Shown here: positions 1-34,002 of the stretch, piece after piece
Layout of the letters: each line of letters opens with the position of its first letter
How positions within the stretch are numbered: the first letter of the stretch is position 1
Assembly (NCBI GenBank): GCA_027081275.1
Contig: JALWKV010000252.1
Location: 1-34,002, forward strand
DNA length: 34,002 bases
Direction: 5' to 3'
Source: Gammaproteobacteria bacterium
GTDB lineage: Bacteria; Pseudomonadota; Gammaproteobacteria; UWMA-0217
The notes under the pieces: model-generated
What the model was told of the DNA's origin: nothing
Database searches by the model: none
The model's input: only the letters and a program-made list of their open reading frames with translations
Program-made: the position numbers and the translations under genes

Positions 1-5
1 GTGGT

Positions 6-112
6 ATCCCAAGAATTTGGGATGAATTATTCGCCGCCTTCTCTCCCAAACCCTCTCCCTCGTGGGAAGAGGGCTTTCGCGACAGCCTCTCCCCGGTGAG
101 GGGAGGTTTTTT
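6..112. repeat. Intergenic array of three hairpins with a plus-strand terminator-like end
   Basis: Three hairpins follow one another. Arms 6-12 and 17-23 (atcccaa/ttgggat) pair perfectly around a 4-nt loop. Arms 51-59 and 64-73 (ccctctccc/gggaagaggg) pair with one bulged base. Arms 86-94 and 99-107 form a C-rich/G-rich stem with a G-T pair and one mismatch, followed on the plus strand by a run of six T (107-112). The last hairpin could terminate a plus-strand transcript entering from outside the window. On the minus strand the array is the 3' untranslated part of the co-polymerase gene ending at 123. C/T-rich palindromes of this kind are common intergenic repeats in proteobacteria. Confidence 0.55.
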
Positions 113-122
113 CGACGGATTC

Positions 123-2306
123 CTAGCGCCGTACCACCACCGGCAGCAGACGTGATCGCAACCGGCGCAGACGCGGGTTGGCGATGACAGCATCGGGTCG
201 GGCTTCACGGCTGCCGGAGGTAGGGCTGACGACCACCAGCGCCTGGTCGATGCGGTCGGCGAAGATCTCCGCTTCGGTCGCCACCTCGATATTGCGCGTG
301 ACGACGAAGATCAGGTCGAAATACTTTTTCAGCAGCAGCATCAGCGACGGGGCCACATCGACCAGCCGCTTCGCCAGGCGGTTGTCGACGAATTCGCCCC
401 GCGTCAGCAGCGTGACATGGCTGCGGAAATCGGTCTGGAAGGCCCGGGTCAGCGTGGTCGAGCGGGCGATGATCTCCGCCAGCCCCGGCGACGGCGACAT
501 GCCGAAGGCGCGATGCACCTCGGCCTCGCCCCGGCTCAGGTCGACCAGCACGACGCGTCGCCCCTGCCGGGCGTTGAGCACGGCCAGCGCCGCCGCGACC
601 GACACCTTGTCGCCGGTGCCGTGGCTGCCGGTGACCAGCACCACTTTCGGCCCGCCGTTGCGCAAGCGCGCCAGAAGCCTGTCGTTCAGGCGGGCGATGG
701 CGCCGGCGAAGCGCGAGCGCTGTTTCATCGCCACCTCGGTGGCGGGCACGATGCCGGTCCCGTCGCCGGGAATGGGCACGACGGCAAGATCCCCACTGCC
801 GTCGCCGTCCCGCAGCGGTATCAGGCGCAGGTCATCATTGCCGGCTGCGGGAGCTGGCTGTCCGCTGGCGGCGCCCGCCCCGGCCGCGAGCGCAGCAGGC
901 GCCCTGCCGCCGGCGAGGGCCGGCGCCGTCGGCGGTCGCCACGCGCGGGGCCGCGTCAGCTTCGGATTGAAATACTCGGCGAGAAAGGCGGCGAGCAGCC
1001 CCAGCAGCAACGCCGCCGCCACGGCCAGCGAGAGTATCTGCTTGCGGGTCGGAAAGACCGGGCCACCGGGCTCGTAGCCGGGCGAGATCACGCTGACGAG
1101 CTTGGCCACCGCCAGCTCCCGCGCCTGCGGATCGAGCGTTTTCGCCCGCTTGAGCAGCTCGCGGAACTGCTCGCGGATGGCCTCGGCCTCCAGCTCCAGC
1201 TGCTTCAGGCCGCCACCGGCGGTCTGCGCCCGGGCGATCTCCTCTTCAAGCCGGTCGATGCTCTGTTGCAGGGCGCGCACCCGCCGCTGCTCGGCCGCGA
1301 CGTCGTTCTTCATCGTCCGCGCGAGGTAGCGCAGTTCCCGTTCGATGCTGGCGCGCAGCTCGGCAAGCTGCGTCTGCATGTCGATCAGCCTGGGATGGCG
1401 CGGCCCGTATTCGTTGCGCATCTCGCTGATACGATTCTGCAGCGCCACCTCCTTTTCCCGGAAGTGGCGCACCAGCGGCGAATCGACGGCGGCGCCGACC
1501 GCCGCCATGTCGCCGGCGCGGATCAACGCTTCGACATGACGCCAGCGCGCGGCCGCCTTCTCGGCCTGGGCCTGCGCCAGCGCGAGCTGGCCGTCGAGGG
1601 TGCCGACCTGCCGCGCCTTGACCGAGACGCTGACATCGTCGGCCAGCCCGTTCGCCTTGCGAAACTCGTCGATGCGCCGCTGCACCGCCGCCAGCTCGTC
1701 GCGGCGGCGCTGGATCTCGCTATCGACATAGCGCTTTTCGCTGTTGAACAGCGCGGCAACCTGCTCGCCCTTCAGCTCGCGGAAGCTGTCGATGATCTGA
1801 TTGACCGTGCGCGCCGCCTCGCGCGGGCTGCCGGCCCGGTAGCTGATGGTGATGACCGATGAACCCGGCGTCTGCGACACCTTGAGACGGCCGAGAAAGC
1901 GCGACACCCTGCCGGACGAGATCGCCACCGGGCTTTCCTCCCGCCCGGGCGAGGTCGCCCGCGCCTGCAACACCCGCACAGCCAGTCGCCGCGAGCGCAG
2001 CAGGGCCACATCGCGACCGCCGCTGCGCGGGTCGGCCCGTGGCGTCTTGCCCTTCGTTCTGGCGCCGATGGCCGGCGGCTCGGCGACGCTGATGACGCCG
2101 GTGGAGACGTATTCTGGCTGTTTCAGCAGCGCCAGCAGCAGTCCCAGCAGCAGGGTCGCCCCCGTGACGGCCAGCACCGATGGCCAGTGCGCCCGCAGCA
2201 GCGCGGCGATGCCGGGCAGATCGAGATCGTCACCGCTGGCCGCCGCCGTGGCGGCACGAGGATCGGTCACGGCAGGAACGGTTGCCGGCGCCATTTTCTT
2301 CGTCAT
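123..2306 (-). CDS. Wzz/BY-kinase-like polysaccharide co-polymerase with degenerate ATPase domain
   Basis: This 727-residue inner-membrane protein has the architecture of chain-length regulators fused to a bacterial tyrosine kinase (Wzc, GumC/ExoP type). A first membrane segment lies near 43-61. A long periplasmic part follows with heptad-like coiled-coil stretches (about 190-395). A second membrane segment (about 424-442) is preceded by the Pro-rich stretch typical of Wzz. After an Ala/Pro-rich linker, a P-loop-like domain occupies about 550-727. Its nucleotide-binding motifs look damaged: the Walker A position reads GSHGTGDKVS (560-569) instead of GxxGxGK(S/T); Walker A' is VVLVDLSRG (585-593); and Walker B reads FDLIFVVTR, with Val where the catalytic Asp is expected. 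The C-terminus is Arg-rich and has no tyrosine cluster. The family controls polymer length and export in Wzx/Wzy systems. I infer a structural role without kinase activity here. It lies 48 bp downstream of the Wza-like gene, probably in one operon. Confidence 0.85.
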   Translation of the reverse strand: MTKKMAPATVPAVTDPRAATAAASGDDLDLPGIAALLRAHWPSVLAVTGATLLLGLLLALLKQPEYVSTGVISVAEPPAIGARTKGKTPRADPRSGGRDVALLRSRRLAVRVLQARATSPGREESPVAISSGRVSRFLGRLKVSQTPGSSVITISYRAGSPREAARTVNQIIDSFRELKGEQVAALFNSEKRYVDSEIQRRRDELAAVQRRIDEFRKANGLADDVSVSVKARQVGTLDGQLALAQAQAEKAAARWRHVEALIRAGDMAAVGAAVDSPLVRHFREKEVALQNRISEMRNEYGPRHPRLIDMQTQLAELRASIERELRYLARTMKNDVAAEQRRVRALQQSIDRLEEEIARAQTAGGGLKQLELEAEAIREQFRELLKRAKTLDPQARELAVAKLVSVISPGYEPGGPVFPTRKQILSLAVAAALLLGLLAAFLAEYFNPKLTRPRAWRPPTAPALAGGRAPAALAAGAGAASGQPAPAAGNDDLRLIPLRDGDGSGDLAVVPIPGDGTGIVPATEVAMKQRSRFAGAIARLNDRLLARLRNGGPKVVLVTGSHGTGDKVSVAAALAVLNARQGRRVVLVDLSRGEAEVHRAFGMSPSPGLAEIIARSTTLTRAFQTDFRSHVTLLTRGEFVDNRLAKRLVDVAPSLMLLLKKYFDLIFVVTRNIEVATEAEIFADRIDQALVVVSPTSGSREARPDAVIANPRLRRLRSRLLPVVVRR

Positions 2307-2354
2307 GGGGTTATCCTTCTGCTTCTCTCATCTGGTGGCTTGGGATGGGCAGGT

Positions 2355-2900
2355 TCAGAAAAACCGTTCGCGGACGGTGATAATGTCCCCGGGCCGCACC
2401 GGAACGGTCACGGCGGCCTTGTACCTCTTGCGGCTGGCGCCGCGCCCACGCTCGATGAACACCTTGTCGCGACGCGCGTGCGGGGCGAAGCCGCCGGCCA
2501 GCGCGATGGCATTGAGCACGGTCATGCCTTCGACGTAGGGGTAGTCACCCGGCTTCTGGACCTCGCCAAGGATGTAGAAGGGGCGATAGCCCAGCAGTTC
2601 CACCGAGACGCGGGGATTGACAAGATAGTCCGGCCGCAGGCGGTCGGCGATGGCCCGCGCCAGCTCGGCGGTGGTCAGGCCACGACCGCGAACGCCCTGG
2701 ATCAGCGGCATCACCACTTCGCCGCTGCCCGAGACGACAAACTCGCCGGACAGCTCCTTGTGGCCGAAAACGGTGATGCGCAGCTTGTCGCCGACGCCGA
2801 GGCGATACTGGGAAAGCGACTCCTCCGCCACGACGGGGGTGGCGGCAGGAACAAGCATCAACCCGAGAATCAGGGTCGCAAGCAACCGGACAATCGGCAT
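2355..2900 (-). CDS. Wza-like polysaccharide export protein (Poly_export + single SLBB)
   Basis: The 181-residue product starts with a cleavable signal peptide (hydrophobic core within residues 5-20, cleavage near AAT-PVVA-E) without a lipobox cysteine. A Poly_export domain follows (about 28-105, beginning YRLGVGDKLRITVFG), then one SLBB beta-grasp domain (about 108-165, FYILGEVQKPGDYPY). The family forms the outer-membrane or periplasmic channel that carries exopolysaccharide out of the cell with a Wzz/Wzc partner, and that partner is the next gene. It is much shorter than E. coli Wza (about 380 residues): the extra SLBB repeats and the C-terminal amphipathic helix that forms the outer-membrane pore are missing. 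It resembles the short export proteins of EpsE/GumB-type systems, which may rely on a separate outer-membrane porin. The ATG at 2900 has only a weak upstream GAGG. Confidence 0.87.
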   Translation of the reverse strand: MPIVRLLATLILGLMLVPAATPVVAEESLSQYRLGVGDKLRITVFGHKELSGEFVVSGSGEVVMPLIQGVRGRGLTTAELARAIADRLRPDYLVNPRVSVELLGYRPFYILGEVQKPGDYPYVEGMTVLNAIALAGGFAPHARRDKVFIERGRGASRKRYKAAVTVPVRPGDIITVRERFF

Positions 2901-3053
2901 GGATCGGAAAACCTCGCTCGATGAATGGCCTCCCGATGGAGGCGGTCATGGAAGCCGTTTCCCGCCACTGGGGAGCCGCTGGATGACGCGGCCACCAGTG
3001 CACTGGATCAGGGCTTGGAGGTTTGACCGTTTTTTGTCGGCTGAGTTTGGTTT

Positions 3054-3139
3054 TTCTGTAGGAGAACGTGAGAATCCGTGATGGACATCACGGATTCTTG
3101 TAGGCATCGCGACACGCCCTCGCAACGGAGGGCGCGTCG
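3054..3139. repeat. Intergenic hairpin array 0 (TTCTGTAGGAG leader plus two hairpins)
   Basis: After a 15-nt leader ttctgtaggagaacg (3054-3068) comes a perfect 12-bp hairpin (arms 3071-3082 and 3087-3098, loop ggac). A second hairpin has 11 of 12 pairs (arms 3110-3121 and 3128-3139, loop gcaacg). The array lies between the 3' end of trxC (3183) and the start of the Wza-like gene (2900), so it is in the 3' region of the trxC transcript on the minus strand. No T-run follows either hairpin on the minus strand, so it does not look like a simple intrinsic terminator. The leader resembles sequences in the arrays at 26221 and 32333. The rest of the 282-bp gap (2901-3053, 3140-3182) shows nothing else I can identify. 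Confidence 0.6.
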
Positions 3140-3182
3140 GACCAGGAGTGGAGAAAACAGAGCCGGTCGTTCGGCCGGGCCG

Positions 3183-3617
3183 TTACAGCGCCGATTCGGT
3201 CCAGCGGACGATATCCGCCTCGCCCATCGCGCCGGGCTGCGTCGCCACCGGTCGGCCGCCACGGAACAGTATCAGCGTCGGGATGCTGCGAATGCCGAAC
3301 TGCGCGGCGATGGACTGCTCATCCTCAGTGTTGAGCTTGGCCAGCCGGACACGCGGTTCGAGTCTGGCCGCCGCCGCGGAGAAGGCGGGCGCCATCATCT
3401 TGCAGGGACCGCACCACGGCGCCCAGAAGTCGATCAGCACCGGAATGTCGTTGCGCGTGATGTGCTTCTGGAAGTTGGCGCTGGTCAACTCCACCGGATG
3501 GCCGGCAAACAGCGGCTGGTGGCACTTGCCGCACTTCGGATTGTCGTGCAGCCGGTCGGCCGCGACGCGGTTGACCGCATTGCAGTGCGGACAGACGATA
3601 TTCAAGGGATTGCTCAT
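3183..3617 (-). CDS. trxC: Thioredoxin 2 (TrxC)
   Basis: The 144-residue cytoplasmic thiol-disulfide reductase has the two-part TrxC layout. An N-terminal zinc-binding segment carries two CxxC pairs (CPHC near 9-12, CGKC near 28-31). A thioredoxin fold follows with active site WCGPC in the FWAPWCGPCKMMAP context and a conserved cis-Pro loop (SIPTLILF). E. coli TrxC is 139 residues, so the length fits. I chose the ATG at 3617 because it gives that length and is preceded by CAGG about 9 bp upstream; the reading frame stays open farther upstream but without homology. It reduces disulfides in stress-damaged proteins. It diverges from the hsp20 pair, with a CTTGAAA box of heat-shock type upstream on its own strand. 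Confidence 0.93.
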   Translation of the reverse strand: MSNPLNIVCPHCNAVNRVAADRLHDNPKCGKCHQPLFAGHPVELTSANFQKHITRNDIPVLIDFWAPWCGPCKMMAPAFSAAAARLEPRVRLAKLNTEDEQSIAAQFGIRSIPTLILFRGGRPVATQPGAMGEADIVRWTESAL

Positions 3618-3670
3618 TGTTGTTACCTGTTTCAATTCCATTGACCAAATATGTCGCTCAATGAAACTGA

Positions 3671-3698
3671 TCATGGTCGCTTTCGGGCGCTTTTCAAG
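3671..3698 (-). promoter_or_regulatory. Candidate sigma-32-type promoter for trxC
   Basis: On the minus strand a perfect -35-like CTTGAAA (3698-3692) is followed after 13 bp by GACCATGA (3678-3671). The latter shares the CCAT core of the heat-shock -10 consensus (CCCCATnT) but only four of its eight positions. It lies about 55 bp upstream of the trxC ATG. This is a pattern match only. Confidence 0.3.
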
Positions 3699-3735
3699 TT
3701 TTTCTCGCTGCTGCCGCCTCATCTTCAGCCCGCCA

Positions 3736-3764
3736 CTTGAAATTCGCGGGCGCAATCATCACTT
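3736..3764 (+). promoter_or_regulatory. Candidate sigma-32-type promoter for the hsp20 pair
   Basis: CTTGAAA (3736-3742) matches the heat-shock -35 consensus. A 14-bp spacer and CATCACTT (3757-3764) follow, the latter a partial (4/8) match to the -10 consensus. Transcription would start about 70-75 bp upstream of the first hsp20 ATG. Heat-shock control is the usual regulation for this gene family, which supports the call; the -10 is weak. Confidence 0.4.
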
Positions 3765-3843
3765 ATTGCCTCAGTAGCGGTCGGGCGCGGCGGTTGAGCC
3801 CCGGCTTGATGAACCACAAGGGTATTTACGGAGGCATCAACAA

Positions 3844-4272
3844 ATGATTTCCAACATGATTCGTTTCCCCTCATCCCTGTTCGACGAACTGGATGAGGTG
3901 TTTTTCGGTTTTCCCGCCAGTGTCGCGCGCCCGCGCCGCGAACGCGCCTATCCGCCGATCAACATGGGCGTAACCGACAACAGCGTCGAGGTCTATGTCT
4001 TTCTGCCCGGCATGAAGCTGGAGGACATCGACCTGACCATCGAGAAGAACCTGCTCAGCATTTCCGGCAAGCGCGAGGGCGAGAAGCCGGAGGGCGAGGA
4101 CGCCACCATCTATCGCGAAGAGCGCTTCAAGGGCAGCTTCAAGCGCGTCATCACCCTGCCCGACGATGTCGATCCGGAAAAGACCGAGGCGGTCTATCGC
4201 AACGGCATTCTGCACATCAGCATCGCCAAGCGCAGCGAGGCGCAGCCGCGCAAGATCACGGTCAAGGCCTGA
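3844..4272 (+). CDS. Hsp20/alpha-crystallin small heat-shock protein (first copy)
   Basis: The 142-residue product has a short N-terminal arm and an alpha-crystallin domain from about 42 to 135, including the conserved LPGMKLEDIDLTIEKNLLSI stretch, the region around FKRVITLPDDVD, and the A/YxNGILHI signature near the end. The C-terminal I-x-V (KITVKA) is the tail motif used for oligomer assembly. The family binds unfolding proteins without ATP and passes them to other chaperones. The start is supported by GGAGG 8 bp upstream. It is followed after 20 bp by a second Hsp20 gene, so the two form an operon that ends at the terminator at 4711. It may hetero-oligomerise with its neighbour, an inference from the pairing. 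Confidence 0.95.
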   Translation: MISNMIRFPSSLFDELDEVFFGFPASVARPRRERAYPPINMGVTDNSVEVYVFLPGMKLEDIDLTIEKNLLSISGKREGEKPEGEDATIYREERFKGSFKRVITLPDDVDPEKTEAVYRNGILHISIAKRSEAQPRKITVKA

Positions 4273-4292
4273 GACTAGAGGAGGACGGAACA

Positions 4293-4685
4293 ATGACTGA
4301 ACAGAACGTACAGAACACGCGCCAGCAGACACCGCAACAGCCCGAGGCGATGCCGCTGGAGCTGACGCCCGCCGTGGACATCATCGAGGACAAGAGCGGC
4401 GTGACGCTGCTGGTGGATCTGCCGGGCGTCGAAAGGGATGGGCTCGACATCGACGTGGACAAGAACGTGCTGACCATTCGCGGCAACATCAACCTCCACA
4501 CCGACGAAAAGCTGAACGCCACCTACATGGACGTCCATGCCGGCACCTTCACCCGCCAGTTCACCCTCGGCAGCGAGCTGGACGCCGGCGCCATCGACGC
4601 CACACTGAAAGACGGCGTGCTGAAGCTCTTCGTGCCCCGTTCGGACGTGCACAAGCCGAAGAAGATCGAGGTGAAGGCGGGGTAG
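4293..4685 (+). CDS. Hsp20/alpha-crystallin small heat-shock protein (second copy)
   Basis: The 130-residue product is a second small heat-shock protein of a different subtype from its neighbour. The N-terminus is Gln/Pro/Thr-rich (about 1-22). The alpha-crystallin domain begins at TPAVDIIEDKSGVTLLVDLP and ends with LKDGVLKLFVPR; the C-terminal tail motif is I-E-V (KKIEVKAG). It lacks the long acidic loop of the first copy (EGEKPEGEDATI). A strong ribosome binding site (GAGGAGG) precedes the ATG. It is the promoter-distal member of the two-gene operon and ends just before a strong hairpin terminator. Confidence 0.94.
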   Translation: MTEQNVQNTRQQTPQQPEAMPLELTPAVDIIEDKSGVTLLVDLPGVERDGLDIDVDKNVLTIRGNINLHTDEKLNATYMDVHAGTFTRQFTLGSELDAGAIDATLKDGVLKLFVPRSDVHKPKKIEVKAG

Positions 4686-4710
4686 AGACAGCTCGCTACG
4701 ATCATAATAA

Positions 4711-4740
4711 AGCGGACGGGTTTTTCCCGTCCGCTTTTTT
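4711..4740 (+). terminator. Rho-independent terminator of the hsp20 operon
   Basis: A perfect 10-bp stem (agcggacggg 4711-4720, cccgtccgct 4726-4735) with a 5-nt T loop is followed by TTTTTT. It lies 25 bp after the second hsp20 stop. The convergent gene on the other strand ends at 4739, so its stop codon overlaps the T-run. On the minus strand the hairpin is followed only by TTATT, so termination there would be weaker. Confidence 0.92.
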
Positions 4741-5518
4741 ATTGGCCGCGATCCCTGGCGTCATTGTCCACCGTTTCGACCGGCGCCCAGCCGATACCAT
4801 CGGCATCGAGCATGGCCGTCAGCGCCGCCATTGCCTGCTCAACGCGGGCCTTTTCGCCCTTCAGCCCCAGATCGACGTTCATCCGGTTCTGTGTGTTGGG
4901 CAGGCTGGAGAGGCGCACGTCAGGGAAATCCGCGACGATCCTTTCCTCGGCGACGATCAGCCGGCTCTCGGGCGCCTCGGCGACGATGCGCAGCTCCACC
5001 TCGGGCTCGCGGAAGTGGTCGCTGTAGTGGTGGTCGAGCACCCATTCGATCATCGGGTGCGACATGTTGGGAAAGCCGGGGACGAAGTGGTGCTGATTGA
5101 TGCTGAAGCCGGCGATGCGGTTGACGGGGTTGGGGATCAGGGTGCTGCCGACGGGGAATTCGGCCATTCTGACCTTGTAGGGGTAGACGTCGTCGCCGAA
5201 TTTCTCGCGCAGGATCCGCATCGCCTCGGGATGCGGCTCGATCTCCAGCCCGAAGGCTTCGGCGGCGCACTGGCGGGTGATGTCGTCGGGCGTGCCGCCG
5301 ATGCCGCCGAAGGAGAAGACGACGGCGCCGCTGGCGAGCGTTTCGCGGTAGGTCCGCACCAGCAGGTCGTGGTCGTCGCCGACGATGCGCGCCCAGTCGA
5401 GCGCCAGCCCGCGCCGGCGCAGCGCCTCGACAACGAAGGCGAAGTGGGTATCGCGCCGCTTGCCGGAGAGGATCTCGTCACCGACGACGACCATGCCGAA
5501 TGCCGGGGCTCGGCTCAC
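4739..5518 (-). CDS. MoaB/Mog-like domain protein (CinA N-terminal type)
   Basis: The 259-residue product contains a molybdopterin-binding-fold domain of the CinA N-terminal/MoaB family (about 8-170). Visible are GMVVVGDEILSGKRRDTHF at the start, VFSFGGIGGTPDDIT (the GGxGxTxDD loop) and the NPVNRIAGF...VPGFPNM stretch. A further alpha/beta segment of about 85 residues follows, without the amidohydrolase domain of full CinA. The GTG start at 5518 overlaps the hemH stop by four bases (GTGA), which fixes the start and implies translational coupling. Frame-open sequence continues upstream inside hemH but is antisense-free artefact of the same strand. Family members act on nucleotide or pterin substrates; the exact reaction here is unknown. 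Related proteins are usually annotated as competence/damage-inducible protein A or molybdopterin-binding protein. Confidence 0.85.
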   Translation of the reverse strand: MSRAPAFGMVVVGDEILSGKRRDTHFAFVVEALRRRGLALDWARIVGDDHDLLVRTYRETLASGAVVFSFGGIGGTPDDITRQCAAEAFGLEIEPHPEAMRILREKFGDDVYPYKVRMAEFPVGSTLIPNPVNRIAGFSINQHHFVPGFPNMSHPMIEWVLDHHYSDHFREPEVELRIVAEAPESRLIVAEERIVADFPDVRLSSLPNTQNRMNVDLGLKGEKARVEQAMAALTAMLDADGIGWAPVETVDNDARDRGQ

Positions 5519-6627
5519 AGCTCGGCCCCCTGCGCCTGTGCGCGCTGCTGCCGCGCCTTCGCCTCGGCCTTCACCTGCGCCAGATCCTCGTCCTCGGCCA
5601 TTTCGGGCCAGCCCTGCATGTGCCACTCCACCAGCTTGGCCATCATGTCGATATGCGGCTCGCCGGCGTTGAGCGCGGGGATGTAGGTGAAGGACTCGCC
5701 CCCCGCTTCGAGGAACGATTCGCGGTTGGTGATCGCGATCTCCTCCAGCGTCTCCAGACAGTCGGCGGAGAAGCCGGGGCTGAACACCTCGATGTTCCTG
5801 TAGCCCTCTTCCGGCATCGCCTTCAGCGTCTTGTCGAGGTAGGGCTTGAGCCACTCCTCGCGGCCGAAGCGCGACTGGAACGCCAGCCGCCAGCGCCCCT
5901 CCTCCAGCCCGAGCCGATCGACCAGCAGCCGCGCGGTTTTCTGGCACTGGCAGTAGTAGGGGTCGCCGCTGAGCAGGAAGCGCCGTGGCACGCCGTGAAA
6001 CGAGAAGACGATCTGCTCGGCGCGGCCGTGGGTCTCCCAGTGCCGCTCCAGATGGGTCGCCATCGCCTCGATATAGTCCGGATCGTCGTGGTAGCTGGAG
6101 ATGAAACGCAGCTCCGGCACCCAGCGCCACCTGCCCAGCACCTCGCCGACGGCGTCGAACACCGCCCCGGTGGTGCTGCCGGAGTATTGCGGATAGAGCG
6201 GCAGCACCAGCAGCCGCTGCACGCCGGCGTCGCGCAGCGATTCCAGCGCATCGGCGATCGACGGGTTGCCGTAGCGCATGCCCAGCTCGACCTCGATCCG
6301 CCCCGGATAGCGCTGCTCCAGCAGCTTGCCCAGCCGCGTCGCCTGCTGCCGCGAATGAACCAGCAGCGGCGATCCCTCCGCCATCCAGATGTTGCGATAG
6401 AGCTCGGCGGTCTTCTTCGGCCGCACATTGAGGATGACGAGGTTGAGGATCGGCCACCACAGTGGCCTGGGAATCTCGACCACGCGCGGATCGCTGAGGA
6501 ATTCACGCAGATAGCGCTTGACGGAGGCCGGCGTCGGCTCGTCCGGCGAACCGAGATTGGCCAGCAGCACGCCGGCCTTCGGCGTCAGGTCGTGGCGGTA
6601 GTTGGCGATGCCCTGATATCGGGACAT
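5515..6627 (-). CDS. hemH: Ferrochelatase
   Basis: The 370-residue enzyme inserts Fe2+ into protoporphyrin IX in the last step of protohaem synthesis. Family hallmarks include GVLLANLGSPDEPTP near the N-terminus, LPLYPQYSGSTTGAV, the active-site His in FSFHGVPRRFL, DPYYCQCQKTA, the QSRFGREEWLKPYLD segment, and the Glu-containing SPGFSADCLETLEEI near the C-terminus. AAGGAG 6 bp upstream fixes the ATG at 6627. The last 20-25 residues (Ala/Gln/Lys-rich) extend past the conserved fold. The gene is followed by the MoaB-like gene with a 4-bp overlap. A palindromic element begins only 31 bp upstream of the start codon, so the promoter must lie within or beyond that element. Confidence 0.96.
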   Translation of the reverse strand: MSRYQGIANYRHDLTPKAGVLLANLGSPDEPTPASVKRYLREFLSDPRVVEIPRPLWWPILNLVILNVRPKKTAELYRNIWMAEGSPLLVHSRQQATRLGKLLEQRYPGRIEVELGMRYGNPSIADALESLRDAGVQRLLVLPLYPQYSGSTTGAVFDAVGEVLGRWRWVPELRFISSYHDDPDYIEAMATHLERHWETHGRAEQIVFSFHGVPRRFLLSGDPYYCQCQKTARLLVDRLGLEEGRWRLAFQSRFGREEWLKPYLDKTLKAMPEEGYRNIEVFSPGFSADCLETLEEIAITNRESFLEAGGESFTYIPALNAGEPHIDMMAKLVEWHMQGWPEMAEDEDLAQVKAEAKARQQRAQAQGAEL

Positions 6628-6658
6628 GCATGGCTCCTTGGCGGGAAGAAAGAAACGC

Positions 6659-6824
6659 TAGGAGGCTGTCCGACTTAACCGTTTGAAGCGAAAATTCGTG
6701 GGAGCGAATCAAATGGGCTGATCAGGTGAGGCGAATAGCAGGGCTATTTAACGAGCCTGATCAGTCCAGTTGATCGCTAGCCACGGATTTGCAGCCAAAC
6801 AGCGTTAAGTTGGACAGCCTCCTA
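6659..6824. mobile_element. Palindromic MITE-like element A (166 bp)
   Basis: Terminal inverted repeats of 21 bp (6659-6679 and 6804-6824) match at 20 positions and begin TAGGAGGCTGTCC. Inside are a perfect 9-bp pair (6718-6726 and 6756-6764, ctgatcagg/cctgatcag) and a perfect 6-bp pair (6734-6739 and 6743-6748). The whole unit can therefore fold into one long interrupted hairpin. TA at each outer edge could be a duplicated target dinucleotide. No protein is encoded. It fills most of the 315-bp gap between divergent hemH and lemA; the remaining 118 bp before lemA show no clear promoter. Confidence 0.75.
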
Positions 6825-6942
6825 CTCACTTTACACGGAATGGCTTTGCCGGAAAAACCGCCTTACCCATCGCGCCGAGATTGCCGCGCCCGCCGGATCG
6901 TCGCTAGCATCGGGCGCATCACTCAAGCCCGGTAACCACGCC

Positions 6943-7509
6943 ATGCTCTGGATCATCCTGCTCGCCGCCGCCATTGTCGCCGCCCTCTACGGCATCAGCC
7001 TCTACAACGGACTGGTGCGTCTCAAGCACAACGTCAGCAAGGCCTGGGCCAATATCGACGTGCTGCTCAAGCAGCGCCACGACGAGCTGCCGAAGCTGGT
7101 CGAGGTCTGCCGCCAGTACATGGGCTTCGAAAGCGATGCGCTGGAGCGGGTAACGCAGGCGCGCAACCAGGTCCAGCAGGCCCGCTCGAAGGGTGACATC
7201 GGCGCGCTGGGGATGGCGGAGGGCGCGCTGCGCATGGGCCTCGCCGGCCTCTTCGCCGTGGCCGAGGCCTATCCCGACCTGAAGGCGGACAACGGCTTCC
7301 AGCATCTGCGCACCCGCATCTCGACGCTGGAGAACGAGATCGCCGACCGCCGCGAGTACTACAACGAGACGGTCAACCAGAACAACATCCAGATCGAGCA
7401 GTTTCCCGACATCCTCATCGCCCGCTTCTTCGGCTTCAAGCCGGCCGAATCGCTCAGTTTCGACGCCCGCGAACTGACCGACCCCGACCTGAAGGCGCTG
7501 TTCTCCTGA
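6943..7509 (+). CDS. lemA: LemA family protein
   Basis: The 188-residue product begins with one hydrophobic segment (about 2-20, IILLAAAIVAALYGISLYN) that anchors it in the inner membrane. The LemA four-helix domain follows (NxLVRLKHNVSKAWANIDVLLKQRHDELPKLVEVC). Family features YPDLKADNGFQHL and the tail FPDILIARFFGFKPAESLSF are present. LemA proteins are widespread and their biochemical role is unsettled. The next gene, 12 bp downstream, encodes a GIDE-domain membrane protein, a combination seen in other bacteria. I infer that the two work together at the membrane. Confidence 0.92.
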   Translation: MLWIILLAAAIVAALYGISLYNGLVRLKHNVSKAWANIDVLLKQRHDELPKLVEVCRQYMGFESDALERVTQARNQVQQARSKGDIGALGMAEGALRMGLAGLFAVAEAYPDLKADNGFQHLRTRISTLENEIADRREYYNETVNQNNIQIEQFPDILIARFFGFKPAESLSFDARELTDPDLKALFS

Positions 7510-7521
7510 GCCGTCCCGGCG

Positions 7522-8433
7522 GTGACACCCGCAATGCTTCAGGCCCTGCCCCCGGCCGCGCAGTGGCTCCTGCTCGGAATCGTCGCGGCGCTGACGCTGC
7601 TGGCGCTGCGGCTGTTCTGGCGCAGCCTCGACCAGCTCGTCTGGGTGCGCGTCGCCGCCCGCGCGCGGGCGCGCTCCGCGAGCCAGGGACTGGTCGAGCT
7701 CTCCGGCCATGCCCGCGCCATTCCCGGCCCGCCGATCGTGGCGCCGCTGTCGCGCCGCGACTGCGTCTGGTATGCCTACCGGAGTTCCGGCATCGCCGCG
7801 GACGGCGGCTATCGCCATGTGCGCGAGTCCGGTCGCAGCGACGCGATCTTTCATCTCGAAGACGCCTCCGGGCGCTGCATCGTCGATCCCGACGGCGCCA
7901 CCGTGCTCGCGCCCCGCAGCGAGATCTGGTTCGGCGACACGCGCCGACCGACGATTCGCTCCTTCGGCTGGAAGCTGGAGTGGCTGGGGCTGCTGCGCGG
8001 CATGCGCTACCACGAGCAGCGCATCGAGGCCGGCGACCGCCTCTATGTGCTGGGCGAGTTCGAATCGCTGCGCGACCAGCACCACAACGATCTGGCGCAT
8101 GAAACCGCCGCCATTCTCGCGGCCTGGAAGCACGATCCCCGGCGGATGCAACAGATCGACAGCAACGGCGACGGCCGCATCGACGAGCAGGAGTGGGAGA
8201 CGGCCCGGGGCGAGGCACTGAAACGCGCCGCACTCAAGCTCCATGCCGAGGGCCGCACCGCCCGGCTCAATGTGCTGCGCAAGCCGCGCAATCCCCGCCA
8301 GCCGTTCATCATCGCCGGTTTCGACGAAGCGACGCTGCTACGCCGGCTGGGCTGGCGCGCCGGGCTGTTCGCCGTGCTATTCGTCGCCGGCGCGGCGCTG
8401 CTCCATCGACTTGCTACAGCCATTTCCGCCTGA
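7522..8433 (+). CDS. GIDE-domain membrane protein with EF-hand
   Basis: The 303-residue product (or 299 if the ATG at 7534 is used) has a membrane segment near 16-37 and another near the C-terminus (about 281-298). Between them lies a GIDE-type domain, the module next to the RING in mitochondrial MULAN/MAPL E3 ligases; here there is no RING. Recognisable parts are the stretch LVELSGHARA, APLSRRDCVWYAYRS, a repeated S/G-rich Asp segment (SGRCIVDPDGATV), GDRLYVLGEF and a C-terminal PFIIAGFDEATLLRRL. Residues 213-224 (DSNGDGRIDEQE) form a perfect EF-hand calcium loop, with acidic or Asn ligands at 1, 3, 5, 9 and 12. It probably forms an operon with lemA. The function is unknown; calcium-responsive membrane signalling or protein interaction is my inference. 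Neither start has a clear ribosome binding site. Confidence 0.75.
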   Translation: MTPAMLQALPPAAQWLLLGIVAALTLLALRLFWRSLDQLVWVRVAARARARSASQGLVELSGHARAIPGPPIVAPLSRRDCVWYAYRSSGIAADGGYRHVRESGRSDAIFHLEDASGRCIVDPDGATVLAPRSEIWFGDTRRPTIRSFGWKLEWLGLLRGMRYHEQRIEAGDRLYVLGEFESLRDQHHNDLAHETAAILAAWKHDPRRMQQIDSNGDGRIDEQEWETARGEALKRAALKLHAEGRTARLNVLRKPRNPRQPFIIAGFDEATLLRRLGWRAGLFAVLFVAGAALLHRLATAISA

Positions 8434-8522
8434 CCCCCATCTTCCCGCCCGAGCAGCCCTGTAGCACTGCGCTGGAAACATCCCGCAAGACCTACACCGA
8501 AACGAGACCCGGCGCCGATATC

Positions 8523-8531
8523 TGCTATCAT
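8523..8531 (+). promoter_or_regulatory. Candidate extended -10 promoter for pntAA-AB-B
   Basis: TGCTATCAT (TG at 8523-8524, -10 hexamer TATCAT at 8526-8531) is an extended -10 element about 84 bp upstream of the pntAA ATG. No recognisable -35 hexamer lies 17 bp upstream, which extended -10 promoters do not need. Confidence 0.4.
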
Positions 8532-8614
8532 TGCCGACTTCCATTTTTTCCACCGAACAACGTCCGCGCAACCGCTGGCCGGCGGCTGCCGGCAGACAAC
8601 ATCTGGAGAATGCG

Positions 8615-9733
8615 ATGCCCCTGACCGTGGCAGTGCCGAAAGAGACGGCCGCAGGTGAACGCCGGGTCGCGATGGAGCCCTCCGTCGCGAAGAAACTGGA
8701 CAAGCTCGGCGCCAAGGTGCTGATCGAGAAGAACGCCGGCGCGGAGGCAGGGTTCCGCGATGACGACTTCGCCCCCGCCGAGATCGTCGAGGCCGACGCG
8801 ATCTACGACGCCGATGTGATCTTCCGCGTGCAGATCCCCACCGCCGACGAGATCGAGCGGATGCGCGAAGGCACGGTGCTGATCGGCACGCTGACGCCAT
8901 TCCGCAATCCCGAGCTGGTGACGAAGCTGGCCGAGAAGAAGATCACCAGCTTCGCCATGGAGCTGATTCCGCGCATCTCGCGGGCGCAGTCGATGGACGT
9001 GCTCTCGTCGCAGGCCGCCGTGGCCGGCTACAAGGCCGGCATCATGGGCGCCGACCTCGCCTGCCGTTTCTTTCCGATGCTGACCACGGCCGCCGGCACG
9101 ATCCGTCCGTCGAAGGTCATCGTCATCGGCGCCGGCGTGGCCGGGTTGCAGGCCATCGCCACGGCGCGCCGCCTCGGCGCCATCGTCGAGGGCTACGACG
9201 TGCGCTCGGCCACCAAGGAGCAGGTGGAATCGCTCGGCGCCAAGTTCATCGAGCTGTCGATCAAGGCCGAGGGCGAGGGCGGCTACGCCCGCGAGCTGAC
9301 GCCGGAGGAGCTGAAGCAGCAGCAGGAAGAGCTGGCCGACTACATCGCTCAGGCCGACGTGCTGATCACCACCGCCGCGGTGCCGGGCCGTCCGGCGCCG
9401 AAGATCATCCCCACGGCCACCGTCGAGCGGATGAAGCCGGGCGCGGTGATCGTCGATCTCGCGGCCGAGGGCGGCGGCAATACCGAGCTGACCCGGCCCG
9501 GCGAGACGATCAAGCACGGCGAGGTCATCATCCACGGCCCGCTCAACGTGCCGAGCCAGGTGCCGCTGCACGCCAGCGAGATGTACGCCAAGAACCTGTT
9601 CAACTTCCTCTCGCCGATGATCGCCGAAGGCGAGCTGAAGTTCGACTGGGAGGACGAGATCGTCGCCGGCGCGCTGCTGACCCGCGACGGCGAGATCGTC
9701 AACGAACAAGTCAAAGAAGCCACGGGAGCCTGA
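8615..9733 (+). CDS. pntAA: Proton-translocating NAD(P)+ transhydrogenase, subunit alpha part 1
   Basis: The 372-residue soluble domain I binds NAD(H). It begins with MPLTVAVPKETAAGERRVAM, typical of alanine dehydrogenase/PntA proteins. The Rossmann nucleotide loop VIVIGAGVAGLQAIATARRLGA is followed by the acidic residue of GYDVR. The SSQAAVAGYKA and TTAAVPGRPAPKII signatures are present. The ATG at 8615 is supported by TGGAGA upstream and matches the family N-terminus; the longer open frame upstream adds non-homologous residues. With the two following genes it forms the split-alpha transhydrogenase found in Rhodospirillum and many other proteobacteria. That enzyme uses the proton gradient to make NADPH from NADH. 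Confidence 0.96.
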   Translation: MPLTVAVPKETAAGERRVAMEPSVAKKLDKLGAKVLIEKNAGAEAGFRDDDFAPAEIVEADAIYDADVIFRVQIPTADEIERMREGTVLIGTLTPFRNPELVTKLAEKKITSFAMELIPRISRAQSMDVLSSQAAVAGYKAGIMGADLACRFFPMLTTAAGTIRPSKVIVIGAGVAGLQAIATARRLGAIVEGYDVRSATKEQVESLGAKFIELSIKAEGEGGYARELTPEELKQQQEELADYIAQADVLITTAAVPGRPAPKIIPTATVERMKPGAVIVDLAAEGGGNTELTRPGETIKHGEVIIHGPLNVPSQVPLHASEMYAKNLFNFLSPMIAEGELKFDWEDEIVAGALLTRDGEIVNEQVKEATGA

Positions 9734-9737
9734 CGTC

Positions 9738-10034
9738 ATGATCGAAGGATTCGTTGCCCTCTATATCTTCATGCTCGCGGCCTTCACCGGCTACGAGGTC
9801 ATCTCCAAGGTGCCGGTGATCCTGCACACGCCGCTGATGTCGGGCTCCAACTTCGTCCACGGCATCGTGCTGGTGGGCGCCATGATCGCGCTGGGGCACG
9901 CCGAGACGGGGCTGGAGACGCTGATCGGCTTCTTCGCCGTGCTGCTCGCCGCCGGCAACGCGGTCGGCGGCTACGTGGTCACGGAGCGGATGCTGGAGAT
10001 GTTCAAGACCAGCAAGAAGAAGGAGAACAAGTAA
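9738..10034 (+). CDS. pntAB: NAD(P)+ transhydrogenase, subunit alpha part 2
   Basis: The 98-residue protein consists of three hydrophobic helices (about 3-20, 34-54, 60-82) of the membrane domain, which form part of the proton channel. It has the conserved FTGYEVISKVPVILHTPLMSG segment and a Lys-rich C-terminus (KTSKKKENK). The ATG follows the pntAA stop by 4 bp, and the pntAB stop is immediately adjacent to the pntB start. It corresponds to the C-terminal membrane part of single-chain PntA in E. coli, encoded here as a separate small gene. Confidence 0.95.
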   Translation: MIEGFVALYIFMLAAFTGYEVISKVPVILHTPLMSGSNFVHGIVLVGAMIALGHAETGLETLIGFFAVLLAAGNAVGGYVVTERMLEMFKTSKKKENK

Positions 10035-11408
10035 ATGAACTGGCTGATTCAGGCTTCCTACTTCAGCGCGGCCGTCCTCTTCATCTTCGGCCTCAAGCAG
10101 ATGTCTTCGCCGGTGACGGCGCGGCGCGGCATCATCTGGGCCGGCGTCGGCATGCTGCTGGCGACGCTGGTTACCTTCTTCCACGACCACATTCACGCCA
10201 ACTACGTGCTGATGGTGCTGGCCATCGCCATCGGCGGCGGCGCGGCCTGGTGGTCGGGCAAGCGCGTGGCGATGACCGACATGCCGCAGATGATCGCGCT
10301 CTACAACGGCATGGGCGGTGGCGCGGCGGCGGCGATCGCCGCGGTCGAGCTGGTCAAGGGCGAGCCGATGAGCGACACGGTGCTGATTCTGGCCGTGCTC
10401 GGCGCGCTGATCGGCACCATCGCCTTCTCCGGCTCGGCCATCGCCTTCGCCAAGCTGCAGGGGCTGATCCGCAAGGCGACGCGCTATCCCAACCAGCAGC
10501 TCGTCAATCTCGCGGCTTTCGTCGTCACGCTGCTGCTCGGGCTGCTGATCATCAAGGTGGGCCACGAGATCGCCGGTTTCTGGCTATTCCTCTTCTTCGC
10601 GCTGGCGCTGGCGGTGGGCGTGATGATCACGCTGCCGATCGGCGGCGCCGACATGCCGGTGGTGATCTCGCTGTTCAACGCGCTGACCGGTCTTGCCGTT
10701 GGCTTCGAGGGCTATGTACTGCAGAACCCGGCGATGATGATCGCTGGCATCGTCGTCGGCTCCGCCGGCACGCTGCTGACCCAGTTGATGGCCAAGGCGA
10801 TGAACCGCCCCGTCTCGAACGTGCTGTTCAGCGGCTTCGGCGACACGGCCGGCGGCGAGAGCGCCGAGGTGAAGGGTTCGATGAAGCCGATCGATCCCAC
10901 CGACGCCGGGGTGATGATGGCGTTCGCCGACAAGGTGATCATCGTGCCCGGCTACGGCATGGCCGTGGCGCAGGCGCAGCACAAGGTGTGGGAGCTGACG
11001 CAGCTGCTGATCGAGCGCGACGTCACCGTCAAGTTCGCCATCCATCCGGTCGCCGGGCGGATGCCGGGCCACATGAACGTGCTGCTGGCCGAGGCCGGCG
11101 TGCCTTACGACCTGATCTACGATCTCGACGAGATCAACAACGAATTCCCCACCGCCGACGTGGCGCTGGTCATCGGCGCCAACGACGTGGTCAATCCGGC
11201 CGCGCGCACCGACCCGAACAGCCCGATCTACGGCATGCCGATCCTCAACGTCGATCAGGCCAAGAACGTGCTGGTCATCAAGCGCGGCCAGGGCGCCGGC
11301 TTCTCCGGCATCGAGAATCACCTCTTCTTCGCCGACAACACGCGGATGCTCTATGGCGATGCCCAGTCGATGGTCAGCGAGCTGATCGCGGCGATCAAGG
11401 AACTCTGA
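10035..11408 (+). CDS. pntB: NAD(P)+ transhydrogenase, subunit beta
   Basis: The 457-residue product starts with about eight or nine hydrophobic membrane helices (1-255). The C-terminal NADP(H)-binding domain III occupies about 280-457. Signatures seen are LIGTIAFSGSAIAFAKLQG, the domain III start ADKVIIVPGYGMAVAQAQH, the NADP-binding AIHPVAGRMPGHMNVLLAEA, VALVIGANDVVNPAARTD and the C-terminal VLVIKRGQGAGFSGIENHLF. These are the standard PntB elements, and the length is close to E. coli PntB (462). The gene follows pntAB without a gap and is followed by a strong terminator. Confidence 0.97.
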   Translation: MNWLIQASYFSAAVLFIFGLKQMSSPVTARRGIIWAGVGMLLATLVTFFHDHIHANYVLMVLAIAIGGGAAWWSGKRVAMTDMPQMIALYNGMGGGAAAAIAAVELVKGEPMSDTVLILAVLGALIGTIAFSGSAIAFAKLQGLIRKATRYPNQQLVNLAAFVVTLLLGLLIIKVGHEIAGFWLFLFFALALAVGVMITLPIGGADMPVVISLFNALTGLAVGFEGYVLQNPAMMIAGIVVGSAGTLLTQLMAKAMNRPVSNVLFSGFGDTAGGESAEVKGSMKPIDPTDAGVMMAFADKVIIVPGYGMAVAQAQHKVWELTQLLIERDVTVKFAIHPVAGRMPGHMNVLLAEAGVPYDLIYDLDEINNEFPTADVALVIGANDVVNPAARTDPNSPIYGMPILNVDQAKNVLVIKRGQGAGFSGIENHLFFADNTRMLYGDAQSMVSELIAAIKEL

Positions 11409-11445
11409 GCCGCCAGCGTCCTTCCGTCGCGCGGATTGCCGACAC

Positions 11446-11469
11446 AGCCCGGTTCAGCCGGGCTTTTTT
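11446..11469 (+). terminator. Rho-independent terminator of the pnt operon
   Basis: A perfect 7-bp stem (agcccgg 11446-11452, ccgggct 11458-11464) with loop ttcag is followed by TTTTTT. It lies 38 bp after the pntB stop. Confidence 0.9.
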
Positions 11470-11564
11470 GTTGCAGTGGCTGCCCCGGGTTCCGTGATCT
11501 GCTGCAGGAATTTCCCGTTCCATTCGGCTACACTCCCCTGCTCCAGGACAGACAGTTTTCACTG

Positions 11565-12242
11565 ATGAAACACCGCATTCGCCACGGCGTACTCATATCC
11601 CTGCTCCTGCTCAACACCGCCGGCCTCGCGCTCGCGGCGGAGGACGAAAAGGAAGCGGCGGAGAATCTCGACACCATCTATGTCACCGATGTGCTCCACC
11701 TCAAGCTCTATGAAGAGGCCGGCGGCAAGGGCGCCACGCTGAAGACGCTCTCGAGCGGCGATGCGCTGAAACTGCTGGAGACGCAGGGGCGCTATCACAA
11801 AGTGGAAACCGTCGATGGCGTCATCGGCTGGGTCAAGAAGTTCTATACCGTCTCCAAGCCACCCGCGGCCGTGGCGCTGCCGGAAATTCAGAAGCTGCTG
11901 GAAGAGCGCGACGCGGAGGTCGAGAAGCTGAAGCAGCAGTTGCAGGAGAAGACCATCGGCGCCGGGCTGAAGGAGGACTACGAGCAGAAGCTGATCCAGC
12001 TCAACGAGGAAAACGTGGCGCTGACCAACGAAAAGGAACAGCTGCGCAAACGTCTCGATCAGCTCGAGCTGGAGAAGCTCCACAATGAATCGGGCTCGAC
12101 ATCCACGCCGGAGGAGCAGCGCCTCCACCCCGCCGCCATCGCCGCCATCACCGCCATCGGCGGCCTGCTGCTGGGCACGATCCTCGGCTACCGTCTCTAC
12201 GCCAGCCGCCTGAAGAAGCGCTTCTACGGCCACAAGATCTGA
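11565..12242 (+). CDS. SH3-domain / coiled-coil / membrane-anchor protein (YgiM/TIGR04211 type)
   Basis: The 225-residue product has a signal peptide (about 1-25, hydrophobic LISLLLLNTAGLALA). A bacterial SH3 domain follows (about 34-98, with TDVLHLKLYEEAGGKG and VDGVIGWVKKFYT). Then comes a coiled coil of about 90 residues rich in Glu/Lys/Leu/Gln, and a C-terminal membrane helix (about 187-210) ending in a basic cytoplasmic tail (RLKKRFYGHK). This is the layout of YgiM-like proteins, which are thought to project an SH3 domain into the periplasm. I chose the ATG at 11565 because it begins the signal peptide; open frame upstream runs through the pnt terminator. The molecular role is not established. 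Confidence 0.85.
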   Translation: MKHRIRHGVLISLLLLNTAGLALAAEDEKEAAENLDTIYVTDVLHLKLYEEAGGKGATLKTLSSGDALKLLETQGRYHKVETVDGVIGWVKKFYTVSKPPAAVALPEIQKLLEERDAEVEKLKQQLQEKTIGAGLKEDYEQKLIQLNEENVALTNEKEQLRKRLDQLELEKLHNESGSTSTPEEQRLHPAAIAAITAIGGLLLGTILGYRLYASRLKKRFYGHKI

Positions 12243-12439
12243 CGCGCACGACAATCGCTGCCGCGACAACGCACTCGGGTTGGTACAAGCGCCAGCCCGG
12301 CTGTGGCCTACCCTGAAATGTGACTCCATGTATCGTGCCCGGCACGCGCGCTCCCTATACTTCAGGTCAGTTCCGCCGCCTCATGTCAGGATGACGAAAA
12401 CAGGTGGCGGGTACCGTTGAAGCACAGGAGGCAAAGGAA

Positions 12440-12949
12440 ATGCCTGATAGAGCCCCCTTGGGGAATGTGAGCTGCCCGCGTTGCCGGACACTGCTGACCA
12501 GCGCCGACCGGATCCCCAAGACGACACTGCAGGCGCTGTTTACACCCAACCACAAGCGCTACCTCTGCGACAGCTGCGGTCTGAAGTTCACCGTGGCGGG
12601 TGATGGCTCGAGCAGGAAGCAAAGGACCGCCGACGCCTATGACCTGCCCCCGCTGAAGCTGGACATGCACGGCAAGGTGGGCAAACCCGATCGACCCCGA
12701 TCCCCGCGCCCGCGCTCGCGCAGCCGCTATGTGCAGAGCCGGCCCCGCACCACGCGCCTGCATGTCACCGATGTGCCGGACATTCCGGGCATCCACAATT
12801 CGGCCGACAAGGCGGTGCTGAAAAGCAGTGAACAGAAAGCTTCACAGATGGAGCAGGAACTGGAACGCTTGCGCCGCATCGAAAAGGAATATCGCCGCTT
12901 GAAGAAGGCGAATCGCTATCTCGCCAAGGCGTCCAGTCAGCGGCACTGA
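12440..12949 (+). CDS. Zinc-ribbon protein with basic linker and C-terminal coiled coil (unknown function)
   Basis: I do not recognise the family of this 169-residue protein. An N-terminal zinc ribbon has two Cys pairs (C12/C15 in CPRC, C43/C46 in CDSC). It is followed by a strongly basic, Arg/Pro/Ser-rich linker (about 75-110) and a charged alpha-helical C-terminus with heptad character (about 128-165, ASQMEQELERLRRIEKEYRR). The ATG at 12440 is preceded by AGGAGG and AAGGA, so it is preferred over the in-frame GTG 36 bp upstream. No signal peptide or membrane segment is seen, so it is probably cytoplasmic. The basic linker suggests nucleic-acid or ribosome contact (inference). It stands alone between the SH3 protein and the FemAB-like gene. 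Confidence 0.7.
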   Translation: MPDRAPLGNVSCPRCRTLLTSADRIPKTTLQALFTPNHKRYLCDSCGLKFTVAGDGSSRKQRTADAYDLPPLKLDMHGKVGKPDRPRSPRPRSRSRYVQSRPRTTRLHVTDVPDIPGIHNSADKAVLKSSEQKASQMEQELERLRRIEKEYRRLKKANRYLAKASSQRH

Positions 12950-13052
12950 TTCCCGGCAAAGGCTTTCCCCCACCGGCCAGGGCACAAAGGGGCATCTATT
13001 CCGGGCTGTAGTATCCTCGGGCAGGGTATCCTCGACCAAGCGACCACCGTCC

Positions 13053-14189
13053 GTGGAAATCCGCATCCACACCAGCATCGACGACATCCCCGCCGACCAG
13101 TGGAACGCACTGGTCGACGACGGCTATCCATTTCTGCAACACGCCTTTCTGGCCGCGATGGAGCGGCACGGCTGCGTCGGCGAGCACTTCGGCTGGCTGC
13201 CGCGACACATCACCATTCACGACGAAGGCCGGCTGGTCGCCGCGCTTCCCCTCTATGAAAAGCACAACGGCTACGGCGAGTTCGTTTTCGATCACGCCTG
13301 GGCCGACGCCTATCAGCGTGCCGGGCGGCGCTACTACCCGAAACTGGTCAGCGCCATTCCCTATACGCCGGCCACGGGCCAGCGACTGCTGGCGGCGCCG
13401 GGGCGGGAACAGTCGCTGTGGCCGCTGCTGCTCGAAACCGCGCGCAAGCTGGCGGCATCGATCGACGCCAGCGGCCTGCACATACTGTTCCAGACAGCGC
13501 GGGAGCACGAATTCACCGCGCCGACAATGCTGACCCGGCACGATTGCCAGTTCCACTGGTTCAATGAGGGCTACCGCGATTTCGACGATTTCCTCGACCG
13601 GCTGACGGCGAAGAAACGCAAGAACATCCGTCAGGAACGCCGCCGCGTCATGCAGCAAGGCGTTAGGCTGCGCATGCTCGACGGCCATGCCGCCACCCAC
13701 GAGGACTGGGAGGCGTTCAGCATCTTCTACCAGCGCACCTTCGACGAGAAATGGGGCATGGCCACCTTCAACCGCGCCTTTTTCGAGGAGGTCGGGAAAA
13801 GCATGCCGGAGGCGATCGTGCTGGTGCTGGCCGACCTCGACAACGAATGCATCGCCGGAGCGCTGATGTATCGCAGCGACGACACACTCTACGGCCGCCA
13901 CTGGGGCTGCACGCGGGAGGTGGACCGGCTTCACTTCGAAGCCTGCTACTATCAGGGCATCGACTACTGCATCGAACACGGCCTGCGCCGCTTCGAACCG
14001 GGCGCACAGGGAGAGCACAAGGTCGCGCGCGGCTTTGTTCCCGTGCTCACCCGCTCCAGCCACCAGTTGCTCGATGACATCTACCAAGACGCCATCGAGC
14101 GGTTCTGCGCCCACGAACGCGACGCCATCGCCGGCTACATGGCCGACCTCGATGACCACACGCCCTACAAGAGACTCACGGATCAATGA
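13053..14189 (+). CDS. FemAB-like GNAT acyltransferase (DUF482 / PF04339 family)
   Basis: The 378-residue product matches the DUF482 family of GNAT-fold proteins, once named peptidogalycan biosynthesis proteins. Seen are the N-terminal PFLQHAFLAAMERHGCVGEHFGW, PLYEKHNGYGEFVFDHAWADAY, LTAKKRKNIRQERR, the FYQRTFDEKWGMATFN segment and the C-terminal GLRRFEPGAQGEHKVARGF. The Lys/Arg-rich stretch at about 186-200 and the two-lobed GNAT layout resemble FemAB enzymes, which add amino acids from aminoacyl-tRNA; the actual substrate is unknown. The start is a GTG at 13053 with no strong ribosome binding site. The stop overlaps the next gene's ATG by four bases (ATGA), so the two are coupled. Confidence 0.85.
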   Translation: MEIRIHTSIDDIPADQWNALVDDGYPFLQHAFLAAMERHGCVGEHFGWLPRHITIHDEGRLVAALPLYEKHNGYGEFVFDHAWADAYQRAGRRYYPKLVSAIPYTPATGQRLLAAPGREQSLWPLLLETARKLAASIDASGLHILFQTAREHEFTAPTMLTRHDCQFHWFNEGYRDFDDFLDRLTAKKRKNIRQERRRVMQQGVRLRMLDGHAATHEDWEAFSIFYQRTFDEKWGMATFNRAFFEEVGKSMPEAIVLVLADLDNECIAGALMYRSDDTLYGRHWGCTREVDRLHFEACYYQGIDYCIEHGLRRFEPGAQGEHKVARGFVPVLTRSSHQLLDDIYQDAIERFCAHERDAIAGYMADLDDHTPYKRLTDQ

Positions 14190-14818
14190 AACCTTATGCC
14201 GAATCCTGCGACCAGAACCGCGAACCGATACTGGAGGTGCTGGCGCCAACGCTCGCCAGCCACCGTCATCTGCTGGAAATCGGCAGCGGCACCGGCCAGC
14301 ACGCCGTCTGGTTCGGGCGAAAGCTGCCGCACCTGACCTGGCAGACCAGCGACCTGCCAGAGCATCACGACGGCATCCGCATCTGGCTGGCCGAAGCGGC
14401 ACTGCCCAACGTGCTGCCGCCGCTCGCGCTCGATACACGCGACCACCCCTGGCCCGAAATCGAGGCCGACTGCGTCTTCTCGGCCAACACCGCGCATATC
14501 ATGGACGACGAGGGCGTCGCGGGCATGTTCCGCGGCGTCGGCGAACTGCTGCCGAGCAACGGCCTGTTTCTGCTCTACGGCCCTTTCAACTATGGCGGCC
14601 GTTACACCTCGGACAGCAATGCGCGCTTCGACCAGTGGCTGCGCCAGCGCGACCCGGCCAGCGGCATCAAGGATTTCGAAACGCTGGATCGGCTGGCGCG
14701 GGCCGCCGGCATGGCGCTCGTCGCCGACCATGCCATGCCGGCCAACAACCGCACCCTCTGCTGGCGCAAGGCGTCAAGCGAGGACGGCCAGAAAGCGGGC
14801 AACGGGAGAACATGCTAG
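14186..14818 (+). CDS. SAM-dependent methyltransferase-like protein (DUF938)
   Basis: The 210-residue product matches the DUF938 family. MKPYAESCDQNREPILEVL at the start is characteristic. The SAM-binding glycine loop LLEIGSGTGQHAVWFG is followed by the acidic end of strand 2 (TWQTSDL), then by VFSANTAHIMDDEGVAGMF and FLLYGPFNYGGRYTSDSNARFD. The substrate is unknown. Its ATG overlaps the stop of the FemAB-like gene, so they are probably translated together and may act in one pathway (inference). The last 15 residues are polar and not part of the fold. Confidence 0.87.
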   Translation: MKPYAESCDQNREPILEVLAPTLASHRHLLEIGSGTGQHAVWFGRKLPHLTWQTSDLPEHHDGIRIWLAEAALPNVLPPLALDTRDHPWPEIEADCVFSANTAHIMDDEGVAGMFRGVGELLPSNGLFLLYGPFNYGGRYTSDSNARFDQWLRQRDPASGIKDFETLDRLARAAGMALVADHAMPANNRTLCWRKASSEDGQKAGNGRTC

Positions 14819-14853
14819 AGTGCCGACCTTGAATCACGAAACGAGAAGCACGC

Positions 14854-15339
14854 ATGCAAGCTGAAAAGAACAAGGTTGTCACCATCGACTACACCCTGAA
14901 AGACAACGAGGGCAACCTGATCGACGAGTCCAACACCGGCGAATTCGCCTATCTGCACGGCGCCAACAACATCATTCCCGGGCTGGAGAAGGAGCTGGAA
15001 GGCAAACAGGCCGGCGATTCCATCCAGGTCTCGATCAAGCCCGAAGACGCCTATGGCGAGGTGGACATGGCCAAGATCCAGCAGGCGCCGCGCAGCATGT
15101 TCCCGCAGGACGTCGAGATCAAGCCTGGCATGCAGTTCCACGCCCAGACGCCCGATGGCCAGGATGTCATGGTCACCGTCACTGCGGTCGAGGATGATCA
15201 TGTCGTCATCGACGGCAATCACCCGCTGGCCGGCGTCACTCTCAACTTCGACGTCACCGTCCGCGACGTGCGCGACGCCTCCGCCGAAGAAATCGAGCAT
15301 CAGCACGTCCACGGCCCCGGCGGACATCACCACGGTTGA
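14854..15339 (+). CDS. slyD: FKBP-type peptidyl-prolyl isomerase SlyD
   Basis: The 161-residue cytoplasmic chaperone and prolyl isomerase shows the SlyD pattern. The FKBP half (VVTIDYTLKDNEGNLID...GANNIIPGLEKELEGKQAGD) is interrupted by the insert-in-flap chaperone domain (about 70-130, EVDMAKIQQAPRSMFPQD and GQDVMVTVTAVEDDHVVIDGN). The conserved NHPLAGVTLNFDVTV follows. The C-terminus EHQHVHGPGGHHHG is a short His-rich metal-binding tail; in E. coli a longer version delivers nickel to hydrogenases. The gene starts 35 bp after the DUF938 stop and converges with the GH8 gene. No hydrogenase or urease genes are in the window. Confidence 0.94.
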   Translation: MQAEKNKVVTIDYTLKDNEGNLIDESNTGEFAYLHGANNIIPGLEKELEGKQAGDSIQVSIKPEDAYGEVDMAKIQQAPRSMFPQDVEIKPGMQFHAQTPDGQDVMVTVTAVEDDHVVIDGNHPLAGVTLNFDVTVRDVRDASAEEIEHQHVHGPGGHHHG

Positions 15340-15381
15340 TACTCGTCGCCCGGGTCTGCGGACTCGGGCGCTACGGTGGCG

Positions 15382-16803
15382 TCAGGCTCGGCAATCCGAG
15401 TCCGGCGTCCAGAAATTCCCCGTCAACAGCAGCAGCGACAACAGGTTGATGCTGTCTTCGTAATAGCCTTCCCGACGATCGACGATCGCGTCGTAGAGCG
15501 CATCGAGCTGAGTCTGATAGCGGGCGTCGCTCATCAGCGCCACGGCCAGTGGCGCCGCGAAGAAGCTGGTGAAATAGTTGCCGTAGCTGGCCCCGTCCAG
15601 CGTAAAACCCGCGCCGATCTGTCCGGCGCCCACCGCCTCGACACGCTTCGCGGCAAAGTCGGCAATGCGCCGCAGCAACGTCAGCGAACGCCCGCCATTG
15701 AGCAGACCATCCATCCCCAGCCGCAGCGGCACCCTGCCAGCATTGTAGTGGTAGTCACCATCATGCGCCCCTTCAAGAAAGCCGGGGCGCGCCGGCCGGA
15801 AACGGCGCTCATCACCGACGCGCTCGGACTCGATGAAGTCCGGCAGCAGGCCGCTCTTCCGCGCAAAACGCGTTTGCACCTGGTCGACCACATTGAGTGA
15901 AGCGTCGAAGACGTCCCCCCACCCCGCCTCCGGCGCGGCGGCGGCGAAGGCGCGAAAGCTCGCCGGCATCAGGTCCGAGCTGCGCGGCGTAAACTCGTTG
16001 TGCGGCTCGCCGTAGGGATCGACCCAATCACCCAGCATCGGCAGATGGCTGTCCGGACCGATCATCGACTCCCGCAATGCCGCGATCAGCGTCTCCGCCT
16101 CGCGGCGGTAGTCGATCGCCCCGTCGCTACCCCACTGCCGGTCTGCCATCAGCAGCGCCAGCGCCATGTCGGCATCGCCATCGAAAGCCGCGGCATCGCC
16201 ACTGGCCGATTCCGGCACCTGCCATGCCATCAAACGTCGGTCGATGCTGCTGGGATGGAGGCGGGAGAAGCGCCAGAGGCCATCGAAATAGTGACGCGCC
16301 CGCGCATCGTGACCCGCCATCGCGACCGTGATCAACATGCCGTAACCCACCCCTTCCGAAACGGTCCGGCCACGCTCGGTCGCACTGAATGCGACACGAT
16401 AGAGCGGTGGCCAACTGGCGGATACATCGACGGGAACGAGATGATCGGCTTTCCACTCCTCGTAGGCCGAAACGACGTCGGCATCGAGTTGAGCGGCGCT
16501 GCGGTGGCCGGGCAGGATCGTGCCCGCAGCGTAGTCGGCATGCTGGGGAAAAGGGCAGGCCGGCACCGGTTCCAGGCGCTGCTCCACCGCGCGCGAACGG
16601 GGTTCGGTACCGGAAGCGTCGATCATGGCGAGGTCGACCGCCCCATTCGGGGCGGCCGTTGTCGCGGCCTTTGTCGCAGAGACCCGTACCGCCGCGGCCT
16701 CCTGTCCGCAGGCGGCCAACGCCACCGCAAGCAGACAGGAAACGGCAGTACGGGCAAGAATGAGAAGTGGACGGCTTTCGCCGTCCGGAGTCGTGCAAGC
16801 CAT
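15382..16803 (-). CDS. GH8-family glycoside hydrolase, predicted lipoprotein
   Basis: The 473-residue product has a lipoprotein signal: hydrophobic residues 13-30, then lipobox L-A-A-C with Cys32. A GH8 catalytic domain (endoglucanase/BcsZ/chitosanase family, alpha6/alpha6 barrel) spans about 95-465. Its conserved acid motif is VSEGVGYGM (Glu150, expected proton donor) and its acidic cluster is AFDGDADMALALL (Asp208/210/212). YHYNAGRVPLRLG and SINLLSLLLLTGNFW are further family elements. Members cut beta-1,4-linked glucans or glucosamine polymers, and BcsZ-type members assist cellulose export. No bcsA/bcsB lies nearby. The substrate may instead be the exopolysaccharide made by the Wzx/Wzy genes in this window (inference). 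The gene stands alone, convergent with slyD. Confidence 0.88.
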   Translation of the reverse strand: MACTTPDGESRPLLILARTAVSCLLAVALAACGQEAAAVRVSATKAATTAAPNGAVDLAMIDASGTEPRSRAVEQRLEPVPACPFPQHADYAAGTILPGHRSAAQLDADVVSAYEEWKADHLVPVDVSASWPPLYRVAFSATERGRTVSEGVGYGMLITVAMAGHDARARHYFDGLWRFSRLHPSSIDRRLMAWQVPESASGDAAAFDGDADMALALLMADRQWGSDGAIDYRREAETLIAALRESMIGPDSHLPMLGDWVDPYGEPHNEFTPRSSDLMPASFRAFAAAAPEAGWGDVFDASLNVVDQVQTRFARKSGLLPDFIESERVGDERRFRPARPGFLEGAHDGDYHYNAGRVPLRLGMDGLLNGGRSLTLLRRIADFAAKRVEAVGAGQIGAGFTLDGASYGNYFTSFFAAPLAVALMSDARYQTQLDALYDAIVDRREGYYEDSINLLSLLLLTGNFWTPDSDCRA

Positions 16804-16831
16804 TGGGTCACTTTTGTTATTGTTGTTTTTC

Positions 16832-16857
16832 TACCGACGGAATCGCGTCCGTCGGTA
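16832..16857. promoter_or_regulatory. Perfect 10-bp inverted repeat in the leader of the GH8 gene
   Basis: taccgacgga (16832-16841) and tccgtcggta (16848-16857) pair perfectly around the 6-nt loop atcgcg. The repeat lies 29-54 bp upstream of the GH8 start codon, within the likely promoter or 5' leader. It could be an operator or an mRNA hairpin. A weaker hairpin (gcgcttg/caagcgc) follows at 16890-16917. Up to 17037 nothing else is recognisable. Confidence 0.45.
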
Positions 16858-17037
16858 TCAGTGCTCTGGCGAACCGGCTCATGACCGGCGCGCTTGCTGG
16901 CTCTTTGCTTCAAGCGCAGGCGGATTACAGCCCATCCACCCCAACGGAACAACCGGACGACAGAAAAATCATCGCCGGGTTCCGCCCGCCGACACGGTTC
17001 TGGTGAGACAGCTCCCAGATTCCCGCGCCGCAGGCAT

Positions 17038-17065
17038 AAAAAAAGGCAGCCGAAGCTGCCTTTTT
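17038..17065 (-). terminator. UUCG-loop terminator of the rplM-rpsI operon (bidirectional)
   Basis: On the minus strand the stem GGCAGC/GCTGCC closes a C(TTCG)G tetraloop and is followed by seven T. This is an exceptionally stable intrinsic terminator. On the plus strand the same stem is followed by five T, so it could work both ways. It lies about 200 bp past the rpsI stop, with palindromic element B in between. Confidence 0.92.
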
Positions 17066-17069
17066 AACC

Positions 17070-17253
17070 CTAGCCTGGATTTCTCACCACCCTTCTACTG
17101 CGACGTTCCAATGGCGCGCCCTGGCTGGCTTTCGCTCGGTCGGAGTGCTCGACATAGTGTCGGCTATGCCTGCGCGCTCCTCGGTCGCGAAAGCCACCCA
17201 TGCCTCACCCTTGATCCGTCTCGCTACGAACGGTGGTGAGAAATCCGGGCTAG
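17070..17253. mobile_element. Palindromic MITE-like element B (184 bp)
   Basis: The 22-bp terminal inverted repeats at 17070-17091 and 17232-17253 match at 21 positions and begin CTAGCCTGGATTTCTC. The inner halves are also partly complementary (ggctttcgc near 17126 with gcgaaagcc near 17201). The centre is a perfect catag/ctatg pair (17153-17157, 17164-17168) almost exactly at the midpoint, so the entire element can fold as one long hairpin. It has no coding capacity. It sits between the rpsI stop (13 bp away) and the operon's terminator (4 bp away), so it is transcribed as part of the rplM-rpsI 3' untranslated region. Confidence 0.78.
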
Positions 17254-17266
17254 CCGAAAGGCAGGA

Positions 17267-17653
17267 TCAACGTTTCGAGAACTGCTTGGCCCGACGCGCC
17301 TTGGCCAGACCGACCTTCTTGCGCTCGACCTTGCGCGCATCGCGGGTCAGCAGACCCTCGGACTTGAGGCTGCCGCGCAGCGTCTCGTCGTACTGCAGCA
17401 GCGCGCGGGCGATGCCGAGACGAATTGCGCCAGCCTGACCGTTCGGACCGCCGCCCTTGACGGTGGCGACGATATCGAACTTCTCGACGGTGTCAGTGGT
17501 CTCGAGCGGCTGCTTGACGATCATGCGGGAAGTCTCGCGACCGAAGAACTCGTCCAGCGACTTGTTGTTGACGGTGATCGAACCGCTGCCGGGACGAACG
17601 AACACCCGTGCCGATGATGACTTTCTGCGCCCTGTTCCGTAGTACTGATTCAT
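17267..17653 (-). CDS. rpsI: 30S ribosomal protein S9
   Basis: The 128-residue product shows the S9 pattern throughout: [17 protein letters not shown] at the N-terminus, [14 protein letters not shown], the [20 protein letters not shown] signature and the universally conserved C-terminal tail QFSKR, whose last Arg reaches the P-site tRNA. It follows rplM by 14 bp in the usual rplM-rpsI order. The stop codon is 13 bp from element B. Confidence 0.98.
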
Positions 17654-17667
17654 GCTGCTGACCTTGA

Positions 17668-18096
17668 TTAGATTTCCAGTGGCTTAGGCTGCTGCGCGCT
17701 GTGAGCGTGCTCCGGACCAGCATAAACCTTGAGTTTCTTGAACATTGCCCGGCCCAGAGAGTTCTTGGGCAACATGCCCTTGACGGCCTTCTCGATGACT
17801 CTCTCCGGCGCCTTGTCGATCAGTTTCTCGAAGCTGATCGACTTGAGATTGCCGATGTAGCCCGTGTGATGGTGGTACATCTTGTCAGTACGCTTGTTGC
17901 CGGTCACGGCGACCTTTTCGGCATTGATGACGACGATGTAGTCGCCGGTATCGACATGGGGCGTATAGATCGGCTTGTGCTTGCCGCGCAGGCGGTAAGC
18001 GATCTCGCTCGCCAACCTGCCCAGCGTCTTGTCCGTCGCATCAACCAGGAACCACTCCCGTTTGACCTCGGCAGGTTTAGCACTAATCGTTTTCAT
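17668..18096 (-). CDS. rplM: 50S ribosomal protein L13
   Basis: The product has 142 residues, exactly the length of E. coli L13. It contains [56 protein letters not shown] and the signature [22 protein letters not shown] chose the ATG at 18096: it gives the family N-terminus MKTISAKP and has GGAG 9 bp upstream; a TTG three codons earlier is less likely. It is the first gene of the rplM-rpsI operon, driven by the promoter at 18181-18209. Confidence 0.98.
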
Positions 18097-18180
18097 TCCA
18101 ACCAACTCCGTACATAGAAGGCTATATGGTGTCCGCCAGCGTCGTCGCTACGACAAACCCTGCCGAACGAAAGGCGCGAA

Positions 18181-18209
18181 ACTATAGCGAATCGGGGATT
18201 GGCGCGCAA
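18181..18209 (-). promoter_or_regulatory. Sigma-70 promoter of rplM-rpsI
   Basis: On the minus strand a -35 TTGCGC (18209-18204) and a -10 TATAGT (18186-18181) are separated by exactly 17 bp. Transcription would start near 18174, about 78 bp upstream of the rplM ATG. The location between the argB terminator and rplM fits. Confidence 0.75.
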
Positions 18210-18241
18210 GCAATGACAGGCGCTGACGCAATCAGTCAGGC

Positions 18242-18274
18242 AAAAAAAAGCGCGGCCGCCGTCGGGCGCCGCGC
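18242..18274 (-). terminator. Rho-independent terminator downstream of argB
   Basis: On the minus strand the arms GCGCGGC (18274-18268) and GCCGCGC (18256-18250) pair perfectly around a GC-rich 11-nt loop and are followed by eight T (18249-18242). It lies about 150 bp past the argB stop and separates that unit from the rplM promoter. The sequence between 18275 and 18423 is AT-richer than its surroundings and shows nothing else. Confidence 0.8.
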
Positions 18275-18423
18275 CAATCTACCACCAAAGGAGGATGGAG
18301 GATCCATGAATGACTAAGCCACCACACTTAATCATTATGTTAGTATTTTCGAATATTCGGTATTAGCTGTCAACACTTTTTCGCACTGCTGCCGGTCAAC
18401 CTTCTCCGGCCGGGCGACCGGGC

Positions 18424-19293
<870 letters not shown>

Positions 19294-19310
19294 TCAGTCC
19301 AGTCAGAGAT

Positions 19311-19907
19311 TCAGGGGTCGGCCGGACGCTTGCCGGCCACGGCTTCCCGCGCCAGCAACAGCAGCGCGGCGACGGCGCCGCCAATGGCGCCATAGAGATG
19401 GGAGTTGACCACCACCGGCCCGCCGGCCATGTCGCTGGTGCCAGGCAGCGCCCCCACCGCCTGCTCCCAGGTCAGCTTGACGGCGAACAGCGCCAGCAGC
19501 AGCACGGCGAAGCGGGTATCGCGCCCCAGCAGGCGGATGCCGCCGGCGATGAAGAGGCCATGCAGCAGCCCGGACAGGCCGACATACCAGATGAGTCGCG
19601 GATCGAAAAGATAGAGCCCGACGGTGACGAACAGCCCGCCCACCAGCACGATCCACAGCCACTCGCCGACACTGAACTCGTCGTCGTAGAACCACCACAC
19701 CATCAGCAGGCCGACGAGATTGAGCCCCAGATGGCTCCAGCCGAGGTGGACGAGATTGCCCGTCAGCAGCAGCCACAGCTGCCCCTGCGCCACGCCTTCG
19801 CGGGAATAGCGCAGCGCGGTGTCGAGCCCCAGCGCCTGCAGCACGGTGCTGACGACGGCAATACCGATCGGAATCCACCACACCGGTGGCACGCGAAAGG
19901 GGAGCAT
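19311..19907 (-). CDS. rrtA: Rhombosortase (GlyGly-CTERM rhomboid protease)
   Basis: The 198-residue intramembrane serine protease has about six hydrophobic helices. Rhombosortase-type features are the GQLWLLLTGNLVHLGWSHLGLNL stretch (H54, H59, N63), the catalytic serine in GLSGLLHG (Ser112), the KLTWEQAVG segment, and the catalytic His in NSHLYGAIGG (His170). The subfamily cleaves the C-terminal GlyGly-CTERM anchor of exported proteins so that they can be released or lipid-anchored. I see no protein with a GlyGly-CTERM tail in this window, so substrates would be encoded elsewhere. A generic rhomboid function is the alternative. It precedes argB by 20 bp and diverges from the oxidoreductase gene. 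Confidence 0.82.
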   Translation of the reverse strand: MLPFRVPPVWWIPIGIAVVSTVLQALGLDTALRYSREGVAQGQLWLLLTGNLVHLGWSHLGLNLVGLLMVWWFYDDEFSVGEWLWIVLVGGLFVTVGLYLFDPRLIWYVGLSGLLHGLFIAGGIRLLGRDTRFAVLLLALFAVKLTWEQAVGALPGTSDMAGGPVVVNSHLYGAIGGAVAALLLLAREAVAGKRPADP

Positions 19908-19917
19908 CTCGGGGTCC

Positions 19918-19926
19918 TGTTACAAT
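19918..19926 (+). promoter_or_regulatory. Candidate extended -10 promoter for the oxidoreductase gene
   Basis: TGTTACAAT (TG at 19918-19919, hexamer TACAAT at 19921-19926) is a good extended -10 element 58 bp upstream of the ATG at 19984. It lies in the short divergent gap after the rhombosortase start. Confidence 0.45.
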
Positions 19927-19983
19927 CCGGCCCGCAATTCTACCTGAACCCGTGGATTCGAGGTTCAACAACTGGAGATGAAC

Positions 19984-20829
19984 ATGACGACCGCCATCAT
20001 CGGAACCGGCCTGATGGGCGCCGCCACGGCGCAACGACTGCATGACGCGCAGCAGGACATCATCGCCTGGAACCGTCACGCCGAGCGGGCGCGGCAGCAA
20101 CTCGGCGAGCATGTGGAGGTAATCGACAGCCTTGCCGAGGCCGTTGCGCGGGCCGACACGCTGCTGCTGTTTCTCAGCGACGCCGCGGCCATCGACGCGA
20201 CGCTCTTCTCACTGCCGGAGGGAGCGCTGCGCGACAAGGTCATCATCCAGATGGGCACCATCGCCCCCGCCGAGAGCCGCGACTTTCTGTCGCGCGCCAC
20301 CGCGCTGGGCGGCGACTGGCTGGAATCGCCGGTGCTCGGCAGCATCCCCGAGGCGCGCGCCGGCACGCTGCTGCTGATGGTCGGCGCCACGGCGGCGCAG
20401 TTCGAGCGGCATCGCCCCCTGCTTGCGCTGCTCGGCAAGCCCCGACTCATCGGGCCGGTCGGCAAGGCGGCCGCCGTCAAGCTGGCGATGAACCAGCTCA
20501 TTGCCGGACTCACGGCCAGCTTTGCCCTCAGCCTCAACTTCGTGCTCGCCGAGGGCGCCGACGTCGAGCAGTTCATGGAGATCCTGCGCGACTCGGCGCT
20601 CTACGCCCCCACCTTCGACAAGAAGCTCGACAAAATGCTGACCTCGAACTACGACAACCCCAATTTTCCGCTCAAGCACCTCGACAAGGACGTCAGGCTG
20701 TTCCTGCGAGCGGCCGGCGAACACGCCCTGAACACGGCGATGCTGGAAGGCGTCGAGAAGATACTGCAACAGGGCCTTGCGGCGGGACGCGGCGGCCAGG
20801 ACTACTCGGCGCTAAGGGAAAGCATTTGA
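19984..20829 (+). CDS. NAD(P)-dependent beta-hydroxyacid dehydrogenase family oxidoreductase
   Basis: The 281-residue product belongs to the 3-hydroxyisobutyrate dehydrogenase/6-phosphogluconate dehydrogenase-like superfamily. An N-terminal Rossmann loop (AIIGTGLMGAATAQRL) is followed by the NADP-type residues WNRHAER. The substrate loop is SPVLGSIPEARAGTLLLMVG, and the catalytic Lys lies in VGKAAAVKLAMNQL. The C-terminal helical part has FPLKHLDKDVRLFL, as in glyoxylate/succinic-semialdehyde reductases. The Asn-Arg pair after strand 2 suggests NADPH preference. Two ATGs lie 6 bp apart; GGAG directly abuts the first and sits 6 bp from the second, so I chose 19984. The true substrate cannot be told from sequence. 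It converges with glgA, with a 16-bp gap. Confidence 0.85.
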   Translation: MTTAIIGTGLMGAATAQRLHDAQQDIIAWNRHAERARQQLGEHVEVIDSLAEAVARADTLLLFLSDAAAIDATLFSLPEGALRDKVIIQMGTIAPAESRDFLSRATALGGDWLESPVLGSIPEARAGTLLLMVGATAAQFERHRPLLALLGKPRLIGPVGKAAAVKLAMNQLIAGLTASFALSLNFVLAEGADVEQFMEILRDSALYAPTFDKKLDKMLTSNYDNPNFPLKHLDKDVRLFLRAAGEHALNTAMLEGVEKILQQGLAAGRGGQDYSALRESI

Positions 20830-20845
20830 AAATCGGCGGCCGGTG

Positions 20846-22318
20846 CTAACGCCCGCCAGCCGTGCCCGCCATCCGGCTCAGCCCCCGGTAGAGGCGCAGA
20901 TATTCCTTAGCGGAATGCTTCCAGCTGAAGTCCTGCCCCATCGCCGTGGTCTGCAGCTGCCGCCAGACGGAAGGCTCACGATAGCGCGCCAGCGCCTCCG
21001 TCACCGCCCGCTCCAGCGCCGACCGCGACAGGCTGTCCATCCAGAACCCGGTGGCCGTGCCATCGGCGATGGTCTGCTCGGTCGCATCGACCACGGTATC
21101 GCGCAGACCACCGGTGGGATAGACGATGGGCAGCGTACCGTAGGCCTGGCTGTACATCTGGTTCAGGCCGCAGGGCTCGAAGCGCGACGGCATCAGAAAG
21201 GCGTCGGCGCCCGCCTCGATCAGGTGGGCCAGCGTCTCGTCGTATCCGATCACCCCCCCCACCCTGTCGGGCCACTGGCTCATGGCCTCGGCCAGCCGGG
21301 TTTCGAAACGGGCCTCGCCGGAGCCCTCGATCACGATCTGCACCGGCTGCCTGACCAGCGCGGGCAGCGCATCGAGGATGAGATCGATGCCCTTCTGCTC
21401 CACCATGCGACCGACGTTGCCGAGCAACATCACATCGGGATCCTCCGGCAGGCCGAGCTGGCGCTGAAGCGCCAGCTTGTTCTCCACCTTGCGGTCGAGG
21501 TGCTCGGCATCGTAGGTGGCCGCTATCAGCGGATCGGTCGCCGGATTCCATGTTTTTGTGTCAATGCCGTTGATGATGCCGATCAGATCATCGGAGCGGT
21601 AGAGCAGCAGGCCCGACAGGCCATAGCCGAATTCGTCGTGCTTGATCTCCTCGGCATAGCTGGGGCTGACGGTGGTGATGCGATCGGCATAGACCAGTCC
21701 GCCCTTGATGAACGACAGCATGTGGTGGAACTCCACGCCGTCATGCGACCAGGACGAGGGGGGCAGCGCCAGCTCGGCATGGTACGAAGCAGGATAGATG
21801 CCCTGATAGGCCAGATTGTGGATGGTGAAGATCGTCGGCGTGACCAGCTGCTCCTGATGCATGTAGACCGGCAGCAGCCCGGTCTGCCAGTCGTTGCAGT
21901 GCACCAGATCGAACTTGTGGCCGATGGCCGTGCGGTGCGCCAGCACCCGCGCCAGCGCCTGGTTGAACAGACCGAAACGGATCGGATTGTCCGGCCACTC
22001 CTCGCCCTCGTCATTGAGGTAGGGGTTGCCGTGCCGCTCGGAGAACAGCGGATGGTCGACCAGCCACAACCGCACCTTCGAATTCGGCAGCCGCGACTCG
22101 CGAATCAGGGCATAGCCGCGAAAGGTCGAGACATAGGCGATGACCCGCGCCTTGAGCTGCTCCAGCACGCGGGCATAACCCGGCAGGGCGACGATCACCT
22201 CCACGCCCAGATCCTGCAGCGCCAGCGGCAGAAACCCCGCCACATCGGCGAGGCCGCCGGTCTTGATCAGGGGATAGGCTTCGCTCGCGGCGAAGAGAAC
22301 CCTCAGCTTCCTGCTCAT
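20846..22318 (-). CDS. glgA: Glycogen synthase (GT5)
   Basis: The 490-residue enzyme transfers glucose from ADP-glucose to growing alpha-1,4-glucan. The N-terminal ADP-glucose site [54 protein letters not shown], the second-lobe [15 protein letters not shown] and the donor-site Glu in [20 protein letters not shown] are all present. The ATG at 22318 overlaps the glgB stop by 4 bp (ATGA), which sets the start and implies translational coupling; the longer frame upstream lies inside glgB. E. coli GlgA is 477 residues. The gene order is glgB then glgA, diverging from glgC. Confidence 0.97.
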
Positions 22319-24501
22319 GCTTCCAGTTTGAGAATCAGGCCGCCCAGCGGCGGCAGGGTCATGTTGAGAGAATGCGGCAGGTTCATCCACGGGTTCGGTT
22401 CCGACACCAGATAGTCGAAGTTGCCCGTGTTGCTGCCGCCGTAGTAGGTCGAGTCGGAATTGAACACTTCATGGTAGCGCCCCGGTGCCGGCACGCCGAT
22501 GCGGTAGTTCTGGCGCACCACGGGGGTAAAGTTAAGGACTACGATGACGAAGTCGGCGCCATAGCGCCGCTGGAACGAGATTACCGACTGCGCCGCGTCG
22601 TTGCAGTCGATCCAGGAAAAGCCCTCGCTGTAGAAATCGTCGCCGTGCAGCGCCGGCATCTCCCGGTAGAGCCGGTTGAGGTCGGACAGCAGCTTGTGCA
22701 CGCCGGCATGCTCGCGATGCTCCAGATAGGACCACTCGATTGGCCGCGTCTCCGACCACTCCTCGTACTGCGCCAGCTCGGAGCCCATGAACAGCAGCTT
22801 CTTGCCCGGATAGCAGTACTGATAGGTATAGAGCAGGCGCAGATTGGCGAACTGCTGCCAGCGGTCGCCGGGCATTTTCGCGATCATCGAGCCCTTGCCG
22901 TGCACCACTTCGTCGTGGGAGAACGGCAGCACGAAGTTCTCGGTGAAGCTGTAGAGCATGCCGAAGGTGAGATTGTTGTGGTGGTAGTGGCGGTGCACCG
23001 GATCCTTCGACATGTAGGTCAGCGTGTCGTGCATCCAGCCCATGTTCCACTTCATCGAGAAGCCGAGCCCGCCAAGATAGACCGGACGCGAGACCTGCGG
23101 CCACGAAGTCGACTCCTCGGCGATCATCACCACGCCCGGAAATTCCTCGCCGATGACGCTGTTGAGGTGCTTGATGAACTCGATCGCTTCGAGATTCTCG
23201 TTGCCGCCGTAGCGGTTCGGCACCCACTCGCCGGGCTCGCGGGAGTAGTCGAGGTAGAGCATCGAGGCGACGGCGTCCATGCGGATGCCGTCGATGTGGA
23301 ACTCCTCGATCCAGTAGATGGCGCTGGAGATGAGGAAGTTCTTCACCTCGTTGCGACCGAAATTGAAGATCTTCGTGCCCCAGTCCTTGTGCTCGCCGAG
23401 GCGCGGATCGGCATGCTCGTACAGCGGCGTGCCGTCGAAACGGGCCAGCGCCCAGTCGTCCTTGGGAAAGTGCGCCGGCACCCAGTCGAGGATCACGCCG
23501 ATCTCGTGCTGATGGAGGTAGTCGACGAAGAAACGCAGATCGTCGGGCGTGCCGAAGCGGGAGGTGGGCGCATAGTAACCGGTGACCTGATAGCCCCAGG
23601 AGGCATCCAGCGGATGCTCGGTGATCGGCAACAGCTCGATGTGGGTGTAGCCCAGCGGCTTGAGGTAGTCCACCAGCCGCCGCGCCAGCTCGCGGTAGTT
23701 GAGAAAGTTGCCCTGCTCGTCCAGCTGCCAGGAGCCGAGATGCACCTCGTAGATCGAAATCGGCGCGTGCATCCAGTCCCACTTCGCCCTGCTTTCGACC
23801 CAGCGGCCGTCGCGCCATTCATGGCTGGTCGGCGCCGGCACCACCGAGGCCGTCTTGGGCCGCAGTTCCGCCTGCTGGGCGTAGGGATCGAACTTGGTCA
23901 GCACCTCGCCGGTCTCGCCGTTGCGCAGCTCGAACTTGTAGACGATGCCCGGCTCCAGCTCGGGGATGAAGATCTCCCAGACGCCGCTGGCGCCGCGATT
24001 GCGCATCGGGTTGCGCAATCCGTCCCACTGGTTGAAGTCGCCGATGACGCTGACGCGCTGGGCATTGGGCGCCCAGGTGGCGAACATGACGCCGTCGATG
24101 CCGTCGATCGTCACGGGATGCGCGCCGAGGTGGCGGTAGATGTGCCAGTGGTGCCCCTTGGAGAAGAGATGCAGGTCGAACTCGGGAATCAGCACGCCGA
24201 AGCTGTAGGGATCGTGGAACTCGAAACTGTGGCCGGTCTTGTCCACGGCATGGAGACGGTAGTGCTGCGGCATCTCCTCGTCCATGCCGCGCCAGACGAA
24301 AAAATCGCTGCCTTCGATCCGCTGCATCGGCTCCTTCGCCTCGCCGATGGCCAGCGTCTCGACATGGGGCGCGAACACCACGATCTCGACCATGCCTTCC
24401 TCGTCGGCGGGGTGGCGGCCGAGCACGCTGAAGGGATCATGGCATTGACCATTGATCAGCTTCTGTTGCGCCTGCGTTATCTTTTTGCTTGCATCAACCA
24501 T
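22315..24501 (-). CDS. glgB: 1,4-alpha-glucan branching enzyme (GH13)
   Basis: The product has 728 residues, equal in length to E. coli GlgB. N-terminal CBM48-type modules (about 25-115 and 120-225, [25 protein letters not shown]) precede a GH13 barrel. Catalytic residues are the Asp nucleophile in [17 protein letters not shown], the Glu acid in [12 protein letters not shown] and the Asp in [17 protein letters not shown]-terminal all-beta domain ends in [11 protein letters not shown] chose the ATG at 24501 because it gives the family length; the frame continues 41 codons upstream without homology. It makes alpha-1,6 branches in glycogen. It is the first gene of glgBA. Confidence 0.97.
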
Positions 24502-24913
24502 GAACTGGCACCCAAAATCCGCGGTAACCATTCGGCGGGACCGTCTCTCGCCCCGCGCCGAACCGTTACGATCCGTGATCACCCGCGAGCATTTCCGGCC
24601 CGCGAGCGACAGCCATTTTTTCACCCCGGTGTTCTCTTCGGGGGGACGATTCGAAACACTGGCGCACCGTGCCGAAGGTTATCGCCCCGGCCGGAACAAA
24701 ATGGAATGAGAGACTATTCTTTCATTGATTCAAGTCAACATGAAAGTCGTTTTTTTCGTAACACTGACAACAGCGTATTGTTTTGGGATGTTCGTGGAAA
24801 ATTTGCGCTATCCTGCCGCGAGGCAGTAACCCGCCCGGACAGCGCCGGAGCTGTGACAGAACAGTGCTGCTGCCAACGAGAAAGCAGCCGCAACAATTCA
24901 GGATCCACTACTC
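24502..24913. other. 412-bp divergent intergenic region between glgB and glgC
   Basis: No gene is seen here. The half nearest glgB is GC-rich and may include part of a long 5' leader. The part around 24705-24800 is AT-rich and contains the candidate glgB promoter and a small tttcat/atgaaa inverted repeat (24720-24745). The glgC ATG at 24914 is preceded by AGGA 10 bp upstream. No convincing -35/-10 pair for glgC was found; TATCCT near 24810 is a possible -10. Confidence 0.6.
24711..24738 (-). promoter_or_regulatory. Candidate promoter for glgB-glgA
   Basis: On the minus strand TTGACT (24738-24733) matches five of six -35 bases. A 16-bp spacer separates it from TAGTCT (24716-24711), a weak -10. 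Transcription would begin about 205 bp upstream of the glgB ATG, giving a long leader. Confidence 0.35.
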
Positions 24914-26182
24914 ATGCTGCATAACCCCACACCCCGTTTCGTTTCCCGGCTCACCAAGGAAACCCTCGCGCTGGTACTGGCCGGCGGTCGCGGCTCGCGC
25001 CTGAAGGAGCTGACCAGCTGGCGCGCCAAGCCGGCCGTGCCCTTCGGCGGCAAATTCCGCATCATCGACTTTCCGCTGTCCAACTGCATCAACTCGGGCA
25101 TCCGTCGCATCGGCGTGGTGACGCAGTACAAGGCGCATTCGCTGATCAAGCACGTGCAGAGCGGCTGGAGTTTTCTGCGCGGAGAGTTCGGCGAGTTCAT
25201 CGAACTGATGCCAGCACAACAGCGGATCGAAAATACCTGGTACCAGGGCACCGCCGACGCGGTCTTCCAGAATCTGGACATCATCCGCAGCCAGCGCCCC
25301 AAGCACATCCTGATTCTCGCCGGCGACCACATCTACAAGATGGACTACGGGCCGATGCTCGCCGAACACGTCGAGAACAACGCCGATCTCACCATTGGCT
25401 GCCATGAGGTCCCAGTGCACGAAGCCACCGAGTTCGGCGTCATGAGCATCGACGAGAACAACCGCATCGTCGACTTCAACGAGAAGCCGGAGGTGCCCGA
25501 CACGATCCCCGGCCGGCCCGATACCTCACTGGTGTCGATGGGGTTCTACGTCTTCAATGCCGAATTCCTCTACGAGCAGGTAATCAAAGATCATCAGGAC
25601 CTCTTCTCCGACCACGACTTCGGCAAGAACATCATCCCCAAGGTGATCGGCGACTATCGCGCTTTCGCCTACTCGTCGATCGACCCGAAATCGGCAAAAC
25701 AGAGCTACTGGCGCGACGTCGGCACCATCGACTCGTTCTGGCGCGCCAATCTGGAGCTGATCGGCATCGAACCGGAACTCAACCTCTACGATGAAGACTG
25801 GCCCATCTGGACCTACCAGACGCAGGCGCCGCCGGCCAAGTTCATCTTCGACGAGGAGGATCGCCGCGGCACCGCCATCGACTCGATGGTCTCCGGTGGC
25901 TGCATCGTCTCCGGAGCGACGATCCGTCACTCGCTGCTCTTCTCCCATGTGTTCGTCGACGAACACAGCGTGGTGGAGGATTCGGTGATCCTGCCGGACG
26001 TGCATATCGGCACCAACTGCATCATCAAGCGGGCGGTCATCGACCGCGGCTGCATCGTACCCGACAACACCGTCATCGGCGAAAACATCGCCGAGGATCG
26101 ACGCCGTTTCCGCGTCACCCGAGACGGCGTCACGCTGGTGACGCCGGAGATGCTCGGTCAGGAACTGCACCGCGTGCTGTAG
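24914..26182 (+). CDS. glgC: Glucose-1-phosphate adenylyltransferase (ADP-glucose pyrophosphorylase)
   Basis: The 422-residue enzyme makes ADP-glucose from glucose-1-phosphate and ATP, the committed and allosterically controlled step of glycogen synthesis. Seen are the nucleotide loop [47 protein letters not shown], the metal-binding [12 protein letters not shown], the glucose-1-P site [20 protein letters not shown], and a C-terminal left-handed beta-helix (about 310-400; [33 protein letters not shown]-like repeats). Length is close to E. coli GlgC (431). It diverges from glgBA and is followed by a tandem hairpin array. The three gl enzymes in the window suffice for glycogen synthesis; no degradative glgP or glgX is present. 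Confidence 0.97.
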
Positions 26183-26220
26183 CGCCGGCAGGCGATTTCG
26201 CGCGTCCGCCGCAACCTCGC

Positions 26221-26340
26221 GCAGCACAAGGATGTGCTGCCAGAAACAACGACAATAAGCCGTTGTTTCTGTGAGAAAAGGAAAAATCGCACTTTTTCCT
26301 TTTCGTGTGTCGCAAAGTCCTGGATGGACTTTTGCGACAC
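26221..26340. repeat. Intergenic hairpin array 1: four back-to-back hairpins after glgC
   Basis: Four stems follow each other with gaps of 0-3 nt. H0: gcagcaca/tgtgctgc (26221-26228, 26233-26240), perfect 8 bp. H1: cagaaacaacg/cgttgtttctg (26241-26251, 26261-26271), perfect 11 bp. H2: perfect 12-bp stem gaaaaggaaaaa/tttttccttttc (26275-26286, 26293-26304) with loop tcgcac. H3: 14-bp stem with one bulged A (26307-26320, 26326-26340), loop tggat. None is followed by a proper T-run, except that the H2 arm itself is T-rich. The array lies between glgC (stop 26182) and the OmpA-domain gene (ATG 26381) and would be in the 3' region of the glgC mRNA. H2 recurs with the same loop in the array at 32333-32451. 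Confidence 0.8.
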
Positions 26341-26380
26341 CCTCTACAATCCAGGGGTAAAGATCACTCTGGAGTGCCCG

Positions 26381-27382
26381 ATGTTGCGCAAATCCCTGCC
26401 ATTTCTGTTCATCCTGCTGGCCGTGCTGGTTCTCGTTTGGACCCTGCCGCAGTGCTCCCGCAAACCCCGCTCGCCCGCGGCGGAGACGACCGCCCCGACA
26501 GCGGCGGATGCCGCGCGGACGGTCGAAAGCCCGACCGCACAATCCGCTCGGTCGGAGCCGGTACCCCTGCCAGCCGAACATCCCGCCAGCGAACAGGCCC
26601 CGACGGAAGCCGCAGCCAGAAAGGCAGAACCGGCACCCGTCCCGCCGGTTACCGAGCATTCGAGCGAGACCACCGGGACCGAGGCGCAGCCCTCCGGCAA
26701 CGACGGCGACGACAGCGGTTCCCCGTCGCCGGGGGAGGCGCAGCGCACCGGCAACGACGCCGCTTCCACGGCGCCCAACGAGGCGAAGCCTTCTGTCCCC
26801 CCCATGGACGAACCCGCTCCGGCCCCGACAACAGCAACCGCCCCCGTCACAAGCGTCGGCGACAGAGATGAGACGACCGCCAGTGAGCAGGCTGGAGGGG
26901 ACGGGCCGACCACGGACCCCCCCGCGCCGGAACGGCAGGCGGCACAGCGGGCCAGCACGCCCACCTCCCCGGTCGAACAGAAACCCGAGAAAAAAGAGAC
27001 GCCCAGTCGCGCGGCGACGGCTGACGATAGCAAGCGCGATGCCACGTCGACGATCATCCTCGACGGCGTCAATTTCGCCTCCGATTCCGACCAGATGCTG
27101 GACGGCTCGGAGGTGGTGCTCGACAACGTGATCGAGAGCCTGAAGAACAATCCCGAGGTGAGACTGGAAATCGCCGGTTACACCGACGATCGCGGCGACG
27201 CGCTCTACAACCGCATCCTGTCACGACGCCGGGCCGAGGCGGTAATGATCTATCTGGTGAAACACGGCATCGACGCGCGCCGCCTCACCGCCGCCGGCTA
27301 TGGCAGCGACGATCCGATCGCCGACAACGACACGCAGCAAGGGCGGCAGAAGAACCGCCGCGTGGAGCTGCATATCCGCTGA
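26381..27382 (+). CDS. OmpA-domain protein with long disordered linker
   Basis: The 333-residue product has an N-terminal hydrophobic segment (about 6-22, ending LPQC; the context is not a valid lipobox, so it is probably an uncleaved anchor). About 190 residues of low-complexity Pro/Ala/Glu/Thr/Ser linker follow. A C-terminal OmpA-like peptidoglycan-binding domain spans about 225-333, with LDGVNFASDSDQML, the diaminopimelate-binding Asp/Arg context IAGYTDDRGD...LSRRRAEAV, YGSDDPIADN and KNRRVELHIR. The ATG is supported by GGAG 7 bp upstream; TACAAT at 26345-26350 might be a -10. It likely links the membrane to the cell wall. The linker could span the periplasm. It converges with the GH-A-like gene, gap 29 bp. 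Confidence 0.82.
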   Translation: MLRKSLPFLFILLAVLVLVWTLPQCSRKPRSPAAETTAPTAADAARTVESPTAQSARSEPVPLPAEHPASEQAPTEAAARKAEPAPVPPVTEHSSETTGTEAQPSGNDGDDSGSPSPGEAQRTGNDAASTAPNEAKPSVPPMDEPAPAPTTATAPVTSVGDRDETTASEQAGGDGPTTDPPAPERQAAQRASTPTSPVEQKPEKKETPSRAATADDSKRDATSTIILDGVNFASDSDQMLDGSEVVLDNVIESLKNNPEVRLEIAGYTDDRGDALYNRILSRRRAEAVMIYLVKHGIDARRLTAAGYGSDDPIADNDTQQGRQKNRRVELHIR

Positions 27383-27411
27383 CGGCGACCGCCGGGCCGC
27401 GCGCCGCCCGC

Positions 27412-29079
27412 TCACCACCACTTCGGATTCTTCTCGATGAACTCCAGCGTCGCGTCGTACTTCGGCGCTTCTTCGCGCGGCTCGTAGAGATATTCCTTGA
27501 TGCCCCAGCTACCCCACTTGGAGTAGAGACTGGGGGCGGCGTAGTGGACGAACAGCGTTCCGCCGATGTGCTTCCAGCCTCGGTAGAGTTCGTCATAGAG
27601 CCGCCTGATGGCAGGATTGCGGTTGACGCCGGTGAACAGCGCCTTGATCTTCGGATCATTGACATCGTCGCCGATACCGACGAAGTGTTGCCCTCCCTCA
27701 TAGGCGACCAGCGGCAGATTATACTTGTCCGCAACCTCGCGATTCTTTTTCAGTATCGCCAGCAGACGCGGAATATCCACCTTCGATGCATGTTCGATCA
27801 GCTGTGCCTGGCTGATGCGACGCGGATCGGGCGCGCCTTCCCGGCCCATCTCGGTGCCGAAATAGGCGGCGACCGCCAACGCGTCGGTATGCTTCCAGGC
27901 ATCCTTGTGTGACAGCAGCAGATTGCTCATCCACGGATCGGCGGCCTGGCTGCCCATGATGCGCACCAGGCGCTTTGCGCCACCGAAAACCCGCTCCCAG
28001 ATGCGGAAGATCTCCACCGACCGCTCGGAGTAGTAGCGCCAGCCGGCGTGGTAGATGTTTTCGTCGAGCTTGCGCGCAATCCCCTGCTCGCGGGCATAGC
28101 GGTTCTGCGCGAACATGCCGTTCCAGACCTCGTTCGAATACTCGACGAAAACCTTCAGTTTCGGATCGAGGTGCGCCTTTACATACTGCGCGTAACGGCG
28201 GACATAGTCGTCGTCGGCCTTGTGCGGCAGCGTGACCCAAATGTCGCGCTGCAACAGGTTACCCAGCCGGACGATCACCTCGACGGGGAAGCCGCGATCC
28301 TGCCAGGTCGCGTCTTCCGGCACCGGCCGCTGCGACCAGTGCACAATCTCGGAATTGTTGGTATCGCCGGCATCCATGAAACGCAACACAGAAAAGTCCC
28401 GCAGAAAAGCGAGAAAAGCCGGGTTGAAGACGATCTCCCGGGCATGCTCCTCGAACGAGAGGAAACGGCGCTCGCCACAGGCCGATGCATCACTGACCTG
28501 CTCGAAGGGATTGCCCTCGCAGATACCGCCCGGCATGGTGATGCGAATGTTCCGCACCGGATCGCTGTTGTCCGACTGCTTGATCTTGAGATAGAGCCCG
28601 CAGTCGCTTCCACCGAGATGGATTACAGCCCGGTTCTTCTCCTCCTGCTTCACCTTCGCGCAGTTGAACTGCATCCTGCCCTTGCCGTCCCAGCGCACCA
28701 CATAGTCGCCACGCGGCAACATCCGGGGCGGGATGTCCCACAACATGGGGCTCGAGACCGAACCGCGGCCATTGAAGGTGTCGATCCAGCCATGCCGATC
28801 GAAAGTCACTTCAGCACCACCCTCCACGATGAATGGACGAGATACACGGAAGATGTCGACGAAGGGGTAACTCGTGGTCCAGTCCACCGGCGCGTTGACG
28901 TTGATGCCAATCGGCGAGGGACTGCTGGCGGCCAGCTTCGCCGCATGCGCCTTCCACTCGGGCGAGACCTTCGAGAAATCGAAGGGTTCGCCGATATCGG
29001 CCTCGGACGAGCAGGCCGAAACCGACAGGATCAGCAACAGCAGGGCAACCAGTCTTCTTGCAAACATCGATGCTTCCAT
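27412..29079 (-). CDS. Predicted lipoprotein with clan GH-A-like glycoside hydrolase domain
   Basis: The 555-residue product has a lipoprotein signal (hydrophobic core 10-20, lipobox V-S-A-C with Cys23). An N-terminal beta-rich part (about 55-185) is followed by a TIM-barrel-like region. The strand-4 position carries KVFVEYSNEVWN (Asn316-Glu317, the Asn-Glu pair of the clan GH-A acid/base), and LPLVAYEGGQHF supplies a candidate nucleophile (Glu461). I do not recognise the exact GH family. It lies 25 bp downstream of the Wzx-like flippase gene in the wzy-wzx order, so it may trim or release the exopolysaccharide at the outer membrane or periplasm (inference). The ATG at 29079 has GGAGG upstream; the ATG at 29067 is an alternative. 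Confidence 0.72.
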   Translation of the reverse strand: MEASMFARRLVALLLLILSVSACSSEADIGEPFDFSKVSPEWKAHAAKLAASSPSPIGINVNAPVDWTTSYPFVDIFRVSRPFIVEGGAEVTFDRHGWIDTFNGRGSVSSPMLWDIPPRMLPRGDYVVRWDGKGRMQFNCAKVKQEEKNRAVIHLGGSDCGLYLKIKQSDNSDPVRNIRITMPGGICEGNPFEQVSDASACGERRFLSFEEHAREIVFNPAFLAFLRDFSVLRFMDAGDTNNSEIVHWSQRPVPEDATWQDRGFPVEVIVRLGNLLQRDIWVTLPHKADDDYVRRYAQYVKAHLDPKLKVFVEYSNEVWNGMFAQNRYAREQGIARKLDENIYHAGWRYYSERSVEIFRIWERVFGGAKRLVRIMGSQAADPWMSNLLLSHKDAWKHTDALAVAAYFGTEMGREGAPDPRRISQAQLIEHASKVDIPRLLAILKKNREVADKYNLPLVAYEGGQHFVGIGDDVNDPKIKALFTGVNRNPAIRRLYDELYRGWKHIGGTLFVHYAAPSLYSKWGSWGIKEYLYEPREEAPKYDATLEFIEKNPKWW

Positions 29080-29104
29080 GGCTTGCGGGCCTCCACCAGC
29101 CCGA

Positions 29105-30526
29105 TCACGCCAACGCAAGACTTCTCCGGTCCAGCGCCAGCTTGTAATAGATCAACAATCCCGCTCCAAGGATCGCCATCGACGCGACGGAAAAGGCGAT
29201 CCGCGCCATTTCGCTACCGGCCAGCCACTCGCGGCCGAAGGAAAACACCACCACGAACAAAAGGCCGGCGATGAAGAGGAACAGCTCGTAGTAGTTGCTA
29301 TACCCCTGTCGCTTGCGCAACAGGTATTTGTAGATGAGATAGCCGACGAGCGAGCCCGCGGCCATGCCAAGAATGAAGCCGGGAAGCTGGAACAGGTAGT
29401 ATCCGGCCAGGCTGAACACCAGCCGCAGGCCCACCACGCCCAGAGAGACGATGGCGGTGATCTTCGGTTCGTTGTGGGCGACGAAGACCGCGCTGTGGAA
29501 GTCGCTGAGCACCATGAACCAGATCATCAGCGCGATGTACTGCGAAATCCATCCGGCGTCGTGATAGGCCGCCGGGTAGAGGTAGGTGAAGAAATAGGGC
29601 GCGACGAGCCAGGAGAAGATCAGCATCGCCCCAATCAGCGGCAGCAGCACCCGCTTCAGATCGGTCATGATACGGTGGAAACTGCCGACGTTGTCCCGCG
29701 AGGCCTCGGCCAGCGCCGGATAGACGAGCCGCCCCATCAGTATCGCGGAAATGCTGTAGAAAATGGCCGCGAAGGTGAAGCCGATCTGGTAGACGCCGAG
29801 CTCCTGGAGGCTGGCGATCTTGCCGAGGATCAACTTGTCCATGTGACCGGTGAGAAAGGTCGCCAGCGTGCCGAAATAGATCCACTTGCCGAAGTGGAGG
29901 ATCTGCCAGAAGTACTCCTTGACGAAGGCGAAGCGGTAGAACGAGCGGGGCGTGTAGAAATGGCTCACCAGCGCCAGCGTCACCCCGTTGATGACGTGGG
30001 AGACGACCAGCGCCCAGATGCTGCCGGTCCAGTAGGCGATCAGCACCGTCGCCATCGCGGTGACGGTCTGAGCGATGAACTCCAGCTTCAGCTCCGGCAG
30101 TACATCCATGCGCCGCTGCAGCACCGACATGTAGATCGACTTGAAGCCGAAGAGGATGAGCGCCAGTCCGGCCACGTAGAGGTACTGCGTCAGCTCCGGC
30201 ACCTCGTAGAAATCCGCCAGCAGCGGCGCAATGACCAGAATGACGAGATAGAGCACGACGCCGCGACCGATCTGCATATACCAGGCGGTGGAGCAGAAAT
30301 CCTTCTCCTCGCCCTTCTCGTTGCGGATCACGCTGTCATAGATGCCGACATCCGACAGCATCATCATGCCGATGATGACGGTGGTGATGATCGCCGCGAC
30401 GCCGAACATCTCCGGCACCAGCAGCCAGGCGAGCACCAGATTGGAGAGAAAGCGGATCCCCATGCCGGAAACATTGAACAGAATGACCAGCAGACTCTTG
30501 CTGAGGACGGACTTGTTATTGCTCAT
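29105..30526 (-). CDS. Wzx-like oligosaccharide flippase (MOP superfamily)
   Basis: The 473-residue inner-membrane protein has about 12-14 hydrophobic helices. The N-terminus (KSLLVILFNVSGMGIRFLSNLVLAW) and the segment WIYFGTLATFLTGHMDKLILGKI are typical of polysaccharide-biosynthesis transporters of the lipopolysaccharide/exopolysaccharide flippase group. Such proteins move undecaprenyl-linked repeat units across the inner membrane. It lies 27 bp downstream of the polymerase-like gene and just upstream of the hydrolase-like lipoprotein, forming a three-gene operon. Its substrate cannot be deduced. Confidence 0.88.
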   Translation of the reverse strand: MSNNKSVLSKSLLVILFNVSGMGIRFLSNLVLAWLLVPEMFGVAAIITTVIIGMMMLSDVGIYDSVIRNEKGEEKDFCSTAWYMQIGRGVVLYLVILVIAPLLADFYEVPELTQYLYVAGLALILFGFKSIYMSVLQRRMDVLPELKLEFIAQTVTAMATVLIAYWTGSIWALVVSHVINGVTLALVSHFYTPRSFYRFAFVKEYFWQILHFGKWIYFGTLATFLTGHMDKLILGKIASLQELGVYQIGFTFAAIFYSISAILMGRLVYPALAEASRDNVGSFHRIMTDLKRVLLPLIGAMLIFSWLVAPYFFTYLYPAAYHDAGWISQYIALMIWFMVLSDFHSAVFVAHNEPKITAIVSLGVVGLRLVFSLAGYYLFQLPGFILGMAAGSLVGYLIYKYLLRKRQGYSNYYELFLFIAGLLFVVVFSFGREWLAGSEMARIAFSVASMAILGAGLLIYYKLALDRRSLALA

Positions 30527-30553
30527 TCATTGTTCTCCTTGCGGCAGCCGGGG

Positions 30554-32125
30554 TCAGGCATGGCTCTCGGCCATGCCCGTCTCGCGGGCCTCCTGCTCGA
30601 TCTCCTCGATATAGTTGATGTTGCGGATGGCGCGGGCCAGCGCCAGCGTAATCCAGATAACGAGAATGATCGTGCTGGCGTAGCTGGTGAAGGCGAACTG
30701 CACCGAGAGCGAGATGATCACCGCTGCCAGCGCCTGCGACATCGCACGCGGAATGCTGTACTTCGGCGGCGGCTCGTCATCCTCCGCCTCCAGCATGTCG
30801 ATATCGTCGTCATCGTCGGTGGAGAAGTTGCGCACCAGATGGAAATAGGCACGCAGCAGAATGTAGAGGAACACAAGGAGCGCGATCAGCCCCCACTCGA
30901 TGGTCAGGTGGATATAGCCATTGACCATGTCGATGATGCCCATGCCCTGCACCAGCTTCTGCATCCGCGGGTCGCGCTTGTAGAGACGGGTGCCGAACCA
31001 GAGATGATCGGGGATCACCTGCAACGAGGTCCGCAGCAGCAACGCCCGGTACTCGAACGTGCCGTGGGTGTCCACCTTGTTGAACGAAACGGTTTCGACC
31101 GCCGGCGGTTTGAAGGACTCATAGGCGAACACCGAGACGATCCCGACCAGAAACAGCGGGATGAACAGCATTCGCCGCAGCTGCGGCCGCATGCCGAACA
31201 CGGCATAGGCGATGAACAGCAGGATCACGCCCAGCATCGCGCCACGGGAGCCGGTCCAGTAGACGGCCGGCAGCACCAGCAGCACCAGCAGGATGCGGAT
31301 CACCCAGGAGATGCGCTTGATCTTCGCCACGGCGAGAAACATCGCCAGATGGACGGTGAGATAGAAGCCGAGGGTGATCGGCCCCGTCAGCGTCGCCGCC
31401 GCCCGCAGGAAGCCACCGCGCCACTCGTAGAACGCCTCGCCCGGCGGCAGGATGCCCATTGCCGCCGCGATATCGACATGCGGCTTCCATTCGAGCAGCA
31501 CCTCGACATAGCTGAAGAAGGTAACGATGAAGCCGCCGAAAACCATCGCCAGCACGACGCGATAGAGCGAATCCCAGCTGCGAATGCCCCGCGAAATGAC
31601 GAAATAGGGCAGCACGATATCGGTAAACAGCGCGAAGGTGTCCCGTATCGCCTGCGGATAGGTGAACTCGAACTCAAACTGGGGGCGGAAGTTGCCGACG
31701 GCGAAAATCACGACCATGACCAGGAAGGCATAGTCGATGCGGCGCACCTTGAATGCCTCCTCCGTCACCATTTTGAACACCAGCGGCAGAAAGAAGATCA
31801 GCGCCATCGCCCCCTGCATGCGAAAATCGAACAGATTTACGCTGGAGACCAGAGGAAAAATATAGGTATAGGGAAAAGCCGTGAACAGAACGAGATATGC
31901 GGCAATATTCCTCTCGACATCGTTCTTCAGATAAACGATCTTCAGCAGCAGCAGAAACGGGATGATGACGTAGAACGACTGCGACACGAAGGCGACGACG
32001 GTGAATGCCGCCCAGGCATAGGCGTGCGGTCGCATATCCTGCTCGCGGTCGATGAGACGCATGACACCTGCTGCGAGCACGACGCAGAGCAGGATGAAGA
32101 TCAGAGCCTTGATGATTCCCAACAC
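30554..32125 (-). CDS. Wzy/WaaL-like O-antigen polymerase or ligase family protein
   Basis: The 523-residue inner-membrane protein has about 11-12 hydrophobic helices. It shows the O-antigen ligase/polymerase (PF04932) pattern: the WTGSRGAMLGVILLF motif after a large periplasmic stretch, and a long periplasmic loop (about 330-400) with Arg/His residues. A cytoplasmic acidic run (STDDDDDIDMLEAEDDEPPP, about 455-475) is unusual. In this neighbourhood with a flippase, Wzz-like and Wza-like genes, a polymerase (Wzy) role is more likely than lipopolysaccharide ligation. It is the first gene of the operon wzy-wzx-hydrolase. No glycosyltransferase gene is linked. Confidence 0.82.
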   Translation of the reverse strand: MLGIIKALIFILLCVVLAAGVMRLIDREQDMRPHAYAWAAFTVVAFVSQSFYVIIPFLLLLKIVYLKNDVERNIAAYLVLFTAFPYTYIFPLVSSVNLFDFRMQGAMALIFFLPLVFKMVTEEAFKVRRIDYAFLVMVVIFAVGNFRPQFEFEFTYPQAIRDTFALFTDIVLPYFVISRGIRSWDSLYRVVLAMVFGGFIVTFFSYVEVLLEWKPHVDIAAAMGILPPGEAFYEWRGGFLRAAATLTGPITLGFYLTVHLAMFLAVAKIKRISWVIRILLVLLVLPAVYWTGSRGAMLGVILLFIAYAVFGMRPQLRRMLFIPLFLVGIVSVFAYESFKPPAVETVSFNKVDTHGTFEYRALLLRTSLQVIPDHLWFGTRLYKRDPRMQKLVQGMGIIDMVNGYIHLTIEWGLIALLVFLYILLRAYFHLVRNFSTDDDDDIDMLEAEDDEPPPKYSIPRAMSQALAAVIISLSVQFAFTSYASTIILVIWITLALARAIRNINYIEEIEQEARETGMAESHA

Positions 32126-32148
32126 GATAAATGGTTCCGTTTCTGGAT

Positions 32149-32186
32149 CGGGCCGGCACCGGCCGAAAACAGGTGGCGCCGGCCCG
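32149..32186. promoter_or_regulatory. GC-rich hairpin in the leader of the wzy-like gene
   Basis: The arms cgggccggcacc (32149-32160) and ggcgccggcccg (32175-32186) pair at 11 of 12 positions around a 14-nt loop. The hairpin lies 24 bp upstream of the wzy-like ATG, in the likely 5' leader, and could affect translation or stability. TATACT on the minus strand at 32206-32201 could be the -10 of the operon promoter; no clear -35 was seen. Confidence 0.4.
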
Positions 32187-32332
32187 ACAGAGTGGCCGCG
32201 AGTATAGGCACTACCCCACAGCCGAAATAGCGATCAGTCCTCAGTTAACGACAAACTCTCGACAGCCATGCAGCCGGCGCCGGGGCGGCGTAAAGAAAGC
32301 CTGATCAAAACAGACTTTTCCGCGGCACAAGG

Positions 32333-32480
32333 GCAGGCACTTGCTCCTGCAATACCTGCATTCCCCACGTCCATGCAGGTCAGGCGTCGCCAGAATCGAT
32401 CGCAACGAGCGCATGATTCTGTAAGAAACGAAAATCGCACTTTTCGTTTCTCATCCCCTGACAATTACATGGATGAATTG
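32333..32480. repeat. Intergenic hairpin array 2, sharing the TCGCAC-loop hairpin
   Basis: A chain of hairpins fills much of the 410-bp gap between the divergent wzy-like and CopD-like genes. In order: gcagg/cctgc (32333-32350); acctgcat/atgcaggt, perfect (32354-32361, 32373-32380); cagaatc/gattctg, perfect (32391-32397, 32415-32421); agaaacgaaaa/ttttcgtttct, perfect 11 bp (32424-32434, 32441-32451) with loop tcgcac; and caatt/aattg (32462-32480). The fourth has the same loop and a similar purine-rich stem as H2 of the array at 26221. Like it, it follows TTCTGT at the 3' arm of the preceding hairpin. The stretch 32187-32332 shows nothing else. Confidence 0.72.
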
Positions 32481-32535
32481 ATCAGAGACCCCTAAACTTG
32501 GGCGTCCAGTGCAACAGATTCTCGGGAGACACTCC

Positions 32536-32997
32536 ATGTACTACCTCATGCCCATCCATCAGCTTGCCGCCATCGTCTGGGTCGGCGGCATGTTCTTCGC
32601 CCACATGGTGCTGCGCCCGGCGGCGCTGACGACGCTACAACCGCCGCAGCGACTGCCGCTGTTCGCCGCCGTCTTCCGCCATTTCTTCCGCTGGGTCTGG
32701 GTCAGCGTCATCGCCCTGTTGGCAACGGGCTTCGTCCTGCTGTTCTCATGGTTCGATGGCATGAAGGGCGCGCCGGTCCATGTCCACCTGATGCTGACGC
32801 TGGGGTTGATCATGACGGCGATCTACAGCTACATCTATTTCATTCCCTACGGCAGGCTGCGGCGCAACGTGGCTGCCGAGAACTGGCCCGAGGCCGGCAA
32901 GGCACTCGACACGATCCGCAAGCTCGTCGTCACCAATCTGACGCTGGGGCTGATCATCGTCGTCTCCACCGCCGCCGGACGTTATCTCGCCCTCTAA
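32536..32997 (+). CDS. CopD-like membrane protein
   Basis: The 153-residue product has four hydrophobic helices (about 5-25, 52-72, 80-100, 128-150). Its pattern IHQLAAIVWVGGMFFAHMVLRPA at the N-terminus matches the CopD (PF05425) family, which includes small stand-alone members. Conserved His residues in helices 1 and 3 (IHQLA, HVHLML) could bind copper or haem. CopD proteins of copper-resistance operons take part in copper uptake, but no copC or copA is nearby. The ATG at 32536 is preceded by GGGAGA and preferred over the GTG at 32509. The stop codon immediately abuts element C. Confidence 0.8.
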   Translation: MYYLMPIHQLAAIVWVGGMFFAHMVLRPAALTTLQPPQRLPLFAAVFRHFFRWVWVSVIALLATGFVLLFSWFDGMKGAPVHVHLMLTLGLIMTAIYSYIYFIPYGRLRRNVAAENWPEAGKALDTIRKLVVTNLTLGLIIVVSTAAGRYLAL

Positions 32998-33137
32998 CAG
33001 GCTGTTGAACTTCTATTCATGCGGCACGATACGGCGTTAAGAACCGGCTCAAAATGCTCATTTATTGCGCATAAACTGCGCTTTTTCGCCGACTTTCGCC
33101 TTGTCTCATGCTCGTCTGAGCGAATTTCAACAACCTG
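32998..33137. mobile_element. Palindromic MITE-like element C (140 bp)
   Basis: Terminal inverted repeats caggctgttgaacttc (32998-33013) and gaatttcaacaacctg (33122-33137) match at 14 of 16 positions. The interior has no coding capacity and is partly AT-rich. The left end starts directly after the CopD-like stop codon. Ends of the type CAGGCTGTTGAA are seen in repeats of other gammaproteobacteria. Confidence 0.65.
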
Positions 33138-33163
33138 CCAAGCCTCTTGCGTGCCACAGACAC

Positions 33164-33190
33164 GAGAAAGCCCGCGAGAACGCGGGCTTC
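33164..33190 (-). terminator. Candidate terminator of the cytochrome c gene
   Basis: A perfect 9-bp stem, aagcccgcg (33168-33176) and cgcgggctt (33181-33189), closes the loop agaa. On the minus strand it is followed by TTCTCGTG, a weak T-rich tail. It lies 30 bp past the cytochrome c stop. Confidence 0.6.
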
Positions 33191-33219
33191 CTGCCACTGT
33201 CAGATTGTCGCCAGTCCGA

Positions 33220-33534
33220 TCAGGGCTTGAGTGTCGCGATATAGGCCGCGAGATTCTCGACATCGGCGTCGGTCAGGCCGGCGGCCATTGCCTTCATCGT
33301 CGCATTATCGCGCTTGCCGCTGCGAAAGGCGTTGAGCTGCTCCTTCACATAGGCAGCGTCTTTCCCTGCCAGGGTCGGATTGAGCTGAGGGTTGGGGCTG
33401 ACGCCATTGGCGCCATGGCAACCCTGGCACATGGCGAACTTCGCCTTGCCTGCGGCTGCGTCGCCCGCGGCCAGCGTCATCGTCGAGACCAGCGCCAACG
33501 CGGCGGCAACGGCAATCTTCGTAAACTTCATCAT
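33220..33534 (-). CDS. Monohaem class I cytochrome c (c4/c553-like), periplasmic
   Basis: The 104-residue precursor has a signal peptide (about 1-22, KFTKIAVAAALALVSTMTLAA, cleavage near AAG) and a mature domain of about 80 residues. The haem-binding CQGCH (Cys-x-x-Cys-His) follows near its start in the KFAMCQGCHGANG context. PNPQLNPTLAGKDAAYV and a C-terminal Met in NATMKAMAAGLTDADVENLAAYI follow; the Met is the expected sixth ligand. It is a soluble periplasmic electron carrier. The ATG at 33534 (or the adjacent Met codon) has GGAGA upstream; the longer open frame adds non-homologous residues. It stands alone and is followed by a terminator. Confidence 0.92.
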   Translation of the reverse strand: MMKFTKIAVAAALALVSTMTLAAGDAAAGKAKFAMCQGCHGANGVSPNPQLNPTLAGKDAAYVKEQLNAFRSGKRDNATMKAMAAGLTDADVENLAAYIATLKP

Positions 33535-33778
33535 GAATACTCTCCAGGAGTGGGTGGATAAAAACCGGGCCATTCCACGAATGAACCGGCTCGGATGTCC
33601 TTTGGCTGACGCGCGAAGCCGCGCCGGTGGAGTGATTATGGCGACTTTCTATCAGATGCCGGAAGGCGTTGCAAATCCGTTTCCCGCCGCAATGGGACGC
33701 GCTTTCCACAACCGCATCCGGACGGGGGAAATTCAGCTTCCGTTCAGCCTTCCGGGGTAACTGCTCAGCATGGTTGGA

Positions 33779-33866
33779 TTTTGTTCCAGATCAAGGCGCA
33801 GCGAGGGCGCATACACGCAGCATGTAACCGAGCGAGCACGAAAATAACGCTTAAGACGGGACAAAA
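33779..33866. mobile_element. Palindromic element D (88 bp), near a possible insertion sequence
   Basis: Terminal inverted repeats ttttgttcc (33779-33787) and gggacaaaa (33858-33866) match at 8 of 9 positions. The interior contains gatcaaggcgcagcgagg, which resembles repeats seen in other proteobacterial genomes. No coding capacity. It lies 29 bp from the partial frame at 33896. The sequence from 33535 to 33778, upstream of the cytochrome gene, holds no supported gene or clear promoter. Confidence 0.4.
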
Positions 33867-33895
33867 AGACGACCGTACTTCCAAGTAACTTAACT

Positions 33896-34002
33896 CTAAG
33901 CCATTGATATTTCGGTCACCACCCCATCATCTTCTGATGACGGGACCAAGACAAAACCCAATTGGGCGGCTTTCCTCTTGAGGTTTTTCATGAGCCGTTC
34001 CT
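33896..34002 (-). CDS. Possible C-terminal end of a transposase (partial, runs off the right edge)
   Basis: A minus-strand frame open at the right edge encodes 34 residues before TAG at 33898-33896. The readable part, ERLMKNLKRKAAQLGFVLVP followed by an acidic and polar tail, has the A-x-LG-x-x-LVP pattern that I associate with the C-termini of some insertion-sequence transposases. The match is too short to be certain. A TAG stop next to an inverted-repeat element fits an insertion sequence bordering the window. Confidence 0.35.
   Translation of the reverse strand, partial: ERLMKNLKRKAAQLGFVLVPSSEDDGVVTEISMA

Follow-up and report, generated by a model that had tools for sequence, protein, structure and literature searches.

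Bacterial MITEs such as the QMITEs of Coxiella, Bcr1, ERIC, RUP and NEMIS are short, non-coding sequences that occur in many intergenic copies and combine terminal inverted repeats (TIRs) and target duplications with strongly folding predicted transcripts. The element analysed here shares all these features; however, whereas the host ranges of these MITEs are generally narrow, it carries one core across bacterial classes on at least four unrelated sets of ends and, moreover, possesses conserved CsrA-type loops. With respect to these loops, the closest parallels are CsrB, RsmY and RsmZ, the products of single-copy sRNA genes that sequester CsrA/RsmA and that likewise have GGA in the apical loops of several hairpins; in particular, the ANGGAN hexaloop AAGGAU of RsmZ-2 resembles the loops of the element (PMC3791407). 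In contrast to these sRNAs, the element is dispersed and mobile, with two GGA hairpins per copy and no demonstrated promoter or terminator. TwoAYGGAY (RF01731) and Bacillaceae-1 (RF01690) similarly contain two CsrA-type hairpins per RNA, with a function proposed from the motif, and are not described as transposable in the report concerned (PMC4333381); the element differs from both in architecture, and no Rfam family, TwoAYGGAY included, matches over the elements at E <= 1. MITEs and CsrA-binding RNAs are each already known, whereas neither Rfam nor the open-access literature searched yielded a MITE core with CsrA-type loops that occurs across classes on different ends.

Window copies and the dispersed five-hairpin element

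The window, that is, the whole analysed stretch of 34,002 nucleotides, contains two copies of the element (Table 1). The first-pass annotation had described two hairpins with different stems closing the same loop, TCGCAC, each preceded by TTCTGT(G/A)AGAAA with TTCTG as the end of the 3' arm of the previous hairpin. All of this is borne out: the two are hairpin 3 of the respective copies, and the TTCTG belongs to hairpin 2. The interval first noted is only a part of copy 2, the whole element extending from about 32295 to 32492.

Table 1. Features of the two element copies in the window
Feature	Position	Strand	Description
Element copy 1	26210..26344	+	end type b, stem type II; truncated at 5' end
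Hairpin 1, copy 1	26221..26240	+	stem GCAGCAC/GTGCTGC; hexaloop AAGGAT at 26228-26233 (CsrA-like ANGGAN)
Hairpin 2, copy 1	26241..26271	+	arms CAGAAACAACG ... CGTTGTTTCTG
Hairpin 3, copy 1	26275..26304	+	12 bp; GAAAAGGAAAAA-TCGCAC-TTTTTCCTTTTC
Hairpin 4, copy 1	26307..26340	+	GTGTCGCAAAGTCC-TGGAT-GGACTTTTGCGACAC; apical-loop GGA at 26322-26324
3' terminal inverted repeat, copy 1	26330..26344	-	GAGGGTGTCGCAAAA
Element copy 2	32295..32492	+	end type a, stem type I; diverged; insertion in hairpin 1 region
Candidate 4-bp target duplication TAAA	32291..32294		5' of copy 2; partner 32493..32496 (TAAA, 3' side)
Hairpin 2, copy 2	32391..32421	+	CAGAATC ... GATTCTG, decayed in part
Hairpin 3, copy 2	32424..32451	+	11 bp; AGAAACGAAAA-TCGCAC-TTTTCGTTTCT
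Hairpin 4, copy 2	32458..32486	+	CTGACAATT...ATGGAT...AATTGATCAG; GGA at 32471-32473

A genome-wide pattern search of the kind suggested as a check recovers 49 occurrences of AAATCGCACTTT in the genome (G000; 3.19 Mb, 297 contigs), compared to none of the reversed control pattern, and these sites, 48 of which were aligned, always lie within a dispersed element of approximately 150-165 bp. In an alignment of 48 copies, the complete element consists of five consecutive hairpins, HP0 to HP4, and comes in two stem types, namely type I, with HP1 GCGGCACAnGGAnGTGCCGC, HP3 GAAAAACGAAAA-TCGCAC-TTTTCGTTTTTC and HP4 CTCTGACAATTCAGGGATGAATTGTTCAGAG, and type II, with HP1 GCAGCACAAGGATGTGCTGC, HP3 GAAAAGGAAAAA-TCGCAC-TTTTTCCTTTTC and HP4 TGTCGCAAAGTCCTGGACGGACTTTTGCGACA. 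A covariance model (R1) derived from an alignment with the loops of HP1, HP3 and HP4 replaced by N, and hence loop-blind, detects about 78 copies in the same genome at E < 1e-3; most are 150-165 bp long, and they are non-coding and nearly all intergenic. Copy 1 is matched by the loop-masked model at 26221-26335 (88.7 bits, E 9.6e-15), being itself, with its loops masked, among the 20 rows used to build the model; it retains the 3' TIR and has lost the 5' TIR, and its RNA fold has z = -7.75. Copy 2 is matched at 32384-32484 (44.5 bits, E 1.5e-5); its ends and flanking duplications were read by eye from the sequence, and GTAA/CTAA is an alternative register of the duplication. Elsewhere in the window, positions 18243-18306 (-) weakly resemble RF02278 (Betaproteobacteria toxic small RNA), with an E-value of 0.0066 and a score under the gathering threshold.

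Beyond this genome, the congener G002 contains 11 exact sites, mostly with a third set of stems, and the longer pattern is present in 9 of 369 genomes of a class-wide sample, in several families. Among the matches listed for a collection of named genomes are Gammaproteobacteria MAGs, Zetaproteobacteria including Mariprofundus sp. EBB-1 and M. micogutta ET2, a MAG labelled Deltaproteobacteria (S146_70) and a Nitrospira MAG. In a scan of the phylum with R1, 43 of 299 genomes, the majority from a single family, contained matches at E <= 1e-6; since only 13 candidates were scored per genome, the copy numbers are lower bounds. Six matches (L121, L128, L135, L137, L138 and L143) were dismissed as fortuitous, as they have no hairpin array. 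A phage origin was likewise discarded, only one of 2.9 million viral contigs in IMG/VR containing the longer pattern (L266:3543-3565).

Ends, target duplications and transposon partners

The TIRs and the target duplications identify the element as a MITE, a transposon that is non-autonomous. Four sets of TIRs were identified, each present at both ends of the element. With ends set by the inverted repeats and with 3' flanks shuffled among copies as the control, type b ends (GAGG[GT]TGTCGCAA) are flanked by exact 5-bp duplications in 22 of 34 copies (0.8 when shuffled), and type d ends (GATGACTTCGTA) by exact 6-bp duplications in 5 of 8 (0.9). Exact 4-bp duplications accompany both type a (GGAA..CTCTGA; 25 of 45 copies against 4.4 when shuffled, mostly YTAR-like) and type c (CAGGCTGTTGAA; 7 of 8 against 2.0). 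Three lengths of duplication, 4, 5 and 6 bp, imply that at least three kinds of transposase have been involved.

For end type a, insertion sequences with closely matching TIRs and YTAR-like 4-bp duplications are present in host genomes: in G002 (L236:3-1188, ends GGAACCTCTGATCAATTG), in the MAG S146_70 (L242:173-1394, ends GGAATCTCTGATTTATTC) and in G094 (L258:818-2008, ends GGAAGCTCTGCAAAAGTC). The first two encode IS5-family transposases (NCBIfam NF033581, transpos_IS5_4), and the third is assigned to the IS5 family by PF01609 only. In contrast to the element, which has no transposase, these insertion sequences lack the hairpin core in all three cases, which means that the core is no leftover from the interior of an IS. 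No autonomous partner was found for end types b, c and d, and no PF01609 transposase in the draft genome of 297 contigs that harbours the window. The presence of one core on differing transposon ends suggests that it is the core, rather than the transposase, that is the conserved part.

Insertion of the element is neutral in orientation and almost always intergenic. A home-made ORF caller places genes on both sides of 87 copies; for these, the element strand relative to the upstream and downstream gene is same/same in 24, opposite/opposite in 23, opposite/same in 20 and same/opposite in 20. Elements with type b ends (L012, L054, L007, L027 and others) are often located inside the loop of a terminator-like palindrome, which they split, for example as CCCCCTTTGGAA|TGGAAAAGGGGG or CCCCTTTTCGAA|TCGAAAAGGGG; this suggests a structural target preference. 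In addition, GAGGGTGTCGCAAA occurs 126 times in G000 with at most one mismatch (control 1), apparently in excess of what five-hairpin copies of its end type explain, and shorter derivatives that carry the TIRs only probably exist in this genome.

As a possible reader of the hairpins, the first-pass annotation had named a REP-type transposase and had proposed a search for its gene. The genome indeed encodes one RAYT (NF047646, REP_Tyr_transpos; L050:11900-12730, on contig C108), and the element resembles REP/REPIN sequences in being a repeated intergenic palindrome. However, this RAYT is flanked on both sides by different palindromes, GTAGGGTG.../AACCCACC, which are likely its own REP family; furthermore, the element consensus lacks the GTAG/CGTC tag, and the copies do not adjoin the RAYT gene. 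Target duplications of 4-6 bp together with TIRs are typical of DDE transposons, whereas REPs are devoid of them. We therefore rejected this identity, and movement of the element as a REP by the genome's RAYT retains hardly any credibility. The palindrome CCCTCTCCCTTGAGGGAGAGGG is repeated at L050:14712-14733 and 6033-6054, in one case fused to a TCGCAC element copy at its 3' side, and a 147-aa IS200/IS605-type TnpA (Y1_Tnp, 135 bits) is encoded at L048:1474-1917 (contig C50).

Conserved loops and covarying stems

The more telling loops of the element are those of hairpins 1 and 4, A-N-GGA-N and CsrA-like, which the first-pass annotation had missed. Among loop-blind copies of the genome harbouring the window, the HP1 hexaloop reads A (53 of 58), N, G (56), G (53), A (56), N. 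In HP4, GGA is present in 64, 61 and 63 of 65 copies at its respective positions with variable flanks; A occupies loop position 1 in 38 of the 65 hexaloops but is not universal, most type II copies having C there; the HP4 loop of type II copies is TGGAC or TGGAT, with C-G as its closing pair. The same pattern was observed in 76 distinct copies that were picked mostly by TCGCAC and not by HP1 or HP4, and in 40 loop-blind copies from other genomes, where HP1 reads A (39 of 40), N, G (36), G (35), A (37), N and the HP4 region contains GGA in 35. By comparison, 305 other perfect hexaloop hairpins in loci of the own genome include AxGGAx once and TCGCAC not at all. Some copies, among them copy 2 of the window and the Nitrospira copy, have lost the GGA of hairpin 1. 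Shine-Dalgarno mimicry was considered and rejected, since there is free variation at the positions on either side of GGA.

The constancy of the TCGCAC loop, from which the search had started, is not strict. The loop holds in this lineage (exact in 50 of 76 loop-blind copies of the genome, 87-96% per position) but not across all hosts: the loop-blind copies of other genomes have mostly YCRCRY (CCACGC, TCACAC, CCGCGC), and only 2 of 40 have exact TCGCAC.

The reported covariation of the stems with pairing kept was confirmed, and the hairpin structure of the element is under selection. Over 24 pairs of HP1, HP3 and HP4 in 28 diverse copies, 96.4% of cells are paired versus 80.5% upon shuffling, and the covariation score is 0.466 versus 0.155, a value reached in none of 500 shuffles, while slid controls are 45-51% paired; HP2 was left out of the count because its register varies between groups. 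The 40 loop-blind copies from other genomes, in an alignment that was fitted to the model and therefore leans towards structure, yield 95.7% pairing and a score of 0.554 versus 0.149, again with 0 of 500 shuffles as high; over both sets, slid controls are 40-56% paired. In HP3 of these 40 copies, the three loop-proximal pairs are A-U in every copy, and most of the outer pairs covary. The five-hairpin architecture is kept across bacterial classes while the ends change, the covariation having been counted on hairpins 1, 3 and 4.

The mismatched pairs bear on the molecule at which this selection acts. In the stems of HP1 and HP3, three sets of copies contain 48, 44 and 26 G-U pairs on the GGA strand compared to 32, 30 and 6 A-C pairs, that is, 118 versus 68 overall, the third set (26 versus 6) being that of the loop-blind copies of other genomes; HP4 pairs were omitted owing to the misregistration of type II copies in this hairpin of alignment A4. 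In an RNA stem of the GGA strand, G-U is tolerated and A-C is not, whereas mutation alone would yield both equally. The G-U excess therefore speaks for selection acting on RNA of the GGA strand, although it is modest in two of the three sets and the copies are related.

Conceivably, the element could be a purely selfish MITE in which the hairpins act as DNA, as extruded single strands or cruciforms that aid transposition or bind a host factor, with no involvement of RNA. This explanation accommodates the genuine TIRs and target duplications, the orientation-neutral intergenic insertion, the palindromic terminal hairpins that contain the TIRs, and the overall scarcity of wobble pairs, owing to which pairing works on either strand. 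Nevertheless, transposases that differ enough to leave 4-, 5- and 6-bp duplications should not all need identical internal loops, the end-matching autonomous insertion sequences do without the core, ANGGAN shows variation, in two hairpins, at both N positions but not at A and GGA, and G-U pairs outnumber A-C pairs on one strand. We accordingly regard a purely DNA-level role as unlikely.

The core as a candidate CsrA-binding RNA module

The A-N-GGA-N hexaloop with variable N is the published recognition motif of RsmE/CsrA (PMC7652899, PMC3791407), and the element carries more than one A-N-GGA-N-like loop, in HP1 and, with GGA kept, in HP4. Each of the 20 element-bearing genomes checked encodes CsrA; given that CsrA is common in these groups, its presence discriminates only weakly. 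From the conserved loops, the covariation and the G-U excess, we infer that the hairpin core is selected as RNA and would be transcribed and bound by CsrA. The explanation that we favour, with moderate confidence, is that the core is an RNA module that bears two CsrA-type sites, is moved by different transposases and acts on Csr once it is transcribed. Under this hypothesis, a copy would be transcribed on the GGA strand, via read-through or from a promoter of its own, and hairpins 1 and 4 of the transcript would offer two CsrA/RsmA sites approximately 90-100 nt apart, of which the first, a hexaloop, has mainly C-G as its closing pair. The transcript could then titrate CsrA or, alternatively, place CsrA sites into neighbouring mRNAs, and hairpin 3 (AAAA-YCRCRY-TTTT) might be a further putative recognition element for another partner. 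A cis-acting mRNA element with fixed orientation was found to be unsupported; the copies show no strand bias with respect to their flanking genes, which speaks against any benefit in cis within mRNAs, so that titration, or a function in the life cycle of the element itself, appears more likely than a selected cis role.

A different RNA-level possibility is a structured RNA that stabilises or terminates mRNAs and whose loops are read by a protein other than CsrA. Stabilisation or destabilisation of mRNA has been reported as a route by which MITEs affect adjacent genes (PMC3733652), and both the very stable fold of copy 1 and the conservation of the AAAA-YCRCRY-TTTT hairpin, which has no known reader, are compatible with such a role. 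We consider it quite improbable, given that a strand bias relative to genes is absent and that the loops fit the CsrA hexaloop specifically. What remains of the initial view of a repeated structured element is, therefore, that its stems covary around conserved loops and that an RNA-binding protein reading these loops stays the favoured idea, the REP/RAYT example having been abandoned.

More broadly, and more tentatively than for the RNA module as such, the elements could form a mobile superfamily in which a CsrA-binding multi-hairpin RNA has spread across classes by repeatedly taking the ends of a locally active transposon, dozens of copies loading a genome with Csr sites and rewiring or titrating Csr. 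The element offers a direct test case of whether mobile elements seed post-transcriptional networks. If our interpretation is right, it would fill in a missing RNA family, one with no matching Rfam model, and transposons would have carried into several bacterial classes, at tens of copies per genome, a ready-made regulatory RNA module for CsrA, a global regulator.
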